DNA of 64,000 nucleotides from Brevibacterium sp. W7.2. GTDB taxonomy: Bacteria > Actinomycetota > Actinomycetes > Actinomycetales > Brevibacteriaceae. The stretch covers positions 248,001 through 312,000 of the forward strand of contig NZ_CP073089.1 of assembly GCF_018137945.1 (NCBI RefSeq), written 5' to 3'. Both the position numbers and the translations under genes were made by a program. A model generated the notes under the pieces. That model searched no databases, had not been told where the DNA came from, and saw only the letters and a program-made list of their open reading frames with translations. Shown here one piece after another: positions 1 through 64,000 of the stretch; the stretch's first letter is position 1, and each line of letters opens with the position of its first letter.

Positions 1-392
1 ATGTCGCCGACGGCGTGTTCCGCGGGCCGATCGAGCACATCGCCTCGGCGGCTTCGATCGCCAAACGCTACACCGCGCGCAGCCGCCGGGACGTCTCCGG
101 GTCGCTCGGGGTGCTCGAGGCGATGCACGACGGGGACCCGATCGCCGCCGCGGTCTTCGCCGAGGCGGTCGATGCCCTCGGTGCGATGTGCGCCCAGCTC
201 GTCGCCGTCGTCGCGCCCGAGGTCATCGTCTTCGGCGGGGGACTCTCGAGCGCCGATGAGCTCCTCGACGGCGTCGACGCCGCACTGCGCTCCCGCCTCG
301 ACTTCCACCGTGCCCCGCACATCCGGCGGGCCGGTCTGGGCCCGGTCGCCGGCCTCATCGGAGCGGGCCTGCTCACCCGAGGGCACGCATGA
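1..392 (+). CDS. ROK-family sugar kinase, C-terminal part (cut by window start)
   Basis: This frame is open from the first bases and ends at a TGA that overlaps the next start codon (ATGA). The visible 130 or so residues are the C-terminal half of a ROK kinase: the segment VIVFGGGLSSA is the typical glycine-rich turn near the end of this fold, followed by a hydrophobic GLIGAGLL helix. ROK kinases phosphorylate glucose, N-acetylglucosamine, N-acetylmannosamine or related sugars at O6 with ATP. The N-terminal ATP-binding region and the zinc-binding Cys/His motif lie outside the window. With NagA and a class II aldolase in the same operon, an N-acetylhexosamine kinase is the best guess; substrate is inferred from context only. 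Confidence 0.8.
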   Translation, partial: VADGVFRGPIEHIASAASIAKRYTARSRRDVSGSLGVLEAMHDGDPIAAAVFAEAVDALGAMCAQLVAVVAPEVIVFGGGLSSADELLDGVDAALRSRLDFHRAPHIRRAGLGPVAGLIGAGLLTRGHA

Positions 393-1594
393 CCGCGGAC
401 AGTTCGTTGCCGGACGGAGCGGCGCCGGCGGTCGCCGTGCTCACGCTCAGTCCCGCGCTCGACTGCACGCTCACCGTCCCCCGGCTCGACCGGGGGCGCA
501 CGCATCGTGCGGCACCGGCCGCCGAGGTGCTCGGCGGCAAGGGCGTCAACGTCGCCCGGGTGCTCGCCGCCCTCGGAGTGCCCTCCGTCGCCGTCGGTCC
601 CGTCGGCGCCAAGCACTGGCCGGCCGCGGACGACGAGGAGTCGGTGCGGTGGGAGCTCACCGACACCCCGGCTCCGCTGCGCCGCAGCATCGCCGTCATC
701 GAGGACTCGGGGCGCGCGACGCTCATCAACGAGACCGCCCACCCGCATCCGGCGCACGTGTGGGCAGAGCTGCGTGCCGGTCTGACCGCCCGACTGCGCG
801 CACCGGGTCTGCGGGTCCTCGTCATCTCCGGGTCGACCCCGGACGACTGTCCCGCCGATCTCGTGCCCGGGCTCATCGCCGCCGCCCACGCGGTCGGGGT
901 CACGGTCATCGTCGACACGTCCGGGGCCGGTCTCCTCACCGCCGCCGAGGCGGGCGCCGACTGGGTCAAACCCAACGACGAGGAGCTGCGCGCGCTCTTC
1001 GCAGGCGAGGCCGGCACCGAACGCGCGAAGTGCGCGGCGGCGATCGAGCGGGCGTCCTCATCTGGCACGGCGCTGGCCGGTGCGCGCCTCAGCGACACGG
1101 CCGTCGCGGTCTCCGCGTGCGGCGATCCCGTGCTCCGCGGCGCCGGACGCCTCATCGACGCGGGCGCTCGCCACGTCCTCGTCTCCCGCGGAGCCGACGG
1201 CATGGACCTCGTCGATGCGACCGGTCCGCGCCGCCGGGCACGGCTCGCCCGGACCCTCCACGGCAATCCGACCGGGGCGGGGGATGCGGCCGTCGCCGCA
1301 CTGGCCTGGACGCTCGCCTCCCGCGAGGCCGGGGCCGGTGCGAGAGCCGACGCCGGCGGGGGAGCCGACGCCGGGGACGACTCAGCGCGGGAGTTCGCGG
1401 GCGACCACCTCGGCGCTGCGGAGATCGGCGTGCTGCTCACGCGCGCGGTCGCAGTATCGGCCGCCGCCGTGCTCATGCCGCAGGCCGGGCAGATCCACGC
1501 GCGCTGGCGCGACTTCGGCCATCAGGTCATCACCGAGGACATTCCGGCCCCGGCCACCACCCCGACCCCTCACACAGACGGAGCGAGACCATGA
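389..1594 (+). CDS. PfkB-family sugar-phosphate kinase (1-phosphofructokinase/tagatose-6-phosphate kinase type)
   Basis: A 401-residue protein with the order of a LacC/FruK-like PfkB kinase: the N-terminal LTLSPALDCTLTV strand, the GGKGVNVARVLAALG substrate-binding segment (about residues 50-64) and the C-terminal NPTGAGDA anion-hole and catalytic-Asp motif (about residues 293-300). The family phosphorylates fructose-1-phosphate or tagatose-6-phosphate to a bisphosphate that an aldolase then splits. The next gene is such an aldolase, so tagatose-6-phosphate kinase is the likely role. Its start overlaps the stop of the kinase upstream by four bases, implying translational coupling. It carries an Ala/Gly/Asp-rich insertion after the active-site motif (about residues 313-336) that looks like a disordered loop. 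Exact substrate is not decided by sequence. Confidence 0.85.
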   Translation: MTADSSLPDGAAPAVAVLTLSPALDCTLTVPRLDRGRTHRAAPAAEVLGGKGVNVARVLAALGVPSVAVGPVGAKHWPAADDEESVRWELTDTPAPLRRSIAVIEDSGRATLINETAHPHPAHVWAELRAGLTARLRAPGLRVLVISGSTPDDCPADLVPGLIAAAHAVGVTVIVDTSGAGLLTAAEAGADWVKPNDEELRALFAGEAGTERAKCAAAIERASSSGTALAGARLSDTAVAVSACGDPVLRGAGRLIDAGARHVLVSRGADGMDLVDATGPRRRARLARTLHGNPTGAGDAAVAALAWTLASREAGAGARADAGGGADAGDDSAREFAGDHLGAAEIGVLLTRAVAVSAAAVLMPQAGQIHARWRDFGHQVITEDIPAPATTPTPHTDGARP

Positions 1595-2538
1595 CGAAGG
1601 CAGCGACGACGGATCTCCTCGCCGCACTCGGGCGCCGTACCTCGGACGCGACGGCCCCCGCCTCGGCGACCCCCGGCCAGGCCAGCACGGCAGGCACCCC
1701 CGCCACCCCCGCCTCGGCGATCGGCGCGTTCAACGTCATCACCCTCGAATCGGCCGAGGCGATCGCCGCCGGCGCCGAGACCGCCGGGCGCCCGGTCATC
1801 ATGCAGATCTCCGAGAACTGCGTGAGATACCACGGGACCCTCGCGCCGATCGCCCGGGCGACGCTCACGATCGCCGCCGCCGCGAGCGTGCCCATCGCCG
1901 TCCACCTCGACCATGCGACGGACCTCGCCCTCGTCGACGAGGCGCTCGAGCTCGGCTTCGACTCCGTGATGTACGACGGCGCCCACCTGCCCTACGCGGA
2001 GAACTGCGCGACGACCGCCGAGGTGGTCCGCCGTGCCCACCGCCAGGGCATCGGCGTCGAGGCCGAGCTCGGGGAGATCGGCGGCAAGGACGGCGCGCAT
2101 GCCCCGGGCGTGCGCACCGATCCCGCCGAGGCGGTCGACTTCGCGGCTGCGACCAGTGTCGATGCGCTCGCCGTCGCCGTCGGCAGCTCCCACGCCATGC
2201 TCGAGCGCACGAGCCGCCTCGACCTCGACCTCATCATCCGGCTCGCCGCGGCGGTGCCCGTGCCCCTCGTCCTCCACGGCTCCTCGGGGGTTCCCGACGG
2301 CGAGCTCGAGCGGGCGATCGGGGCCGGCATGGCGAAGATCAACGTCTCCACTCACCTGGGTTCCGTCTTCACCGGGGCGGTGCGGGAGACCCTCGCGGCG
2401 GACCCGCGCCTCGTCGACCCGCGCCGGTACCTCGCGCCCGGGCGCGAGGCCTTCGCCGCCGAGGTCGCCCGCCTGCTCGAACTGTTCGCCGAGGCGCCGG
2501 CACCGGATCCGCTTGCCAAACCCGCACACGAGGCTTGA
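1591..2538 (+). CDS. Class II (zinc) ketose-bisphosphate aldolase, tagatose/fructose-bisphosphate type
   Basis: A 315-residue class II aldolase. Visible hallmarks are GAFNV near the N-terminus, the zinc-ligand segment VHLDHATD, the VEAELGEIGG segment, and the phosphate-binding stretch LHGSSGVPDGELERAIGAGMAKINVST. The enzyme splits fructose-1,6- or tagatose-1,6-bisphosphate into glyceraldehyde-3-phosphate and dihydroxyacetone phosphate. The ATG is preceded by a GGAGCGAG ribosome site and overlaps the upstream stop codon. An Ala/Thr/Pro-rich insertion of about 30 residues sits before GAFNV (residues 15-45), where relatives continue directly, so this operon has low-complexity insertions in two consecutive enzymes. 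Position after a PfkB kinase and before NagA favours the GatY/KbaY-like role over glycolytic Fba. Confidence 0.87.
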   Translation: MTKAATTDLLAALGRRTSDATAPASATPGQASTAGTPATPASAIGAFNVITLESAEAIAAGAETAGRPVIMQISENCVRYHGTLAPIARATLTIAAAASVPIAVHLDHATDLALVDEALELGFDSVMYDGAHLPYAENCATTAEVVRRAHRQGIGVEAELGEIGGKDGAHAPGVRTDPAEAVDFAAATSVDALAVAVGSSHAMLERTSRLDLDLIIRLAAAVPVPLVLHGSSGVPDGELERAIGAGMAKINVSTHLGSVFTGAVRETLAADPRLVDPRRYLAPGREAFAAEVARLLELFAEAPAPDPLAKPAHEA

Positions 2539-2548
2539 GAGTGGCACT

Positions 2549-3352
2549 ATGAGCACGCGCGAAGACCGCCTCGACCGCATCCTCGGTCGCCTCGACCGGG
2601 AGGGCACGGTCGGCGTCGACGCGCTCAGCGAGGAGCTCGGAGTCTCGCTGGCCACGATCCGCCGGGACCTCGACCTGCTCGAGGAACGGCGCCTGCTCGA
2701 GCGCACCCACGGCGGGGCGACCCGCAAGAACGTCAACTACGACCTGTCCCTGCGCTACAAGGAGGCCGCCGCCACCGAGGCGAAGGCCGCGATCGCGCGC
2801 GCCGCGGTCGCCCAGATCAGCCCCGGCACCGCCGTCGGGCTCTCCGGGGGGACGACGACGTTTCAGGTCGCCGATGCCATCAGCGAACGCGACGACCTCG
2901 TCAGCGACCTCACGGTCGTGACGAACGCCGTCAACGTCGCCCACAAGCTCGCGGTGCACCCGGGCATCAAGGTCGTCGTCTGCGGCGGCATCATCAACCC
3001 CTCGAGCTTCGAGCTCGTCGGCTCCTTCGTCGACGCGGTGCTCGCGAGCATCTGGCTCGACCTCGCGTTCATCGGGGTGCATGCCTTCTCCGCCGGTGCC
3101 GGCGTGATGACCGTCAACGAGGCCGAAGCGCACGTCAACCGGCTCATGGCGCAGCGCGCACAGCGGGCGGTCGTCGTCGCCGACTCCTCGAAGTACGGCA
3201 GGCGCTCGTTCGCCTCGGTGGGCGGGGCGGACGTGTTCTCATCGATCATCACCGACGACGGTCTCGGCGCCGAGGCGGTCACCGAGCTCACCGCCGCCGG
3301 CTTCGACGTCGACCTCGCGACGACCGACGGCCCGACAGGAGGCACGCGGTGA
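2549..3352 (+). CDS. DeoR-family transcriptional repressor of the amino-sugar operon
   Basis: A 267-residue DeoR/GlpR-type regulator. Residues 5-60 form the winged helix-turn-helix (VDALSEELGVSLATIRRDLDLLE with the TIRRDL recognition helix and the THGGA wing end). The C-terminal sensor domain has the ISPGTAVGLSGGTTT and VVVADSSKYG phosphosugar-binding motifs. Members usually repress the operon they sit in and are released by a sugar-phosphate intermediate. Here the gene lies inside the operon, between the aldolase and nagA, so autoregulation by a tagatose- or glucosamine-phosphate is likely. Its stop overlaps the nagA GTG start. Confidence 0.88.
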   Translation: MSTREDRLDRILGRLDREGTVGVDALSEELGVSLATIRRDLDLLEERRLLERTHGGATRKNVNYDLSLRYKEAAATEAKAAIARAAVAQISPGTAVGLSGGTTTFQVADAISERDDLVSDLTVVTNAVNVAHKLAVHPGIKVVVCGGIINPSSFELVGSFVDAVLASIWLDLAFIGVHAFSAGAGVMTVNEAEAHVNRLMAQRAQRAVVVADSSKYGRRSFASVGGADVFSSIITDDGLGAEAVTELTAAGFDVDLATTDGPTGGTR

Positions 3353-4539
3353 CGGCTCCCATCCCCGACGTCGTCGTCCACAACGCGGTCATCCTCGACA
3401 GCGATCCCGCGACGTTCTCAATCGACTTCGCCGACACGTGGATCGCCGTCGCCGACGGCATCGTCGTCGACCGCGGTCGGGGCGTGATGTGGCACCAGTG
3501 CGCGAGTCCGGCGACGCGGATCATCGACGCCGAGGGCGCCTACCTCGCCCCCGCGTTCGTCGACATCCACACCCACGGCGGCGGCGGGCACAACGTCGAG
3601 GACGGCCCCGACCACCTCGGCGCGATCCTCGACGTCCACCGCGCCCACGGCACCCGTGCCCTCATCCTCTCCTATGTCTCCGACACGATCGCCGGGCTCG
3701 CGTCCTCGCTGCGGGTCGGGGCGGGACTCGCGCGGGAGAATCCCGCGGTCCTCGGACTCCACGCCGAAGGCCCGTTCCTCTCCCCGGATTTCAAGGGCGC
3801 GCACTCCCCGGAGGTGCTCACCGCCCCGACCCCCGAGGCGGTCGAGACCATCCTCGAGGCCGCGGGCGGGCAGCTCGCCCAGGTCACCCTCGCACCCGAA
3901 CTGCCCGGCGCACCCGAGGCGATCGCCCGCTTCGCGGACGCCGGGGTGAGCGTGGCCGTCGGCCACACCGCCGCCGACTACGCGCAGACGATGCGGGCCT
4001 TCGAGGCGGGCGCGAGCATCCTCACGCACGCGTTCAACGGGATGCCCGGCATCCACCACCGCAGCCCGGGTCCGATCCTCGCCGCCCTCGACGCCCCGCA
4101 CGTCACGCTCGAACTCATCAACGACGGCATCCACGTCCAGGCCCCGGCCGCGCGGCTGGTCACGGGGCTCGCGCCGGGTCGCGTCGCCCTCATCACCGAT
4201 GCCATGGCGGCCACCGGGATGGGCGACGGGGACTATGTGCTCGGCAGTCTGCCGGTGCGGGTCGAGGACTCGGTCGCCCGGGTCAGGTCCGCCGACGGAT
4301 CGGTCGGGTCGATCGCCGGATCGACGCTGACCATGGACGATGCCGTGCAGCGGGCCGTCGCCGAGGTGGGGATGAGTCCGATCGCCGCCGCCCAGGCCGC
4401 GGGGCTGACTCCCCTGCGGGCACTCGGCCGTCTCGCCCCCGACGTCCACAGCCTCCTGCGGGTGGGTCAACCCGCCGACTGCGTCCTCTTCGACGCCGAG
4501 ATGCGGGTGACGACCGTGTGGATCGGGGACCCGAGCTGA
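3349..4539 (+). CDS. nagA: N-acetylglucosamine-6-phosphate deacetylase (possibly also GalNAc-6-phosphate)
   Basis: A 396-residue amidohydrolase. The metal site is visible as HTHGGGG (His74 and His76), the HAEGPF segment with Glu140, the later VGHTAAD and THAFNGM histidines, and the catalytic aspartate in LITDAMAATGM. NagA removes acetate from GlcNAc-6-phosphate; the homologue AgaA does so with GalNAc-6-phosphate. The GTG start overlaps the deoR stop (GTGA). With a ROK kinase, PfkB kinase and bisphosphate aldolase in the same run of genes, but no nagB in view, the operon fits a galactosamine-type route whose deaminase/isomerase and transporter would lie upstream of the window. Confidence 0.9.
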   Translation: MTAPIPDVVVHNAVILDSDPATFSIDFADTWIAVADGIVVDRGRGVMWHQCASPATRIIDAEGAYLAPAFVDIHTHGGGGHNVEDGPDHLGAILDVHRAHGTRALILSYVSDTIAGLASSLRVGAGLARENPAVLGLHAEGPFLSPDFKGAHSPEVLTAPTPEAVETILEAAGGQLAQVTLAPELPGAPEAIARFADAGVSVAVGHTAADYAQTMRAFEAGASILTHAFNGMPGIHHRSPGPILAALDAPHVTLELINDGIHVQAPAARLVTGLAPGRVALITDAMAATGMGDGDYVLGSLPVRVEDSVARVRSADGSVGSIAGSTLTMDDAVQRAVAEVGMSPIAAAQAAGLTPLRALGRLAPDVHSLLRVGQPADCVLFDAEMRVTTVWIGDPS

Positions 4540-4585
4540 GGGTCTGGTTGCCCGGGAGAGCCGATGTCATGGGAAGATGGTCGGC

Positions 4586-5056
4586 ATGGATGCCCTGCTC
4601 CTCATCGACACCGACGACACAGCGCTGACCTCCGAGAAGGCCGTCGAGACCCTCGGCGGGATCGTCGGCCGCACCCGTGCGGTGGGCGGAGTGCTCATCT
4701 TCGCCACGACGAACGAGGAGGTCTCCGGTCGCGACGACGAGGAGATCAGCGTCTTCGGCCCCGACGAGGAGGACCTCGTCCTCCGCTCGGACAACCCCGA
4801 CATCTTCGAAGGCGTCGACGACCTCGCCGCCGGTCTCCACGACATGGCCGTCGACCGGATCGTCATCGCCGGAGTCGATGAGAACCCCGGGGCCGTGTGG
4901 GCCTCGGCGATGGCGGCCCTCGTCTGCAACTTCGACGTCATCGTTCTCTCCGACTCCGTCGTCAGCGCCGCCGGCGATCCCGTCACCTGGGCCGATGCGG
5001 CCGAAGAGGCGGGTGCCATGGTCAAGCGCACCGAGGACACCTGGCTGCGCATGTGA
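4586..5056 (+). CDS. Isochorismatase-like protein lacking catalytic residues
   Basis: A 156-residue protein whose outline follows the cysteine-hydrolase (isochorismatase) fold: LLLIDTDD at the N-terminus, an RAVGGVLIFATT strand, VLRSDNPDIFEG, and RIVIAGVDENPGAVWASAM then FDVIVLSDSVVS. The first Asp is kept, but the position of the catalytic Lys reads Arg (VLRS) and the nucleophilic Cys of the usual GV-x-T-x-x-CV turn is missing (GVDENPGAV). It is therefore probably not a hydrolase and may be a binding or regulatory relic. I prefer the second ATG at 4586 because GGGAAG at 4571-4576 is nine bases from it; the ATG at 4577 abuts that site. It follows nagA by 46 bases and may be co-transcribed. 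Family assignment is by eye. Confidence 0.6.
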   Translation: MDALLLIDTDDTALTSEKAVETLGGIVGRTRAVGGVLIFATTNEEVSGRDDEEISVFGPDEEDLVLRSDNPDIFEGVDDLAAGLHDMAVDRIVIAGVDENPGAVWASAMAALVCNFDVIVLSDSVVSAAGDPVTWADAAEEAGAMVKRTEDTWLRM

Positions 5057-5141
5057 CTGCCGACCGCCTCGGCGCGGGCGGGATGATTCAGCCCACGCGG
5101 CCACAGCGGCACGGCCCTTCGCGGCAGACCGGTGTCACCAC

Positions 5142-5214
5142 CCGTTTGTGGTCACAAACCCGAGCGCGATAGCCGTTTCGGCCGCGTTTCGCTCGGTTCT
5201 GTGACCACAAACGG
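5142..5214. repeat. 73-bp imperfect hairpin repeat, copy 1
   Basis: The left arm CCGTTTGTGGTCACA pairs with the right arm TGTGACCACAAACGG; two mismatched positions follow and then CCGAGC pairs with GCTCGG. The stem is about 23 of 25 pairs with a 25-base loop that contains TTCGGCCGCGTTTCG. The same 73-bp element recurs in the same orientation at 6373-6445, so the nuclease gene at 5247-6188 sits exactly between two direct copies. It lies just downstream of that gene's stop and could act as a terminator. No U-tract follows. Confidence 0.85.
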
Positions 5215-5246
5215 GGCCCGGGCACTCGCACTGGTCGACTCTGCGG

Positions 5247-6188
5247 TCAGAGGAGCCCCTTCTGCGTCAGCCGCTGGCGGATCGCGAATTCGAGCTGGAC
5301 CATGTCGGTTCGCGAATTCACGCGGATGATCAGCCAGCCCTCGGCATTCAGTGCGTTGACCCGGCGAATGTCCTCATCCCACTGAGTCCTGTCGGTGCGG
5401 TGGTGGTCTCCTTCGTACTCGAGTCCGAGCAGCGCCCTGCGATAGCCGAGATCAGGATGGATCTCGACACCGAGCTGGCGGCAGAACACCGCGGGATGGA
5501 CCTCGGGCTCGGGCAGCCCGACCGATATCGCCCACAGTCGCAGATCGGTCTCGCGCGGTGAATCGACCCCCGGGCGGACGAGCTCGAGCCCGCTTTCGGC
5601 CACTCGTCTGCGGCGGATCGACGCGCGTGACCTCAGGTGTGCGACGAGCTCCTCGAGGGTGCAGAGCGGCGGCCCATGCCAGCGACCGATCATCGCATCG
5701 CCGACGCGGACCAGTTCGTCGCGGTCGAGGATGGTCGCCAGCTGCAGGAAGAGGACGGACGGAGACACGAGGGTGTGGCCGAGGATGCTCACAGTGGAGA
5801 AATCGGCGACCCGGTGCCGCACGACAGACGATCGTCGGATGCGCAGGTCTCTGTCGTCGCTGCAGACATGGAGAGGGCCGTCGGTGAGCCGGCGTGGCAG
5901 CGGCAGTCCGAAGAGCCGCGCCGCCGAGGAATGGCTCGCCGCGATGAGCGGATACCGGAGTTCAAGCGCTCTGAGCGCTTCGCTCTCGGCTTCCCATTGC
6001 TCATCCGCCCACGAGGGCACTTTTCGCCACACGGTCTGCAGGTCGTCAGCGCGGATGCCGTGAGAGATCGTGCGGACGCTGGAGCGTTGACGAAGGTCCC
6101 ATTCCGTCACACCGTGTTCGCCGGCATCGCCCGTGAGGAACAGGCGATGCGAAGGGCGAGTGTCGAGGTAGCCGAACATGTGCACCAT
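5247..6188 (-). CDS. Vsr-like (PD-(D/E)XK) nuclease-domain protein with AbiEi-like N-terminal half
   Basis: From the ATG at 6188 the product is 313 residues; the frame is open further upstream but runs into the hairpin repeat at 6373-6445, so an earlier start is unlikely. The N-terminal part contains the HSSAARLFGLPLP segment typical of actinobacterial AbiEi-like proteins. The C-terminal 110 residues look like a very-short-patch-repair type nuclease: PRETDLRLWAI, an HPDLGYRRALLGLEYEGDHH core with Asp and Glu metal ligands, and a final GWLIIRVNS strand. Related solitary proteins are common in high-GC actinomycetes and their role is unknown; defence, toxin or mobile-DNA functions are all possible. 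No partner antitoxin or toxin gene is adjacent. It is isolated between two direct hairpin repeats. Confidence 0.65.
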   Translation of the reverse strand: MVHMFGYLDTRPSHRLFLTGDAGEHGVTEWDLRQRSSVRTISHGIRADDLQTVWRKVPSWADEQWEAESEALRALELRYPLIAASHSSAARLFGLPLPRRLTDGPLHVCSDDRDLRIRRSSVVRHRVADFSTVSILGHTLVSPSVLFLQLATILDRDELVRVGDAMIGRWHGPPLCTLEELVAHLRSRASIRRRRVAESGLELVRPGVDSPRETDLRLWAISVGLPEPEVHPAVFCRQLGVEIHPDLGYRRALLGLEYEGDHHRTDRTQWDEDIRRVNALNAEGWLIIRVNSRTDMVQLEFAIRQRLTQKGLL

Positions 6189-6372
6189 CGTGGCCAGGGG
6201 TGTGTGGAAGCGAAAGGGCTGAGATGGCGCCTGTGGACAGCGTAGGGTTATGCAGCCGATTGTGGAGACGAGTGGGTAGCGAATGTCGCCGAGACGGTGC
6301 GAGTACTTATCTGACGGCGTCCTGACGCGGCCGCACGCGTGTGATCTGCAGTGATGCAGAGGTGCAGGGGCT

Positions 6373-6445
6373 CCATTTGTGGTCACAAACCCGAGGATGA
6401 CAACTACTTCGGCCGCATTTTGCTCGGTTCTGTGACCACAAACGG
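6373..6445. repeat. 73-bp imperfect hairpin repeat, copy 2
   Basis: This copy has the same length and orientation as copy 1. The right arm (GCTCGGTTC then TGTGACCACAAACGG) is identical to copy 1; the left arm differs at one position (CCATTTGTGGTCACA) and the loop has diverged. Conserved arms around a drifting loop indicate selection on the folded form or on an arm-binding protein. Confidence 0.85.
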
Positions 6446-6613
6446 CACGGCTACTGTGGACGGCGCGCACGCAAGTGGATTGTCGACGGGCGAATTGTGA
6501 GTTCGAGTCACACGGTCATGATGTGGCGCCGCACATGTGACTCCTGCCCGCCTCGGCAGTGTGACATTGCTCTGAGCCGTCGGCGCTGACTGGCACGGCC
6601 ACCGGGCGCGGTT

Positions 6614-6626
6614 CTACACTGTGTAG
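6614..6626. promoter_or_regulatory. CTACA-N3-TGTAG dyad, BlaI/CopY-type operator candidate
   Basis: The 13-bp sequence CTACACTGTGTAG is an inverted repeat of the type bound by CopY/BlaI-family repressors in Gram-positive bacteria. It lies 44 bases before the copper-cluster membrane protein. The regulator itself is not in the window. The assignment rests on motif form and context. Confidence 0.45.
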
Positions 6627-6669
6627 TGGGTAAATGGAGCCTGCATGGACCCTGAGGTGAGGAGGTGGC

Positions 6670-7335
6670 ATGACCGGCTGGCACAAGTCGATCCGTGCTC
6701 TCTTCGCGGCCGTGATGACGACGATGCTCGCGGTCCTCATGCACGTCGGCGCCGGCGGTGACTTCTCCGCCCTCGGCACCGGCTTCGTCTTCGTCCTCGT
6801 CCTCTGGGCGGCGATGATCCTCGCGGGACGTCGCCTCGGATACCTCGCCCTCGCCGCGATCCTCGGCCTCGGTCAGCTCCTCATGCACGCCTCGATGGGC
6901 TGGTTCGGCCCGATGTCGTCGATGATGCGAGGGACTGCCGGTGGAACCGCCTCGGCGTCGCCGGATCCGACGATGTCGGCAGCCGAACACGAGCTCATGA
7001 CCCCGGCCACCGGGTCTCTCGACCTCGGTCAGGCCGCGCCGATGGGCCATTCGATGGGCCATGCCAACGGCGCCGGCCCGGGCATGATCATCGCCCACAT
7101 CGTCGCCGTCATCGTCACCGCGATCATCCTCAAGCGCGGTGAGGATCTCCTCTTCAGCATCCTCCAACTGGCACTGGGGCCGGTTGTCATCGCCCTGCGC
7201 GCGCTCGCGTCCGCGCAGCACAGTCTTGCGGGGGCGCGCCTGCGCGTCGTCCGCCATGTGCGCGAACTCCCGCGCATGGTGCCAGCGGCCGTCATCGGTC
7301 CGAACTACCGTCGCGGTCCTCCCGCGCTCGTCTGA
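6670..7335 (+). CDS. Membrane protein with Met/His-rich loop, probably copper-related
   Basis: A 221-residue integral membrane protein with about four hydrophobic segments: residues 8-30, 34-52, 57-77 and 137-158, the third continuing into amphipathic sequence. Between the third and fourth lies a Met/His-rich stretch (MSSMMRG, then MGHSMGH, around residues 80-128), typical of copper-handling proteins. A strong GGAGG site at 6661-6665 precedes the ATG. It heads a run containing a PCu(A)C copper chaperone and a DyP peroxidase, so a role in copper uptake, delivery or tolerance at the cytoplasmic membrane is likely. I do not recognise a named family and assign no transport activity. Confidence 0.6.
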   Translation: MTGWHKSIRALFAAVMTTMLAVLMHVGAGGDFSALGTGFVFVLVLWAAMILAGRRLGYLALAAILGLGQLLMHASMGWFGPMSSMMRGTAGGTASASPDPTMSAAEHELMTPATGSLDLGQAAPMGHSMGHANGAGPGMIIAHIVAVIVTAIILKRGEDLLFSILQLALGPVVIALRALASAQHSLAGARLRVVRHVRELPRMVPAAVIGPNYRRGPPALV

Positions 7336-7668
7336 CACCTCACCACCGGCAGCGCGCGATCTGACGACGCGCTGCACTCCACATCACCCTCGGCATTCGT
7401 CGCAGAGTCATGCGATCATGCAGCCCCGGCGGCGCGGTTGCCCAGCGCCGACCGGTGTCGGTTACGTGCCCGGGCCGTCACGCCTACGGCATCGGTCACG
7501 GCCACGCGTCGACACACGGCGCGATAGAGAGCGGACATCCCGGTGAGCCTCCCGCCCTGCGGGACCTCCTGACAGGGATCGCCTCATGGCCGCATCGGAC
7601 CCGCCTCGGCGACGGCATGATCCGCACCCGACCGCCGACGAACGCCACCACACGAAAGTGCAGACGAA
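7336..7668. other. Gene-free stretch between copper membrane protein and copper chaperone
   Basis: 333 bases with small frames only and no ribosome sites linked to sensible starts. I see no strong hairpin or promoter. It may carry the chaperone's own promoter. Confidence 0.5.
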
Positions 7669-8301
7669 ATGCGCAAGAACACCATTCTCAAGTCCACCAT
7701 GCCCGCACTCGCCATGTCGGCGGCTCTCGTCCTCGGCCTCAGCGGCTGCGGTCAGAGCGGCAGCCAGAGCAGCGCCTCGGAACCCTCGGCCTCGAGCAGC
7801 AGCGCCTCGGTCGACGCGTCGGCTTCGCTGACGTTCGACGATGCGTGGGTCAAGGCCGCTGACGAGGGCATGACGGGAATCTTCGGCAAGGTGACGAACA
7901 CGACCGACGCCGACATCAACCTCGTCGGCGCCAACTACGACGGCGCGAACATGGTCCAGCTCCACGAGACCGTCGGTGACGGCTCCGGTTCGATGATGAT
8001 GCAGGAGAAGGACGGCGGCTTCGTCATTCCCGCCGGCGGCTCCCTCGACCTCGAACCGGGCGGCGACCACATCATGGTCATGGACATGACGCGCCCGATC
8101 AAGCCCGGCGAGGAGATCACCGTCGAACTCGTCACCGCCGATGACGAGACGATCTCCGTGACCGCGGTGGCCAAGGAGTACACGGGTGCGCAGGAGACCT
8201 ACGCGCCCGGTGAGCCCGATGCCGCCTCCGACGGCGGCGACGGCATGGACGGCATGGGCGACATGTCGGGCATGGGCGATGAGGGCTCCGGTGACAACTG
8301 A
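7669..8301 (+). CDS. PCu(A)C-type periplasmic copper chaperone lipoprotein
   Basis: A 210-residue lipoprotein: the signal peptide ends in a lipobox LSGC (Cys27), followed by a Ser-rich tether (residues 30-52) and a PCu(A)C domain. The copper motif is visible as LHETVGDGSGSMMMQ followed later by GGDHIMVMDM, giving the spaced Met/His ligands of the family. After the domain a Met/Gly/Asp-rich tail (MDGMGDMSGMGD) provides more potential copper ligands. The family holds Cu(I) and passes it to CuA of cytochrome oxidase or other extracytoplasmic enzymes. The end overlaps the start of the DyP gene by 11 bases, tying the two together. Confidence 0.82.
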   Translation: MRKNTILKSTMPALAMSAALVLGLSGCGQSGSQSSASEPSASSSSASVDASASLTFDDAWVKAADEGMTGIFGKVTNTTDADINLVGANYDGANMVQLHETVGDGSGSMMMQEKDGGFVIPAGGSLDLEPGGDHIMVMDMTRPIKPGEEITVELVTADDETISVTAVAKEYTGAQETYAPGEPDAASDGGDGMDGMGDMSGMGDEGSGDN

Positions 8302-9745
8302 TCCCCGCGACCCGGACTCCGCGTCGGGTCGCGACACCGAGCCCGCCGCTGAGCGGACGTCGTCATCGGCGGAGTCGTCGACTCCGCCGGGCGGGTCGGC
8401 GCCCGAGGACGTGACGTCCTCGGCCGCCGGGGCCGCGTCGGACAGCGCCGAGGCGGCTCCGACCCGCCGCGGCTTCAGCCGCCGGGGCCTCATAGCCTCG
8501 GCGGCCGTCGCCGGCGGTGTCGGAGCCGTCGGGTCGCTCGCCGGCTTCGGCATCGGGCGCGCCACCGAGGCGAACACCCCGCGGCCGCCGCGCGCCGACA
8601 CCACCGGCGTCAACGGGGAGGTCGCGGTGCCGTTCTACGGCGAGCACCAGGCCGGGATCGAGACGGCCCCGCAGGCCCACGGCGAGTTCCTCGCGTTCAC
8701 GATGAAGCCGGAGACGAAGAACGCCGCGGCCGTCGTGCGGTGGCTGCGTCTGCTCACCGCGGATGCCGCCGCGCTCACGCAGGGCACCGCGCCCCTGGCG
8801 GACTCCGAACCCGAGATGGCGGCCGATCCCGCGCGCCTGACGGTGACCTTCGGCTTCGGCCAGAACCTCGTCGCGCTCGCGGGCGGCCAGGCGGTCCCCG
8901 AGTGGCTGCGGCCGCTCGAGAGCTTCTCGATCGACCGGCTCGACCCGCAGCGCTCGACCGGGGACCTGCTCCTGCAGATCTGCGGTGACGATCCGCTCGG
9001 GGTCGCGCATGCCCGCCGGATGCTGTGGAAGGACTCCCGGGCGTTCGCCGACATCGCCTGGCAGCGCACGGGGTTCCGCAACTCCTACGGCACGAAGGGC
9101 GAAGGGCAGACGCAGCGCAACCTCTTCGGCCAGCTCGACGGCACGGCGAACCCGGGCATGGGGTCCGAGGACTTCAGCCGCCTCGTGTGGGGTCGGGCGA
9201 CCGGCCGGACGGACGCGGTCTTCTCCGCGCGGGGTGAGCCGCCGACCGACCTCGGCGAGGCGCTGCCGTCGTGGATGCAGGGCGGGACGACGCTCGTGCT
9301 GCGCGACATCGAGATGAACCTCGAGACGTGGGACGAGGCGGACCGTCCGGCGCGTGACTTCTCCGTCGGCCGCTTCGTCGACTCGGGGGCGCCGACGACG
9401 GGCACGGACGAGTTCGACGAGCCCGATTTCACGGCCGTCGACGACCGGGGTCTCACGGTGATCTCGGCGGCCTCGCACATGGCCAGGGCCCGCGACGGGC
9501 TCGGACCGGAGGTGCAGATCGTGCGTCGGCCGTACAACTACGAGACCGGTGCCGGGGGTCAGTCGGGGCTGATGTTCGCGTCGTTCCAGGCGAACATCGA
9601 CCGGCAGTTCCTGCCGATCCAGCGGCGGCTCGCCGAGGTGGATCTGCTCAACGTCTGGACCGTGCCCATCGGGTCGACGGTGTGGGCGATTCCGCCCGGG
9701 GCGAAGGACGGCGAATACGTCGGCCAGACGCTCTTCGGCGGCTGA
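8291..9745 (+). CDS. Tat-exported DyP-type (EfeB-like) heme peroxidase
   Basis: A 484-residue DyP peroxidase. A disordered Ser/Pro-rich leader of about 55 residues precedes a twin-arginine signal (FSRRGLIASA then a hydrophobic stretch), so the folded enzyme is exported by Tat. The family GxxDG motif is GQLDG at residues 280-284 with its catalytic Asp, and the proximal heme His is His396 in AASHMARA, followed by the RRPYNY segment. DyP enzymes oxidise phenolics and dyes with peroxide; EfeB types also take part in iron release from heme. Chosen start is the GTG at 8291 inside the end of the copper-chaperone gene, the most upstream start compatible with coupling. No EfeU/EfeO partners are present, so an Efe iron system is not supported; a copper/oxidative-stress role fits better. 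Confidence 0.85.
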   Translation: MTTDPRDPDSASGRDTEPAAERTSSSAESSTPPGGSAPEDVTSSAAGAASDSAEAAPTRRGFSRRGLIASAAVAGGVGAVGSLAGFGIGRATEANTPRPPRADTTGVNGEVAVPFYGEHQAGIETAPQAHGEFLAFTMKPETKNAAAVVRWLRLLTADAAALTQGTAPLADSEPEMAADPARLTVTFGFGQNLVALAGGQAVPEWLRPLESFSIDRLDPQRSTGDLLLQICGDDPLGVAHARRMLWKDSRAFADIAWQRTGFRNSYGTKGEGQTQRNLFGQLDGTANPGMGSEDFSRLVWGRATGRTDAVFSARGEPPTDLGEALPSWMQGGTTLVLRDIEMNLETWDEADRPARDFSVGRFVDSGAPTTGTDEFDEPDFTAVDDRGLTVISAASHMARARDGLGPEVQIVRRPYNYETGAGGQSGLMFASFQANIDRQFLPIQRRLAEVDLLNVWTVPIGSTVWAIPPGAKDGEYVGQTLFGG

Positions 9746-9799
9746 GCACCGGCACTGCGGAGGCTGCTCACCGGCACGGCGAAAGCTGCTCACCGGCTC
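9740..9799. repeat. Three 22-bp tandem units beginning at the DyP stop codon
   Basis: Units start at 9740, 9762 and 9784 with the core GCTGCTCACCGGCAC (first unit GCTGAGCACCGGCAC, including the TGA stop). The gene end is thus echoed twice downstream. Confidence 0.7.
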
Positions 9800-9836
9800 T
9801 TGCGCGGTTGCGCACCGGAGAGCCGGACAGCGACGA

Positions 9837-9883
9837 ACGAGGCCGGGGGCCGGAGGGTCACACCCTCCGGCCCCCGGCCTCGT
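9837..9883. terminator. Strong bidirectional hairpin terminator
   Basis: A perfect 22-bp stem (left arm 9837-9858, right arm 9862-9883) with a CAC loop; the arm begins ACGAGGCCGGGGGCCGG. It lies between the convergent DyP and ogt genes. It has no T-tract, like other terminators in this window. Confidence 0.85.
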
Positions 9884-9893
9884 CCAGTCCTCC

Positions 9894-10409
9894 TCAGAAC
9901 AGCGGGCTCGGCAGGGCTCCCTCCATCTCGAGAAGATGGCGCTTCGTCGCCAGTCCCTCACCTCGGGGCCCGCCCGAGTATCCGCCGAGGCCGTCACCGG
10001 CGACGACGCGATGGCAGGGGATGATCAGCGGCAGCGGGTTGAGCCCCATGATGCTCCCGATCGCCCGCGCCGGGACGCCGGTGCCAGAGCGTGCGGCGAG
10101 CTCCCCGTAGGTCACGGTCTCCCCATAGCCGACGGTCTCGGCGAGCACTGTGAGGACGGTCGTCGCGACCGGGGAGATCCCGTCGAGCGAGAGCGGGAGA
10201 TCGAACTCGCCGAGGCGGCCGTCGAAGTAGGCGCGCAGCTGTCCGAGCGCCTCGGCGAGGAGGGGATCCCCGTGATCCGGGGCGGGCGCGGATTCGGCGT
10301 CGACCCATTCGACGCGGACGATCGCCGCGCGCGAGCTCGTCACGGCGATCGTCCCGACCGGGGTGGTCAGGGTCGCCGCTGCCGGGTGGGTCGCCTCGGT
10401 GATCTCCAT
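9894..10409 (-). CDS. ogt: Methylated-DNA-protein-cysteine S-methyltransferase
   Basis: A 171-residue suicide DNA-repair protein that transfers methyl groups from O6-methylguanine to its own cysteine. The active-site segment IIPCHRVV is intact, preceded by the DNA-binding helix GVPARAIGSIMGLNPLPL and followed by LGGYSGG. The frame is open further to a GTG at 10451, but the ATG at 10409 (MEITEATHP) gives the usual length and N-terminus. It stands alone, convergent with the DyP gene. Confidence 0.92.
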   Translation of the reverse strand: MEITEATHPAAATLTTPVGTIAVTSSRAAIVRVEWVDAESAPAPDHGDPLLAEALGQLRAYFDGRLGEFDLPLSLDGISPVATTVLTVLAETVGYGETVTYGELAARSGTGVPARAIGSIMGLNPLPLIIPCHRVVAGDGLGGYSGGPRGEGLATKRHLLEMEGALPSPLF

Positions 10410-10542
10410 GCCTTGATTATCACCTGCCTGCGATCTCAATCGTCGTGGCACGACCGAAACGACTGCGCCCGATGATCGGGCGACCGTGCACGCGGCACCA
10501 CCGACGGCGGCCGTTCTGCGGTCGGGGCACGGCTGAGAACAA

Positions 10543-10585
10543 GACCGGGCCCGCCGGTTCGCGATGCGAACCGACGGGCCCGGTC
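10543..10585. terminator. Terminator hairpin after the betaine/choline importer operon
   Basis: The 20-base left arm (10543-10562, starting GACCGGGCCCG) pairs with 10566-10585 with one mismatch and a three-base loop. It lies about 70 bases beyond the stop of the binding-protein gene on the minus strand. Confidence 0.8.
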
Positions 10586-10653
10586 AGGTCAGCGGAGACC
10601 GCAACCAGCTGCGCCCGGAGGTCAGCCGATCACACGGTCAGCGGCGCCCTGCG

Positions 10654-11562
10654 TCACTCGCTGATCTCGGTGGAGTAGGCGTCGGGGTTGTCCTTGATCC
10701 ACTGGGTCACGGCCTCGGCTTCCTTGCCCTCTCCGTACTCGTTGACGACCATGTCCTCGAGCGAACCGTACTGCTGGTCGTCGAGTTTGATGCCCTTGAT
10801 GTACTCGGCGGCCTCAGGGTTCTCCTCGGCGAAGCCCTTGGTGCCGAGGAAGTGGAGGGCTTCCGCTTCACCCATCGCGCCCTTGGGGTCCTCGAGGTCC
10901 TTGACGTCGTAGGCGCTGTTCGCCCAGAACGGACGCCACAGGGTCACCACGACCTCTTCCTGGTTGTCGATCTTGTTCTTCAGCTCGGTGAGCATCGTCG
11001 CAGTCGACGAGGTGACGAGCTCGTACTCGCCGTCGAGACCGTACTCGGGCATCATCGTGTCCTTGGTCTGCGCGGTCAGACCGGCGCCGGGCTCGATGCC
11101 GATGATCTTGCCGTCGAATTCGCTCGCCTTGCCCTTGAGGTCCTCGATCGAGTTGATGTTGCTGTACGAGGGCACGGCGATCGTCAGCTTCGCATTGTCG
11201 TAGTACGCGCCGAGGTCTTCGAGCTGATCCCCGTACTCGTCCATGTACTGCTTGTGGGTGACCTCCGGCCATGCCGAGGGATAGATGTCGACATCGCCGT
11301 TGGCCAGACCCGAGTAGAGGATCGCGGCCTCGGTGATCGTCTCCATCTCCACGTTGTAGCCCAGCTGGGTCAGCTGGTTCTCCAGCAGGTACGCGGTGCT
11401 GAGACCATCGGTCCATGACGGGATGAATCCGAGGGTGATGGTGCCCTTGTCTCCGCCTTCGCCGCCGCCGCTGTTGTTGCTGGCTTCCTGCGAGCAGCCG
11501 GTGAGAGCCAAGGCCAGAGCCGCGCTGACGGCGGCGATCTTCGTGACGAAACGCTTCTTCAT
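10654..11562 (-). CDS. proX: ProX/OpuAC-type glycine betaine (or choline) binding lipoprotein
   Basis: A 302-residue solute-binding protein. The signal peptide ends in lipobox LTGC (Cys23), followed by a Gly-rich tether, then an OpuAC domain starting TITLGFIPSWTDG. The domain contains several Trp and Tyr residues (PSAWPEVTHKQYMDEYG, VTLWRPFWAN) suitable for the aromatic box that cages quaternary amines. It is the last gene of a three-gene ProU operon (ATPase, permease, binding protein) on the minus strand. Glycine betaine is the usual ligand; choline, carnitine or ectoine cannot be excluded. Confidence 0.9.
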   Translation of the reverse strand: MKKRFVTKIAAVSAALALALTGCSQEASNNSGGGEGGDKGTITLGFIPSWTDGLSTAYLLENQLTQLGYNVEMETITEAAILYSGLANGDVDIYPSAWPEVTHKQYMDEYGDQLEDLGAYYDNAKLTIAVPSYSNINSIEDLKGKASEFDGKIIGIEPGAGLTAQTKDTMMPEYGLDGEYELVTSSTATMLTELKNKIDNQEEVVVTLWRPFWANSAYDVKDLEDPKGAMGEAEALHFLGTKGFAEENPEAAEYIKGIKLDDQQYGSLEDMVVNEYGEGKEAEAVTQWIKDNPDAYSTEISE

Positions 11563-11608
11563 CGTGGTTTCCTAACTACTGGTTGTGTGGTCTGTTGAGA
11601 ACGGTGTG

Positions 11609-12556
11609 TCAACTCTGAGTGCGGACGATCTCTACCTCTTCCACAGTGTCCGGTTCGGCCGCCGCACGGGTGTTCGCGGCGGTGGCCCTGCGTCGCTTGA
11701 GGGCGCCGAGGAGGGAGTTCGGATAGTCCTTCGCCGTGCCCAGAGCTGCGGTGACGCGGTCGAGGTAGATCGCGAGGATGACCACGCCGAGTCCGGCTTC
11801 GACTCCGAGCGGCAGGTTCTGCGTGGCGACGGCTTCGACGACGTTCTTGCCGAGGCCGTCGGCTCCGACGATGCCGGCGATGACGGCCATCGCCAGGGCG
11901 AGCATGATGACCTGGTTGATGCCGGCCATGATCGTCGGGGTGGCCAGCGGGATCTGGACTCCGCGCAGGATCTGTCTCGGCGTGGCGCCGAAGGCGTAGC
12001 CGGCCTCGACGGTCTCCTTGTCGACGCCGCGGATGCCGAGCTCGGTGAAGCGGACGCCCGGCGGCAGGGCGAAGATCACCGTCGAGACGAGGCCGGGCAC
12101 GACGCCGATGCTGAAGAACGTCACCGCGGGAATGAGGTAGACGAACGCCGGCATCGTCTGCATGAAGTCGAGGATCGGTTTGACGATCGCCGAGACCGTG
12201 TCGTTCCTCGCCGCCAGAATGCCGACGGGGATCGCGATGATGACCGCGACGAGGGCGGCGAGGACGACGAGCGCGAGCGTCTGCATCGCCGACACCCACT
12301 GGTCCATCGTCATGATGAAGAACATCGTGATGAGTGTGCCGATGGCGAACTGCCACGACCGCACGAGCCATCCGAGGAACGCGAGGATGATGATGATGAC
12401 GAGCGGGTGCAGGTCAACGAGTACGGTGGTGAGGCCCTCGACGAGGAGGCGGACGACCACGGTGATGAAGTCGAAGAGCCAGCCCAGATTGTCCTTGAGC
12501 CAGTCGAAGAAAGTGTCGGCCCACGCGCCGACCGGGATTCTGATGTCCTCCATCAC
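11609..12556 (-). CDS. proW: ProW/OpuAB-type permease of the betaine importer
   Basis: A 315-residue ABC permease with an amphipathic N-terminus (DTFFDWLKDNLGWLFDF) and about six to seven membrane helices. The EAA-like loop for ATPase contact is visible (VDKETVEAGYAFGATPRQILRGVQIPLATPTI). A GTG at 12556 and an ATG at 12553 both overlap the stop of the ATPase gene, so coupling is strong; the ATG is the likelier start. The C-terminus has a charged Ala/Arg/Glu tail. Confidence 0.9.
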   Translation of the reverse strand: MMEDIRIPVGAWADTFFDWLKDNLGWLFDFITVVVRLLVEGLTTVLVDLHPLVIIIILAFLGWLVRSWQFAIGTLITMFFIMTMDQWVSAMQTLALVVLAALVAVIIAIPVGILAARNDTVSAIVKPILDFMQTMPAFVYLIPAVTFFSIGVVPGLVSTVIFALPPGVRFTELGIRGVDKETVEAGYAFGATPRQILRGVQIPLATPTIMAGINQVIMLALAMAVIAGIVGADGLGKNVVEAVATQNLPLGVEAGLGVVILAIYLDRVTAALGTAKDYPNSLLGALKRRRATAANTRAAAEPDTVEEVEIVRTQS

Positions 12557-13845
12557 AGGGCCTCCCTCTCCACGGAGTTGTCGACGATCACGGTGTCCGG
12601 ATCATCGCCGAGCACGTCCTCGATCTCGCTGGCCGCCAGCGGCGGCGCCGGCTGCTGCACCTCTCCGTCACCGGTGTGATGGCCGAGTGCTGCGAGCAGA
12701 GTGGCACGGGGGATCACTCCGACGAGCTGTCCCAGATCGTTGACGACCGGCAGCGGCAGCGGCGATTCGGCCGACGGGATGAACAGATCGATGAGGACGT
12801 CGTCGGGGTGGGCGACGATCGTCGGGGGATTGACGATGCCGTCGAGCGTCGTCGCTCCGCTGCGGATCTGCGCAACGGCGTCGCGGTCGGTGACCACCCC
12901 GAGCAGGCGGCGATCGCGATCGACGACGCACAGCGCCGAGGCGTAGCTGTCCCGCATCGCGCGCAGGGCCACGCGCGGTCCGCTCTGGTCGGAGAGGACC
13001 TGGCGGGGCTTCTCCATGACGTTTCTCGCCGTGAGCACGCGAGCACGGTCGACGTCCTGCACGAACTGTGCGACGTAGTCGTTGGCAGGATCCGTGAGGA
13101 TCTCCTCCGGCGTGCCGATCTGGACGATGCGCCCGTTGCGCATGACCGCAATGCGGTCGCCCATGAACATCGCCTCATTGAGGTCGTGGGTGATGAAGAT
13201 GATCGTCTTCTTGAATTTCGCCTGCAGCTCGACGAGCTGCTCCTGCATCTCCCGGCGGATGAGCGGATCGAGAGCGGAGAACGCCTCGTCCATGAGGAGG
13301 ATGTCGGTCTCGGCCGTGAAGGCGCGGGCGAGGCCGACGCGCTGCTGCATGCCACCGGAGAGCTGCTCGGGGAACTTGTCTCCCCAGCCCTCGAGCCCGA
13401 CGGCCTTGAGCCATTCCTCGGCCTTCGCCAGTCGCTCAGCTCTGGGGACGCCTCGCAGCTCGAGGGCATAGGCGGCGTTCTCCCGCACGGTCCGGTGGGG
13501 GAGGAGGGCGAAGTGCTGGAAGACCATCGAGATGTGGTCGCTGCGGACCTTGCGGAGGGTGCGGGCGTCGGCTTTGGCGATATCGGTGCCGAGCACCTCG
13601 ACGGACCCCGCTGTCGTCGTCCACAAGCCGTTGAGCGTGCGGATGAGAGTGGACTTGCCCGAGCCCGACAGGCCCATGACGACGAAGATCTCGCCCTTCT
13701 CGACTTCGAAGCTCGCATCGATGACTGCGGCGGTGCCGAGCTTCGTCAGCTCGTCACGGTCGGCGCCCTCTTCGAGGCGCTTGACGACTTCGTTCTGGCG
13801 TTTGCCGAAGACCTTGTAGACGTGTGATGCCTTGACGACGCTCAC
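12553..13845 (-). CDS. proV: ProV/OpuAA-type ATPase with tandem CBS domains
   Basis: A 430-residue ABC ATPase. Walker A is GLSGSGKST (about residues 58-66), the signature LSGGMQQR is at 162-169, and Walker B is ILLMDE with ALD following. After about residue 265 come two CBS motifs (RVALRAMRDSYASALCVVD, LPLPVVNDLGQLVGVI). In OpuA-type importers such domains sense ionic strength or c-di-AMP and gate transport at high osmolarity. The N-terminal segment FGKRQNEVVKRLEEG is characteristic of the ProV subfamily. First gene of the operon. Confidence 0.92.
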   Translation of the reverse strand: MSVVKASHVYKVFGKRQNEVVKRLEEGADRDELTKLGTAAVIDASFEVEKGEIFVVMGLSGSGKSTLIRTLNGLWTTTAGSVEVLGTDIAKADARTLRKVRSDHISMVFQHFALLPHRTVRENAAYALELRGVPRAERLAKAEEWLKAVGLEGWGDKFPEQLSGGMQQRVGLARAFTAETDILLMDEAFSALDPLIRREMQEQLVELQAKFKKTIIFITHDLNEAMFMGDRIAVMRNGRIVQIGTPEEILTDPANDYVAQFVQDVDRARVLTARNVMEKPRQVLSDQSGPRVALRAMRDSYASALCVVDRDRRLLGVVTDRDAVAQIRSGATTLDGIVNPPTIVAHPDDVLIDLFIPSAESPLPLPVVNDLGQLVGVIPRATLLAALGHHTGDGEVQQPAPPLAASEIEDVLGDDPDTVIVDNSVEREAL

Positions 13846-14307
13846 GGATTACCTCCTTGGAGTCCTGACCGTCCGCAGAACGAGAGGCCTCACCCTGTCG
13901 CGCGGTTCGGCGACTGTCGAATCGAACAGGAGTCGATCACATGGGCCTCACCGCTCACGGAAATCTCAGACCTCATTATAGAATTTTCCACGCTTTTCGG
14001 CGGGAACAATATTCCTGTCACCGGGAGTGTTGTGGTTGACAGGGTATCTGACCTGCGATGATGCAGGACGATGCGTTACTTGATCGTTACATTTGCGTCT
14101 TGCGGAAGGACGTCATGACCTAATTCCCTTTACCATTCGACGATTGCATTTGCCATTGATCACTCGATAATTCCACAATGCGGTCGGGACTGATTCTCGT
14201 GCGCATCACTGCTGAAGTTCGCGGCGCAGCGAACCGCTGCGCGCAGACCCCGGTCCAGCGGGCGGCTGCGCACGCCTCACCTCGTGGGAGCCTCTACCCT
14301 TGAGACC
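13846..14307. other. Gene-free divergent promoter region (proV / aroD)
   Basis: About 460 bases, clearly more AT-rich than the surroundings between 13960 and 14190. It contains the minus-strand TATAAT at 13975-13980 upstream of proV and, on the plus strand, a TTGACA-like hexamer at 14036-14041. No ORF or stable hairpin stands out. The long leader of proV (over 100 bases) may carry osmotic control. Confidence 0.55.
13975..13980 (-). promoter_or_regulatory. Candidate -10 box (TATAAT) for the proVWX operon
   Basis: The minus strand reads TATAAT here, about 130 bases upstream of the proV start. No good -35 hexamer sits 16-18 bases further upstream, so an activator or an alternative sigma factor may be involved. 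Confidence 0.4.
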
Positions 14308-15177
14308 ATGAAGCCGCTGCCGTTCCTTCTCGACTCCGCCCCCGCGTCCGACTCCGCACCCGGAGCCGCCGCCCCGACCGCCCCGTCCTCGACCCCGGCG
14401 ACGCGGAACCCCCGCCGCCCGGCGGTCATCGTGCCCGTCCTCCACACCGATGCCGAACTGCTGGCGCTCGGCTGCCGGGAAGCCGCCGACAGCGGCCTCG
14501 TCGATGTCATCGAGTGGCGCGTCGACCCCCTCGTCGCCGACACCCTCGATCCCGCCGGCGGTGGAGTCGATGCGGTGGCTGAGGCGATCCGAGAGCTCGC
14601 CCCGCACGTCACGGCCGCCGGTCTGCCGGTCCTCGCCACGCTGCGCACCGCTGCCGAAGGCGGGGAGGCCGAGCTCAGCGATGCCGCTTACGCCGAGGTG
14701 GTCGCCGGCCTCGCGGCGGCGCTGACCGACGCGAACGCGGCGGCCGGTGCGTCTGTCCCGATCGCGATCGATGTCGAGATCGCCCGAGATTCGGCGCAGG
14801 ACGTCATCGGGGTGCTGCGGACCGTCGGCGTGCCCGTCGTCGCCTCCCGGCACAACTTCGCGGACACCGAGCGCGTCGCCGACATGCGCGAAACGCTCAA
14901 TGAGATGCGGGCGGCGGGAGCCGCTGTCGTCAAGATCGCGATGATGCCGACGACTGCCGCCGATGTCGCCGATCTGCTCCGGGCCACCGCCGAGGCCGAC
15001 GCGGACCTCGACTGCCCTGTGCTCGGGATCTCGATGGGGGAACTGGGCCGGACGAGCCGGATCCTCGGCGCCGACTTCGGCAGCTGCTCGACCTTCGCGC
15101 AGATGGGTACCGCCTCGGCGCCGGGACAGATCGCCGCCGGCGAACTCGCGGTCATCCTCGACCGGCTCTACGCCTGA
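14308..15177 (+). CDS. aroD: Type I 3-dehydroquinate dehydratase
   Basis: A 289-residue class I dehydroquinase of the shikimate pathway. The catalytic pair is visible: His182 in ASRHNF and the Schiff-base Lys209 in VVKIAMM; the VEWRVDP-like segment (IEWRVDPL) and DVEIARD strand are also typical. Members are usually near 250 residues; the extra length is an Ala/Pro/Ser-rich N-terminal extension (residues 10-35). An upstream in-frame GTG at 14284 is possible but lacks a ribosome site. Most actinomycetes use the type II enzyme for biosynthesis, so this type I copy could serve quinate catabolism or replace it. Confidence 0.9.
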   Translation: MKPLPFLLDSAPASDSAPGAAAPTAPSSTPATRNPRRPAVIVPVLHTDAELLALGCREAADSGLVDVIEWRVDPLVADTLDPAGGGVDAVAEAIRELAPHVTAAGLPVLATLRTAAEGGEAELSDAAYAEVVAGLAAALTDANAAAGASVPIAIDVEIARDSAQDVIGVLRTVGVPVVASRHNFADTERVADMRETLNEMRAAGAAVVKIAMMPTTAADVADLLRATAEADADLDCPVLGISMGELGRTSRILGADFGSCSTFAQMGTASAPGQIAAGELAVILDRLYA

Positions 15178-15270
15178 CCCCACTGCGGGACCGCTGAGGC
15201 CACCCCTCGGGGGAACTCCGGCGGGTGCGGATATGCGACCCTGCATGTCGACGTCGCCGGGGACGACGAA

Positions 15271-15303
15271 CGCCCTGCCGGGTGGGAACCACTCGGCAGG
15301 GCG
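15271..15303. terminator. Terminator hairpin between convergent genes
   Basis: CGCCCTGCCG at 15271-15280 pairs with CGGCAGGGCG at 15294-15303, loop 13 bases. It lies between aroD and the DUF4235 gene. Confidence 0.75.
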
Positions 15304-15327
15304 CTGGTGTTTCGGTGAGGGGTCGGC

Positions 15328-15624
15328 TCAGACGCCTTCGGCGATCTGCTTGCGGAACTTCTTCGGCAGAGCCTGGTCGCCGAAGTTGTTGCGCACGGTG
15401 TTCGCGGCCAGGCGCTGAACGACGAGCTGGGCGATGGCCACGCCGACACCGGAGACGACGGTCCAGGCCAGGGCCTCGGACATCGAGATCTCTTCGTCGA
15501 CGGGGTTCGACGGTGCGGGACGATGAGTCGACTTCTCCCACGCGAAGGTGAGCACCTTCCGGGCTGCGACAGCTGCCACGATGGGCGCTCCGACGCCGAT
15601 GATCTGCCAAGCGAGCTTTCCCAT
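15328..15624 (-). CDS. DUF4235-family small membrane protein
   Basis: A 98-residue protein: an N-terminal hydrophobic helix (LAWQIIGVGAPIVAAVAARKVL), a short charged loop with the Trp-Glu-Lys-Ser segment, a second hydrophobic helix (ALAWTVVSGVGVAIAQLV) and a basic tail. This matches DUF4235, a family restricted largely to actinomycetes with no assigned function. The ATG at 15624 has an AAGGA site eight bases upstream; the open frame beyond it is not coding. Confidence 0.8.
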   Translation of the reverse strand: MGKLAWQIIGVGAPIVAAVAARKVLTFAWEKSTHRPAPSNPVDEEISMSEALAWTVVSGVGVAIAQLVVQRLAANTVRNNFGDQALPKKFRKQIAEGV

Positions 15625-15814
15625 GCCCGTGTCCTTTCGTCCGAAGTTGAGGCGCGACTCCTCCGCTGCTCCGGCCGCGGCGACGACCGCCGTCGGATGA
15701 AGGAGTCCTTCGTCGTCCACACTATCGCAGGCGCCTGAATTTCATACTTTTGTGCGATGTGCGACGCGCCGTCGACCGATAGCGTGAGACCACCGATGCA
15801 GGGAGGAGGTCCGC

Positions 15815-16099
15815 GTGCTCACCAGACGGAAGAACGTCATGGTCACGAGTCTCTTCGTGCTGGGCATCTGCGGATTCGTCCTCGGCCTCGTCCCCGAGCT
15901 CGCCGCCTATTTCTGGGTCCTCTGGTTCATCGGCTGCGGGGCCTCGATGCTCGGTCTCATCCTCGCCGTCACCGTGCCCCGGCCCGCAGCCGAACGGCAT
16001 GCGAACTGCCGCGGCGAAGCCGGGCACTGCGAAGCGGGCCGCCGCAGCGGGGCTGAAGACGGGCCGTCGCGGACGCGCGTGTCACGCGATCAGCACTGA
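15815..16099 (+). CDS. Small two-helix membrane protein of unknown function
   Basis: A 94-residue product from a GTG at 15815 with a very strong GGAGGAGG site at 15802-15809. Two hydrophobic helices (residues 10-27 and 31-53) precede a polar tail with two cysteines. I recognise no family. The ribosome site and helix pair support a real gene. It lies convergent to the PabC gene. Confidence 0.6.
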   Translation: MLTRRKNVMVTSLFVLGICGFVLGLVPELAAYFWVLWFIGCGASMLGLILAVTVPRPAAERHANCRGEAGHCEAGRRSGAEDGPSRTRVSRDQH

Positions 16100-16126
16100 C
16101 CCACCCGACTGGCTGTCCCGCCCCGC

Positions 16127-17002
16127 TCACCCGGCGGCGATGATCCTCTGGAACTCCCTGGTCAGCGCCTCGTCACGCGACAGCGACTTCCCATCGAGCG
16201 CGCGCAGCGTCACCGCGGTGCGCACCGATGAGACGAACCACGCGCCGTCGGCGGAGAGGACATCGTCGACGCTGAGGTCGGCGTAGTCGGCCTTGAGCTC
16301 GAGTCGACCGGCATGGTCGAAGAGCAGCCGCTGGGTCGTCCCGGCGAGCAGACCGGCGGCGGGATCCGGGGTGAGGAGGTGGTCGCCTCGGCGGATGACG
16401 ATGTTCGCGGTCGGACCTTCGAGGACGACGCCGTCGCGGGAGATGAAGAGGGCCTCGTCGGCTCCCTGCGCCTTCGCGTACCGCAGGGCCGCCTGGTTGA
16501 CCGCATACGACAGGGTCTTCGCGCCGAGGAGGAGCCACGGTGCGCGCCGCCCGACGTAGGCGTCGTAGCCGCGGTCGACGCTCACGGCGCTCACGCCCTC
16601 GGCGCGGGCGGTGACGATCGCATCCTCGATGGGCACGGTGAACGCCCACCCGCGCGGGGCGTCGCCGCCGCGGGAGAGCGTGTAGCGGACCGCGAACTCC
16701 GTGGTCCCCGGGTTCGCGGCGATCGCCTCGGCGATGAGTCGGTCGACGGCCTGCCGCCACAGCTTCCGGTCGGGTTCGGGCAGATCGAGCGCCGAGGCGG
16801 ACGAATGGAAGCGGGCGAAGTGGCGTTCGCGAGAGACGACGGTGGCCTCACGGGTGTCCGGGTTGACGCGGACGAGCACCGTCTCGAAGATGCCGTCGCC
16901 GCGGTGGGCGGCCAGGTCCGTGACCGGCAGCTGAGGGGAGGCGAGGTCGGCGGTGGTGACCGTCGAAGTGCCGGGATCGATGAGGACGAGGACTTGGGTC
17001 AT
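16127..17002 (-). CDS. pabC: Class IV PLP aminotransferase fold, aminodeoxychorismate lyase-like
   Basis: A 291-residue fold-type IV PLP enzyme. The PLP lysine lies in LLGAKTLSYAVNQAALRYA, the phosphate-binding turn in EGPTANIVI, and RGDGIFETVLV sits near the N-terminus. The arrangement matches 4-amino-4-deoxychorismate lyase (folate branch, giving 4-aminobenzoate and pyruvate) more than branched-chain aminotransferases, which are longer. D-amino-acid aminotransferase is a possible alternative. No pabA/pabB is nearby, which is common. Confidence 0.75.
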   Translation of the reverse strand: MTQVLVLIDPGTSTVTTADLASPQLPVTDLAAHRGDGIFETVLVRVNPDTREATVVSRERHFARFHSSASALDLPEPDRKLWRQAVDRLIAEAIAANPGTTEFAVRYTLSRGGDAPRGWAFTVPIEDAIVTARAEGVSAVSVDRGYDAYVGRRAPWLLLGAKTLSYAVNQAALRYAKAQGADEALFISRDGVVLEGPTANIVIRRGDHLLTPDPAAGLLAGTTQRLLFDHAGRLELKADYADLSVDDVLSADGAWFVSSVRTAVTLRALDGKSLSRDEALTREFQRIIAAG

Positions 17003-17134
17003 GGGGACAGTCTACGGTCGCCGGTCCGAGTCCGGGAGTCCTCACCGGCAAGTGACGATGTCGTCGAGCGCCGGCGTGGGCGAAGGTCGGCCCCGCCGCA
17101 TGCCGGTGCTGACACCTCAGCCGGCGTCGCGCGC

Positions 17135-18268
17135 TCAGCCGGTGCTGATGCCGAAGACGAGGCCGAGGCCGTAGGTCACGGCGGCGGCGCCGAAGCCGAT
17201 CGCCATCTGCCGCAGCGCCCGCGGTCCTGGTGCCTTGCCCGAGAGCAGGCCGACGGTGCCGCCGGTGAAGAGGAGGGCGATGCCGACGAGACCAGCGGAG
17301 AGGAAGACGGCGGGCAGGCCCGTCATGCCGAAGATGTAGGGCAGGATCGGGATGAGCGCGCCCGAGGAGAAGAACGCGAAGCTCGAGAGCGCAGCGCCGA
17401 TGCCGGTGCCCAGCGCGGAGCTCTCGATGCCGGATTCGAGGCTCGGCAGCTGTGGGGCGTTCGTCGTCTTCGCCTCGGAGATCGTCCGGTGGGCCTGGAT
17501 CTCCGCTTCGTCGGGGTCCATGCCGCGGGCGCGGAAGACGAGGGCGAGCTCGTTCGCATCGATGTTGAGGTCGGCGAGCGCGTGCCGGGACTCCGGATCC
17601 GGGGTCGAGGCGTCGAGGAGCTCGCGCTGGGAGCGCACGGAGATGTACTCGCCGGCACCCATCGACAGGGCGCCTGCGAGGAGTCCCGAGACGCCCGTGA
17701 GGAGGATGACGGTGTTCGGCACTCCGGCCGCACCGACGCCGAGGACGAGCGCGAGGTTCGAGACGAGACCGTCGTTGGCGCCGAAGACGGCGGCGCGGAA
17801 GTTGCCCGACAGGCGGGCCCGGGAGCGGGCGGCGAGGGCGCGGACGACCTCGGCGTGGATCCGCTCGTCGGCGGCCATCTCCGGTGACGCGGCGTCGTCG
17901 TTCTGGTACGGGGAGCTCGTCTCCGACTGCTGCGCGAGCGCGAGGATGAAGACCGAGCCGAAGATCCGGCCGAAGAAGGCGAGGAAGAGGGTGACGAGGT
18001 CGGGGGTGCGCTTCTTCGCGGCATGCGGGCCGAGGAGGCGGATCCAATGCTGCTGGTGCCGGGATTCGGCGGCGGCGAGTCCGAGGAGGATCTCCCGGTC
18101 CTCACCGGTGCGGCGCTCGGCGAGATCCCGGTAGACGCGCTCTTCGAGGCGCTCGTTGGCGAGGTAGCGCTGCCACCGCCGGATGGTCCGGCGGTCGGGC
18201 GGAGGGTCGGTGGGCGCGGCGGGCGCAGACTGCTGGTTCGTCACTGGTGCGATGCTATCGGAGACCAC
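17135..18268 (-). CDS. VIT1/CCC1-family metal transporter with N-terminal ferritin-like domain
   Basis: A 377-residue protein. Residues 30-150 form a ferritin-like helical domain with ERLEERVYRDLAE and AAAESRHQQHW, giving Glu/His metal ligands. The rest is a VIT1 membrane domain with about five helices, including the GANDGLVSNLALVLGV segment characteristic of the family and a charged cytosolic metal-binding region between helices two and three (DPDEAEIQAHR). Members carry iron or manganese out of the cytosol. The start is a GTG at 18268 or 18244; neither has a clearly superior ribosome site. It is divergent from the peptidase gene. Confidence 0.88.
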   Translation of the reverse strand: MVSDSIAPVTNQQSAPAAPTDPPPDRRTIRRWQRYLANERLEERVYRDLAERRTGEDREILLGLAAAESRHQQHWIRLLGPHAAKKRTPDLVTLFLAFFGRIFGSVFILALAQQSETSSPYQNDDAASPEMAADERIHAEVVRALAARSRARLSGNFRAAVFGANDGLVSNLALVLGVGAAGVPNTVILLTGVSGLLAGALSMGAGEYISVRSQRELLDASTPDPESRHALADLNIDANELALVFRARGMDPDEAEIQAHRTISEAKTTNAPQLPSLESGIESSALGTGIGAALSSFAFFSSGALIPILPYIFGMTGLPAVFLSAGLVGIALLFTGGTVGLLSGKAPGPRALRQMAIGFGAAAVTYGLGLVFGISTG

Positions 18269-18592
18269 CCCCTCAGTTCAACACTTGCGCAATTGCTTAA
18301 GTATGGGTTGTTATCCATTCGTGACCTAAGGATGTTACTGATGCGATAGGTTAATGAACCATGTGAGTTGTGTCACCGTTTCGTTATAGATGTTTGTGAT
18401 TCGTTACCAACGGCGAACCACTCGGCGAAACACCAGAGTCAGGCTCTCCCAGCCCCGAGCGCACCGCACCCAGGGATGACAGACACCGGGTGTCCGCAGT
18501 CCGCGCTCGGGTGAGCATGTGGGGTCGTGCACCGTCGACGGCCCGTGAGGCGAGATCGATTCGCGTGGCACCTGAGGAGCGAAAGGAACTCC
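18269..18592. other. Gene-free divergent region with long leader to the peptidase gene
   Basis: The first half (18285-18410) is AT-rich and contains the palindrome TTGCGCAA next to GCAATTGC; promoters for both divergent genes probably lie here. This leaves an untranslated leader of roughly 180 bases or more before 18593. I see no riboswitch I can name. Confidence 0.5.
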
Positions 18593-20620
18593 ATGAAGTT
18601 GCGCATGAAAGCCGCGTTGGCCGTCACCGCATCCGCGGGACTTGTCTTCAGCGGCATGGCTCCGGCGATGGCCGCCGGAACCGCAGGTCCGACCGAGCAC
18701 ACCGATATGGGCGTCACCGGCGACGCCGTGATGGAACAGCTGCAGAACATCTCAGACATCTCGGTGAAGAACGCCGACACCGGGTACCGGGCGCTCGGCG
18801 CCCCGGGATACGAGGAGGCCGTGGAATACGTCGAGCAGACGCTCAAGGCCACGGGTGCCTACGACGTCAGCCGGCAGGCCTTCGACGTCGAGAACCAGGA
18901 CTTCGGCACCGTCTCCGTCAACGTCGACGGGGAGGACGTCGCCGTCACCCCCGCGAGCTACACCGAGGGCACCTCGGCGCCGCTGACGGATCTGCCGCTC
19001 GTCGTGCCCGTCGATGACGACTACTCCGATCTCGCCGGCGGTCAGCTCGGCTGCCAGGCCGGCGACTACGACGATTCGGCCAATGGCGCGGTCGTCCTCG
19101 TCGCCCGTGGTTCCTGCACCTTCGGGGAAAAGGCACAGGCCGCCACGGACGCCGGAGCAGCCGCCGTCATCATCTACAACAACACGAAGGACGCCCCCGA
19201 CGAGGAGCTCAACGCCACCCTCGGCGAGCGCATCGAGAACGGCGCGCCCACCGTGGGCACGACGTACAGCCTCGGCAACGGACTGCTCGAGAAGGTGCAG
19301 GCCGCGGCCGACGGGGAGGCGCCGGCCACCGACTTCACGCTCGAGACCGAGTACAAGACGTCGACGACGTGGAACGTCATCGCCGAGACGAAGGCCGGCG
19401 ACAAGGACAACGTGCAGATGTTCGGCGCCCACCTCGACGGTGTGGCTGATGGGCCGGCCGCCAACGACAACGGCTCGGGCTCGGCTGCGCTGCTCGCCAG
19501 TGCTGAGGCGCTCGCCCAGCAGCCGACCGAGGTCGACAATGCGGTCCGCTTCGCGTGGTGGGGTGCTGAGGAGGTCGGACTCGTCGGGTCGACGAAGTAC
19601 GTCGAGAGCCTGAGCGCGGACGAGCTCGCCAAGGTCAAGGCCTACATGAACTTCGACATGATCGGCTCCGACAACTACGTCGTCGGCACCCTCGACTCCG
19701 ACGGCTCCGACGTTCCGGTGCCCGACGGCGTCAACGTCCCCGCCGGTTCGGCCGAACTCGAGAAGGTCTTCACCGACTACTTCGCCGACAACGACCAGAA
19801 GAACATCGGCACCGAGTTCTCCGGCCGCTCCGACTACCAGGCGTTCCTCGACGCCGGTGTGCCGGTCAGCGGTCTGTTCTCCGGGGCCGATGAGATCAAG
19901 ACGGCGGAGCAGGTCGAGTGGTTCGGCGGTGAGGCGGGCAAGCCGCAGGACACGAACTACCACCAGCCCACCGACACGATCGACAACGTGAGCCGGGACG
20001 CGATCGACATCTTCGGACCCGCGATCGCCTACTCCGTCCACACGCTCGCCTACGACCTCGCGCCGGCTCCCACGGAGACCCCGACGGAGACGCCGACCTC
20101 CACGCCGACCGAGACCCCGACCTCGACTCCGACGGAGTCGCCGACGGACGCTCCCGACGAGCGGAGTCTGACGATCGATCCGACGACGATCGATGAGAAC
20201 GACTTCGTCTCCGACACCGGCGTCCAGGTCACGGCCACCGGCTGCACGCCGGGGACGACGGCGACGATGACGGTGGATCCGAAGAACGGCACCATCGAGA
20301 AGTTCGAGCAGACCGCGACCGTCGACTCCGACGGCGTGGCGAAGTTCGGTGTCCGCGGACTCGATGAGTCGAAGTCGGCCGAGTACGTCGGAAAGTACGA
20401 CGTCACCGTCGACTGCGAGGGCGGCGACGCCCTCAACGGCTCGTTCGAGGTCGTCGCGGCCGGAGCCGACGATCCGGGCGCCGGCGGCGGTGGCGGGGGA
20501 GACCTCCCGCGCACCGGTAACGAGGCTCTTCCCCTCGTCGCCTCGGCCGCAGCGCTCATCGTGCTCGGTGTCGTCATGACCATGGGCGCCCGCCGCAGGA
20601 AGGCCGGCAGCCTCGAGTGA
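18593..20620 (+). CDS. Secreted, cell-wall-anchored M28 aminopeptidase with PA domain
   Basis: A 675-residue protein starting at the ATG with an AAAGGA site at 18582-18587. A Sec signal ends at about AMA-A27. The M28 zinc peptidase core has HLDGVADGPAANDNGSG (about residue 279 on) and WWGAEEVGL (about residue 325), giving the metal-binding His/Asp and catalytic Glu. A PA domain is inserted at about residues 115-225 (GQLGCQAGDY, VVLVARGSCTF). A Thr/Pro repeat linker (about residues 490-520) leads to a beta-rich stalk, a Gly-rich stretch, the sortase signal LPRTG (about residues 638-642), a hydrophobic helix and a basic end. It should trim N-terminal residues from peptides at the cell surface. 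No sortase is in the window. Confidence 0.93.
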   Translation: MKLRMKAALAVTASAGLVFSGMAPAMAAGTAGPTEHTDMGVTGDAVMEQLQNISDISVKNADTGYRALGAPGYEEAVEYVEQTLKATGAYDVSRQAFDVENQDFGTVSVNVDGEDVAVTPASYTEGTSAPLTDLPLVVPVDDDYSDLAGGQLGCQAGDYDDSANGAVVLVARGSCTFGEKAQAATDAGAAAVIIYNNTKDAPDEELNATLGERIENGAPTVGTTYSLGNGLLEKVQAAADGEAPATDFTLETEYKTSTTWNVIAETKAGDKDNVQMFGAHLDGVADGPAANDNGSGSAALLASAEALAQQPTEVDNAVRFAWWGAEEVGLVGSTKYVESLSADELAKVKAYMNFDMIGSDNYVVGTLDSDGSDVPVPDGVNVPAGSAELEKVFTDYFADNDQKNIGTEFSGRSDYQAFLDAGVPVSGLFSGADEIKTAEQVEWFGGEAGKPQDTNYHQPTDTIDNVSRDAIDIFGPAIAYSVHTLAYDLAPAPTETPTETPTSTPTETPTSTPTESPTDAPDERSLTIDPTTIDENDFVSDTGVQVTATGCTPGTTATMTVDPKNGTIEKFEQTATVDSDGVAKFGVRGLDESKSAEYVGKYDVTVDCEGGDALNGSFEVVAAGADDPGAGGGGGGDLPRTGNEALPLVASAAALIVLGVVMTMGARRRKAGSLE

Positions 20621-20943
20621 GACGGTGAGTCCGGGTCGGCGCGGTCATGACCGCACCGCCCCGGACTGATCCACCCCGAAGCCACGCGGGCCGGTGACTG
20701 GACAAGTTCGCCGGCCCGCGTGATCATTCTCTGCCGGCGACCTCATCGTCGTATGCCGGGGCCCGCATCCTTGTCTGCCGGCACGCGCCGAGGCGGCGGG
20801 AATCGCACCGTGCGAGCGTGACCCCGGACACGCCCCTCCTCCGCATCTCACGGGCGCTGGTGCGGTCTGACCAGGTGTGACGGTGCTTCTCTGGGCTCGG
20901 CGACGCAGGATCCGCCCAGCTTCGCCCGGCACAATGAGGTTCC
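20621..20943. other. Gene-free stretch with terminator and promoter of the DUF3817 gene
   Basis: It contains the terminator at 20683-20722 and then about 220 bases without a credible ORF. A GAGG ribosome site precedes the GTG at 20944. Confidence 0.5.
20683..20722. terminator. Terminator hairpin after the M28 peptidase gene
   Basis: CACGCGGGCCGG at 20683-20694 pairs perfectly with CCGGCCCGCGTG at 20711-20722; ATCATTCT follows. Confidence 0.8.
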
Positions 20944-21396
20944 GTGACCCCTAAGAAGCTCTTCAATTTCTTCGCCGTCGCCGAGGCCATCACGTGGGCC
21001 CTCCTGCTCTTCGGCATGTTCCTCAAGTACGTCACCCAGACCACCGAGGTGGGGGTGCGCATCGGAGGCGGAATCCACGGATTCGTCTTCCTCTGCTTCG
21101 TCGTCGTCGTCCTCCTCGTCGGCATCTCCCAGAAGTGGAGCATCGGGCGCATCCTCATGGGCCTCGTCTCCGCGGTCATCCCGTTCGCGACGATCCCGTT
21201 CGAGATCGCCTCGGCGAAGGCCGGAGCCCTCGACGGCGACTGGGGGCTCGGCCGTGGCGGCCGGGCGCCGCGCGGACCGCTGGAGAAGCTGAGCGCGTGG
21301 GCGCTGCGCTCGCCGTGGCTGGCCGCCGGGGTCGGCGCGATCGTCGTCATCGCGGTGTTCTCCGGACTCCTCGTCGTCGGTCCTCCCGGCAGCTGA
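20944..21396 (+). CDS. DUF3817-family membrane protein
   Basis: A 150-residue protein with the DUF3817 pattern: FNFFAVAEAITWALLLFGMFLKY at the N-terminus, then IHGFVFLCFVVVVLLVG and the third helix ILMGLVSAVIPFATIPFE. A fourth, C-terminal helix follows a charged loop. These proteins are common in actinomycetes and lack a known activity. The start is GTG. It may share a promoter region with the SPFH gene that follows after 160 bases. Confidence 0.82.
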   Translation: MTPKKLFNFFAVAEAITWALLLFGMFLKYVTQTTEVGVRIGGGIHGFVFLCFVVVVLLVGISQKWSIGRILMGLVSAVIPFATIPFEIASAKAGALDGDWGLGRGGRAPRGPLEKLSAWALRSPWLAAGVGAIVVIAVFSGLLVVGPPGS

Positions 21397-21558
21397 GCCG
21401 CCGCACGATTCCCACCGCCTCGGCGAGTTCCTGACCTGGAACATCTCCGTCCTCTGCGGCCTGGGCAGGCGTCGTGGCCTCCGATAGGGTGGTGAGCACG
21501 GGCCGACTACATGCGTCGGCTCGCCTGCATCCCCGTTGAGGAAACGAAAGGCCCGCTC

Positions 21559-23544
21559 ATGGACCTCATACTCGGCGCCGTCATCATCGGCGCCATCGCC
21601 ATCGTCGTGCTCATCGCACTCGTCGTCATTCTCCGGTCGTACAAGATCGCCTCCCCGTCCGAGGCCCTCATCATCACCGGACGCAACGCCTCGGGAGCGT
21701 CCGGGTCGGGACGGATCATCATCGGCGGACGCGCAGTCGTCTACCCGATCGTGCAGAAGGCGTTCATTCTCTCGCTGTCGTCGCGGCAGATCTCGGTCGA
21801 GATCGACGGCATCTCGAAGAACGGCATCGCGCTCAAGCTGCGCGGCGTCGCTCAGGTCAAGGTCGGCGGCACCGACGATGACGTGCGCAAGGCCGCGCAG
21901 CGCTTCCTCGACCAGCAGGATCAGATCGACCACTACAGCAAGGAGATCCTCTCCGGCACCCTGCGCGCCGTCGTCGGCACGCTCACCGTCGAGCAGATCA
22001 TCCAGGACCGCGCCTCCTTCGCCGCGCAGGTGCAGGAGGAATCCGCGCACTCGATGAACAACCAGGGTCTCGTCATCGACACCTTCCAGATCTCCGCGGT
22101 CGAGGACGAGGGCAGCTACCTGCGCGACTGGGGTCGCCCGCAGGCCGCTGAGGTCGCGAAGAACGCCGCCATCGCCGAGGCGAATGCCTCCCGCGCCGCG
22201 GCCGTCGAGGAGGCGCAGCAGAACGAGGAGACGCAGAAGCAGCAGGCGCTGACCGATCAGGCGATCGCCGAACAGCAGCAGCAGCTCGCGCTGCGCCGGG
22301 CGGCGCTGAAGGAGGAGGCCGACCAGCGACAGGCGACGGCCGACAACGCCGGACCGCTCGCCGCCGCGGCGGAGAAGCAGAAGCTCCTCGAACGCGACCG
22401 GGTCGTGGCGAAGGAGGCCGCGGAGCTGCGTGCCGAACAGCTCGACGCCGAGGTGCGCCGCCCGGCCGATGCCGAGCGCTACCGCCAGCAGGCCGAGGCC
22501 GACGCCCGAGCCTACGAGATCGAAGCCCAGGGCCGAGCCGAGGCTGCTGCCGAACTCCACCGCCGGTCGAAGGAAGCCGAAGCCATCCGCCTCGAGGGCC
22601 AGGCCGAGGCCGACGCCATCAAGGCACGCGGTGAGGCCGAGGCCGGAGCCCTCGAGGCACAGGCCGAGGCGTACAAGAAGTTCAATGACGCCGCCGTCCT
22701 CTCGAAGGTGCTCGAAGTGCTGCCGGACATCGCCGGCGAACTCGTCGCTCCGTACGCGAACATCAAGGACCTCTCGATCGTGTCGACCGACGGCGAGTCG
22801 AAGCTCGCGAACTCGGTGTCGAACAACCTCGCCCAGGTGCTCGAGGTCGTCCGCGGGACGACCGGCATCGACCTCACCGACCTCGTCGACAAGGCGCAGG
22901 GCGGAGGGTCGGCCTCGGGTGACGGCGACGACGATGCGGACGGTCCGGGCTCGGGTGGTCCGGGGTCCGGCGGTTCCGGGTCGGGCTCTGGTGGATCGGG
23001 TGGCCGCGGTCAGGTCATCGAGGGTCGTCTCGCCGACGACACTCCGGCCGCGCGCCGGGAGGCCCGGCGCGAAGCCCGTGACGGCTCCGGCGGTCGCCGT
23101 TCGGGCAGCGGAGGAACCGGTGGCCGCGCTGACGGCGGTCAGCGCGACAGCAGTCAGCGTGACAGCAGCCAGTGGGCCGGGTTCGACCCGAAGGACTTCC
23201 TCGACCCGGATGGCGGTCTCGACATCCAGCACATCGGCGACGAGGTCAAGCGCGCGACCGGCATCGACGTCCAGGCCTACATCGACGAGGCGCTGCGCCG
23301 CCGCGACGGCGGTGCCGCGGGAGGCAGCGCCGGATCGGGCTCCGGTGCGGGCACCGGTTCGGGGCCTGGTTCGGGACCCGCAGGTGGACCGGGGTCGGGA
23401 CCGACTCCCTCCGGCGGCGGCACTGGTGGCGGTGCGTCCGGCGGCGGCACTGGTGGCGCGACAGGCGGCACTGGTGGCGCGACGGGCGGCACCGGCGGTG
23501 CGTCCGACGACGATGAGACCGGCAGCGGTTCGACGTCGAACTGA
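21559..23544 (+). CDS. Flotillin-like SPFH/band 7 protein with long Gly/Ser-rich tail
   Basis: A 661-residue protein: one N-terminal membrane helix (residues 5-28), a band-7/SPFH domain (about residues 30-190), a long Ala/Glu/Gln coiled coil (about 195-375) with AEAEA repeats, and a C-terminal low-complexity tail of more than 200 residues made of Gly/Ser repeats interrupted by one conserved-looking island (GFDPKDFLDPDGGLDIQHIGDEVKRA). Flotillins scaffold membrane microdomains. The tail is much longer than in Bacillus FloA/FloT. The ATG at 21559 has an AAAGG site; the upstream ATG at 21511 lacks one. The Gly-rich tail could drive self-association, an inference. Confidence 0.88.
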   Translation: MDLILGAVIIGAIAIVVLIALVVILRSYKIASPSEALIITGRNASGASGSGRIIIGGRAVVYPIVQKAFILSLSSRQISVEIDGISKNGIALKLRGVAQVKVGGTDDDVRKAAQRFLDQQDQIDHYSKEILSGTLRAVVGTLTVEQIIQDRASFAAQVQEESAHSMNNQGLVIDTFQISAVEDEGSYLRDWGRPQAAEVAKNAAIAEANASRAAAVEEAQQNEETQKQQALTDQAIAEQQQQLALRRAALKEEADQRQATADNAGPLAAAAEKQKLLERDRVVAKEAAELRAEQLDAEVRRPADAERYRQQAEADARAYEIEAQGRAEAAAELHRRSKEAEAIRLEGQAEADAIKARGEAEAGALEAQAEAYKKFNDAAVLSKVLEVLPDIAGELVAPYANIKDLSIVSTDGESKLANSVSNNLAQVLEVVRGTTGIDLTDLVDKAQGGGSASGDGDDDADGPGSGGPGSGGSGSGSGGSGGRGQVIEGRLADDTPAARREARREARDGSGGRRSGSGGTGGRADGGQRDSSQRDSSQWAGFDPKDFLDPDGGLDIQHIGDEVKRATGIDVQAYIDEALRRRDGGAAGGSAGSGSGAGTGSGPGSGPAGGPGSGPTPSGGGTGGGASGGGTGGATGGTGGATGGTGGASDDDETGSGSTSN

Positions 23545-23706
23545 CGTCGGTCGGTCTCCAGCGGAACCTGATCCGCACCGAGGCGGCGCCGCTCGCCTTC
23601 CGGTGAGCGGCGGCTCGCCTCCGCTGTGAGGGTCCTCCTCCCCTGCGGGTCATCCGCACTCGAGGACCCTTCACACTGAGGACCTACCACGCTGAGGCTC
23701 CTGCGC

Positions 23707-23764
23707 CCCCGAGGTGGATCCCGCTCGATAATCACGCGATCATCGAGCGGGATCCACCTCGGGG
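23707..23764. repeat. Perfect 23-bp-stem palindrome
   Basis: The arm at 23707-23729 (starting CCCCGAGGTGGATCCCGC) is the exact complement of 23742-23764, with a 12-base loop AATCACGCGATC. The stem is longer than a terminator needs. The gene end of the SPFH protein is 160 bases upstream. Confidence 0.85.
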
Positions 23765-23840
23765 CCGTCGTCATGTCCGCGGGAACCACCTCGTGGCGTA
23801 ATGTCCGCGGGCACCCAACGGGGACGTCGTCATATCCGCG
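23750..23840. repeat. Three degenerate direct units ending in TCCGCG
   Basis: Units at 23750-23781, 23782-23809 and 23810-23840 each begin GG, contain an ACC(A)CC-like block and end in a variant of CGTCGTCATGTCCGCG. The first unit shares the right arm of the adjacent palindrome. Confidence 0.55.
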
Positions 23841-23897
23841 ATCCCCGCTGCGTCCGCGTCCCCCACTGTCCTCCGGCACGTGAGCATTCACTTCAGG

Positions 23898-23923
23898 CAT
23901 ATTCATAAATACATACGCATATG
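23898..23923. promoter_or_regulatory. AT-rich dyad upstream of the CDF exporter (ArsR/SmtB-type operator candidate)
   Basis: CATATTCATAAATA is followed by an imperfect complement ending GCATATG, in an otherwise GC-rich region and about 27 bases before the start codon. Its form resembles the 12-2-12 operators of zinc-sensing ArsR repressors. An ArsR protein with a textbook zinc site is encoded at 37328-37687, but linkage is only inference. Confidence 0.45.
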
Positions 23924-23949
23924 TTAATGTGAGTGTGAAAGGAGTCCTC

Positions 23950-24858
23950 ATGTCTCATGACCACTCGCACGAAACCGGGTCGCGCAAGCGGCTCGCGATC
24001 GTGTTCTGCATCGTCCTGGTGATCTTCGCCTTCCAGGTCTTCGGTTCGATCTGGACCGGCTCGCTCGCCCTGCTCGTCGACACCGGACACAACTCCGTCG
24101 ACCTCATCGGACTGGGCATCGCGCTGTTCGCCGCGACGCTCGTCGCGCGGCCGCCGAAGGGGCAGAAGACGTGGGGCTTCAAGCGCGCCGAGGTGCTCGC
24201 CGCCGGTGCGCAGGCGACCCTGCTCCTCGGCCTCGGCATCTACAGCCTCATCGAGGGTGTGCGCCGCTTCTTCGCGCCGCCCGAGGTGCCCGGCCCCGAA
24301 CTGCTCATCTTCGGCGTCGTCGGCCTCGCCGGCAACGTCGTCTCGATCCTCATCCTCACCTCGTCGAAGAACTCCTCGCTCAACCTGCGGGCAGCATTCC
24401 TCGAGGTCATCGCCGATGCGCTCGGCTCCGTCGCCGTCATCGTCGCCGCGGTCTCGATCTGGCTCTTCGACTGGACCCGCGCCGATGCCGTCGCCGCCCT
24501 CGTCATCGCCGCCCTCATCGTGCCCCGCGCGTTCGCGATCCTCAAGGAGACCGGATCGATCCTGCTGGAGTCCGCGCCGAAGAAGCTCGACCTCGAGGCC
24601 GTGAAGAAGCACATCGAAGACGTCGATCACGTCGAGGCGGTCCACGACCTCCACGTCACCCGCATCGACTCGAACCTCCCCGTGCTCACCGCCCACGTCG
24701 TCCTCGCCGACGAGTGCTTCTACGACGGGCACGCGCCGCGGATCCTCGCGGACCTGCAGGCGTGCGTGGCCGACCACTTCGACGTCTCGATCGAGCACTC
24801 GACGTTCCAGTTCGACACGGCGAAGGACGCGGAGAAGGAGAAGCAGACCCACAGCTGA
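23950..24858 (+). CDS. Cation diffusion facilitator (CzcD-like Zn/Co/Cd exporter)
   Basis: A 302-residue CDF transporter. An N-terminal His-rich segment (HDHSHE) precedes six helices; helix 2 carries the metal site DTGHNSVD and helix 5 the second site AFLEVIADALGSV. The cytoplasmic C-terminal domain (EDVDHVEAVHDLHVTRI) follows. The protein exchanges divalent metal for protons across the cytoplasmic membrane. The ATG at 23950 has an AAAGGAG site; an upstream in-frame start lies too close to the promoter. Regulation by an ArsR-type repressor is suggested by the AT-rich dyad just upstream. Confidence 0.92.
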   Translation: MSHDHSHETGSRKRLAIVFCIVLVIFAFQVFGSIWTGSLALLVDTGHNSVDLIGLGIALFAATLVARPPKGQKTWGFKRAEVLAAGAQATLLLGLGIYSLIEGVRRFFAPPEVPGPELLIFGVVGLAGNVVSILILTSSKNSSLNLRAAFLEVIADALGSVAVIVAAVSIWLFDWTRADAVAALVIAALIVPRAFAILKETGSILLESAPKKLDLEAVKKHIEDVDHVEAVHDLHVTRIDSNLPVLTAHVVLADECFYDGHAPRILADLQACVADHFDVSIEHSTFQFDTAKDAEKEKQTHS

Positions 24859-24894
24859 GGCCTCGGCACCGAGGCGGCTGCACCGCAAACCAGA

Positions 24895-24935
24895 GCGCCC
24901 GCTGTTCCCCCGTTGAGCGAGGAGACGGCGGGCGC
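24895..24935. terminator. Weak hairpin between convergent genes
   Basis: GCGCCCGC and GCGGGCGC at the two ends of this segment can pair over a long loop. It lies between the CDF exporter and the dehydrogenase. Confidence 0.4.
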
Positions 24936-24955
24936 GGCTGTGCCGGGCTGGGAGG

Positions 24956-26074
24956 TCAGGGAGTCGGCAGCGGTGCGGCCGCCTCGGCGTGGATCGCTTC
25001 GAGCTGGGCGACGATCGCCTCGGTCATCTCGATCGTGTTCGCGTTTCCGCCGAGGTCACGCGGCAGGATCCCCGCCCCGGTGACGTTCTCGACGGCCTGC
25101 CGCACCGCGTCGGCCTCGGCGGGCCGGCCGAGATGGTCGAGCATGAGCGCGGCCGAGGAGATCGCTCCGATGGGATTCGCGACCCCCTGCCCGGCGATGT
25201 CGGGTGCCGAGCCGTGGACCGGCTCGAACATCGAGGGATGCCTGCGTTCGGGGTTGAGGTTCGCACTCGCGGCGAGTCCGAGGCTGCCGGCCAATGCGGA
25301 GCCGAGATCCGAGAGGATGTCGGCGTGGAGGTTCGAGGCGACGACGACGGAAAGCTCCTCGGGGCGAAGGACGAACTTCGCGCTCATCGCATCGACGAGG
25401 ACGCTCTCGGTCGCGACGTCCGGATAGTCCTCGGCGACGCGGGCGAAGACCTCGTCCCAGAGCACCATGCCGTACTGCTGGGCGTTCGATTTCGTCACGC
25501 TCGAGACCTTCTTCACCGGACGGGTGCGAGCGAGATCGAAGGCGAAGCGGATGATCCGCTCGGTCCCCTTCTCCGTGTGGAGGCTCGTCTGCAGGGCGAC
25601 CTCATTGCCGGGGCCGCGACCGCTCAGATTGCGCCCGCCCATACCCGCGTACTCGCCCTCGCTGTTCTCCCGGACGACGATCCAGTCGAGTTCGGTGTCA
25701 TCGGCCTTGCGCAGCGGGGATTGGACTCCGGGCAGGAAGGTCACGGGCCGGATGTTCGCCCACTGGTCGAACGGCTGCGTGATCGCCAGGCGCAGCCCCC
25801 ACAGGCTCGTGTGATCGGGGACATCGGCCGAACCGACGGCACCGAAGTAGATGGCGTCGTGCTTCTGCAGCTCGTCGAGGCCGCCGGCGGGGATGTAGTG
25901 GCCGTGCTCGAGGTAGTGCTCCGAGCTCCACGGGTACTCGGTGATGTCGAAGGCGATCGCGCCGTCGGAGAGCTTGGCGACCGTGTCGAGCACGCGCAGT
26001 CCAGCGGCGACGACCTCGCCGCCGATGCCGTCGCCGGGAATCGATGCGATGGAGAAGGTCTGGGTATCGGTCAT
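24956..26074 (-). CDS. Tartrate/D-malate dehydrogenase (isopropylmalate dehydrogenase superfamily)
   Basis: A 372-residue decarboxylating dehydrogenase. The N-terminal IPGDGIGGEV, the substrate segment WIVVRENSEGEYAG, the catalytic Lys segment SSVTKSNAQQYG and the metal-binding DAMSAKFVL and GSAPDIAGQGVANP motifs are present. SSVTKSNA is more like the tartrate/D-malate enzyme than LeuB. Substrate would be oxidised with NAD to oxaloglycolate or pyruvate. The adjacent LysR regulator and divergent dicarboxylate transporter fit a small tartrate/malate utilisation locus. Confidence 0.87.
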   Translation of the reverse strand: MTDTQTFSIASIPGDGIGGEVVAAGLRVLDTVAKLSDGAIAFDITEYPWSSEHYLEHGHYIPAGGLDELQKHDAIYFGAVGSADVPDHTSLWGLRLAITQPFDQWANIRPVTFLPGVQSPLRKADDTELDWIVVRENSEGEYAGMGGRNLSGRGPGNEVALQTSLHTEKGTERIIRFAFDLARTRPVKKVSSVTKSNAQQYGMVLWDEVFARVAEDYPDVATESVLVDAMSAKFVLRPEELSVVVASNLHADILSDLGSALAGSLGLAASANLNPERRHPSMFEPVHGSAPDIAGQGVANPIGAISSAALMLDHLGRPAEADAVRQAVENVTGAGILPRDLGGNANTIEMTEAIVAQLEAIHAEAAAPLPTP

Positions 26075-26173
26075 GTCGGTCCTCGATCGTCTGAGGGAGT
26101 GGGCTCATTCCATTGAGCGCGTCGACGAGTCATAAGTCCAAGACGAGTTCTCGATTCCATTCATCGGCTCTGC

Positions 26174-27100
26174 CTATGGTTGGGGGAGTGGCCCCTCCTC
26201 TGTTCGGGGGAGCATCCCTGAGTCGCCGAGGCGGGCGGCCGTGTCGAGGAACGCCGCGGCGGCCGGCGTGAGCCCCGCGGGACGGGAGACGGCGGAGACG
26301 TGCAGGGCCGGCGCGCCGCGCAGGGGGACCATCTCGACGTCGTTCGCCGCGGCGAACACCTGCCAGGCCGAGGGCAGGACGGCTGAGCCGAGCCCCGCAC
26401 GGACGAGGGGCAGGATCGATGAGCGATGCGCCACCTCGGCGGTGATGTCGATGTCGATCCCCTCCGCGATGAGCTCATCGACGTAGGCGCGCATGAGCGA
26501 GCCCGGGTGGGAGACGATGAAGCGGGTGCCCGCCAGCGCTCTCGGGTCGACCGGCGCTGGTCCGGGAGGCGTCTGCGACCGCGGGCGGGCGAGCATGAGG
26601 GGGTGAGCGGTGACCTCGAGGACGTCGAGATCCTTGACCTTCAGCGGCTCGCGGCTGCCGGGGAAGCCGATCTCGGCGCGTCCGTGGCGGACGGCTTCGA
26701 GGGTCTCCTCGGCGGTGAAGGTGCCGTCGACGGCGAAGGCGATCTTGGGATGCGCGAGCGTGAAGCTCGCCATCAGCGACGACAGCGGTTCGATGCTCGG
26801 CGACGGCATCGCCGCGATCTCGATCCGCCCGGCCTGGAGCCCGCGCAGACGATCGATGTGCGCCTTCGCCGCATCGAGGTCGCGGACCGCGAGCCGCGCC
26901 GGACCTTCGAACTCACGTCCGGCCTCGCTCAGGCGCACGGTGCGGCCGATGCGATGGAAGAGCGAGACCCCGAGTTCCCGCTCCAGCCCCTTGATCGTCT
27001 GCGACAAGGACGGTTGGGCGACGAGCATGGCCTCTGCCGCCTTCGTGAAGCTGCCGGTGTCGACGACGGCGAGGAACTGGCGGAGCTGACGAATATCCAT
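26174..27100 (-). CDS. LysR-family regulator of the dicarboxylate locus
   Basis: A 308-residue LysR protein: the winged HTH (FLAVVDTGSFTKAAEAMLVAQPSLSQTIKGLERELG, residues 8-44) and a substrate-binding effector domain. It lies between the dehydrogenase (same strand, about 100 bases downstream) and the divergent DASS transporter, so it probably activates both in response to tartrate or malate. The divergent intergenic space (27101-27194) is short. Confidence 0.9.
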   Translation of the reverse strand: MDIRQLRQFLAVVDTGSFTKAAEAMLVAQPSLSQTIKGLERELGVSLFHRIGRTVRLSEAGREFEGPARLAVRDLDAAKAHIDRLRGLQAGRIEIAAMPSPSIEPLSSLMASFTLAHPKIAFAVDGTFTAEETLEAVRHGRAEIGFPGSREPLKVKDLDVLEVTAHPLMLARPRSQTPPGPAPVDPRALAGTRFIVSHPGSLMRAYVDELIAEGIDIDITAEVAHRSSILPLVRAGLGSAVLPSAWQVFAAANDVEMVPLRGAPALHVSAVSRPAGLTPAAAAFLDTAARLGDSGMLPRTEEGPLPQP

Positions 27101-27194
27101 AGGCCCATGCTATTGGTCTGATCGGAAACAGGCCTTGGACTATATCGGTCCGCTCGGTCACGCTGGACTCACAGCGATGAAAGGACCAAAGACG

Positions 27195-28823
27195 GTGGAT
27201 ATCTCGCAGGGACGAGGCAACGGCGGCTCGTCGGTTCAGAAGACAGATGTGCGCGAAGCGCTGCTCGGCGGCAAGACCTTCCGCAGCCTGAGCGAACAGA
27301 AGCTCTCTCCACGGGAGGAGAGGTTCGAACGGGCCCGGATGACCTCGGGGTTCATCCTCGCTCCTGCGGTCGCGATCATCTTCGCGCTCATCCCGTTCGA
27401 CCTCACATATCAGCAGCACATGCTCGCTGCCGTCCTCCTCGGCGTCATCGTCCTCTGGATCACCGAGCCGGTGCCGATCCCGATCGGAGGACTCCTCGGT
27501 GTCGGGGTCGTCGTCGTGCTCGGTATCGTGCCGGCCGCGGACGCCGTCGGACCGTTCGGGTCGTCGACGATCTTCACCTTCATCGGCGCGTTCATCCTCG
27601 CGCAGGCGATGCTCCACCACGGGATCGCCCAGCGGCTCGCGCTCACCGTGCTCTCCCTGCCCGGGGTCGGCAGATCGGTGTACCGGGTGATCATCGCCTT
27701 CGGTCTCATCACGTGCATCCTCTCCGCGTTCGTGTCGAACACGGCGACGGTGGCGATGCTCATGCCCACCGCGCTCGGCATCCTCGCGGTCATCGCCGAG
27801 CTCCTCCAATCGCGCGGCATCGTCAAACCCGACTTCGACCCGCTGCGGCTGCGGGTGGGAGCGGCGCTGCTGCTCATGCTCGCCTACGGGGCGAGCGTCG
27901 GCGGTCTGCTCACGCCGGTCGGGTCGCCGCCCAACCTCATCGGGCGCGGCCTCATCGAGGAGGCCACCGGCGAGAAGATCTCCTTCGGTCAGTGGATGGC
28001 CGTCGCGTTCCCGATCTGTGTGGCGATGTTCATCGTGCTCGCCCTCGTCCTCCTGCTGCTGCTCAACAAGCCGGAGATCCGCAGGATCGAAGGCGTCGAG
28101 GAGTATGTGAAGAAGGAGCTCGCCGAGCTCGGACCCGTCTCCCGCGCGGAGAAGAACACGCTCTTCGCCTTCGGTCTCACTGTCGTCCTCTGGCTGCTGC
28201 CGGCCTTCGCTGCGCTGTTCGCGGGCACCGACTCCGCGATCTACGAGTTCCTCGACTCCCGTCTCGACGAGGGGATCGTCGCGGTCATCGGCGCGTCGTT
28301 GCTCTTCATCCTGCCGGTCAACTGGAAGAGGCGCGAGCCGACCCTGACGTGGAGCCAGGCGGCGAAGATCGACTGGGGCACGATCATCCTCTTCGGATGC
28401 GGCATCATCTTCGGGTCGCTGCTCGCCGACACCGGACTCGCCGAGACGATCGGCAACGGGTTCGCGGAGACGCTGGGCGTGACGAGCCTGTTCACCATCA
28501 CGATCGTCTCGGTGATCCTCGCGATCCTCATCTCGGAGACGACGTCGAACACCGCGGCGGCCGCCGTCATCGTCCCGATCGTCATCCCGCTCTGCCAGGC
28601 GGCAGGAGTCGATCCGTTCGTGCCGGCGATGGCGGCGACACTGGCCGCCTCCTTCGGGTTCATGCTTCCGGTGTCGACGCCGCAGAACGCCATCGTCTAC
28701 GGCACCGGAGCGGTGCCGATCACGAAGATGATCCGCACCGGGTTCACCTTCGACATCGCCGGTGCCATCCTCATCATCGTCCTCGCCCCGATCATGATCG
28801 GAGTCGTCGGCCTCGGACAGTGA
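27195..28823 (+). CDS. DASS-family (SLC13-like) dicarboxylate:sodium symporter
   Basis: A 542-residue membrane protein with about 12-13 helices. The family signatures are visible: SAFVSNTATVAMLMPTALGI and the paired SETTSNTAAAAVIVPIVIPL, each with an SNT motif that binds sodium and substrate, plus a TPVGSPPNL segment. I prefer the GTG at 27195 because AAAGGA at 27180-27185 sits nine bases before it; the upstream ATG at 27177 overlaps that site. A 60-residue polar N-terminus precedes the first helix. Context suggests tartrate, malate or succinate uptake. Confidence 0.88.
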   Translation: MDISQGRGNGGSSVQKTDVREALLGGKTFRSLSEQKLSPREERFERARMTSGFILAPAVAIIFALIPFDLTYQQHMLAAVLLGVIVLWITEPVPIPIGGLLGVGVVVVLGIVPAADAVGPFGSSTIFTFIGAFILAQAMLHHGIAQRLALTVLSLPGVGRSVYRVIIAFGLITCILSAFVSNTATVAMLMPTALGILAVIAELLQSRGIVKPDFDPLRLRVGAALLLMLAYGASVGGLLTPVGSPPNLIGRGLIEEATGEKISFGQWMAVAFPICVAMFIVLALVLLLLLNKPEIRRIEGVEEYVKKELAELGPVSRAEKNTLFAFGLTVVLWLLPAFAALFAGTDSAIYEFLDSRLDEGIVAVIGASLLFILPVNWKRREPTLTWSQAAKIDWGTIILFGCGIIFGSLLADTGLAETIGNGFAETLGVTSLFTITIVSVILAILISETTSNTAAAAVIVPIVIPLCQAAGVDPFVPAMAATLAASFGFMLPVSTPQNAIVYGTGAVPITKMIRTGFTFDIAGAILIIVLAPIMIGVVGLGQ

Positions 28824-28829
28824 GGTCCC

Positions 28830-28890
28830 CTCGCCGAGGTGGTCCGGCCTGCCGGCGACCGCCGCGGCGAGGAATGACCGCCTCGGCGAG
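28830..28890. terminator. Hairpin terminator built from CGCCGAGG motif copies
   Basis: CTCGCCGAGGTGGTC at 28830-28844 pairs with GACCGCCTCGGCGAG at 28876-28890 (14 of 15) across a 31-base loop. It lies between convergent genes. Both arms are copies of the abundant CCGAGGCGG word. Confidence 0.7.
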
Positions 28891-28893
28891 AAT

Positions 28894-30018
28894 TCAGCGC
28901 TCCGGGAGGATCTCGATCGACTCGGTCCGGAACTTCTCGAGCTTCGCCGGGTCGATCGTCACCCCGAAGCCGACGGTGTCGGGGACGTCGACACGGCCGT
29001 CGCGCATGACGATCTCCTCGGTGATGTCCTCGTGGAAGAAGCGATTCGACCCGGAGATGTCACCGGGGAGGGTGAAGCCGGGCAGTGAGGCCAGCGCCGC
29101 GTTCGCCGCACGCCCGAGACCGGTCTCGACCATCCCGCCGTGCCACACGGCCACACCGTTGGCGGCAGCGAGGTCGTGGATCCGCTTCGCCTCGATGTAC
29201 CCGCCCACCCGGCCGGGTTTGATGTTGATGACCGCCGCTGCCCCGAGCGCGATCGCGTCGGCGGCCGCCTCGGCGGAGACGATCGACTCATCGAGGCACA
29301 TCGGGGTCTCCATGAGCTTCGCGAGCTCCGCGTGCTGCCGGATGTCGGCCTCACCGAGGGGCTGTTCGATGAGGAGGAGGCCGTAGTCGTCGAGGCGGCG
29401 CAGGTGGGAGGCATCGACGAGCGTGTACGCGGCGTTCGCGTCGACCTGGAACCCGAAGTCGTCGCCGAAGGCCTGACGGACCGCGGCGACCGGGGCGATG
29501 TCCTTGCCCGGCTTGATCTTCAGCTTGATCCGCGCGTAGCCCTCGTCGAGGTAGCCGCCGATGACCCTGACCGTCTCCTCGACGGAGTCCTGGATGCCGA
29601 CCGACACCCCTGAGGGCACGGAGTCGACGACCCCGCCGAGGTAGGACTTGAACGACTGGCCGGTGAGCTGGAGCTGCGCGTCGATGACGGCCATCTCGAG
29701 CGCGGACTTCGCCATCGGGTGCCCGATGACATGCCGCAGGTGCCAGCCGACCGTCTCGGCCGTGAGTTCGTCGACGGCGAAGAGGATCGGGGCCAGCCAC
29801 CGCCGAGTGACATCGATGCCCGCGGCGACGTACTCGGAGGAGTAGAGCGGGGAGATCATCGCGACCGATTCGCCCCACCCGGTGATCTCGCCCTTGGAGG
29901 TGTCGAACCGCGCCTCGACGAGGTAGCAGTCCTTCTCCGTCTCCCGCATGAACGAGGTCTCGAACGGGGTGACGAGGGGAATGGACACCTGGTGAAGGGT
30001 GATCGACGTGAGCTTCAT
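28894..30018 (-). CDS. Enolase-superfamily o-succinylbenzoate synthase / N-acylamino acid racemase type enzyme
   Basis: A 374-residue MLE-subgroup enzyme. Catalytic residues are visible: KLKIKPG (KxK pair), the metal ligands in VDANAAY, IEQPLG and CLDESI, and the opposite-face Lys in INIKPGRVGG, followed by HGGMVETGLG. The length and the MVETGLGRAAN segment match the NSAR/OSBS family, which either makes o-succinylbenzoate for menaquinone or racemises N-succinyl amino acids. No men genes are next to it, so an N-succinyl amino acid racemase role is as likely. The ATG at 30018 is the family start. Confidence 0.85.
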   Translation of the reverse strand: MKLTSITLHQVSIPLVTPFETSFMRETEKDCYLVEARFDTSKGEITGWGESVAMISPLYSSEYVAAGIDVTRRWLAPILFAVDELTAETVGWHLRHVIGHPMAKSALEMAVIDAQLQLTGQSFKSYLGGVVDSVPSGVSVGIQDSVEETVRVIGGYLDEGYARIKLKIKPGKDIAPVAAVRQAFGDDFGFQVDANAAYTLVDASHLRRLDDYGLLLIEQPLGEADIRQHAELAKLMETPMCLDESIVSAEAAADAIALGAAAVINIKPGRVGGYIEAKRIHDLAAANGVAVWHGGMVETGLGRAANAALASLPGFTLPGDISGSNRFFHEDITEEIVMRDGRVDVPDTVGFGVTIDPAKLEKFRTESIEILPER

Positions 30019-30152
30019 CGGCCGCGGCTCCTGCTTCGCAAAAGGGAAAGGTGATCGTCACCACCTTATGCCCCGGCACCGAGGCGGTAGTGCCCCGGGC
30101 CGTGGATTGGTACGGTGGGGCGAAGAGGGCACACGACGAAGAGGGGCCCACC

Positions 30153-31097
30153 GTGAACGACTACCTGCGGAGTCTCACCGCACGCAAGCAGTCATGGTTC
30201 GGGCTCAAACTCCCCGTCAAGGCGGCCCTCGCACAGCCGCTGCTCCACCCGCTCATGCGCGCGGTCGCCCCGCACATCTCCGGCATCCGGATCGGCCGGC
30301 TGCCCGCCCCGATCGGACTCACCGAGGTGACCGGTCGTGCCGGCGGAGCCTCCTTCGTCCTCGTCGATCCCTTCCGCTGCGAGATCGCCAAGGAGTTCTA
30401 CTGGGGGAAGGGCCGGCGCACCGAACCCGAGGACGCCTTCGCCCTCGACCTCATGGTCGACCTCAGTCGCGACGCCGAGGTGTTCGTCGACATCGGCGCC
30501 TACACCGGGGTCTTCACGATGGCCGTCCTCGCCGCCAACCCCACTGCCGTCGCCCACTCCTTCGAGATCATCCCCGCCGTCGTGGCCGGGTTGGAGAAGA
30601 ACATCGCGCGCAACCGCCTCGGCGAGCGGGTGACCGTCCATCCGACGGGCGTGGGCGCACCGGGCACGACGATGCGCGTGCCCAGAGGGGACGGGGGATC
30701 GGCGCTGCCGTCGTTCTACGCCGCGAGCATGGACTTCGCCGAGGGCGTCGAGGTCCGCTTCACCTCCCTCGACGAACTGCTCGCCGAACTGCCTGCCGGC
30801 ACGTCGCGGGTGACGGTGAAGATCGACGTCGAGGGGGCGGAGAACGACGTCCTCGGCCATGGGGCGGAGTTCCTCGCCGCCCTGCGCCCGGACATCCTCT
30901 GCGAAGTCCTCGACGACCGGGCCCAGCCGGGCGAGCTCATGAGACTGCTCGAACCGCACGGGTACAGCTACTTCCTCGTCGGGTCCGAGGAGCTCACCCA
31001 CTCCGAGCGCATCGTCCCCGACCCCCACTTCCGGGACTGGCTGTTCACGGTGCAGACCCCGGAGGAGCTGAGCGCGAACGGGTACCCCGTGGCGTGA
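30153..31097 (+). CDS. FkbM-family SAM methyltransferase
   Basis: A 314-residue protein with the FkbM domain: EVFVDIGAYTGVFTMAVLAANP is the SAM-binding strand-turn-helix, SFEIIPAVVAGLEKNIARN follows, and VKIDVEGAENDVLGHG is the family signature. Such enzymes O-methylate sugars or lipids. The GTG at 30153 has GAGGGG at 30141-30146; longer upstream starts have none. No glycosyltransferase neighbours are present, so the acceptor is unknown. Confidence 0.8.
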   Translation: MNDYLRSLTARKQSWFGLKLPVKAALAQPLLHPLMRAVAPHISGIRIGRLPAPIGLTEVTGRAGGASFVLVDPFRCEIAKEFYWGKGRRTEPEDAFALDLMVDLSRDAEVFVDIGAYTGVFTMAVLAANPTAVAHSFEIIPAVVAGLEKNIARNRLGERVTVHPTGVGAPGTTMRVPRGDGGSALPSFYAASMDFAEGVEVRFTSLDELLAELPAGTSRVTVKIDVEGAENDVLGHGAEFLAALRPDILCEVLDDRAQPGELMRLLEPHGYSYFLVGSEELTHSERIVPDPHFRDWLFTVQTPEELSANGYPVA

Positions 31098-31255
31098 ACG
31101 GGCCGGCTTGGGCTGGGACGCGGGGCCACGGCAGAGGGGCTTGAGCAGTCTGCGCCGATTCGAAGGCGATTGTGCGGAACGTCCATGGTGATATCTCCGC
31201 GAATCTCACCCTGAACGTGGCGCAGAATCGGGCGGTGGCGGCAGCCCCGCCGCCT

Positions 31256-32428
31256 TCAGCGTCCCAGCTGATCGGCGATGAGGGCTGCCAGCAGCGCCGT
31301 GCGCGGGGCGATCTCGGCGATGAGTGCGTGCTCGTGTTCGGCATGCGCCCCGTCGCCCACGGCGCCGAGGCCGTCGAGCGTGGGAATCCCGTCGCCGGCG
31401 GTGAAGTTCCCGTCGGAGGCACCGCCGACGGCGACTCCGCGCGGGGCCGCGATCCCGAGCTCGGCGGCCAGTGCCGTCGCCCGGTCGAAGAGGGCCGCCG
31501 ACTGCTCGGGTTCGAACGGCGGGCGGTTGATCCCGCCGATCACCTCGGTCGTCGACCCGTCGAGCTGCGGGTCTGCGGCGAGTGCCCGGATGGCCGCGTC
31601 GACACGTTCGAGCTCGGCCGCGGTGCGGGCGCGGACATCGACGTCGACGCGCGCCTCGGCGGGAACCGTGTTCGACGTCGTCCCCGCGGAGATCACGGTC
31701 GGCACGACGGTGGTGCCCGCCTCGGCGTCGGAGAGACCGGCGACGAGCGGGAGGGTGAGCGCCAGCGCCATCCCCGCGTTGACGCCCTTTTCCGGTTCGA
31801 GCCCCGCGTGCGCGGCCCGGCCGCGGAACACGAGCGTGTAGATTCCGGTGCCCTTGCGCTCGAGCTTGAGCGCACCGTCGGCGCTCGCCTCCATGACGAA
31901 CACGGCCGCGGCATCGGCCGCCTCGGCGCGGATGAGATCGGACGACGTCACCGACCCCACCTCCTCATCGCCGGTGATGAGGATCGAGAGCCCAGCGAGG
32001 CCCTCCTCGCCGAGGCGGTCGCGGAGCATCGCGACCGCGTGGACGCTCATGATCGCCCCGGTGAGCATGTCGAAGCTGCCGGGACCGCGGAGGACGCCGT
32101 CGGCGGTGGAGAACGGGAGGCGATCGAGCGTGCCGTGGGGCCACACGGTGTCCTGATGGTTGAGGAGGACGACGCGGGGAGCGCTGTCGCCGAACCGCAG
32201 GCGCACGTGCGTGACGCCGTCGACGGTGAGGAGTTCGGCCTCGGCGCCGAGGCGCTCGCGCAGGAGCGCGGCGAAGTCGGCTGCCCCGCGCGCCACCGCC
32301 TCCTTGTCGGCCGACGGCGTCTCGAGCGAGATGACCCGCTCGAGGTCGGCGAGCATGGCAGGAAGGCGATCCTCGGCGCTGCGGACGAGGTCAGAGGGCT
32401 GAGTGGAGGTGTTCGCAGAGGTCGACAT
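31256..32428 (-). CDS. M20-family metallopeptidase (carboxypeptidase G2/ArgE/DapE type)
   Basis: A 390-residue zinc peptidase. Metal and catalytic segments are visible: LLNHQDTVWP (His and Asp), RGPGSFDMLTG (bridging Asp), ITGDEEVGS (catalytic Glu pair), the dimerisation-domain His in RAAHAGLEPEKG and the final GDGAHAEHEHALI histidine. The order matches glutamate carboxypeptidase-like enzymes. The frame stays open far upstream on this strand, opposite the ligase gene, but the ATG at 32428 starts the recognisable protein. Specificity is unknown. Confidence 0.87.
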   Translation of the reverse strand: MSTSANTSTQPSDLVRSAEDRLPAMLADLERVISLETPSADKEAVARGAADFAALLRERLGAEAELLTVDGVTHVRLRFGDSAPRVVLLNHQDTVWPHGTLDRLPFSTADGVLRGPGSFDMLTGAIMSVHAVAMLRDRLGEEGLAGLSILITGDEEVGSVTSSDLIRAEAADAAAVFVMEASADGALKLERKGTGIYTLVFRGRAAHAGLEPEKGVNAGMALALTLPLVAGLSDAEAGTTVVPTVISAGTTSNTVPAEARVDVDVRARTAAELERVDAAIRALAADPQLDGSTTEVIGGINRPPFEPEQSAALFDRATALAAELGIAAPRGVAVGGASDGNFTAGDGIPTLDGLGAVGDGAHAEHEHALIAEIAPRTALLAALIADQLGR

Positions 32429-32587
32429 GGGCCCGATTCTAGTGCGGGACACCGACGGTAACCCGCCCTGTCCGCATCGCGTGCTCAGGGAGCGGCGGTC
32501 CTGGCCGGGGTGTCCGGCGGTGTTCGCGCTGAGAGAAGTCACGGGGAGGGCGGACACAACCTCTGCAGTGTGTGGTTTGCTTGTCGT

Positions 32588-34066
32588 ATGGGTGAGGCAG
32601 TGAGTTCGAAGCGGTACACACCGGAAGAGCGGACCTTGTACCGCGAGAAGCTCGCGGAGAATCTGGAGCTCTTCGACACGTACCTCCGTCATGCCGAATT
32701 CAAATCGGCGGGCACGATCGGGCTCGAACTCGAGCTCAACCTCGTCGACGAGGACAATCAGCCGAGCCTGCGGAACAAGGAGGTGCTCGCCGACCTCGAC
32801 GACGAGTTCCAGTCCGAGATCGGCGGCTTCAACCTCGAACTCAACCATCCGGTCCTCCAGGTCGCCGGGCGCGGACTGAAGACCCTGGAGTCCGGGGTCG
32901 CCGATCGCCTGGCCCGGGCCAAGCGCGCCGCCAAGGCGAAGGGGCTGAAGATCGCCTCGATCGGGACCCTGCCGACGCTGACGACGCAGTTCCTCAGGAC
33001 CGAGCCGTGGATGACGGAGGAGAACCGCTACGCGGCGCTGAGCAACTCGGTCATCGACGCGCGCGGGGAGTACGTGCAGATCGAACTCGACGGCAAGGAG
33101 ACGTACCGGCAGGAGTTCTCCGACATCGCCCCGGAGTCCTCGTGCACGTCGATGCAACTCCACCTCCAGGTCGCCCCGAACAAGTTCGCCGAGGCATGGA
33201 ACGCCTCCCAGGCGATCGCCGCCGCACAGGTCGCGGTGAGCGCGAACTCCCCGCTGTTCGTCGGCCACAAGCTCTGGCACGAGTCGCGGATCCCCGTCTT
33301 CGGCCAGTCGATCGACACCCGCACCCCGGAGCTCGTCACCCAGGGGGTGCGCCCGCGCGTGTGGTTCGGGGAGCGGTGGATCACGAGCGTCTTCGACCTC
33401 TTCGAGGAGAACGTCCGCTATTTCCCGCCGCTGCTGCCGGAGATCAAGGACTTCGTCGAGTTCAGCGATGCCGATGCCCCGAAGCTCTTCGAGCTCAACC
33501 TCCACAACGGCACCGTGTGGCGGTGGAACCGGCCGATCTACGATGCCGGCGACAACGGCGCGCACATCCGGGTGGAGAATCGTCTGCTGCCGGCCGGCCC
33601 CACCCCCGTCGACATGGTCGCCGATGCCGCGTTCTACTACGGACTCGCCGAGTTCCTCGTCGGAGAGAACCGTCCCGTCTGGTCGCGGATGTCCTTCGCC
33701 GAGGCGCGCGAGAACTTCTTCGCGTGCGCGAAGGACGGCATCACCGCCCGGGTGACGTGGCCGAAGATCGGGCACATCGCCGTCTCCGATCTCGTCATCG
33801 ACGTCCTCATCCCGCAGGCCCGCCGCGGTCTGCGGCGCCTCAACATCGACAAGGACGTCATCGACGAGTACATGTCGATCATCGAGGGCCGTGCTGAGCG
33901 CAAGGCCAACGGGGCGACGTGGCAGCTGCGGATGCTCGACCGGCTTGCGCCGGGCAGCCGGAAGAACACCCGCGAACGCGACGAGGGGCTCAAGGCGATG
34001 ATGGACGCCTACCTGACGAACCAGGAGAGCGGCCGCCCCGTCCACACATGGGACGTCCCCGCGTGA
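32588..34066 (+). CDS. GCS2-family glutamate-cysteine ligase-like protein
   Basis: A 492-residue member of the GCS2 family. The nucleotide/metal segment AGTIGLELELNLVDE near residue 42 and the later ESSCTSMQLHLQV and HNGTVWRWNRPIYD segments fit the gamma-glutamylcysteine ligase fold. Actinomycetes usually make mycothiol rather than glutathione, so the true acceptor may differ. The ATG at 32588 lacks a clear ribosome site; a GTG at 32600 is an alternative. Its last ten codons belong to a 135-bp sequence repeated downstream at 34582-34716, flanking the next small gene. Confidence 0.75.
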   Translation: MGEAVSSKRYTPEERTLYREKLAENLELFDTYLRHAEFKSAGTIGLELELNLVDEDNQPSLRNKEVLADLDDEFQSEIGGFNLELNHPVLQVAGRGLKTLESGVADRLARAKRAAKAKGLKIASIGTLPTLTTQFLRTEPWMTEENRYAALSNSVIDARGEYVQIELDGKETYRQEFSDIAPESSCTSMQLHLQVAPNKFAEAWNASQAIAAAQVAVSANSPLFVGHKLWHESRIPVFGQSIDTRTPELVTQGVRPRVWFGERWITSVFDLFEENVRYFPPLLPEIKDFVEFSDADAPKLFELNLHNGTVWRWNRPIYDAGDNGAHIRVENRLLPAGPTPVDMVADAAFYYGLAEFLVGENRPVWSRMSFAEARENFFACAKDGITARVTWPKIGHIAVSDLVIDVLIPQARRGLRRLNIDKDVIDEYMSIIEGRAERKANGATWQLRMLDRLAPGSRKNTRERDEGLKAMMDAYLTNQESGRPVHTWDVPA

Positions 34067-34171
34067 GGGGTTTGCGCTGACTGCCCCTCACCTTGCCCTG
34101 ACGCCTCGACTCCAGGTCGTTCTGGACAGATTCTCGGCTGAATATTCTGCCCAGAACGACCTGAAGTCAGT
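34037..34171. repeat. 135-bp direct repeat, copy 1 (includes the 3' end of the GCS2 gene and a hairpin)
   Basis: It begins in the last ten codons of the GCS2-like gene (encoding PVHTWDVPA and stop) and continues through a long hairpin (34108-34168): the arm CAGGTCGTTCTGG pairs with CCAGAACGACCTG, with paired GACT/AGTC and CAGA/TCTG blocks either side of single mismatches. It is about 93 percent identical to 34582-34716. Confidence 0.9.
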
Positions 34172-34189
34172 CCTCCGGAGATTCCTATC

Positions 34190-34537
34190 TTGCGTATGGT
34201 GTTTCGCCGACCTCTACCGCCCGAGGTGAAGACCCTCCGGGCGAGAGCGGTGTTCATTCTCAAACAGTTCGATAGGACGTACCCACCATTGTGGGAGGAG
34301 CGCGCCGCTGGGCTCAGCGAACGCGAAGCCGACGTGTCGGGCGCGGTGGAAATGATCGTCGAAACGCTCGAACAATGGTCTATGGCACAAGAGCTACCGA
34401 CCGCCCCGAGCTCCGAATTCGTCAGATCTGAAGTCAGTGAGCTGAACAGCGTCGTCGCCTCGATCGAACCTACTGAACAGAATTTGGTCAGCCGCATGGA
34501 GCGTCTTCTCGAATGGATCGACAGCATCAATGGCTGA
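34190..34537 (+). CDS. Unrecognised 115-residue protein between two direct repeats
   Basis: A 115-residue soluble, mostly helical protein with no membrane segment or signal: a basic N-terminus (MRMVFRRPLPPEV), an amphipathic helix (RARAVFILKQF), an acidic middle (EREADVSGAVEMIVETLEQW) and a final helix (SRMERLLEWIDSI). I know no family for it. Codon use is less GC-biased at third positions than its neighbours (more A/T-ending codons), which suggests a separate history. It occupies the space between the two 135-bp repeats and is separated from the GCS2 stop by 123 bases. The ATG at 34190 has no clear ribosome site; the next ATG at 34196 is equally possible. Confidence 0.5.
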   Translation: MRMVFRRPLPPEVKTLRARAVFILKQFDRTYPPLWEERAAGLSEREADVSGAVEMIVETLEQWSMAQELPTAPSSEFVRSEVSELNSVVASIEPTEQNLVSRMERLLEWIDSING

Positions 34538-34581
34538 AACGGGCATGCTCCTTCGCTGCGGAATTGAATTGGTGCACGAGT

Positions 34582-34716
34582 CCCGTCCATACGTGGGACG
34601 TCCCCGCGTGAGGCGTTTGCGCAGACTGCCCCTCACCTTGCCCTGACGCCTCGACTCCAGGTCGTTCTGGACAGATTTTCGGCTGAATGATCTGTCCAGA
34701 ATGACCTGAAGTCAGT
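34582..34716. repeat. 135-bp direct repeat, copy 2
   Basis: Offset 545 bases from copy 1. It still encodes PVHTWDVPA and stop in frame, but with synonymous changes (CAT for CAC, ACG for ACA), and it keeps the hairpin (34653-34713) with arm changes. Synonymous drift in the coding part argues that this end was once translated as the terminus of a homologous gene. Confidence 0.9.
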
Positions 34717-34751
34717 GGGCGGCGGAGGGTCAACGGAAGGTCCGCGATTCT

Positions 34752-34802
34752 CCGGACGCAGAGTGTCGAATCGCGATGGAAGAATCGACACTCTGCGTCC
34801 GG
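34752..34802. repeat. 18-bp-stem palindrome
   Basis: CCGGACGCAGAGTGTCGA (34752-34769) pairs perfectly with 34785-34802; loop 15 bases including ATCGCGAT. It lies 36 bases beyond repeat copy 2 and may terminate transcription of the cupin gene on the minus strand. Confidence 0.8.
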
Positions 34803-34888
34803 GAGATCAGCTCAGGCGCGAGAGGCGCCGACGCTGAGTCGTCCCCGCCGCCCTCCAGCGACCACCAGGCGCGACCCGCCCGACCGCG

Positions 34889-35197
34889 TCACAGCCTTTC
34901 GACCTCGACGAAGATGACCGCCTCGTCGCTGCCCGGGTTGGAGACCTCATGTTCGGTACCGGCGGCACGCGTATAGGCGACGCCGGCTTCGAGCTCCGCT
35001 GTGAGCTCGGTGCCGTCGGCATTGCGCACGTGCATCGAGTCGGTGACCATGGGCACGACAACGTACTCGTGTTCGTGCCGGTGCATCGGGATGATCCCGC
35101 CGGGCTCGATCGTCCACTTCGTCACCCGGAACACTCCGTTGTCGAGCTGCACCTCCCCGGTCGCCCCGGTGTCCGCTGCTGCGTCATCTGTGCTCAT
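34889..35197 (-). CDS. Small single-domain cupin
   Basis: A 102-residue cupin. Motif 1 is GGIIPMHRHEHEYVVVP, with His/His/Glu metal ligands (HRHEHE), and motif 2 is GTEHEVSNPGSDEAVIFVE. The ATG at 35197 has an AAGGAG site nine bases away; the longer open frame upstream is not supported. Such small cupins bind metals and may act on or sense small molecules; function is unknown. It is divergent from the AhpD-like gene. Confidence 0.8.
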   Translation of the reverse strand: MSTDDAAADTGATGEVQLDNGVFRVTKWTIEPGGIIPMHRHEHEYVVVPMVTDSMHVRNADGTELTAELEAGVAYTRAAGTEHEVSNPGSDEAVIFVEVERL

Positions 35198-35325
35198 CGT
35201 CCCGACTCCTTCGTTGGTGGTGCGCGCCAGAGGGCTGGACCACAGCGATGTCTCAGCGGGAACTGCTCCGGTAGAGCCTGCGGCCATCCGCCCACCCTAA
35301 GCCGACTGCTGCGGCGACGGCTAGC

Positions 35326-36060
35326 ATGTGCACTATGCGATACCCCATGGCTGACATCGCCGAGGTCGACGACGACATCCGCGAGCACATCCTTGCCGTG
35401 TCCGAGAAGACGGGATTCGTCCCCAACGTCTTCCTCTCACTGGCCCGTCGCCCCGACGAGTTCCGCGCGTTCTTCGCCTACTACGACGCCCTCATGGAGA
35501 AGGAGACGGGGAACCTCACGAAGGCCGATCGCGAGATGATCGTGACAGCCACCTCGGCGGCCAATCACTGTCTCTACTGCGTCGTCGCCCATGGTGCGGT
35601 GCTGCGGATCTACGCGAAGGACCCGTTCGTCGCCGACCAGGTCGCCGTCGACTACGCCCACGCAGACATCACCGACCGGCAGAAGGCGATGCTCGACTTC
35701 GCGATGACGGTTGCGCAGGCGCCGTGGACGATCACCGAGGAGGACCACGCCGCCTTGGCCGCCCACGGTTTCGACGCGGAGGACGCGTGGGACATCGCCG
35801 CGATCACCGGCTTCTTCGGTCTGTCGAACCGGATGGCCCACATCGCCGGCATGCGCCCGAACCCCGAATTCCACCTCATGGGCCGGACCCCGCGGGAGAA
35901 GGGGAGCACCGAGGCGACGGCCGCCTTCGACACGGCCGGTTCGAGGGAGCCGGCGGACACGGATGCTCCCGCACCGACCGAGACAGCGCGTCAGCCCAGC
36001 GAATCGACTGCCACCCGTCCGCCGACGACCCCGACCCCGAAGGAAGCGAACCGACGATGA
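35326..36060 (+). CDS. AhpD-like/carboxymuconolactone decarboxylase-family protein with disordered tail
   Basis: A 244-residue protein. Residues 1-190 match the peroxidase-related AhpD-like family; the active-site motif is NHCLYCVVAHG, with the CxxC pair and downstream His. After residue 195 the chain becomes a Thr/Pro/Glu-rich disordered tail, unusual for the family. Starts at 35326 or 35335 are both possible, without a strong ribosome site. Its stop overlaps the aminotransferase start (ATGA), so the two are co-translated. Confidence 0.82.
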   Translation: MCTMRYPMADIAEVDDDIREHILAVSEKTGFVPNVFLSLARRPDEFRAFFAYYDALMEKETGNLTKADREMIVTATSAANHCLYCVVAHGAVLRIYAKDPFVADQVAVDYAHADITDRQKAMLDFAMTVAQAPWTITEEDHAALAAHGFDAEDAWDIAAITGFFGLSNRMAHIAGMRPNPEFHLMGRTPREKGSTEATAAFDTAGSREPADTDAPAPTETARQPSESTATRPPTTPTPKEANRR

Positions 36061-37265
36061 CCATCGACCACACGCCGAGCCTCCACGTCTCCGAACGCGC
36101 CGGCCGCGTCCGTCCCTTCGCTGCGATGAACATCGTCGCCAAGGTCCAGCAGATGCAGCGGGAGGGACGCGACGCGATCGCGATGTGCCTCGGCGAACCG
36201 ACACAGGGAGCCCCGAGCCCGGTCAAACGGCGGGCGGCCGAGGCGCTGACCGACGGCACGAACCTCGGCTACTCGGCGATCTTCGGCATCCCCGACCTGA
36301 GGGAGGCGATCGCCGGCCACTACCAGGACTGGTACGGCGTCGACATCCCGATCGAGCGGATCCAGGTGACGACGGGATCCTCCGGCGCCTTCCAGACGGT
36401 GTTCCTCACGTGCTTCGACGTCGGTGACAGGGTGGCCGTGGCCCGCCCCGGCTACGGCGCGTACAAGAACATCCTCGCCGCCCTCGGCGCTGACATCGTC
36501 GAACTCGACTGCGGTGCCGACCACGGCTACCAGCCGACCGTCGACCTCCTCGAACAGGCCCACGCCGAGGCGCCGCTGGCCGGCCTCATGCTCGCCTCGC
36601 CCGCGAATCCGACGGGGACGATGATCGGGGCCGACCACCTCGGCGAGCTCATCAGCTGGTGCCGCGACCACGACGTCCAGGTGATCTCCGACGAGATCTA
36701 CCACGGCATCAGCTACATCGGCACGCCCGGCGAGACCGCACTCGCCCACGACGACGAGGCGATCGTCATCTCCTCGTTCTCGAAGTACTGGGCAATGACA
36801 GGGTGGCGGCTGGGCTGGGCGATCCTGCCCGAGCGCCTCGTCACGGCCGCGACGAACGTCACCGGCAACCTCGCCCTGTGCGCTCCGGCCCCCGCCCAGT
36901 ACGCCGCCCTGGCCGCTTTCGACCCCGAGTCCTATGCCGAGTGCGAGGCCGCTGTCGCCTCGTTCGCCCGCGCCCGGGACCACGTCCTCGCCGCGACCGA
37001 TGACCTCGGGTTCACCGATATGGCCCCGCCCGACGGCGCGTTCTACATGTATGCGCGCATCGACGACATCCTCGCCCGCTCGGACGGCCGGTTCGCGACG
37101 GCGACCGACTGGTGCGAGGACATCCTCCAGGCCACGGGCGTCGCCTTCGCCCCGGGTGACGACTTCGATTCCGTGGACGGATGGCGATCCGTGCGCCTGT
37201 CCCTGGCCGTCGGTGCCGACCGGACCGCAGAGGCGCTCGACCGGGTCCTCGACCACCTCAGCTGA
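36057..37265 (+). CDS. Class I/II PLP-dependent aminotransferase
   Basis: A 402-residue fold-type I aminotransferase. Visible motifs: the LASPANPTGTM substrate/PLP Asn segment, VISDEIYHGISY with the PLP-pairing Asp, and the Schiff-base lysine in SSFSKYWAMTGWRLGW, followed by the Arg that binds the substrate carboxylate near the C-terminus (WRSVRLSLAV). It resembles aspartate/valine-pyruvate-type enzymes; amino donor is not decided. Coupling to the AhpD-like gene suggests shared expression. Confidence 0.87.
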   Translation: MTIDHTPSLHVSERAGRVRPFAAMNIVAKVQQMQREGRDAIAMCLGEPTQGAPSPVKRRAAEALTDGTNLGYSAIFGIPDLREAIAGHYQDWYGVDIPIERIQVTTGSSGAFQTVFLTCFDVGDRVAVARPGYGAYKNILAALGADIVELDCGADHGYQPTVDLLEQAHAEAPLAGLMLASPANPTGTMIGADHLGELISWCRDHDVQVISDEIYHGISYIGTPGETALAHDDEAIVISSFSKYWAMTGWRLGWAILPERLVTAATNVTGNLALCAPAPAQYAALAAFDPESYAECEAAVASFARARDHVLAATDDLGFTDMAPPDGAFYMYARIDDILARSDGRFATATDWCEDILQATGVAFAPGDDFDSVDGWRSVRLSLAVGADRTAEALDRVLDHLS

Positions 37266-37327
37266 GGGTCGGCGCGGGCCCTGCGGGTCCGGGTGAGGGC
37301 TCAGGTCTCACGCGACCGGACAGCAGC

Positions 37328-37687
37328 TCAGTGCTCGTGGCCCTCGACGGTGTGGGCGATGGCGTCGAGGATGATGTGGGCGACGTGGTCGTCCTTGAGC
37401 GAGTAGTACGCCTCCCGGCCGACGCGGTTGACCCCGACGAGGTGGAGCCCGCGGAGGAACTTGAGGTGCTGGGACACGAGCGGCTGCGACAGCCCCGTCG
37501 AGTCGACGATGTGCGTCACCGTCGCCTCGCCGTGCGCGAGGACGAGGAGCATCTTCAGCCGGGACGGAGTCGCGAGCGCCTTGAAGAGATCGGCGGTCTC
37601 GGAGATCGCCTCGAGGTTGCCCTCGGGATCGCGCAGCAGGGCCTCGACGTCGGCGTTGACCGGGACGGAATCAGAGGAGGCAGCCAT
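37328..37687 (-). CDS. ArsR/SmtB-family repressor with CzrA-type zinc site
   Basis: A 119-residue ArsR regulator with a winged HTH (ATVTHIVDSTGLSQPLVSQHLKFLRGLHLV). The C-terminal helix contains DDHVAHIILDAIAHTVE, which matches the alpha-5 zinc site D-x-H-x10-H-x2-E/H of SmtB/CzrA/ZiaR exactly, and ends in GHEH. It lacks the alpha-3 Cys box. It should therefore sense zinc or cobalt and derepress an exporter. No exporter is adjacent; the CDF gene at 23950 with its AT-rich dyad is one candidate target within the window. Confidence 0.87.
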   Translation of the reverse strand: MAASSDSVPVNADVEALLRDPEGNLEAISETADLFKALATPSRLKMLLVLAHGEATVTHIVDSTGLSQPLVSQHLKFLRGLHLVGVNRVGREAYYSLKDDHVAHIILDAIAHTVEGHEH

Positions 37688-37734
37688 GGACTGAGATTAC
37701 CGCAACAGCTGTGCGGTCCCTCAACCGAGGCGAC

Positions 37735-37866
37735 GCTCGCCGAGGCGGTCGTCCCCGCAGCGCCACCGGCACGGTCCAGCTCGGCGAGGAGGTCGTCCCC
37801 GCCGCTCCGCCGGCCATGCCCAGCTCGCCGAGGTGGTCGTCCGACCCGTCACCCGTTCCCATCGTC
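37735..37866. repeat. Three 44-bp tandem repeats
   Basis: Units at 37735-37778, 37779-37822 and 37823-37866 each start GCTCG(C/G)CGAGG(N)GGTCGTCC. They lie between the arsR start and the end of the small membrane-protein gene, overlapping that gene's last codons, and contain a copy of the CCGAGG word per unit. Confidence 0.7.
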
Positions 37867-38109
37867 CTCGGCGTCGGGATCCTCCGGTCGGCGAGGGGAA
37901 GGGGTGTCTCCCGTGATGCGCGTGCCGTCGGCTGCCGTCAGCGTGGAGAGCGGGCCCGCCGCTGCGAGGACGCGCGCACTCCGCACAACGGTGCCGATGA
38001 GTGTCGCGGCATCGAGGCACCGCATCGGCAGCCGGTCATGCGGGGGACAGGCGAGTCGCCCGATCGTGAAGATGACGACCGTGACCCCGAGGACGATGAC
38101 GGCGATCAT
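37849..38109 (-). CDS. Small membrane protein coupled to the EamA exporter
   Basis: An 86-residue product whose ATG (38109) overlaps the stop of the EamA gene (ATGA). One strong N-terminal hydrophobic helix (MIAVIVLGVTVVIFTIGRL) is followed by CPPHDRLPMRCLDAATLIGTVV, a short hydrophobic region and a Pro/Asp-rich tail. I do not recognise it with confidence; the helix-then-DRL...LD pattern loosely recalls MrpF-type antiporter subunits, but no Mrp genes are nearby. Coupling suggests it is made with the exporter and may be an accessory subunit. Confidence 0.55.
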   Translation of the reverse strand: MIAVIVLGVTVVIFTIGRLACPPHDRLPMRCLDAATLIGTVVRSARVLAAAGPLSTLTAADGTRITGDTPSPRRPEDPDAEDDGNG

Positions 38110-39131
38110 GAGCGCAGCCTCGTGCGCACCGTGAGTGCGGCACTGGCGATGACCGCGGTGCCGCAGAGGATCGTCGGCACGTCGAGGTGCTCGCCGAGGA
38201 GAAGGGCCGCCCACGCGATCGACATGACCGGCTGGACGAGTTGGATCTGGGAGACCTGCGCCATCGGGCCGATCGCCAGCCCTCGGTACCACGCGAAGAA
38301 GCCGAGGAACATGCTGATCACGCACAGGTAGGCGAATGATGCCCACTGCCCGACGGTGCCGGTGGGCGGCTGTGCGACGATCGCAATGATCGTCAGGGTG
38401 AGTGTCACCGGGGCCGAGAGGACGAGTGCCCACGAGATCGTCTGCCAGGCCCCGAGTTCACGTGCGAGCACACCGCCTTCGGCGTAGCCGATCGCTGCGG
38501 CGCAGACGGCGGCGAAGAGGAGGAGATCGGCGGGCTGGATGCCGCCGAGACCCGCGCCCTGAACGACTGCGAAGACGACGGCGAGGACGGCGCTCAGGCC
38601 TGCCAGCATCCAGAACAGCGGGCTCGTCCGCTCCTTCGTGCGCAGCACAGCCGCAGCGGCCGTGGCGGCGGGCAGCAGGGCGATGACGACCGCACCGTGG
38701 CTGGCCGGTGTCTGGGTGAGCGCATAGGAGGTGAGGAGGGGGAAGCCGAGGACGACGCCTCCGGCGACGACGAGCAGACGCAGGCCCTGGGACACGCCCG
38801 GTCGGGGGAGCGTCGGCACCTGCGCTGGCCACGCTCCCGACCCGTCGGCGGCGGACGTTTCGGAGCGGTGTGCGCGGATCGATGAGTCGCCTCGGCGGGT
38901 TCGCCTCCAGGCGATGAGGAGGAGCAGGCCGGCGAGAACGGAGGCGACGGCGGCGCGACCGGCACCGATGAACAGCGGGGACAGGGTCCCGGGTTCCGCG
39001 GCAATGCGGGTGAGCGGCACGGTGAAGGAGAACGCGGTGACGCCGAGCAGGCCCCACAGGAGTCCCGGCCCCGCAGACCCGGTGTGTAGCGGTTGGTCGC
39101 TGAGATCAGTAGCGCTATTATTGTCCTTCAT
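38106..39131 (-). CDS. EamA/DMT-family exporter
   Basis: A 341-residue drug/metabolite transporter with about ten helices and two EamA repeats (first about residues 25-165, second about 185-335). A polar Arg/Ser/Glu-rich loop of about 35 residues (75-110) interrupts the first repeat, longer than usual. The family exports amino acids, nucleosides or drugs. Its start codon overlaps the start codon of the divergent MocR-type regulator by two bases, which makes it the likely regulated target. Confidence 0.85.
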   Translation of the reverse strand: MKDNNSATDLSDQPLHTGSAGPGLLWGLLGVTAFSFTVPLTRIAAEPGTLSPLFIGAGRAAVASVLAGLLLLIAWRRTRRGDSSIRAHRSETSAADGSGAWPAQVPTLPRPGVSQGLRLLVVAGGVVLGFPLLTSYALTQTPASHGAVVIALLPAATAAAAVLRTKERTSPLFWMLAGLSAVLAVVFAVVQGAGLGGIQPADLLLFAAVCAAAIGYAEGGVLARELGAWQTISWALVLSAPVTLTLTIIAIVAQPPTGTVGQWASFAYLCVISMFLGFFAWYRGLAIGPMAQVSQIQLVQPVMSIAWAALLLGEHLDVPTILCGTAVIASAALTVRTRLRS

Positions 39132-39142
39132 GCAACACGATA
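39093..39142. promoter_or_regulatory. Overlapping divergent leaderless promoters at the EamA/MocR start codons
   Basis: Plus strand: TTGGTC (39093-39098), a 17-base spacer and TATTAT (39116-39121), eight bases before the ATG at 39130. Minus strand: TATCGT (39137-39142) lies five bases before the ATG at 39131. Both messengers would start at or next to the start codon, with no ribosome site. The two ATGs share the bases 39130-39131. Confidence 0.6.
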
Positions 39143-40527
39143 GCAGTTCGCGGATCGCCGCGGAACTCTCCCGGTGGGTCGCTGACGCCTCAGCCGGTGA
39201 TCGGCTGCCGTCGTCGCGGGAGCTTGTCCGGCAGTACGAGGCCTCGCCCGTGACGGTGCAGAAGGCGCTGGCGAGCCTCGCCCGCCGAGGCCTCGTCGAG
39301 TCGCGACCGGGCGTGGGAACGTTCGTGCGCGGTCACCGATCGTTCGCGGCACCGGACCTCAGCTGGCAGACGGGGACGCTCGGACCGCGGGACTATGTCC
39401 CGGCCACTGCCGCACCGCTGCGGGACTCGAGCCAGGACCAGTTCGCCCTCAACGACGGCTATCCGGAGGCGGGTCTGCTGCCGCGCACTCTCGTCCGCGC
39501 CGCCTTCGGTCGCGCGTCGCGGTCGGAGGACGCTCTGCGCCGGGGCCCGTCTGCGGGGCTGCCCGACCTGCAGGCCTGGTTCGCCGCGGAGGTCTCGGAC
39601 AACGGCGCCGCCTCACCGCCGAGTGCCGCGGACGTGACGATCGTGCCCGGCAGCCAGACCGGGCTCGGGTCGATCCTGCGGTCGCTCGTCGGGGCCGGAG
39701 GCCCGCTCGTCGTCGAATCGCCCACCTATTGGGGACTCATCACCGCAGCCCGCCGGTCCGGTGTCACTCTCGTGCCGGTGCCGACGGGACCGAGCGGACC
39801 CGACCCGGAGGTCGTCGCCGAGGCACTCGAGCGGACGGGCGCCACCGCGTTCTACGCCCAGCCGAACTTCACGAATCCGACCGGCGTCCAGTGGTCGCCG
39901 GAACTGCGGGCACGCGTCCTCGAGGTCGTCGCCGACCGCCGGGCGTTCCTCATCGAGGACGACTGGGCCCACGACTTCGGGATCGATGCGGCGTCGGTCC
40001 CGCTCATCGGCGATGACGCGAACGGCCACATCGTCTACGTGCGGTCGCTGACGAAGAGCGTGTCCCCGGCAGTGCGGGTGGCCGCCGTCATCGCACGCGG
40101 CCCCGCACGCGATCGCATCCGCGCCGATGTGCAGGCCGAATCGATGTACGTCAGTCCGCTCCTCCAGGCCGCCGCCCTCGATGTCGTCACCCGCCCGGCG
40201 TGGCGCACGCATGTCCGCGACCTCGGCCGCCGCCTCGGTGAGCGGCGGGATGCGCTGCTCGCGGCCATCCGCACCGAAGCGGACCGGATCGCGGTCGACC
40301 ATGTGCCGCAGGGTGGGCTGAATGTCTGGGGCCGACTGCCGGAGGGAAGCGATGTGGGATCATTCGTCGCCGAGGCGGCCGCGCGCGGTGTGCTCGTCAC
40401 CGGCGGCACCGAGCTCTTCCCCGCCGAGGCCTCGGCGCCCTACGTCAGGCTCAACTTCGCCGGCCCGAATCCGGAAGGCTACCGCGAGGCGATGGGCCGC
40501 CTCGGCGAGGTTCTTGGTCGGGACTGA
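39130..40527 (+). CDS. MocR/GntR-type regulator with aminotransferase domain
   Basis: A 465-residue chimera: an N-terminal GntR winged HTH (GDRLPSSRELVRQYEASPVTVQKALASLARRGLVESRPGVGTFV, about residues 23-67) and a fold-type I aminotransferase domain. PLP site residues: QPNFTNPTGVQW, LIEDDWAHDFG and the lysine in VRSLTKSVSPAVRVA. MocR proteins use PLP or an amino-acid-PLP adduct as effector and often control an adjacent transporter or PLP gene. Here the divergent EamA exporter shares its start codon region. Its last eleven codons are duplicated exactly at 41402-41435, beyond the next gene. Confidence 0.88.
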   Translation: MQHDSSSRIAAELSRWVADASAGDRLPSSRELVRQYEASPVTVQKALASLARRGLVESRPGVGTFVRGHRSFAAPDLSWQTGTLGPRDYVPATAAPLRDSSQDQFALNDGYPEAGLLPRTLVRAAFGRASRSEDALRRGPSAGLPDLQAWFAAEVSDNGAASPPSAADVTIVPGSQTGLGSILRSLVGAGGPLVVESPTYWGLITAARRSGVTLVPVPTGPSGPDPEVVAEALERTGATAFYAQPNFTNPTGVQWSPELRARVLEVVADRRAFLIEDDWAHDFGIDAASVPLIGDDANGHIVYVRSLTKSVSPAVRVAAVIARGPARDRIRADVQAESMYVSPLLQAAALDVVTRPAWRTHVRDLGRRLGERRDALLAAIRTEADRIAVDHVPQGGLNVWGRLPEGSDVGSFVAEAAARGVLVTGGTELFPAEASAPYVRLNFAGPNPEGYREAMGRLGEVLGRD

Positions 40528-40538
40528 GCGGCCCCGGA
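40494..40538. repeat. 45-bp direct repeat, copy 1 (3' end of the MocR gene)
   Basis: It starts GGGCCGCCTCGGCGAGG and runs through the stop codon to CCCCGGA. It is identical to 41401-41445 at 44 of 45 positions. Confidence 0.9.
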
Positions 40539-40597
40539 TGGACGACAGGTCGGGACGTGCGACAGTCAGGGCGCGGACTCTGCCGGGGGTCTGCGTC

Positions 40598-41353
40598 TCA
40601 GCGCCGTGCGGCTGCGAAGAGCTCGGTGCGGTAGGGCACCGCGACGATGCCGTCGACGGAGCAGTCGTCTGCGAGAGTGCGAACGTCGGCGAGGAAGCTC
40701 GGGCCCTGGGCGGCAACGGCGCGTTGGGCCTGAGTTGAGCTCGCCGACATGCCGACGAAGTCGTCGACCGTCATCGTCCGCTCCCAGTCTGAGACGGTGG
40801 TGACGACGTCAGGGAGCGCGATGTCGAGACCTGAAGCGAGTTCGCCTGCGATGTCGATGGTGCGGTAGTCGCGCGTGTATCCGGGGCTGTGTGCTTCGAG
40901 CAGGCCCTCGTAGGCGTCGAGGAACGCGCTCGCGGCGTGATTGCGGTTGTTCTGGATGATGACGACCCGACCTCCGGGCCGCAGCGCACCCTGCGCGGCA
41001 TGGAGAAATGCCGGCCGGTCGAACCACTGGTAGGCCTGCGCTGCCATGACGACGTCGACATCGGCAAGCGCGGGAAGGTGGTCCTCCCCGCGTCCCTGCA
41101 GCCAGGTCACCATGGGAAACTTCCGTCGTCCGGCCTCGATCATGTCTCCCGACGGTTCGATGGCGACGACGTCGGGAGCGGTCAGCGTGGGCAGAGCCCA
41201 CTCCAAGCCGATTCCCGAGCCGGAGCCCACGTCAACGAGCCGCGCACCCTCCCGCAGGCCGTCGAATGCCACCTCGGCGAGGTCGGCCGGGTAGCGAGGG
41301 CGGTGCTTGTCATAGTCGTCGGCGAGGCCGTCGAATTTCGCGCGCTCGGGCAT
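40598..41353 (-). CDS. Class I SAM-dependent methyltransferase (Methyltransf_11 type) between 45-bp repeats
   Basis: A 251-residue methyltransferase. Motif I is LVDVGSGSGIGLEWA (about residues 39-53), the acidic end of strand 2 is VVAIEPSGDM, motif post-I has the DVVMAAQAYQWFD segment and motif III is LRPGGRVVIIQ. It acts on a small molecule; substrate unknown. An AGGAG site precedes the ATG at 41353, and an operator-like dyad sits just upstream. The gene is oriented against the MocR gene and fits exactly between the two 45-bp repeats, which suggests it was inserted as a unit. Confidence 0.85.
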   Translation of the reverse strand: MPERAKFDGLADDYDKHRPRYPADLAEVAFDGLREGARLVDVGSGSGIGLEWALPTLTAPDVVAIEPSGDMIEAGRRKFPMVTWLQGRGEDHLPALADVDVVMAAQAYQWFDRPAFLHAAQGALRPGGRVVIIQNNRNHAASAFLDAYEGLLEAHSPGYTRDYRTIDIAGELASGLDIALPDVVTTVSDWERTMTVDDFVGMSASSTQAQRAVAAQGPSFLADVRTLADDCSVDGIVAVPYRTELFAAARR

Positions 41354-41370
41354 GGTGCTCCTGAGGGGTC

Positions 41371-41391
41371 CACGGTGACTGGGTCACTGTG
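41371..41391. promoter_or_regulatory. Operator-like dyad upstream of the methyltransferase
   Basis: CACGGTGAC-TGG-GTCACTGTG is an inverted repeat with nine-base arms (one mismatch) 18 bases before the start of the methyltransferase. Its regulator is not identifiable. Confidence 0.5.
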
Positions 41392-41400
41392 AACCCTACA

Positions 41401-41445
41401 GGGCCGCCTCGGCGAGGTTCTTGGTCGGGACTGACCGGCCCCGGA
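41401..41445. repeat. 45-bp direct repeat, copy 2
   Basis: Exact copy of the last eleven MocR codons and stop, then CGGCCCCGGA with one change from copy 1. The offset is 907 bases. It has no start and cannot be expressed as a protein. Confidence 0.9.
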
Positions 41446-41471
41446 ACCGTGACGGTCAGGGTGAAGAGCGC

Positions 41472-42461
41472 CTATGCCTCGCCCTGTTCGGCCGTGCCGA
41501 TGGCGTCGGGAAGGTCATCGAGCAGCCATGGGTAGCTCAGGGGCGAGAGGTTCGTCAGGGCGGTGAACTCATCGTCGTCGAGGATCGCGTAGTGCTTGCC
41601 GCGGATGACCTTGACCTCGCGATAGAACGGGTCGGCGAGGTCGGCCTTGTCGAACAGGCCCTCGCCCGTATCGGGGAAGTGGATGAAGAGGACATCGGCG
41701 TCGAGGCGGTCGACCTGGGACTTCTTCACCTCGTGCTCATCCGCGGTGTACTCCTTCGCCGAGGTGGACGGCAGCAGCCCGAGACCGGTGAAGAAGCTGT
41801 CGTCGCTGCCGTCGTAGGAGAGGTAGTCGACCGAGGACTTCTCGACGTTCGCGAACGTGTAGGTGGTGTCCTCGAACTCGAGGTGGCTTGCGGCGATGTC
41901 CTCGGCGGTCGCGGCGATGCCATCGACGACCGTCTTCGCCTCATCCGCCCGGTCGAGAGCCGTGGCGACGGCGGCGGTACGATCGGTCCATGTGGCATCC
42001 GGCGCCGAGGCGACGACGGGGGCGATCTGCGACAGCGCGTCGTAGTCCGCCTCGGCGGAGTCGAGGCCGGTGGCGAGGATGACGTCGGGAGCGGCCTTCT
42101 TCAGGGCGTCGAGGTCGGGCCCGTCGGCGGCGTTGTAGGTGGCCGGGGCGTCGAGCCCCTTGTCCGTGAGCGCAGCGGCAGCCCAGGGGGAGAGGCCGCC
42201 GTCGACCGCGGTGTCGGCGGCCGGCGCGAGGACGGGATCGACGCCGAGGGACAGAGCGATGTCGAGGTCGACGGGGCTGGTCACGGCGACCGTCGTCGGC
42301 TGCTCGGCGATCTCGGCGGTGCCGTAGGGCGAATCGATCGTCTGCGGATAGCTGCCGCGGGCCTGGTCATCGGCGGGGCCGGGCAGGATCGAGCAGCCGC
42401 TGACGAGCAGGGCTGCGATGGTGGCAGAGGCGATGGCGGGGAATGCGGTGCTGAGTTTCAC
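41472..42461 (-). CDS. Iron-siderophore/heme-type ABC substrate-binding lipoprotein (orphan)
   Basis: A 329-residue lipoprotein: signal peptide with lipobox VSGC (about Cys22), then a type III periplasmic-binding fold. Family segments include YGTAEIAEQPTTVAVTSPVDLDIALSLGV at the N-lobe, PDVILATGLD in the middle, and LDADVLFIHFP late. The fold normally delivers ferric siderophores, heme or cobalamin to a FecCD permease. No permease or ATPase genes are nearby, so it must use a remote transporter. The start is the GTG at 42461; the open frame beyond overlaps the neighbouring gene. Confidence 0.83.
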   Translation of the reverse strand: MKLSTAFPAIASATIAALLVSGCSILPGPADDQARGSYPQTIDSPYGTAEIAEQPTTVAVTSPVDLDIALSLGVDPVLAPAADTAVDGGLSPWAAAALTDKGLDAPATYNAADGPDLDALKKAAPDVILATGLDSAEADYDALSQIAPVVASAPDATWTDRTAAVATALDRADEAKTVVDGIAATAEDIAASHLEFEDTTYTFANVEKSSVDYLSYDGSDDSFFTGLGLLPSTSAKEYTADEHEVKKSQVDRLDADVLFIHFPDTGEGLFDKADLADPFYREVKVIRGKHYAILDDDEFTALTNLSPLSYPWLLDDLPDAIGTAEQGEA

Positions 42462-42474
42462 CCGGCCAGTGTAG

Positions 42475-43062
42475 TCAGGGCAGCGCTTCGACGTCCGTCT
42501 GGGTGCCGATGAGGTCGTCGGCGAGGGTCTCCCACTGGCCGTACGCATCCGGGTAGGCCGACCGCTGCACGGCCTGTGCCGCCTCGGTGGGCGTCATCCG
42601 ATGCCAGTTCTCGATCTGGTCGAGGCCCGGGTTGTGGACCTCGGGATTGATGCCGTAGAACGACTTCGTCGCGAAGACGCGGTCGGTGAGTTCGCTCGGC
42701 TCGCCCCAGCCCTGTGAGGGCCGCTGCTGGAAGAGCCCGACGGAATCGCGGTCGCCGTAGTCGATGTTGCGCAGCGAGGACTCCTGGAGCGCGGTCATGA
42801 GTGCGATCCGGATCGCCTCGTCGTCGAAGCCGCCGCCGCGACCGACGGCGATGATGAGGCGGGCATTGTCGATCTGCTGCTGGTTGAGCTGCTGGACGGA
42901 GGACATCTGCATCTGCCTGATGGTCGTCGAGCCGAAGGACACGGGCGCGTTGATGATGACGACAGCGGCGATCGCCAGCGCCGCCGCTGCTGCTCCGAGG
43001 CCGATCAGGGCACCGACGAGCGGGGACCGGCGTCCCTTGCGGTGTCGAGTCTGTCGAGGCAT
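42475..43062 (-). CDS. Membrane-anchored lytic-transglycosylase-like protein
   Basis: A 195-residue protein with a basic N-terminus (MPRQTRHRKGRR), one hydrophobic helix (about 16-38) and an extracytoplasmic domain. The segment RIALMTALQESSLRNIDYGDRDSVGLFQQRPSQGWG contains an SLT-like Glu (ALQESSL) and the GLFQQRPS stretch common in actinobacterial lysozyme-like proteins. It may cleave peptidoglycan, though the domain is short. A large symmetric element at 43098-43124 lies upstream. The downstream binding-protein gene begins 14 bases after its stop, so the two may be co-transcribed. Confidence 0.72.
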   Translation of the reverse strand: MPRQTRHRKGRRSPLVGALIGLGAAAAALAIAAVVIINAPVSFGSTTIRQMQMSSVQQLNQQQIDNARLIIAVGRGGGFDDEAIRIALMTALQESSLRNIDYGDRDSVGLFQQRPSQGWGEPSELTDRVFATKSFYGINPEVHNPGLDQIENWHRMTPTEAAQAVQRSAYPDAYGQWETLADDLIGTQTDVEALP

Positions 43063-43097
43063 GAATATAACGATAATGCAACAAACTTAAGGGCCAA

Positions 43098-43124
43098 TGT
43101 GACCACGCCGTGGTTTTTGTCACA
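43098..43124. promoter_or_regulatory. 27-bp compound palindrome upstream of the transglycosylase-like gene
   Basis: TGTGAC and GTCACA form the outer arms, and ACCACG-C-CGTGGT is a perfect inner palindrome. It is 36 bases before the start codon, in an AT-rich promoter region. The TGTGA/TCACA ends recall CRP/GlxR sites, but the spacing is too long for one such site. Confidence 0.45.
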
Positions 43125-43158
43125 GGAAGGTCACGAAACCCTCGATGCGGGAGTGATC

Positions 43159-43803
43159 TCAGCGGCGCACGGGTGGGTGTCGTTCGGATCGGCGGCGCAC
43201 GGGCTGGCGGAGGATCGTACGCAGTCGCTCCGGCGCCGTCCGCCGAAAGTCGCTGAGGTAGATCTCATGATGCTTGCCGGTCATCGTCAGGCCGGCGTCG
43301 GGGATGACCTCGTCGTGGAGGCGGGCGAGCACCTCGGCCTCGGCGTCGAAGGGCCCGATGTGGAGCGTCTGGACGCACGTCCCCTCGTCGAGGGTCTCGA
43401 ACCGGACGTCGCGCAGTCGCGGGGGAGCGCTCTTCCGCTCGACCGCCTCGGCGACCTCTTCGACCTGCGGGCGATCGAGCCAGTCGGGAACGAGGAGCAT
43501 GAGGGTGAAGTCCCACGCGGACTTGTCCCGGGCCGTGGTGAAGGCGCTCATGTCCGCGGCCCACCACAGTCCCTCGAGCGGGGGGACGATGTAGTCGCGG
43601 CCGAGCTCGCGCTTGCTGAAGAACTTCAGCGCATACGCCAGCGGGTAGAGGGATTCGACCGCCGAGGTGAACTCGGGCGAGCTGTTCGGGTCGCCGTGGC
43701 CGGTGATCATGAGGTAGGCCCGCGGCGGCACCTCGATGACGTCGAATTCGCCGTGGCGGGCGCGATAGCTCGGCAGGGTCTTCTTGAGATCGATCTTGTC
43801 CAC
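43159..43803 (-). CDS. GyrI-like small-molecule-binding protein
   Basis: A 214-residue GyrI-like protein. The N-terminal EFDVIEVPPRAYLMITGHGDPN is the characteristic first strand, a GLWW segment lies in the middle, and the C-terminal HIGPFDAEAEVLARLHDEVIPDAGL matches the second SHS2 repeat. The GTG start at 43803 has a GGAG site. Such stand-alone domains bind or hydrolyse cyclic and aromatic compounds. No regulator is attached. Confidence 0.82.
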   Translation of the reverse strand: MDKIDLKKTLPSYRARHGEFDVIEVPPRAYLMITGHGDPNSSPEFTSAVESLYPLAYALKFFSKRELGRDYIVPPLEGLWWAADMSAFTTARDKSAWDFTLMLLVPDWLDRPQVEEVAEAVERKSAPPRLRDVRFETLDEGTCVQTLHIGPFDAEAEVLARLHDEVIPDAGLTMTGKHHEIYLSDFRRTAPERLRTILRQPVRRRSERHPPVRR

Positions 43804-43918
43804 GGGCTGCTCCTGTGCGGAAGTGCGGGCGACCGTCTGAGGCGGAGATGGTGGGGCGATGCCCTCTGATTCTAAGCCGGGGTCGACATCGGGCGGCGCA
43901 CTGCGGTCGCGCCGGGGC

Positions 43919-43949
43919 TTGACCTTGACACGCTGTCAGGGTCTTGAGT
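43919..43949 (+). promoter_or_regulatory. MerR-type promoter with 19-bp spacer and internal dyad
   Basis: A -35 TTGACC (43919-43924) and a weak -10 TTGAGT (43944-43949) are separated by 19 bases, the long spacer typical of MerR-controlled promoters. The dyad at 43922-43942 (ACCTTGACA-CGC-TGTCAGGGT) fills the spacer. It drives the HEAT-repeat gene; the MerR-HEAT regulator is encoded two positions downstream. Confidence 0.72.
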
Positions 43950-43972
43950 GGGGAGTGAAGGAGGTGGATGAC

Positions 43973-44644
43973 ATGACCAGACAACCGACCCATCCACAAC
44001 TCACCCGGGCGCTGCGCTCGGGCCCTGCGCAGCAGCGGCTGCAGGCCGCGCTCGCGATCGGCACCGAGGCGGACGACTGCTTCCTCGACGTCCTCCTCGA
44101 ACGCAGTCGCATCGAGCCCGACTTCTTCGTCCGCGACATGCTCACGTGGGCCCTGACGCGCCTGTCGCCCCACCTCGTCGTCGCCCGGCTCATCGCCGAA
44201 CTCGAGTCGGAGACCCCGCAGGCCCGGAGCCAGGCCCTGCACACGCTGTCGAAGATCGGGGACCGCCGTGCCTGGGCGGCGATGGATCCGGCCGTCATCG
44301 GTGTCGATCTCATCGCTCATCCCGACGCCGTGGTGGCCCGCAGTGCATGGAGGTCCGCGGTTGCGCTGGTGCCGGGTGAGAGTCGGCACGAGCTCGCATC
44401 GTTCCTGGTCACGCAGTTGGGGCGCGGTGATGTCGAGATGCAGAAGAGCCTGAGCAGGGCGCTGGTGTCCCTGGGCGAGGATGTCGTGTCAGTGGTGGAT
44501 GGCAGTGTGGAGGCAGAGGAAGAAACAGTGCGGGCACACGCTCTGGCGACGGTCGAGATGTTCCATGACCCCGACGCCGGTTTCGCTCACGCCTTGAACG
44601 AGGCCAAGCGGGTGGTCGCACTGGGGTCCGAGGCGTCGGCATAG
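43973..44644 (+). CDS. HEAT-repeat protein under a MerR-type promoter
   Basis: A 223-residue all-helical protein with degenerate HEAT repeats of about 31-36 residues, for example PQLTRALRSGPAQQRLQAALAIG, DMLTWALTRLSPHLVVARLIAELE and PQARSQALHTLSKIGDRRAW. It has no signal or membrane helix. A strong AAGGAGG site precedes the ATG at 43973. The adjacent regulator fuses a MerR domain to the same kind of repeats, so the two products may bind each other or a shared partner. Function is unknown. Confidence 0.75.
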   Translation: MTRQPTHPQLTRALRSGPAQQRLQAALAIGTEADDCFLDVLLERSRIEPDFFVRDMLTWALTRLSPHLVVARLIAELESETPQARSQALHTLSKIGDRRAWAAMDPAVIGVDLIAHPDAVVARSAWRSAVALVPGESRHELASFLVTQLGRGDVEMQKSLSRALVSLGEDVVSVVDGSVEAEEETVRAHALATVEMFHDPDAGFAHALNEAKRVVALGSEASA

Positions 44645-44780
44645 ACCGGTTTTGGGAAGGGTCGGTCACCTGCGGGCGATACTGTGTGGGGCAAGCACGG
44701 TGTCGCCCGCGGTGCCGGCGGCTCGGACTCCTTCCTCATGAGCCCGGCGGCCGCGAGCCCGTGTCTGAGGGGAAAGCGAG

Positions 44781-45848
44781 GTGCGGATGCGCATCGGTGA
44801 GGTGTCCCGGAGGTCGGGAGTGAGCGCTCGCATGCTCAGACACTACGAATCGCTCGGACTGCTCGCCCCGAGTGAGCGGACGTCGAGCGGCTACCGCGAC
44901 TACTCCGCTGCCGACATCGGCCGCATCTTCCACATCGAGGGACTGCGGAAGCTGGGGATGTCGCTGTCCGACGTCGGCACAGTCCTCGACGATCCCTCGT
45001 TCGGCGCCGGAGAGCTCGTCACCCGGCTCATCGCGGCGACGCGGTCCCGGATCGCCGCGGAGCAGGCCCTCCTCGACCATCTCGAGCGGATCGACCGGGT
45101 CGGTCTCACCGATGGCGACGGTCTGCTGGCGGCGATCGACCTCATGCGCTCGCTCGAATCCCGTGATGCCATCCAGCGCCACAAGGCCGCGCTCGGCGTC
45201 GGGGTCGACGGGGGAGCGCCCGTCGAGACCCTGGTCGCGGCGGTCCTCGACGAGTCCGTGCTCAATGTCGCCGGAGCCATGCGATGGGCGCTCGCGCAGT
45301 CGGGTCCCGAGGCCGTCCCGCACCTCATCGGCGGTCTCGACTCAGCCGATCCTGCCGTGCGGCGCAACGCCGTCCGCGCGCTCGACGAGATCGCGAGGAC
45401 CACCTCGGCGGACGACCTCGGCACGGTCATCGCCGATGACCTCGTTGCGGCACTGCGCTCCGGCCTGGGCGACGACGACTCGCAGGTGAGGACTCTCGCG
45501 ACTCTCGCCCTGGGCCGGCAGCGCGACCCGATCGTCGCGTCCGCGCTCATGGACATGGCGATGGGCGGCGACACCGACGTCGAGGCGGCCGAACTCCTCG
45601 GCGGCTACTACGGCGAGGACAGCCACGACTCGCGGAGCGCGCCGGGCTCGGTGACCGGTTGGATCCTCGTCGAGCTGCATGAGCGCAGCGAATCCCACGA
45701 CCCGCATGAGCGCTTCCAGGTCCTCCAAGTGCTCCTCGAGATCCCGGGGCCGCTCAGCGACGGCCTCATCGCGCGCTTGAGCGAGGACATCGACCCGCGC
45801 ATCGCGGCGACAGCCGCAGCGGGTCTGCGCCGGCGTCGCACACAGTGA
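44781..45848 (+). CDS. MerR-family regulator fused to HEAT repeats
   Basis: A 355-residue protein. Residues 3-75 are a MerR DNA-binding domain (MRIGEVSRRSGVSARMLRHYESLGLL, then GYRDYSAADIGRI), followed by a dimerisation coiled coil (about 85-115). Instead of a short effector domain it has about 200 residues of HEAT repeats (GPEAVPHLIGGLDSADPAVRRNAVRALDEIA and two further copies). I see no Cys metal-sensing loop. The effector is probably a protein, perhaps the HEAT protein upstream, which has a MerR-type promoter. Starts at 44781 (GTG, GAGGGG site) or 44787 (ATG) differ by two residues. Confidence 0.83.
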   Translation: MRMRIGEVSRRSGVSARMLRHYESLGLLAPSERTSSGYRDYSAADIGRIFHIEGLRKLGMSLSDVGTVLDDPSFGAGELVTRLIAATRSRIAAEQALLDHLERIDRVGLTDGDGLLAAIDLMRSLESRDAIQRHKAALGVGVDGGAPVETLVAAVLDESVLNVAGAMRWALAQSGPEAVPHLIGGLDSADPAVRRNAVRALDEIARTTSADDLGTVIADDLVAALRSGLGDDDSQVRTLATLALGRQRDPIVASALMDMAMGGDTDVEAAELLGGYYGEDSHDSRSAPGSVTGWILVELHERSESHDPHERFQVLQVLLEIPGPLSDGLIARLSEDIDPRIAATAAAGLRRRRTQ

Positions 45849-45990
45849 GGTCGAGTGAGCCGGGCGGTCGGGATCGCACACAGCGGCAGCGAACAGCGCG
45901 CCGACCGGCTGCGGGACGCACAGCGGGACGGCGAGTCACCTCGGCGTCATTTGTATGCTGCCTTGTCTCCCGCAACGGCCATGCGCTCAC

Positions 45991-45996
45991 TACAAT
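45991..45996 (+). promoter_or_regulatory. -10 box (TACAAT) of a leaderless transcript
   Basis: TACAAT ends seven bases before the ATG at 46003 and no ribosome site exists between, so transcription should start at the start codon. Confidence 0.5.
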
Positions 45997-46002
45997 TGGC
46001 CC

Positions 46003-47472
46003 ATGACGTCACACACCGCGGCACCGGATCCCACGCCCGGAACCCCCGACAGCAATGATCGGGGCAGGCGTCGGCAGGCGTTCACCTTCCGCCGCACCCG
46101 GCACACCGTCACCGGCGTCCTCGACTACTTCTTCTTCCTCTTCGGCGGCGCCGCCTCGACGTTCCTCGCCATCCTCATCCTCATCAAGGGCTTCACCCTG
46201 GGATGGTGGCAGCTGCTCACCCTGCTCGTCTTCTGGGTCGTCATCTCCTACCTCACCCTGCCCCGGCTGCACCGGATCCTCACGCAGATCTACGTCCCCA
46301 ACTACTTCATCGGGCGGGCGCGGACGTCCGACGGACTGCTCGGCGACCCCGTCAATCTCGCGTTCAAGGGGGAGGAGGCGCAGATCCATCACGCGATGAA
46401 AGCGGCCGGGTGGACCCTCGCCGACGAGATCACCGCCGCCTCGACGTGGGGCATCATCAAGTCGACGCTGACGAAGAAGAGCTATCCGGAGGCCCCGGTC
46501 TCCCCTCTGCTCCTCTTCGGCCGGAGGCAGGACTTCGCCTATCAGCAGGAGGTCGACGGCGATCCGGGTCAGCGGCACCACGTCCGCTTCTGGAAGACGC
46601 CCAAGGGGTGGCTGCTGCCCGGCGGATACGAGGTCGGCTGGCTCGCCGCGGGCACGTATGACAAGAGCGTCGGTCTCTCGCTCTTCACCCTGCAGATCAC
46701 CCACAAGATCGAAGAGAACACCGACGTCGAACGCGACTACATCGTCAAGACCGTGACCGAGGCCGAACCGTCGGTGACCGTCGACGTCATCAAGGACTTC
46801 TCCACCGGATACCACTCGCGCAACGGCGGCGGCGACGCGATCATCACCGACGGCAATCTGCCCATCCTCGATGTCGACAGCGTCACGACCGATTCCTCCG
46901 ACTACCCCGATCGGCTCGATCTCGCGCTCGACGCCACGCAGATCTACAACCAGTCGCACACGGTCTCCGACGTCGCCCGGACGCTGTGGAGCAAGCGCCC
47001 GCTGCAGACCCTCATCGGCGCCGCCCTCGTCCTCGTGCTCCTCATCTTCCAGGCCTGGGACGTCGCGAGCACCTTCACCGACTGGGGGAGCGTGCGCGCA
47101 GCGGTCGCCAGCGTCGAGGGCGATGCCGGCGGACTCTCCGACGAGGAGGTCGCCCGGATCGTCGCCGGCATCCTCATCGGGATCAGCCTGCTCATCGGCA
47201 TCATCCAGGTCATCGCGAGCATCGCCGTCTTCCGCGGCAGCAACCGTGCCCGGCTGTGGATCCTCGCGCTGTCGACGTTCTCCGTCATCGTCTCGATGAC
47301 GAACTTCTTCACCGGCGACAGCGACGTCGAGACGAACTTCTACTCGCTCATGACGATCGCCCTGCAGGTCGGTGTCCTGCTCACGCTCTCCAGCGACTCC
47401 TCACGTCTCTTCACCCGCTTCAGCACCGAGGCGGCCAGAGCCGACCGGCAGGACCGCGCGATCGAGGACTGA
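46003..47472 (+). CDS. LssY C-terminal-domain membrane protein
   Basis: A 489-residue protein: two N-terminal helices (about 37-85), a large soluble domain with LPRLHRILTQIYVPNYFIGRARTSDGLLGDPVNLAF and a DYIVKTV segment that matches the LssY C-terminal domain, and four C-terminal helices (about 345-365, 395-425, 430-450, 455-470). LssY-C proteins are thought to act at membranes, but activity is not established. The mRNA appears leaderless. The last codons are echoed in a tandem repeat at 47464-47511. Confidence 0.75.
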   Translation: MTSHTAAPDPTPGTPDSNDRGRRRQAFTFRRTRHTVTGVLDYFFFLFGGAASTFLAILILIKGFTLGWWQLLTLLVFWVVISYLTLPRLHRILTQIYVPNYFIGRARTSDGLLGDPVNLAFKGEEAQIHHAMKAAGWTLADEITAASTWGIIKSTLTKKSYPEAPVSPLLLFGRRQDFAYQQEVDGDPGQRHHVRFWKTPKGWLLPGGYEVGWLAAGTYDKSVGLSLFTLQITHKIEENTDVERDYIVKTVTEAEPSVTVDVIKDFSTGYHSRNGGGDAIITDGNLPILDVDSVTTDSSDYPDRLDLALDATQIYNQSHTVSDVARTLWSKRPLQTLIGAALVLVLLIFQAWDVASTFTDWGSVRAAVASVEGDAGGLSDEEVARIVAGILIGISLLIGIIQVIASIAVFRGSNRARLWILALSTFSVIVSMTNFFTGDSDVETNFYSLMTIALQVGVLLTLSSDSSRLFTRFSTEAARADRQDRAIED

Positions 47473-47511
47473 GGTGACGCCGCGTCCGAGGTCTGAGGTG
47501 ACGCCGCGGAG
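47464..47511. repeat. Two 24-bp tandem units at a gene end
   Basis: GAGGACTGAGGTGACGCCGCG (with the stop codon of the LssY-C gene) is followed by GAGGTCTGAGGTGACGCCGCG. The first 21 bases of the units differ at one position. Confidence 0.75.
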
Positions 47512-47562
47512 TAGTCTGAAAGCGGCTGCCGCAGCGGCAGACTCAACGACGAGAGGACGCCC

Positions 47563-48054
47563 ATGACCGATTCCCCGACACCCGCCGACGACTCCGTCTT
47601 CGACACGATCGACCCCGCGCTCAAGGTCGTCACCGCAGAGATCACCATCGACGCCCCCGTGGCCGAGGTCTTCGAACTCATCGCCGATCCCGCCCAGCAG
47701 CCGGAATGGGACGGCAACGACAACCTCGGCGAGGCGGCGCCCGGCCAGCGCATCACCGGCACCGGGGGCACGTTCATCACGACGCTGACGAAGGGCGTCG
47801 ATCGGGAGAACCACGTCGTCGACTTCGAGGAGGGGCGGCGGATCGCGTGGAAGCCCGCCGAGGTGGGTCAGCCGATGCTCGGGCATGTCTGGAGATGGGA
47901 GCTCGAACCGGCAGGGGAGGGGGCGGTGCTCGTGCGCCATACCTACGACTGGACGGAGCTGCGCGACCCGCAGCGGCTGCCGCGGGCGCAGTCGACGACG
48001 GCGGACAGCCTGCGTGCCTCGCTCGAGAGGCTCAAGGCCCTCGCCGAGGCGTGA
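47563..48054 (+). CDS. SRPBCC (START-like) family protein
   Basis: A 163-residue protein of the polyketide-cyclase/START-like fold: VTAEITIDAPVAEVFELIADPAQQPEWDGNDN is the first strand-helix unit, and WRWELEPAGEGAVLVRHTYDWT the later strands, with a long C-terminal helix. These proteins bind hydrophobic ligands. The gene is convergent with the MarR gene; ligand unknown. Confidence 0.82.
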   Translation: MTDSPTPADDSVFDTIDPALKVVTAEITIDAPVAEVFELIADPAQQPEWDGNDNLGEAAPGQRITGTGGTFITTLTKGVDRENHVVDFEEGRRIAWKPAEVGQPMLGHVWRWELEPAGEGAVLVRHTYDWTELRDPQRLPRAQSTTADSLRASLERLKALAEA

Positions 48055-48103
48055 CCGGGCTGGGGTGCTCGCTGAGCCGTGAGCTCGCCTGGCCGAGGCG
48101 ATC

Positions 48104-48769
48104 CTATTTCGGCCAGGCGTCGGCGAGGCGGGTGAGGAGGTTCGCGAGAGTCTCCTTCTCCTCGTCGGTGAACGAGTCGAGGGCGACATCGACGCTGGCC
48201 TTCTGCGCGCCGAGGAAGCGGTTCGTGATCGCCCGGCCCTTGTCGGTGAGCGCGATGAGCGTGCGCCTGGCGTCGTCGGGATCGGCCTCCCTGCGCAGGA
48301 GGTCGAGTTCGACGCCCTGCGCGACGAGGCGCGAAGCGCGAGGCTGATCGACGCCGATCGCCTCGCCGAGAGCGCTGACGCCGATCGCATGCCCCACCTG
48401 GGCGAGTGCGATGAGCAGACGCAGCTGGGCGCGTCCGCCGAGGCGACCTCCCAGGCGGCGTGCCCACTCCCGCCACTCGTCGCGTCCGACGGTCTCCCCG
48501 TGACTGTGGCCGTCCGTGTCGGTGAAGTGGCTGCCGAATGGTCCGTCCTTGCCGAAGGGGCCGCTGTCACCGAACGGACCGCCGTCGCCGAAGGGGCCGT
48601 TCTCGCCGAAGAGCCCGTCCTTGCCGAACGGTCCGCCGTGCTGTCGGCCGTGGCGGCCCCCGGGACCTCCCGAGCGTCCGCCGGGTCCGCCGGGTCCCGC
48701 GAATCCGCGGAAGCCGCGCCTCCACTGGAGCTTGGTGAGCGCCTCGGCGATCTTGTCGGTGGTGTCCAT
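48104..48769 (-). CDS. MarR-family regulator with GPFG-repeat N-terminus
   Basis: A 221-residue MarR protein. The DNA-binding core lies at about residues 105-215 (GVSALGEAIGVDQPRASRLVAQGVELDLLRR, DARRTLIALTDKGR). Residues 20-85 form an unusual low-complexity region: a Gly/Pro/Arg stretch and then six near-tandem G-x-FG units (GPFGKDG, GLFGENG, GPFGDGG and variants), ending in a His/Asp/Gly segment. MarR proteins normally have only a short helix here. Divergent from an RG/GF-rich protein, with ACATGT sites in between, so it probably represses both itself and that gene. Confidence 0.83.
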   Translation of the reverse strand: MDTTDKIAEALTKLQWRRGFRGFAGPGGPGGRSGGPGGRHGRQHGGPFGKDGLFGENGPFGDGGPFGDSGPFGKDGPFGSHFTDTDGHSHGETVGRDEWREWARRLGGRLGGRAQLRLLIALAQVGHAIGVSALGEAIGVDQPRASRLVAQGVELDLLRREADPDDARRTLIALTDKGRAITNRFLGAQKASVDVALDSFTDEEKETLANLLTRLADAWPK

Positions 48770-48781
48770 GCCTCGATTTTA

Positions 48782-48831
48782 CATGTCCCTTGACATGCTT
48801 TGGGAATACATGTGACTATACATATACATGT
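48782..48831. promoter_or_regulatory. Cluster of ACATGT half-sites between the MarR gene and the divergent gene
   Basis: CATGTC-CCTT-GACATG (48782-48797) is a perfect inverted repeat; further ACATGT sites are at 48808-48813 and 48826-48831. The 85-base AT-rich spacer holds both promoters. Autoregulation by the MarR protein is the natural reading. Confidence 0.6.
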
Positions 48832-48855
48832 CAGATAACAAGTAAAGGAGATGAC

Positions 48856-49884
48856 ATGTCCACCCCACACAACTTTGACAATGACAATGACCGTGACGAC
48901 CGCAGTGACGACCGCCGCGACGCCGACGGCACCGAGGCGGCGGGCACCGACCGTGACAACCGCAGCGAGACCGACGGCACCGAGGCTGCGGGCACTGACC
49001 GTGCGCGTGGTGAGGCCGACTCGTCCGGAGCGAACGCTGCCGAGCCCGTTGAGGCGAACGTCGTCGACGGCACGGGCGTCGACGGTACAGATGTCGACAG
49101 CACAGGCACAGACGCCGGCGACCGGCCCATCGACCATGAGGTGAGCGACGATGCGCCGCAGCTCGCCGATCTTCTTCGTCAGGTCGGCAGAACCCTGCGT
49201 CGGGACTTCTTCTCGGCGATGGACGATGCCGACATCGATCCGCGCGAGGTCGCGGATCTGCGGCGGCGAGCGCGCCGCAATCGGCGCACTGACGACGTCG
49301 TGGCCGGTGATGCCTGGCTCGATGATGCCGCGGAGGACGAGTCCGCTGATGAGGCCACCCGTGAAGCCGAGATCCGTGCCCAGGTCCGCGCGCTGCGTGA
49401 CCGTGTCAATGCGCGCGTCGAGGAGGTTCTCAGTGATGACGAGGTCGCAGCCATGATCGCGACGCTGACGAAGATCGTCGACGAACTCCGTCCCGACGAG
49501 GAGGACATCCGCGAGGTCCGCGACCGCATGCGCGAGTTCGCCCGCCGCCGAGGTTTCGACTCCTCGCGCGGCTTCGACCCCTCACGGGGCTTCGGGCCGA
49601 GCCGCGGTTTCGGCGGCCACGGTCGGCGCAGCCGTGGAGGCCACGACGGGTTCGGACCCGGTGCGGACCGCAGCCGTTCGGGTGACCGTAGCGGACCGCG
49701 CGGACGCGGACGCTCCGATTCCGGCTGCGGCCCCGACGTCGACTGGGACCCCCGCGAGTTCTTCGCGCAGTTCGTCCGCGGCGCGCGAGGCGATCGCGGT
49801 CGAGGACGCGACGATGCCTACGAGCGGGGATTCGCCGACGGTTTCGAGAAGGGCTTCGAGGCCGGCAAGCGTCGCGACGACTGA
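48856..49884 (+). CDS. Acidic/coiled-coil protein with RG- and GF-rich C-terminus, unknown function
   Basis: A 342-residue cytosolic protein from an ATG with an AAAGGAG site. Residues 1-85 are acidic and disordered with tandem DGTEAAGTDR units; about 95-230 is a charged helical region (LADLLRQVGRTLRRDFFSAMDD, then a coiled coil); about 232-295 is rich in RGF and RGG units (RGFDSSRGFDPSRGFGPSRG); the end is a charged helix with FADGFEKGFEAGKR. It lacks membrane segments. The central helix pair has no family I can name. It is transcribed divergently from a MarR regulator that also carries Gly/Phe repeats. Confidence 0.7.
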   Translation: MSTPHNFDNDNDRDDRSDDRRDADGTEAAGTDRDNRSETDGTEAAGTDRARGEADSSGANAAEPVEANVVDGTGVDGTDVDSTGTDAGDRPIDHEVSDDAPQLADLLRQVGRTLRRDFFSAMDDADIDPREVADLRRRARRNRRTDDVVAGDAWLDDAAEDESADEATREAEIRAQVRALRDRVNARVEEVLSDDEVAAMIATLTKIVDELRPDEEDIREVRDRMREFARRRGFDSSRGFDPSRGFGPSRGFGGHGRRSRGGHDGFGPGADRSRSGDRSGPRGRGRSDSGCGPDVDWDPREFFAQFVRGARGDRGRGRDDAYERGFADGFEKGFEAGKRRDD

Positions 49885-49919
49885 CCTCGCCGAGCCACCG
49901 ACAGCCCCGGCGCCTTCCA

Positions 49920-51830
<1,911 letters not shown>

Positions 51831-51982
51831 GTCCCCATTGTGACGCATGGCACATCTTGGCGCCGAGGTGGGGGAGTGATCGCGAAGGGCCAGAGGCCCC
51901 AGCCGCCTGGCCGGGAGTCAGGGTCCCGCCGCGGCGAGAAGGGAGGGTTCTCCAGGACCAGTGACCGCGACTGCGGGGCGAT

Positions 51983-52984
51983 TCAGGCGATCGCGGCGTT
52001 CGGGACACGTGGGATCCCCGAGGCGGCGCGGAGGCGGTCGATGAAGGTGTCGATGAGGCTCGGCTGCTGGATGTGGGGGCTGGGAATCGCGATGAGGCGA
52101 GTCGTCGGCGAACCGGCGAGCGGAACGGCGACGATGGTCGGCGGCAGGAGTTGGCCGATCGATTCCGGCAGGATGCTGGTGCCGGCTCCGGTGGCGACGA
52201 ATCCCAGTGCTGTCTCCTGGTGGATCACCTGCTCGACAACGGTGACTCGTGACGCGTGGCTGCCCAGTGCGATTGTCACGCGGTCGACGAAGCCGGGCAT
52301 GAGTTCGCGCGGGTAGGAGATCATCGGCACCGCGCTGATCTGTCGCGGAGTGACTTCGGTCTGCTGTGCGAGTGGATGGGTGTGCGGCAGACAGGCGACG
52401 AGCCGTTCCTCGTAGACCACCTGTGCCATCGGGAAGGTCGCGGACGGTGCTCGGCCGGACTGGTGCTCCCGGTTCGGCAGTGTGACGGCACCAGGCGATG
52501 CCTTGCCCTGCGGCAGTGCGTGAAGGGCGCCATGCTCCTCGTCGCGGACGATGCCCAGGTCGAGGGTGCCTTCGGAGAGTCGGGCGAGCTGTTCCCCTGA
52601 GGTCAGTGGAATGAGGTGCAGGGCGACTTGGTCGCGCATGCTCCTGAACTTCGGCACCGCCTCGGGCAGCAGTGTGTAGCCGGCCGAGCTCACGAAGCCC
52701 ACAGACAGGCTTCCTGTGGTGCCGGCGGCGAATCCCTCCAGTTCGTACGCCGCCCGGTCGATGTCGTGGAGGATCCGGCGGGCACTGTCGAGGAACTTCG
52801 CCCCCGCCGCGGTCAGGGTCACGCTGCGGGTGCTGCGCTCGAAGAGCCGCACCCCGAGTTCGCGTTCGAGCTTGCCGACCTGAAGACTGAGCGGCGGCTG
52901 GGACATGTGCAGCTTCCGGGCGGCTCGACCGAAGTGAAGCTCGTCGGCCACAGCAACGAAGTACCGCAATTGTCGAATCTCCAC
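51983..52984 (-). CDS. LysR-family regulator of the amine-catabolic locus
   Basis: A 333-residue LysR protein with an N-terminal winged HTH (FVAVADELHFGRAARKLHMSQPPLSLQVGKLERELG) and an effector domain extended by about 20 residues (LHALPQGKASPGAVTLPNREHQSGR insertion near residue 155). The GTG start at 52984 faces the divergent cyclodeaminase-like gene, and the intergenic ATTGA-N13-TCAAT dyad is a likely binding site. It should activate the divergent gene set in response to an amine or amino acid. Confidence 0.88.
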   Translation of the reverse strand: MEIRQLRYFVAVADELHFGRAARKLHMSQPPLSLQVGKLERELGVRLFERSTRSVTLTAAGAKFLDSARRILHDIDRAAYELEGFAAGTTGSLSVGFVSSAGYTLLPEAVPKFRSMRDQVALHLIPLTSGEQLARLSEGTLDLGIVRDEEHGALHALPQGKASPGAVTLPNREHQSGRAPSATFPMAQVVYEERLVACLPHTHPLAQQTEVTPRQISAVPMISYPRELMPGFVDRVTIALGSHASRVTVVEQVIHQETALGFVATGAGTSILPESIGQLLPPTIVAVPLAGSPTTRLIAIPSPHIQQPSLIDTFIDRLRAASGIPRVPNAAIA

Positions 52985-53062
52985 GCAGTCACCGTAGCCG
53001 AAGATTGTGGAGACGGGGTTTCGCCCCTGTTTCGCTTCTGTTACGGCTCATCCGCTATTGCG

Positions 53063-53085
53063 ATTGAGAGCGATTCGCTGTCAAT
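53063..53085. promoter_or_regulatory. LysR-type dyad ATTGA-N13-TCAAT
   Basis: An interrupted palindrome in the 193-base divergent space, about 90 bases before the cyclodeaminase-like gene. It matches the T-N11-A form of LysR sites. Confidence 0.5.
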
Positions 53086-53177
53086 CGGCCCGGAAATTGT
53101 ATTGGACGCGAATGCATTTCTGGGATGTTCTGGAAAGGCGTTGCGAATTCCGTTGCACCACATTGCCAGGAGCCGAC

Positions 53178-54395
53178 ATGACCGCCCACTCCACTGCCAC
53201 CGCTGACCACCTGACCAGGGATCATCCGAACGAGAATCCGACTGCGAGAACCGCTGAGGCAGGCACCGCCATCGACATGCTCTATCTCGACGAGCCGCAG
53301 ATGATTGCGGCCGGAGTCAAGGACATGGCATCGTGTATGGACGTCATGGAGGAAGTGCTCGTCCTCGTGGCCGAGGGCGATTATCGAATGGCCGGGAATT
53401 CGGCCAATTCTCACGGCGCGCAGATCTCCTTTCCGGCCACCAGCCCGTTTCCCTCAATGCCCCTTGACGCCTCGGATCGACGATTCATGGCCATGGCGGC
53501 CTACCTCGGCGGACGTTTCGACACTGCCGGGGTGAAATGGTACGGCTCGAATGTCGACAATCGTGACCGAGGGCTTCCCCGATCGATCCACCTCATCGTG
53601 CTCAACGACAAGGAGACGGGTGCACCGTTCGCCATCATGTCGGGCAACCTGGAGAGCGCTTACCGGACGGCAGCCGTGCCGGGTGCGGCAGCGCGGAAGC
53701 TTGCTCCACCTGAGGCATCGCGATTGGGGATCATCGGTCCCGGGGCGATGAACAAGAGCGCGCTGCACGCGATGACGATCGCTCGCCCCACACTGGACTC
53801 CATCGTCATCCACGGTCGCCGACGGATCACTGCGGAGCTGTTCGCCGATTATGTGCGTGAGCACTATCCGCAGTTCTCCACCATCGAGATCAGCGACACG
53901 GTCGAAGGTGCCGTCCGGGACAGTGACATCGTCTCCGAGGCCGTCACCGGTTTGGTCGGATCCGAGAACTACCCGTTCATCGACGGCGATTGGATCAAGC
54001 CGGGCGCCTTCCTCAGCCTGCCCGCCAACCTGCGTATGGACAAGGACTACACGCTCTCGGGGCAGGCGCGTCTGCTCGTCGACGCCAAGAAGATCTACCA
54101 GGCCTGGGCCGAGGAGTACCCGGCTCCATCCCATGAGACCGCGTTCGGCATGATCGGCCTCTACTGGCAGGACCTCATCGACGAGGGCGCGCTTGATGAG
54201 AGCCGGGTGATCAATGTCGGCGACGTGTTCTCAGGCACCGCCCCGGGGCGTGACTTCGATGAGCAGCCCGTCCTCTTCAGTGTCGGCGGCATGGGCGTCG
54301 AAGACGTCGCGTGGGGCAAGACGGTCTACGACAACGCCGTGGCCGCCGGCCTGGGCACGAACCTCAACCTGTGGAAGACCCCGGACCTGACATGA
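53178..54395 (+). CDS. Ornithine cyclodeaminase/mu-crystallin family protein
   Basis: A 405-residue NAD(P)-binding protein of the OCD family. ESAYRTAAVPGAAARKLAPPEASRLGIIGPGAMNKSALHAM includes the conserved Arg-Thr-Ala substrate segment and a Rossmann GxGxxN turn; VRDSDIVSEAVTG is the usual later strand. It is longer than typical OCD (about 330-350) at both ends, with a 30-residue disordered N-terminus. An AGGAG site precedes the ATG. It is followed by an FAD amine oxidase, suggesting the pair degrades an amine or amino acid; the chemistry is not proven. Confidence 0.8.
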   Translation: MTAHSTATADHLTRDHPNENPTARTAEAGTAIDMLYLDEPQMIAAGVKDMASCMDVMEEVLVLVAEGDYRMAGNSANSHGAQISFPATSPFPSMPLDASDRRFMAMAAYLGGRFDTAGVKWYGSNVDNRDRGLPRSIHLIVLNDKETGAPFAIMSGNLESAYRTAAVPGAAARKLAPPEASRLGIIGPGAMNKSALHAMTIARPTLDSIVIHGRRRITAELFADYVREHYPQFSTIEISDTVEGAVRDSDIVSEAVTGLVGSENYPFIDGDWIKPGAFLSLPANLRMDKDYTLSGQARLLVDAKKIYQAWAEEYPAPSHETAFGMIGLYWQDLIDEGALDESRVINVGDVFSGTAPGRDFDEQPVLFSVGGMGVEDVAWGKTVYDNAVAAGLGTNLNLWKTPDLT

Positions 54396-54473
54396 CCTCG
54401 CCCAGTCAACAGATCAGTCCGTCCGACGCTGACCTCCTGTCGGCAGTGCGCGCTTGCAGACGATGGGAACATC

Positions 54474-55721
54474 GTGATCACTGACTCAGCAGACATCGTC
54501 ATCGTCGGCGCCGGGCTCTCGGGTGCCGCGGCAGCATGGCGCCTGGCCGAGGCCGGCGCCGAGGTGCTCGTCCTCGAACGCGACTGCCCTGCCTCCGCTG
54601 CAGCCAGCTCCCACGGTTCGGCGCGCATCTTCCGTTATGCTTACCCCGATCGGTCCAGGATCCGCCTCGTCGCCGAGGCGGCCCGAGGCTGGGGCGAACT
54701 CGAAGCCCGCAGCGGTCGCCGCCTCCTCACCCCGAGCGGGGCACTCGACTTCGGGTCCCTCCGGAACCCCGCGGCCCTGGCCGACGTGCTCGAGGCCGAG
54801 GGAATCGATCACGAGCTGCTCTGTGCCACCGCTGCCGAGGCGCGCTGGCCGCAGTTCGCCTTCGACAGCGAAGTGCTGTGGCATCCGGGCGCTGGGGTCA
54901 TCGACTCAGAGGCAGCGGTATGCGGCATGCTCGAGCTCGCCTGCGCATCCGGGGCACGGGTGCTGAGCAACTGGGAAGTCAGCAGAGTCCGCCGCGGTGG
55001 GGCGTCAGGTGGTGCCGGTTTCACCGTCACCTCGTTCGACGGTCGCCAGGTCGAGTCTGCGCAGGTGGTCGTGGCCGCAGGGCCGTATCTGCCCGCGCTT
55101 CTCGAGAGTCTCGACCTGCCTGCGGACTTTCGTGCCAGGATGCCGGAGTTCGAAGTCCGGCAGGAATCGGCGTTCCACTTCCCGTATCGCGACGCCGCCG
55201 AGCCGATCGACACCGCGGCCGGGGAGCACACCTCGTGGCCGAGCTTCATCTGCAAGACCCCGGAGATCCAGCTCTACGGTCTGCCAGGGGGCAGAGACGC
55301 TGACTTCCGAGGACAGAAGATCGCCGAATACAACGGCGGGCCGGTGCTGCGTTCGGGCTACGAGCAGAACGGACTCGTCGACGCCCGTAGCCGGGCGCGA
55401 GTGACCGAAGTCGTGGATCGCTGCCTTCCCGGCCTCATCTCCGAGCCCTATGCGGAGACGACGTGCCTGTTCACGAATGTTCCCGGCGACGACATGATCA
55501 TCGACCGCAGCGACTCCGTCACCGTCGTCTCCCCCTGCTCTGGGCAGGGCGCGAAGTTCGCCCCTCTCGTGGGAGAGCTGGTCGCCGAGCTTGTCCTCCG
55601 CCACGGGCCGCCGAAGCCGCACTTCCGCGCGTCGGGACAGCGCTTCGCCACACGGCGGGGTGCGGCGAGCGAACCACCCGAATCGGTCGGGGCCGGTGGC
55701 CCAGACCACTGGCGTCGGTGA
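54474..55721 (+). CDS. FAD-dependent amino acid/amine oxidase (DAO, sarcosine oxidase-like)
   Basis: A 415-residue flavoenzyme. The N-terminal ADIVIVGAGLSGAAAAWRLAEAGAEVLVLE is a classic FAD-binding fold with GxGxxG and the terminal Glu; SHGSARIFRYAYPD follows as in monomeric sarcosine oxidase/N-methyltryptophan oxidase. Near the end VSPCSGQGAKFAPLVGELVAEL contains the Cys that binds FAD covalently in sarcosine oxidase. It would oxidise a secondary or primary amine with oxygen, releasing aldehyde, peroxide and ammonia or methylamine. The GTG start is 78 bases after the OCD-like gene; Amt and PII genes follow. Confidence 0.87.
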   Translation: MITDSADIVIVGAGLSGAAAAWRLAEAGAEVLVLERDCPASAAASSHGSARIFRYAYPDRSRIRLVAEAARGWGELEARSGRRLLTPSGALDFGSLRNPAALADVLEAEGIDHELLCATAAEARWPQFAFDSEVLWHPGAGVIDSEAAVCGMLELACASGARVLSNWEVSRVRRGGASGGAGFTVTSFDGRQVESAQVVVAAGPYLPALLESLDLPADFRARMPEFEVRQESAFHFPYRDAAEPIDTAAGEHTSWPSFICKTPEIQLYGLPGGRDADFRGQKIAEYNGGPVLRSGYEQNGLVDARSRARVTEVVDRCLPGLISEPYAETTCLFTNVPGDDMIIDRSDSVTVVSPCSGQGAKFAPLVGELVAELVLRHGPPKPHFRASGQRFATRRGAASEPPESVGAGGPDHWRR

Positions 55722-55810
55722 CCCCCGCCCCCCTGGACCGCACCACCCCTGTTTGCCAATCAGGTCGCCTGAACGACTCGCAGCTGCGACCGTACGCGAA
55801 GGACTCCACG

Positions 55811-57082
55811 ATGGACATCACGTCAATGATCAGCACCGGTTGGATGCTCACAGCCACCATCGCCGTGACTCTCATGCTGCCAGGGCTGGCGCTCTACTAC
55901 GGAGGCCTGTCCCGGACTAAGAACATCCTCAACACCGTCATCGTCGTCTTCGGCGGGTTCGCCGTGACCGCGATGCTCTGGGTGCTCTACGGCTACGGCC
56001 TCACGCTCGGGAACTCAGTCGGAGGAGCCGGGCTCATCGGCGATCCGGCAGGACTCTTCGGATTGGGAGCACTTCTGGACGAACCGACCCCTGAAGGGGC
56101 GGTGCCGGGGCTGCTCGTCGCCGTCTTCCAGCTCATCTTCGCCGGTTTGACGGTGGGCATCATCGGGGGCGCGGTGGAAGGGCGGATGAAGTTCTCCACG
56201 TGGCTGATCTTCTCAGGGGTGTGGGCGACTCTCGTCTACTTCCCCGTCGCGCACTGGGTGTTCGCCTTCGACTCCGAAGACGGGTCGGTTATCGGCGGAT
56301 GGATCGCCAACCGGGTCGGTGCCCTCGACTTCGCCGGCGGCACCGCAGTGCATCTCAACGCAGGCGTGGCCGCACTGGTGCTGGCGCTGTTCCTCGGCAG
56401 ACGGCAGAACTTCCCCCAAGTGGGACGTCCGGGCAATCTGCCGATGGCGATCCTCGGCGGTGGACTCCTCTTGGTCGGCTGGTACGGGTTCAACGGCGGT
56501 TCGTCCCTCGGGGTCAATGAGAGCGCTGTCGTGGCCGTCACGAACACGCTCATCGCCGCCTGCGCGGGACTGCTCGGCTGGCTGCTCGTCGAACGCATTC
56601 GCCGCGGGTCGGCGACGTCGCTCGGCGCGATGTCCGGCGTGCTGGCGGGGTTGGTCGGCATCACACCGGCCGCCAACTCGGTGTCGCCGGTCGGGGCCAT
56701 CGTCATCGGACTGGGAGCGGGCATGATCGCTTTCTTCGCGCTGGGGCTGAAGGAGAAGCTCGGATACGACGATGCCCTCGACGCGGTGGCCATCCACATG
56801 TTCCCCGGCATCTTCGGCACAGTGGCGATCGCGTTCCTCGCCGATCCCACGGCCCCAGCGGAAGCGGCAGGACTGTTCTACGGTGGAGGACTCGGCCTCC
56901 TCGGCGGACAGGTCCTGGCGGTGGCAGCGGTCTTCGCGTACACGTTCGTCGTCACTGCGGTCATCGTCTGGGTGCTCAAGGCGACGATCGGGGTGCGAGT
57001 CACCGGCGGCCAGGAGTCAGCCGGTCTCGACACGAGCCTGCACGCCGAGACCGCGTACGACGTCGACGACATCCGTTCATGA
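55811..57082 (+). CDS. amt: Ammonium transporter
   Basis: A 423-residue Amt with about eleven helices. The pore histidines are visible: GALDFAGGTAVHLNAG (first His) and DAVAIHMFPGIFGTVA (second His). GVNESAVVAVTNT and FYGGGLGLLGGQ are further Amt signatures. The N-terminus (WMLTATIAVTLMLPGLALYYGG) is typical for bacterial members. It follows the amine oxidase gene by 89 bases and precedes a PII gene, the usual amt-glnK pair. Co-localisation with amine oxidation suggests recapture of ammonia. Confidence 0.93.
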   Translation: MDITSMISTGWMLTATIAVTLMLPGLALYYGGLSRTKNILNTVIVVFGGFAVTAMLWVLYGYGLTLGNSVGGAGLIGDPAGLFGLGALLDEPTPEGAVPGLLVAVFQLIFAGLTVGIIGGAVEGRMKFSTWLIFSGVWATLVYFPVAHWVFAFDSEDGSVIGGWIANRVGALDFAGGTAVHLNAGVAALVLALFLGRRQNFPQVGRPGNLPMAILGGGLLLVGWYGFNGGSSLGVNESAVVAVTNTLIAACAGLLGWLLVERIRRGSATSLGAMSGVLAGLVGITPAANSVSPVGAIVIGLGAGMIAFFALGLKEKLGYDDALDAVAIHMFPGIFGTVAIAFLADPTAPAEAAGLFYGGGLGLLGGQVLAVAAVFAYTFVVTAVIVWVLKATIGVRVTGGQESAGLDTSLHAETAYDVDDIRS

Positions 57083-57129
57083 CCCGTTCTGCGGGCCCAG
57101 GCGCAATCTGAAGAGAGAAGGAGAACGAC

Positions 57130-57468
57130 ATGCAGCTCATCACAGCAGTGCTCCAACCGAGTGCGCTGAGCCCGGTGAAGTCGGCACTCGCCGAGGTCGG
57201 CATCACTGGGATGACGGTGTGCGAGGTCAAGGGGCATGGCACACAGGCCGGCAAGGTCGAGGTCTACCGGTCGCAGAAGATCCGTGTCGAGTTCCTGCCG
57301 AAGATCGCTGTCGAGGTCATCGTCACCGATGAGGCCCTCGACGAGGCGGTGGCCGCGATCGCCGATGCCGCCCGAACCGGGCAGATCGGTGATGGGAAGA
57401 TCTGGGTCACCGAGGTCTCGCGCGTCATCCGCATCCGCACCGGCGAAACCGACGACGACGCCCTCTGA
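57130..57468 (+). CDS. glnK: PII signal protein (GlnK) lacking the T-loop tyrosine 51
   Basis: A 112-residue PII protein that aligns residue for residue with E. coli GlnK: VEVYRS keeps Tyr46, but position 51, the modified tyrosine (uridylylated in enterics, adenylylated in actinomycetes), is Ile (RSQKIRV). Lys9, Arg38 and Lys40 equivalents are also changed (Gln, Thr, Ala). The FLPK segment and the C-terminal TGQIGDGKIWVTEV and RIRTGE motifs for ATP binding are intact. It should bind nucleotides and Amt but escape GlnD control. Distance to amt is 47 bases, so they are one operon. Confidence 0.92.
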   Translation: MQLITAVLQPSALSPVKSALAEVGITGMTVCEVKGHGTQAGKVEVYRSQKIRVEFLPKIAVEVIVTDEALDEAVAAIADAARTGQIGDGKIWVTEVSRVIRIRTGETDDDAL

Positions 57469-57581
57469 ACCGTCACCACATCCCCTCGCCGAGGCGGGGG
57501 CAGGTCATGCCGAGGCGGGGCGAGCGAACCGTGACCTGCGACCTCCCTCATCTGCTCAGGCTCACGGGGCACAATGGGGAG

Positions 57582-58391
57582 ATGCGCTATCTCGTTGCTC
57601 TCGTCCTCGGCGTCGTCCTTCTCTTCGCCGTCAACATCTTCGCCGACCTCTTCTCGATGCCCCGCCCGTGGGGGTCGCTCATCATGGGCGGCATCGTCGG
57701 GGTGACGATGGTCGCCGTTCTCCTCATCTGGGAGGCGGTGCGGCCGAGCCAGCACGCCGAGACCGCGAAGCCGAAGCTCAGCGAGGAGGAGCGCGCGCGT
57801 GCCCGTGCGGAGCGTCGTGCTCAGCTCGCCGCCGAGGCGGGCGTGAGTCTCGAGGGCTACGACGCGGCCGTGGAGGAGTCCGAGGACATCGAACGGCTGA
57901 AGAAGGAGACGGGCAGCGAAGGCGACGGCGAGCTGCCTGCGGAGGCTGATGCAAAGCGCCCCGCGGACGCCGCTGGACAGCGGCCCGCGGGGGCTGATGC
58001 GGAGGAGAGCGCCGGCAGTCGGAGGGACGCGGATGACCGGGCCACTGGCGGCGCGAACTCACCGGGTCGCGCGGGTGCTGTGGCAGCAGGAGGCTCCGGT
58101 GCAGTCTCGGCCGATCGCGCGGATCGTGCCGACGGTGCGGATGCGGCGCAGGCCGACGACGGGACTGACGGCGACTTCGAGGACCATGGCCACGAGGAGT
58201 CAGCGACGAATTCGTCCCTCGAGGCCCCGCCCGTCGGGCAGCCGGGGATCTCCTCGAGCGCTCTCGACGACGAAGCCGATGCCCGCGACGCCGAGGGCTC
58301 CGGTTCGGGCTACCGAGGCGAGGAATCGAGCTCGTATGAGGGCGAGGACTCCGGCGACTATCACGGTGAGGACCCGCGCGAGTCCCGCTGA
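57582..58391 (+). CDS. Two-helix membrane protein with long acidic disordered tail
   Basis: A 269-residue protein: two hydrophobic helices at the N-terminus (about 1-20 and 30-50), a charged EEERARARAERRAQLAAEAG helix, then about 160 residues of Ala/Asp/Glu/Gly-rich low complexity with GEDSGDYHGED-like acidic ends. The GGGGAG site precedes the ATG at 57582. I recognise no family. The region between it and the PII gene contains two copies of CCGAGGCGG. Confidence 0.6.
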   Translation: MRYLVALVLGVVLLFAVNIFADLFSMPRPWGSLIMGGIVGVTMVAVLLIWEAVRPSQHAETAKPKLSEEERARARAERRAQLAAEAGVSLEGYDAAVEESEDIERLKKETGSEGDGELPAEADAKRPADAAGQRPAGADAEESAGSRRDADDRATGGANSPGRAGAVAAGGSGAVSADRADRADGADAAQADDGTDGDFEDHGHEESATNSSLEAPPVGQPGISSSALDDEADARDAEGSGSGYRGEESSSYEGEDSGDYHGEDPRESR

Positions 58392-58473
58392 TCCCGGTGT
58401 CATCCCGCTGAGCGGGCAGGGACAGAGACTGATGCCGCCCCGCGAGGGCGCGCCGACTCGACGCGGCTCCACC

Positions 58474-59025
58474 TCAGCGGCCGACGAGGGCGAGGAGATC
58501 GTCGACGGCGCGATCCCTCGTCGTCAGCACGATCTGCGGCCAGCGTTCCCCGGGCGCCGGCTCCTCCTCGGCGATGAGGTGCGAACGCAGGCCGAGCCAC
58601 CGCCGCCAATGCCTGGCGAACGCGGGACCGCGGACGATGCGCGACCGCTTCTTCTGACCGCGCAGCGCCACATCGCGATCGACATCGATGAACACGCCGA
58701 TGGCCGGGCGCCGACTCAGCCGCGCCAGACGCAGGAAGAGCCGCCTGCTCCACCGGCGGGTGCCGGGATCGTGGACGATGAGCGGGGGACCGCCTCGGCG
58801 GAGGATCCGGAAGAGCGCGAGCACATGAGCGATCGTGTGGACGATCGGACGCCCCAGCGTGTACGGCAGCCAGGGGGCGAGGCGACGCAGGCCGTCGCGC
58901 ACGGTCTCCGGATCGGAGACCCGCAGCCACGGCGCTCGCCGCCGGACCTCCTTGAGGGTCTCCGTCTTGCCCGCTCCGGGAACGCCTGCGAGCAGGATCA
59001 CCGGTGACGGGGCGGTCGGAGTCAT
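58474..59025 (-). CDS. P-loop kinase-like ATPase
   Basis: A 183-residue P-loop protein. Walker A is LLAGVPGAGKTETL (about residues 10-23), PLIVHDPGTRRWSRRLFLRLARL is a likely lid/substrate segment, and VFIDVDRDVALRGQKKRSR follows as the second strand with an Arg-rich lid. It resembles zeta-toxin/chloramphenicol-phosphotransferase-like kinases. No antitoxin partner is seen. It lies between the disordered membrane protein (convergent) and oleD. Confidence 0.75.
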   Translation of the reverse strand: MTPTAPSPVILLAGVPGAGKTETLKEVRRRAPWLRVSDPETVRDGLRRLAPWLPYTLGRPIVHTIAHVLALFRILRRGGPPLIVHDPGTRRWSRRLFLRLARLSRRPAIGVFIDVDRDVALRGQKKRSRIVRGPAFARHWRRWLGLRSHLIAEEEPAPGERWPQIVLTTRDRAVDDLLALVGR

Positions 59026-59130
59026 GGACCCATTGTGCAGTCGTCACCTGTGACGCGGATTCGAGCCGAGATCGCGACCTCCGACGAGACGCGCCGGTGC
59101 CACGCTCTGCGCGTCGGAGCTGCGACGCCC

Positions 59131-60120
59131 CTACGCGCCGCTTCCGCCCCCGCGCTGCGCACAGTGCGCGGCGAGGAGGTCGAGGCCCTTTTCGATGCTC
59201 ACGCGCGGCGTCCAGCCCAGCACCTCCTGCGTCCGGCGCTGGTCGAACCAGTGCGCGGTCGAGAGCTGCTCGGCGAGGAACCGGGTGAGCGGGGGTTCGT
59301 CGTCATGGTCGGACAGGTCCCACACCCGCTCGACGAGCGATCCGGCGACCAGCGCCGGCGCCACCGGAATCCGCAGCCGCGGCTCCGCGGCCCCGCCGGC
59401 GATCGCGATCCGCGACATCAGCTCGCCGATCGGCCGCGGCTGGCCGTTCGTGACGACGAGCGCCTCCCCGTGCGTGTGGTCGACGGCGGTCAACGCCGCG
59501 ATGATCGCCTCGACGGCGTTGTCGACGAAGAGCGTGTCGACGAGCGCGGCCCCCGACCCGAGCACCGGCATCCGGCCGTCACGGGCCCGGTCGATGACGC
59601 GTTCGGTCAGCTGGGTGTCGCCGGGACCCCACATGAGGTGCGGCCGGAGGACGAGGACCCGGAAGTCGTCGGCATCGGCAGCCAGCGCGAGCCGCTCCCC
59701 GGCGGCCTTCGTCCGGGCGTACTCGCCCCGGGCATGATCAGGGGAGGCCGGGCCGGCACCGTCACCGACGATCGACTCGCCGGTGTGCGCCACCGACGGT
59801 GACGAGATGTGGACGAACCGCTCCACTCCCGCGGTCTGCGCCGCAGAGATGAGCGTCCGAGTGCCCCCGATGTTGACGGCCGCGAACTCGCTCGGGTCAC
59901 CGGTCAGCGACACCTTCGCGGCGAGGTGGATGACCGCATCGGCCCCGGCGACCGCCTCGGCGACGGCGTTCGGATCGGTCACCGTGCCCAGCACATCGCG
60001 GGCACCCTCGACCCCCGACGGGCGCCGCTGGAGCGTCGTCACCGCGTGGCCGGCGGCGACGAGGGCGCGGGCCACGGACGAGCCGAGCAGGCCCGAGGCT
60101 CCGGTGACGGTGATCTTCAT
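59131..60120 (-). CDS. oleD: OleD: NAD(P)-dependent 2-alkyl-3-ketoalkanoic acid reductase
   Basis: A 329-residue extended SDR. GASGLLGSSVARALVAAGHAV is the Rossmann GxxGxxG turn and EYARTKAAGE the catalytic Tyr-x-x-x-Lys. In the olefin pathway OleD reduces the beta-keto acid made by OleA to a 2-alkyl-3-hydroxyalkanoic acid. The ATG at 60120 has a GAGGAG site. It is the last gene of the cluster, 44 bases after oleBC. The assignment depends strongly on the neighbours. Confidence 0.88.
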   Translation of the reverse strand: MKITVTGASGLLGSSVARALVAAGHAVTTLQRRPSGVEGARDVLGTVTDPNAVAEAVAGADAVIHLAAKVSLTGDPSEFAAVNIGGTRTLISAAQTAGVERFVHISSPSVAHTGESIVGDGAGPASPDHARGEYARTKAAGERLALAADADDFRVLVLRPHLMWGPGDTQLTERVIDRARDGRMPVLGSGAALVDTLFVDNAVEAIIAALTAVDHTHGEALVVTNGQPRPIGELMSRIAIAGGAAEPRLRIPVAPALVAGSLVERVWDLSDHDDEPPLTRFLAEQLSTAHWFDQRRTQEVLGWTPRVSIEKGLDLLAAHCAQRGGGSGA

Positions 60121-60164
60121 GAGACTCCTCAGGTCGGTGGCCGCAGATTGCCGGGTGGCCGCAC

Positions 60165-62996
60165 TCACACGCGGCGGGGAACGCCGTCGCCGGTGAGCAC
60201 GCGAGCGGCCCAGGCGGCCAACCGCGACCGGTCGATCTTCGAGTTGTGGCGGATGTCGGTGGGGAACGCCGGGGCGACGAGCACGGCCGCGAGATCCTGG
60301 CCGTCGACCTCGGCGACCCGGGCGCGCAGCCGGGCGGAGAGGTCGAGCGGGGCGAGGCCCGGTGACAGCGCGGTCCCCTCGGCGTCGAGCACGGCGACGA
60401 GCGCCTGCGTCCCCCGCGGGCCGACCCCGACGACGGCACTGCGGCTGACCTCGGGATCCGTGTCGATGAGCGCCTCGAGCCCGCCGGGACCCACCGGCCC
60501 GCGCGGCGTCGTCACGACGTGCTGCAGCCGTCCCTCGAGCCACACCCGACCGGCGTCGTCGATGTGCCCGATGTCGTTCGTCCGATGCCAGGACCGCCCG
60601 CCGAGGCCATCGCGCGCCGCCTGCGCAGACGTGCGCCAGAGATTGTCGTACCCGGACTTCAGGTGGGCGGCGCTGACGACGAACTCGCCGAGGCGGCCCC
60701 GCGCATCCGTGCCCGTGAGCAGCTCATCGGCGGAGTTCCCCGCGTCGTCGATCGGGGCCAGCGCGAGCTCGACTCCGTCGATCGGGGTGCCCACGCACAC
60801 GCCGAGGTCGTCCCCGGCAGCCGCCGCGGCCACCCCCTCACGGTCGATGTCGGTGAGGAGGAGTCCCTCCGTCATCCCGTACGGCGAGTGGATCGCGGCC
60901 GCGGGGAACACCTCGGCGATGGCGTCCATGAGATCGAGCGGGACCGGCGCGCCGGCGGAGAGGACGAGCTCGACCTGCGCGCACGCGGCCCGCTGCTCGG
61001 CGCTGAGGTCGCCCGCGGTGGCGGCGACATTGCGGTACGCGGCGGGGGAGGCGAAGACCATCGTCGCGTCGCCGGCGATGATCGCCTCGGCGATCGCGGC
61101 CGCGGTGAGCGTCTTCGGCTTCGTCACGGACATGTCCGGCGTCACCGAGGTGGCCCCGATCGCCGGTCCGAGCAGGGCGAACGGCGGGAATCCGGCAACG
61201 AGGCCCGTGCCCTCCCGGACGTCGAAGACGCGGGTGAGGACCGCGGCGAGTGCTGCGATGTCCGCGTGCGTGTAGCGCACGCCCTTCGCCGGACCCGTCG
61301 ACCCGGAGGTGAAGAGGATCGCGGCGTCGTCCGCTCCGGTCGGCGTCGGCAGGGCACCGGTGTGCGGGGTGCGCGCGAGCTCGGTGAGGCTCGTCTCGGT
61401 GCGGAAGAGCCGGCGCTGCAGCGGGCCGAGCGGGGAGACGGAGATCCGGCGACCGGGCCACCCGAACGCCCGGGCGAGGCCGAGTCCGGGCAGCTCCCCG
61501 ATGATCCACTGCGGATCCGCCGAGGTGACCGCCCGCGTCATGCCGCGCGGGCCGAGCCCGGCGTCAGCGACGACGGCGACCGCCCCGATCTTCAGGCACG
61601 CGTAGAGCGCGGCGGTGAGGTTGTTGCCCGGCGGCACGAGCATCGACACCCGGTCACCGGGACGCACGCCGAGGTCGCGCAGGCCGTGCGCGATGCTCGT
61701 CGTGACATGCCACAGCTGCCGCCACGAGATCTGCTGGGCGGGATCCTGCGAGAAGTCCACCGAGGCGATCGTCTCGTCGTCCGCGCGCGCATCGAGGATC
61801 GCGGTGACCGGACGTGGGGCCGGCACCGCGTCCTGCGTCGCGTCCGATGCTGGTGTCGTGGGTGGCACCGAGGCGGTCGGCACCGAAGCGGAGGCGCCGG
61901 TCCCGGCGCCCGCTCCGGAGTCCGCGGCGGCCCCGGAGTCCGCAGCCGTCGGGAACTGCGCGGTGAGCCAGTCGAGGACGAGCCCGGGCACGTCGTAGTC
62001 CTCGCTGACGAGGTGCGAGCCGAGCTCGAAGCGGTGGACGTCGGCCTGCGGGAGGCGCCCGCGGAGGTCGCGGAGGTAGCGCTCGAGGAACACCGGGTCC
62101 TTCGGCCCCCACACGAGGAGCGCGGGACGGTCGAAGGCGGCGATGTCCGCGCCGATGCGCTGCAGTTCGGCATGCGAGGGATGGTGCTCGTCGACGGGGA
62201 TGTCGGCGACGAACCCGCCGATCCCGTGCCGCAGCGACGCGGACTCGTAGGGCGCGCGGAACGCCGCACGGACCTCGGGGGAGAGCTCGCCGAGGCGCAG
62301 CGTGACCCGGAGGAAGCCGTCGGTGACGACGGTGGCCGTCGGCAGCATGGGGCCGGCGAGCGTGGCCCGCAGCGGGGCCGGGAGCGGCGCGTCCTCCGGC
62401 TGGTGGACGGCGGTGTTGAGGCTGATCGCGGCCGCGACCCGGTCGGTGTTCCGGGCCGCCCACCCGAGCGAGAGGACACCGCCCCAGTCATGGCCGATCG
62501 TCACGACGGGATGCTCCGGCCCCGCCTCGGTGGGATCGGGTGCCTCGGTGGGATCGGGTGCGGTGTCGGCCGCGGAACTGCCGGTCGCCTCGGCGAGGAG
62601 GGGCGTGACGACGGCATCGAAATCGGCGATGCGCTGGGAGATGCGGCGCACCTCGGGGCCGTGCGGGGTCGGCAGGCCGTCATGGGTCAGACGCTCGGAG
62701 AACCCCATGTCGAGCTGGTCGGGGGCGATGAGCCGCCACGCGCGCCCACCGGAGCGCGCGGATTCGACGGTGGCCGCGGCGAGGCGGCGCCACAGATACG
62801 ACCACGTCGGGTTGCCGTGGAGGGCGAGGATCGTGCCGGTCGGCTCGATCCCCTCGGCGCGCAGGGTCGACAGCGTGTCGAGGACGTGGAACGCATGCGC
62901 GCCGTCGCCGGTGTCGACCTCGACGATCCGGGACCACGCGGGATCCCATTCGGGCAGCGTCGGGGGAAGGGCGGCCGGCCGTCCGGGATGGTTCAT
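60165..62996 (-). CDS. oleBC: OleBC fusion: beta-lactone decarboxylase plus beta-lactone synthetase
   Basis: A 943-residue fusion. Residues 1 to about 345 are an alpha/beta hydrolase of the haloalkane-dehalogenase type (OleB): ALHGNPTWSYLWRRL oxyanion segment and nucleophile Asp170 in IGHDWGG. An Ala/Ser/Thr/Pro linker of about 50 residues (345-395) joins an AMP-ligase-like domain (OleC) with LFTSGSTGPAKG near residue 562 and SPYGMTEGLLL. OleC adenylates the hydroxy acid to a beta-lactone and OleB decarboxylates this to a cis-alkene. OleBC fusions of this kind are known from actinobacterial olefin producers. Seven bases separate it from the oleA stop. Confidence 0.92.
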   Translation of the reverse strand: MNHPGRPAALPPTLPEWDPAWSRIVEVDTGDGAHAFHVLDTLSTLRAEGIEPTGTILALHGNPTWSYLWRRLAAATVESARSGGRAWRLIAPDQLDMGFSERLTHDGLPTPHGPEVRRISQRIADFDAVVTPLLAEATGSSAADTAPDPTEAPDPTEAGPEHPVVTIGHDWGGVLSLGWAARNTDRVAAAISLNTAVHQPEDAPLPAPLRATLAGPMLPTATVVTDGFLRVTLRLGELSPEVRAAFRAPYESASLRHGIGGFVADIPVDEHHPSHAELQRIGADIAAFDRPALLVWGPKDPVFLERYLRDLRGRLPQADVHRFELGSHLVSEDYDVPGLVLDWLTAQFPTAADSGAAADSGAGAGTGASASVPTASVPPTTPASDATQDAVPAPRPVTAILDARADDETIASVDFSQDPAQQISWRQLWHVTTSIAHGLRDLGVRPGDRVSMLVPPGNNLTAALYACLKIGAVAVVADAGLGPRGMTRAVTSADPQWIIGELPGLGLARAFGWPGRRISVSPLGPLQRRLFRTETSLTELARTPHTGALPTPTGADDAAILFTSGSTGPAKGVRYTHADIAALAAVLTRVFDVREGTGLVAGFPPFALLGPAIGATSVTPDMSVTKPKTLTAAAIAEAIIAGDATMVFASPAAYRNVAATAGDLSAEQRAACAQVELVLSAGAPVPLDLMDAIAEVFPAAAIHSPYGMTEGLLLTDIDREGVAAAAAGDDLGVCVGTPIDGVELALAPIDDAGNSADELLTGTDARGRLGEFVVSAAHLKSGYDNLWRTSAQAARDGLGGRSWHRTNDIGHIDDAGRVWLEGRLQHVVTTPRGPVGPGGLEALIDTDPEVSRSAVVGVGPRGTQALVAVLDAEGTALSPGLAPLDLSARLRARVAEVDGQDLAAVLVAPAFPTDIRHNSKIDRSRLAAWAARVLTGDGVPRRV

Positions 62997-63003
62997 CGAT
63001 GTC

Positions 63004-64000
63004 CTACCACTCGATCTCGGTCATTGCGGTGTTGAGCCCGGAGCCGACGCCCATGCAGAGGATGCGGTCGCCCTTCTCCAGGGACTCGGCCTCACGGCTG
63101 AGCGTGATCGGCAGCGAGGCCGGCCCGACGTTGCCGAGCTCGGGGTACGTCACGGGGATCCGCTCGGGGTCGAGGCCCGCGGCGCGCGTGATCGAGTTCG
63201 TGTGGACGTCGGAGACCTGGTGCATGACGTAGCGGTCCATGTTCCGCCAGTCCCAGCCGTCGTCGTGGGCTTCCTCCCACGCGGCGACGACGAGCTCCAT
63301 GCCGCCGGCGAGCAGTCCCTTCGTGTCGGTGAACATCCCGTTGTGGTCGCCCACGCACAGCTCATGGTGCTGGGTGGCCGCACGGGTGATCCCGCCGAGG
63401 ATGCGGTGGCCCTCCGGATGCCGATCCGCGGGGCCGATGACGGCGGCGGCCGCCCCGGAGCCGAGCGTGAGCGAGGCGAACTCGTTGAGGTACTCCTCAC
63501 GGGTGATGCCGTCGCGGGTGAGCCGACGCAGGGTCGCCTCCTGGACGCGCGAGGCGTCCTCTCCGGCGACGACGAGGGCATAGTCGATCTGCCCGGCATC
63601 GATCATGTTCGCGGCCAGGGTCATGCCGTTGACGAAGCCGAGGCACGCGTTGGCGATGTCGAAGTTCATCGCCTGCGGCCCGAGGCCGATGCCGGCATGG
63701 ACGCCGACGGCCACCGAGGGCTCGAGGTGCTCGCGGGTGACGGAGGTGTTGACCATCAGCCCGATGGCACCCGGCTCGACGCCCGCCTCGGCGAGGGCCT
63801 TCTTGCCGGCGGCCACGGCACCGGCGACGAACTCGGCCGGCTGATCCCAGTTGCGGCGGGCGTCAACGCCTGCCACGCGCTGGAGGAGTCCGGTCGGGAG
63901 TCCGAGGGTGGTCAGGGTATCGGCGAGGCGCTCGTCGAATTCGTGGGAGGTCACTACGTTGGGGGCGATGATCTCGGCCAGACCGAGAAGAGCCACATTC
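63004..64000 (-). CDS. oleA: OleA: thiolase-fold acyl-CoA condensing enzyme (start beyond window)
   Basis: 332 residues are visible; the open frame continues past 64000, and only a few N-terminal residues seem missing because the sequence begins NVALLGLAEI, close to the family start. The active-site Cys is in NACLGFVNGM, the His in YVMHQVSDVHTN and the Asn in GSGLNTAM. OleA condenses two fatty acyl-CoAs head-to-head to a beta-keto acid, the committed step to long-chain internal alkenes. Order oleA-oleBC-oleD is the compact actinobacterial layout. Confidence 0.92.
   Translation of the reverse strand, partial: NVALLGLAEIIAPNVVTSHEFDERLADTLTTLGLPTGLLQRVAGVDARRNWDQPAEFVAGAVAAGKKALAEAGVEPGAIGLMVNTSVTREHLEPSVAVGVHAGIGLGPQAMNFDIANACLGFVNGMTLAANMIDAGQIDYALVVAGEDASRVQEATLRRLTRDGITREEYLNEFASLTLGSGAAAAVIGPADRHPEGHRILGGITRAATQHHELCVGDHNGMFTDTKGLLAGGMELVVAAWEEAHDDGWDWRNMDRYVMHQVSDVHTNSITRAAGLDPERIPVTYPELGNVGPASLPITLSREAESLEKGDRILCMGVGSGLNTAMTEIEW

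What the first reader, a model, noticed from the sequence alone, without database searches (positions are those of the whole stretch)
5142..6445. A solitary nuclease gene bracketed by two 73-bp direct hairpin repeats
Two elements of identical length and orientation (5142-5214 and 6373-6445) flank exactly one gene, a Vsr/AbiEi-like nuclease. The arms (TTTGTGGTCACA / TGTGACCACAAA, then CCGAG/CTCGG) are conserved and the loops have drifted, so the folded form or an arm-binding protein matters. The layout resembles a minimal mobile cassette or a REP-plus-nuclease pair in which the nuclease could recognise the hairpin. No transposase or integrase is present. This is the best candidate here for an undescribed system.
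Basis: partly seen in the sequence, partly recalled or inferred. Interest (0 to 1): 0.75.

Follow-up and report, generated by a model that had tools for sequence, protein, structure and literature searches.

The report
Nuclease genes paired with scattered hairpins
In Brevibacterium and related actinobacteria a gene for a probable DNA-cutting enzyme sits between two copies of its own private DNA hairpin, more copies of that hairpin are scattered through the genome, and enzyme and hairpin change together, which looks like an undescribed bacterial repeat system.

Summary
In detail: two direct 73-bp hairpins (85% identical) bracket one 313-aa AbiEi/Vsr-type nuclease gene. It is not a local oddity. 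In 57 Brevibacterium genomes I examined 132 of 140 nuclease loci; upstream and downstream flanks match each other in 96 of 132 (2 of 285 control genes), with a different hairpin sequence per nuclease clade. At conserved positions where nucleases are 50-65% identical, positional hairpins are unrelated while left and right match (52 of 52 pairs). For three clades, dispersed hairpin copies track the cognate nuclease (6/6, 7/7, 9/9 genomes with it; 5/51, 10/50, 11/48 without). Genes mostly stay at fixed positions, so 'mobile cassette' fits poorly and 'REP-plus-nuclease pair' fits well. Matching pairs also flank homologues in other actinobacterial families (14 of 27 best-scoring loci). Predicted fold: AbiEi-like N-terminal half plus I-Bth0305I/Vsr-type catalytic domain with invariant active-site residues. 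Best reading: a system that works like REP/RAYT but uses an unrelated nuclease. Hairpin recognition, cutting and copying are inferred, not shown. Nine searches of open-access papers listed no description.

The parts
5142..5214 (+). family-A hairpin, copy downstream of the nuclease gene
6373..6445 (+). family-A hairpin, copy upstream of the nuclease gene, direct orientation
5247..6188 (-). 313-aa AbiEi-like/Vsr-type nuclease gene (alternative ATG at 6179)
5250..5573 (-). C-terminal PD-(D/E)XK-type catalytic domain, residues 206-313; D246, E257, H263, D273, R276 invariant in 44 homologues
   Evidence: I-Bth0305I catalytic domain Z 10.9, Vsr Z 9.2
5574..6155 (-). N-terminal AbiEi-antitoxin-like region, residues 12-205; probable DNA-binding part (inferred)
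   Evidence: (6y8q Z 10.9, rmsd 5.3)
23704..23767 (.). copy of another hairpin family (B), the one that brackets the paralogous nuclease L013 of the same genome
   Evidence: I18; local alignment score 34

Best explanation
It is a resident two-part genetic system that works like REP/RAYT but is built on an unrelated enzyme. Part one is a gene for an AbiEi-like, probably DNA-binding region fused to a Vsr/homing-endonuclease-type nuclease, mostly inherited at a fixed position. Part two is a lineage-specific family of roughly 50-75-bp hairpins: two copies bracket the gene and others are dispersed. SHOWN by sequence: the pairing, its specificity per nuclease clade, the joint change of both flanking hairpins, maintained base-pairing (one family tested), the link of dispersed copy number to the cognate nuclease (three families tested), and a gene absence that leaves one hairpin (one locus). 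INFERRED: the nuclease recognises its hairpin (perhaps through the N-terminal half, in duplex or extruded form) and nicks or cuts there, and repair from another copy homogenises and spreads the hairpins; when the gene is lost by recombination between its own hairpins, the copies remain and decay.
For: Flank match in 96 of 132 nuclease loci against 2 of 285 control genes and 12 of 2428 offset placements. Concerted change: in 52 of 52 syntenic pairs at 50-65% nuclease identity the within-locus match beats the positional one (medians 29.4 and 7.0). Copy number tracks the cognate nuclease in three families. Compensatory change in family F: 8 pairs changed on both sides against 2.7 in shuffles, 95.0% of cells paired against 28.6-49.8% when slid. 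Empty site with one hairpin at the same junctions. In G003, which has many family-F hairpins but no clade-F nuclease, a hairpin and a 44-residue trace of the nuclease (61% identity) remain where its relative G024 has the gene. Active-site residues invariant in 44 homologues. Same layout in other genera and 7 further families.
Against: No binding, cutting or new insertion was observed. 36 of 132 genus loci do not reach the cut-off and 13 of 27 class loci do not score 24 or more. Hairpins occur without the cognate nuclease in 5 of 51, 10 of 50 and 11 of 48 genomes; G035 has 35 family-F hits and no nuclease match at all at the threshold used. At the one polymorphic dispersed site examined no insertion junction or target duplication could be read. 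Genomes are not phylogenetically independent, so the p-values are too small by an unknown factor. The domain correlation is weak evidence: the domains are collinear and their weights change with the subset.
Confidence: 0.62

Rival explanations
1. A homing-type selfish cassette: the nuclease cuts single-hairpin sites and the hairpin-nuclease-hairpin unit is copied in by recombination through the hairpins.
For: Catalytic domain closest to homing endonuclease I-Bth0305I (Z 10.9); empty sites carry exactly one hairpin; a clade-F nuclease sits at another position in G024.
Against: Genes mostly stay at conserved positions; copies within a genome are at most 60% identical; empty G027 and G035 nest among filled genomes, so losses are simpler (although one inner node has support 0.38); 41 of 96 pairs are inverted.
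Confidence: 0.2
2. The hairpins are operators: an AbiEi-like regulator binds palindromes to regulate itself and a small regulon; the nuclease domain is incidental.
For: AbiEi-like fold of residues 12-205; one hairpin lies upstream of the gene. That AbiEi proteins bind inverted repeats at their promoter is recalled.
Against: A matching copy also lies downstream; active-site residues are invariant; long stems keep pairing through compensatory change; several copies lie between convergent ORFs; hit counts exceed 20 in many genomes.
Confidence: 0.1
3. The hairpins are spread by another enzyme and the nuclease gene merely sits in a hairpin hotspot.
For: Hairpins occur in genomes without the cognate nuclease. 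Genomes were not searched for Y1 transposases.
Against: Hairpin sequence follows nuclease clade and both flanking copies switch together; copy number tracks the nuclease in three families.
Confidence: 0.06
4. Ordinary transcription terminators or chance repeats.
For: Several copies lie between convergent ORFs; 31 of the sliding placements away from the locus in the window also reach the cut-off, though none exceeds 22.5.
Against: No T-run follows the two window hairpins; pairs are specific to their locus; gene-centred controls give 2 of 285.
Confidence: 0.02

Closest known systems
REP/RAYT (REPtron, TnpA-REP) and TIRtron systems
   Same: Enzyme gene bracketed by palindromic repeats, family-specific copies dispersed in the genome, repeats without the enzyme in some genomes (passages of PMC3733652); enzyme and repeat groups co-evolve (abstract of PMC8266576); REPINs as miniature non-autonomous mobile DNA (abstract of PMC3116915). 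Vertical single-copy inheritance of RAYTs is recalled.
   Different: RAYTs are HUH/Y1 tyrosine transposases; here the enzyme is a PD-(D/E)XK-type nuclease with an AbiEi-like half. The hairpins here are about 50-75 bp against 20-40 bp given for REPs (start of the abstract of PMC3733652). A GTAG or CGTC tag was not systematically looked for.
Vsr-like homing endonuclease I-Bth0305I
   Same: Same catalytic fold (3r3p, Z 10.9, rmsd 3.0, 94 residues).
   Different: Free-standing gene between hairpins; the empty site keeps a whole hairpin; AbiEi-like N-terminal half; mostly conserved position.
AbiE type IV toxin-antitoxin (AbiEi antitoxin)
   Same: Residues 12-205 resemble AbiEi (6y8q, Z 10.9, rmsd 5.3, 168 residues); weak PADLOC AbiEi matches in some of 44 homologues, at most 10 for one model, none for the window protein.
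   Different: No AbiEii match in the two neighbours at the window locus; fused to a nuclease with its active-site residues kept.
DUF559 / REase_MTES_1575 proteins
   Same: Sequence family of the C-terminal domain: 39 and 20 of 44 homologues match at E<=0.01. MTES_1575 is described as a Vsr-fold REase fused to HEPN and other domains (passages of PMC3710099).
   Different: No hairpin association in the passages read. 14 papers hold the word DUF559; none of the listed titles or abstract starts mentions such repeats; their full texts were not read.
Rv2827c (PDB 1zel)
   Same: Best Foldseek match (E 9.1e-4, TM about 0.4) and Z 8.6 over model residues 12-215.
   Different: Its genomic setting was not examined.

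Membership tests
REP/RAYT (REPtron) | Enzyme is a HUH/Y1 transposase | tested here: not met
   Pfam on 44 homologues: MTES_1575 (39), DUF559 (20), HGWP (1), no Y1 transposase family at E<=0.01; catalytic domain folds like I-Bth0305I and Vsr
REP/RAYT (REPtron) | Enzyme gene flanked by its own palindromic repeats | tested here: met
   96 of 132 loci against 2 of 285 control genes
REP/RAYT (REPtron) | Repeat family dispersed in extragenic space and linked to the cognate enzyme | tested here: met
   three families; of 7 dispersed own-genome family-A sites read, hairpins lie between or just beyond ORFs called by length and GC3, one ambiguous (L008)
REP/RAYT (REPtron) | Enzyme processes the repeat | not testable with these tools
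   needs biochemistry
Homing endonuclease cassette | Catalytic domain of a homing-endonuclease type | tested here: met
   3r3p Z 10.9 on a predicted model
Homing endonuclease cassette | Occupied and empty alleles, insertion destroying the recognition site | tested here: inconclusive
   an empty allele exists but keeps one whole hairpin
Homing endonuclease cassette | Cuts the empty allele and is copied in | not testable with these tools
   needs an experiment
AbiE toxin-antitoxin | Adjacent AbiEii toxin gene | tested here: not met
   window locus only: the two neighbours give a sub-threshold isochorismatase match and no match; other loci not checked
Insertion sequence / transposon | Near-identical gene copies within a genome | tested here: not met
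   125 within-genome pairs among 132 loci, highest identity 60%
Insertion sequence / transposon | Target-site duplication | tested here: inconclusive
   no readable junction at the one dispersed site examined
Pfam REase_MTES_1575 | Score above the curated cut-off | tested here: inconclusive
   window protein 27.8 against 38.2 bits, not reached; 39 of 44 homologues match at E<=0.01

The most novel reading that the evidence does not exclude
Actinobacteria hold a second, independently evolved REP-like world: in many lineages an AbiEi-Vsr nuclease maintains and spreads its private hairpin population inside the genome, recognition changes fast, and both flanking hairpins are rewritten each time. 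It would be a mostly vertically inherited selfish or domesticated DNA population driven by a restriction-type nuclease instead of a HUH transposase.
Probability: 0.45. Interest if true: 0.95.

Novelty: categorically new. Interest (0 to 1): 0.85.

Why it matters
REP elements are common bacterial repeats, and the only enzyme I know to be tied to them is a HUH transposase (recalled, and as described in PMC3733652 passages). A nuclease of a different fold with the same genomic behaviour would show that 'resident enzyme plus intragenomic hairpin population' arose more than once, would suggest a role for a large group of proteins now annotated only as DUF559/AbiEi-like, and would supply many natural enzyme-hairpin pairs for studying co-evolution of DNA recognition. 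How such hairpins spread becomes directly testable.

Tried and rejected
Rfam search of 4500-7000: two chance miRNA matches far below gathering scores. NCBIfam on the window protein: none. Chance or generic repeats: rejected by cross-locus, offset and gene-centred comparisons; the sliding control in the window is the least clean, with 31 placements away from the locus at 17.5-22.5. Control genes were called by ORF length and GC3, not by annotation. Insertion junction of a dispersed copy: the intergenic sequence differs wholly between carriers and non-carriers, so none could be read. REPIN-like close pairs in G006 (L291, L292) share hairpins but not, by eye, the DNA between them. Second empty-site test (qcrB-ctaF site of G024, 30 loci read): no family-F pair in other species; G003 has one hairpin and a trace of the gene, G032 a family-A-like hairpin. 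Apical motif GAAA/TTTC: in 43% of 60 apices from 30 hairpin families against 9% in shuffles, but the motif was chosen after looking, and GAA/TTC is also slightly raised in the stems (47% against 36%). Structure search: folds not listed are not excluded. Literature, nine searches: three returned no paper; some searches showed 15 of 1957, 26 and 1974 papers; no listed title or abstract start describes this system. Subscription papers and bioRxiv preprints were mostly not searchable. Not tested: Y1 transposases in these genomes, phages and plasmids, an empty allele of the window locus itself, and flank scores for the 8 genus matches outside the 132.

Full report
OBSERVATION. The two 73-nt elements at 5142-5214 and 6373-6445 are real, direct and 85% identical. 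As single-stranded DNA they fold far better than shuffles (z -4.4 to -9.1, 0 of 200). Between them lies one gene, minus strand 5247-6188, 313 aa. The genome is 3.86 Mb in one contig. Of 80 named loci retrieved with the protein family 69 are Brevibacterium, some on contigs with the same length and range as G-handle contigs, so I take the genus to be Brevibacterium.

THE HAIRPIN ELSEWHERE. A covariance model of family A (R1, 7 copies) finds 8 strong places in the own genome (E <= 2e-9 on the better strand) and a few weaker ones. At 7 dispersed sites read the hairpin lies between or just beyond ORFs called by length and GC3, at least three times between convergent ones; L008 is ambiguous.

THE KEY STEP: PARALOGUES HAVE OTHER HAIRPINS. 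The genome has two more nuclease genes, 47% and 40% identical. The 40% one (L013) is bracketed by a direct pair of a different hairpin, 87% identical, with spacing 1238 against 1231 in the window; a further copy of that family lies at window 23704-23767. The 47% one (L012) has two similar hairpins upstream and a different one downstream, and counts as a miss below.

GENUS-WIDE TEST. The protein search over 57 genomes gave 140 matches in 55 genomes, 1-5 per genome. I analysed 132 of the 140 (L011-L142); two more were fetched later only to assign their clade. Score: best local alignment, either orientation, of 450 nt upstream with 250 nt downstream. Same-locus median 26.2; cross-locus (proteins under 50% identical, 15,808 comparisons) 10.5. 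In 96 of 132 loci the own downstream flank beats every such other flank, and 96 of 132 reach 17.5, the 99.9th percentile of the cross-locus scores. Controls at 17.5: 12 of 2428 offset placements in the same loci; 2 of 285 other genes from 124 sources; in the window itself 31 of 1034 sliding placements away from the locus, none above 22.5 against 45.5 at the locus. Of the 96 pairs 43 are direct, 41 inverted and 12 ambiguous. The 36 misses include many strongly diverged homologues and one locus cut by a contig end (L039).

CONCERTED CHANGE. Syntenic on both flanks are 147 of 425 nuclease pairs at 50-60% identity, 71 of 119 at 60-70%, 56 of 80 at 70-80%, 64 of 67 at 80-90% and 49 of 51 above: the gene mostly stays in place. 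Copies within one genome are at most 60% identical (125 pairs). In the 68 loci whose hairpins could be paired, for syntenic pairs at 50-65% nuclease identity (52 pairs) positional hairpins score 7.0, left against right within a genome 29.4, and within exceeds positional in 52 of 52. At 65-80% it is 27 of 31; at 80% and above 22 of 57, as expected for recent splits. Both flanking hairpins are therefore replaced or converted together over time. Loci enter this comparison because their own pair matches, which raises the within-locus value; the finding is that positional matches fall to background.

DISPERSED COPIES FOLLOW THE NUCLEASE. Genomes with hits at E<=1e-6: family A, 6 of 6 with the clade-A nuclease and 5 of 51 without; family F (R2), 7 of 7 and 10 of 50; family E (R3), 8 of 8 and 12 of 49 as first assigned, 9 of 9 and 11 of 48 after G026 proved to have a clade-E nuclease (68-87% identity to its members). 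The models were built from copies that include those at the nuclease loci, so carriers have some hits by construction; the excess is in the counts: A, 6-38 hits against 0-6; F, 25-44 against 0-38; E, 22-62 against 0-19. Counts include both strands of one site and scored candidates were capped at 84-104 per genome, so they are rough. Fisher tests for A and F give 1.3e-5 and 7.4e-5, rank tests are; none is corrected for phylogeny. Exceptions: G003 (38 family-F hits) and G035 (35 hits) lack the clade-F nuclease. At the site where its close relative G024 has the gene, G003 has a hairpin, a 160-bp match inside the gene (76%) and a 44-residue trace of the protein (61%, E 1e-11).

EMPTY SITE. The gene upstream of the clade-F nuclease was searched in the genus (30 loci read, L223-L252). 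Six genomes are filled. In G035 and G027 left flank, one family-F hairpin and right flank join at the junctions seen in filled G026; G019, G003 and G024 also have one family-F hairpin there and no nuclease. G012 and G032 have a family-A hairpin at the same place, four species (G002, G016, G017, G046) a shared unrelated one, and others no such hairpin. In a tree of up to 2.4 kb of flank G027 and G035 nest among filled G048, G014 and G026 (the node that places G035 has support 0.38), so loss by recombination between direct hairpins is simplest.

PAIRING IS MAINTAINED. In 52 family-F copies (48 distinct) 95.0% of cells pair, 8 pairs show changes on both sides against 2.7 in shuffles (0 of 500 as high), and slid structures pair 28.6-49.8%.

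THE PROTEIN. AlphaFold2 on 44 homologues: mean pLDDT 95.4. Residues 210-312 match the I-Bth0305I catalytic domain (Z 10.9) and Vsr (residues 208-311, Z 9.2); residues 12-205 match AbiEi antitoxin (Z 10.9 but rmsd 5.3); Rv2827c gives Z 8.6 and MenT1 Z 8.0. Invariant residues include D246, E257, H263, D273 and R276, so activity is likely but not shown.

BREADTH. Of 11 loci from Microbacterium, Arthrobacter, Paenarthrobacter and Agrococcus, 10 score 18 or more; no cross-locus comparison was made there. In a class-wide search 224 of 394 genomes have a match. Of the 28 best-scoring loci outside the genus, 27 had both flanks; 14 of 27 score 24 or more against medians near 12.5, in 7 families; in 12 of these 14 the own score beats all other loci. 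These are the best matches, not a random draw.

MECHANISM. Shown: pairing, specificity, concerted change, copy-number link, a precise absence, maintained pairing. Inferred: recognition, cutting, repair-driven copying. The layout works like REP/RAYT, but the defining HUH transposase is absent, so it is not a member. A homing cassette is the main rival.

NOVELTY. Nine literature searches listed no description of such a pair. I read passages of PMC3733652 and PMC3710099, and abstract plus outline of PMC3116915 and PMC8266576. I rate it categorically new because the nearest kind fails its defining test; a reader who defines the kind by layout alone would call it a new variant of the REPtron.

Noticed in passing
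window 40598-41353: A methyltransferase-like gene (named by eye) has a non-palindromic 45-bp direct repeat with one mismatch in its two flanks; the only other called window gene above the cut-off.
   Followed up: partly
window 34037-34171 and 34582-34716: Two direct copies of 135 nt, 93% identical.
   Followed up: no
window 48533-48639: Array with an 18-nt period (five overlapping copies), perhaps a repetitive protein segment.
   Followed up: no
L012 1035-1292: Two related hairpins about 200 bp apart upstream of the 47% paralogue, with an unrelated hairpin downstream.
   Followed up: partly
L291, L292 (G006): Family-A hairpins in close pairs about 190 and 120 bp apart, REPIN-like in spacing.
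   Followed up: partly
L302 (G041) and L304 (G014): Both genomes carry about 2.3 kb extra at the intergenic site where some relatives have a family-F hairpin (coordinates).
   Followed up: no
L022, L023, L025, L026, L027: A further hairpin (CAGCTTGGTGAACCTGCAGC type) recurs about 0.7 kb downstream of these nuclease genes and is unlike their own pair.
   Followed up: no
L308, L310, L312, L315, L319, L323, L325 (family f27): Hairpins beside homologues in this family share the arm GATCATGG across loci, suggesting one widespread hairpin family.
   Followed up: no
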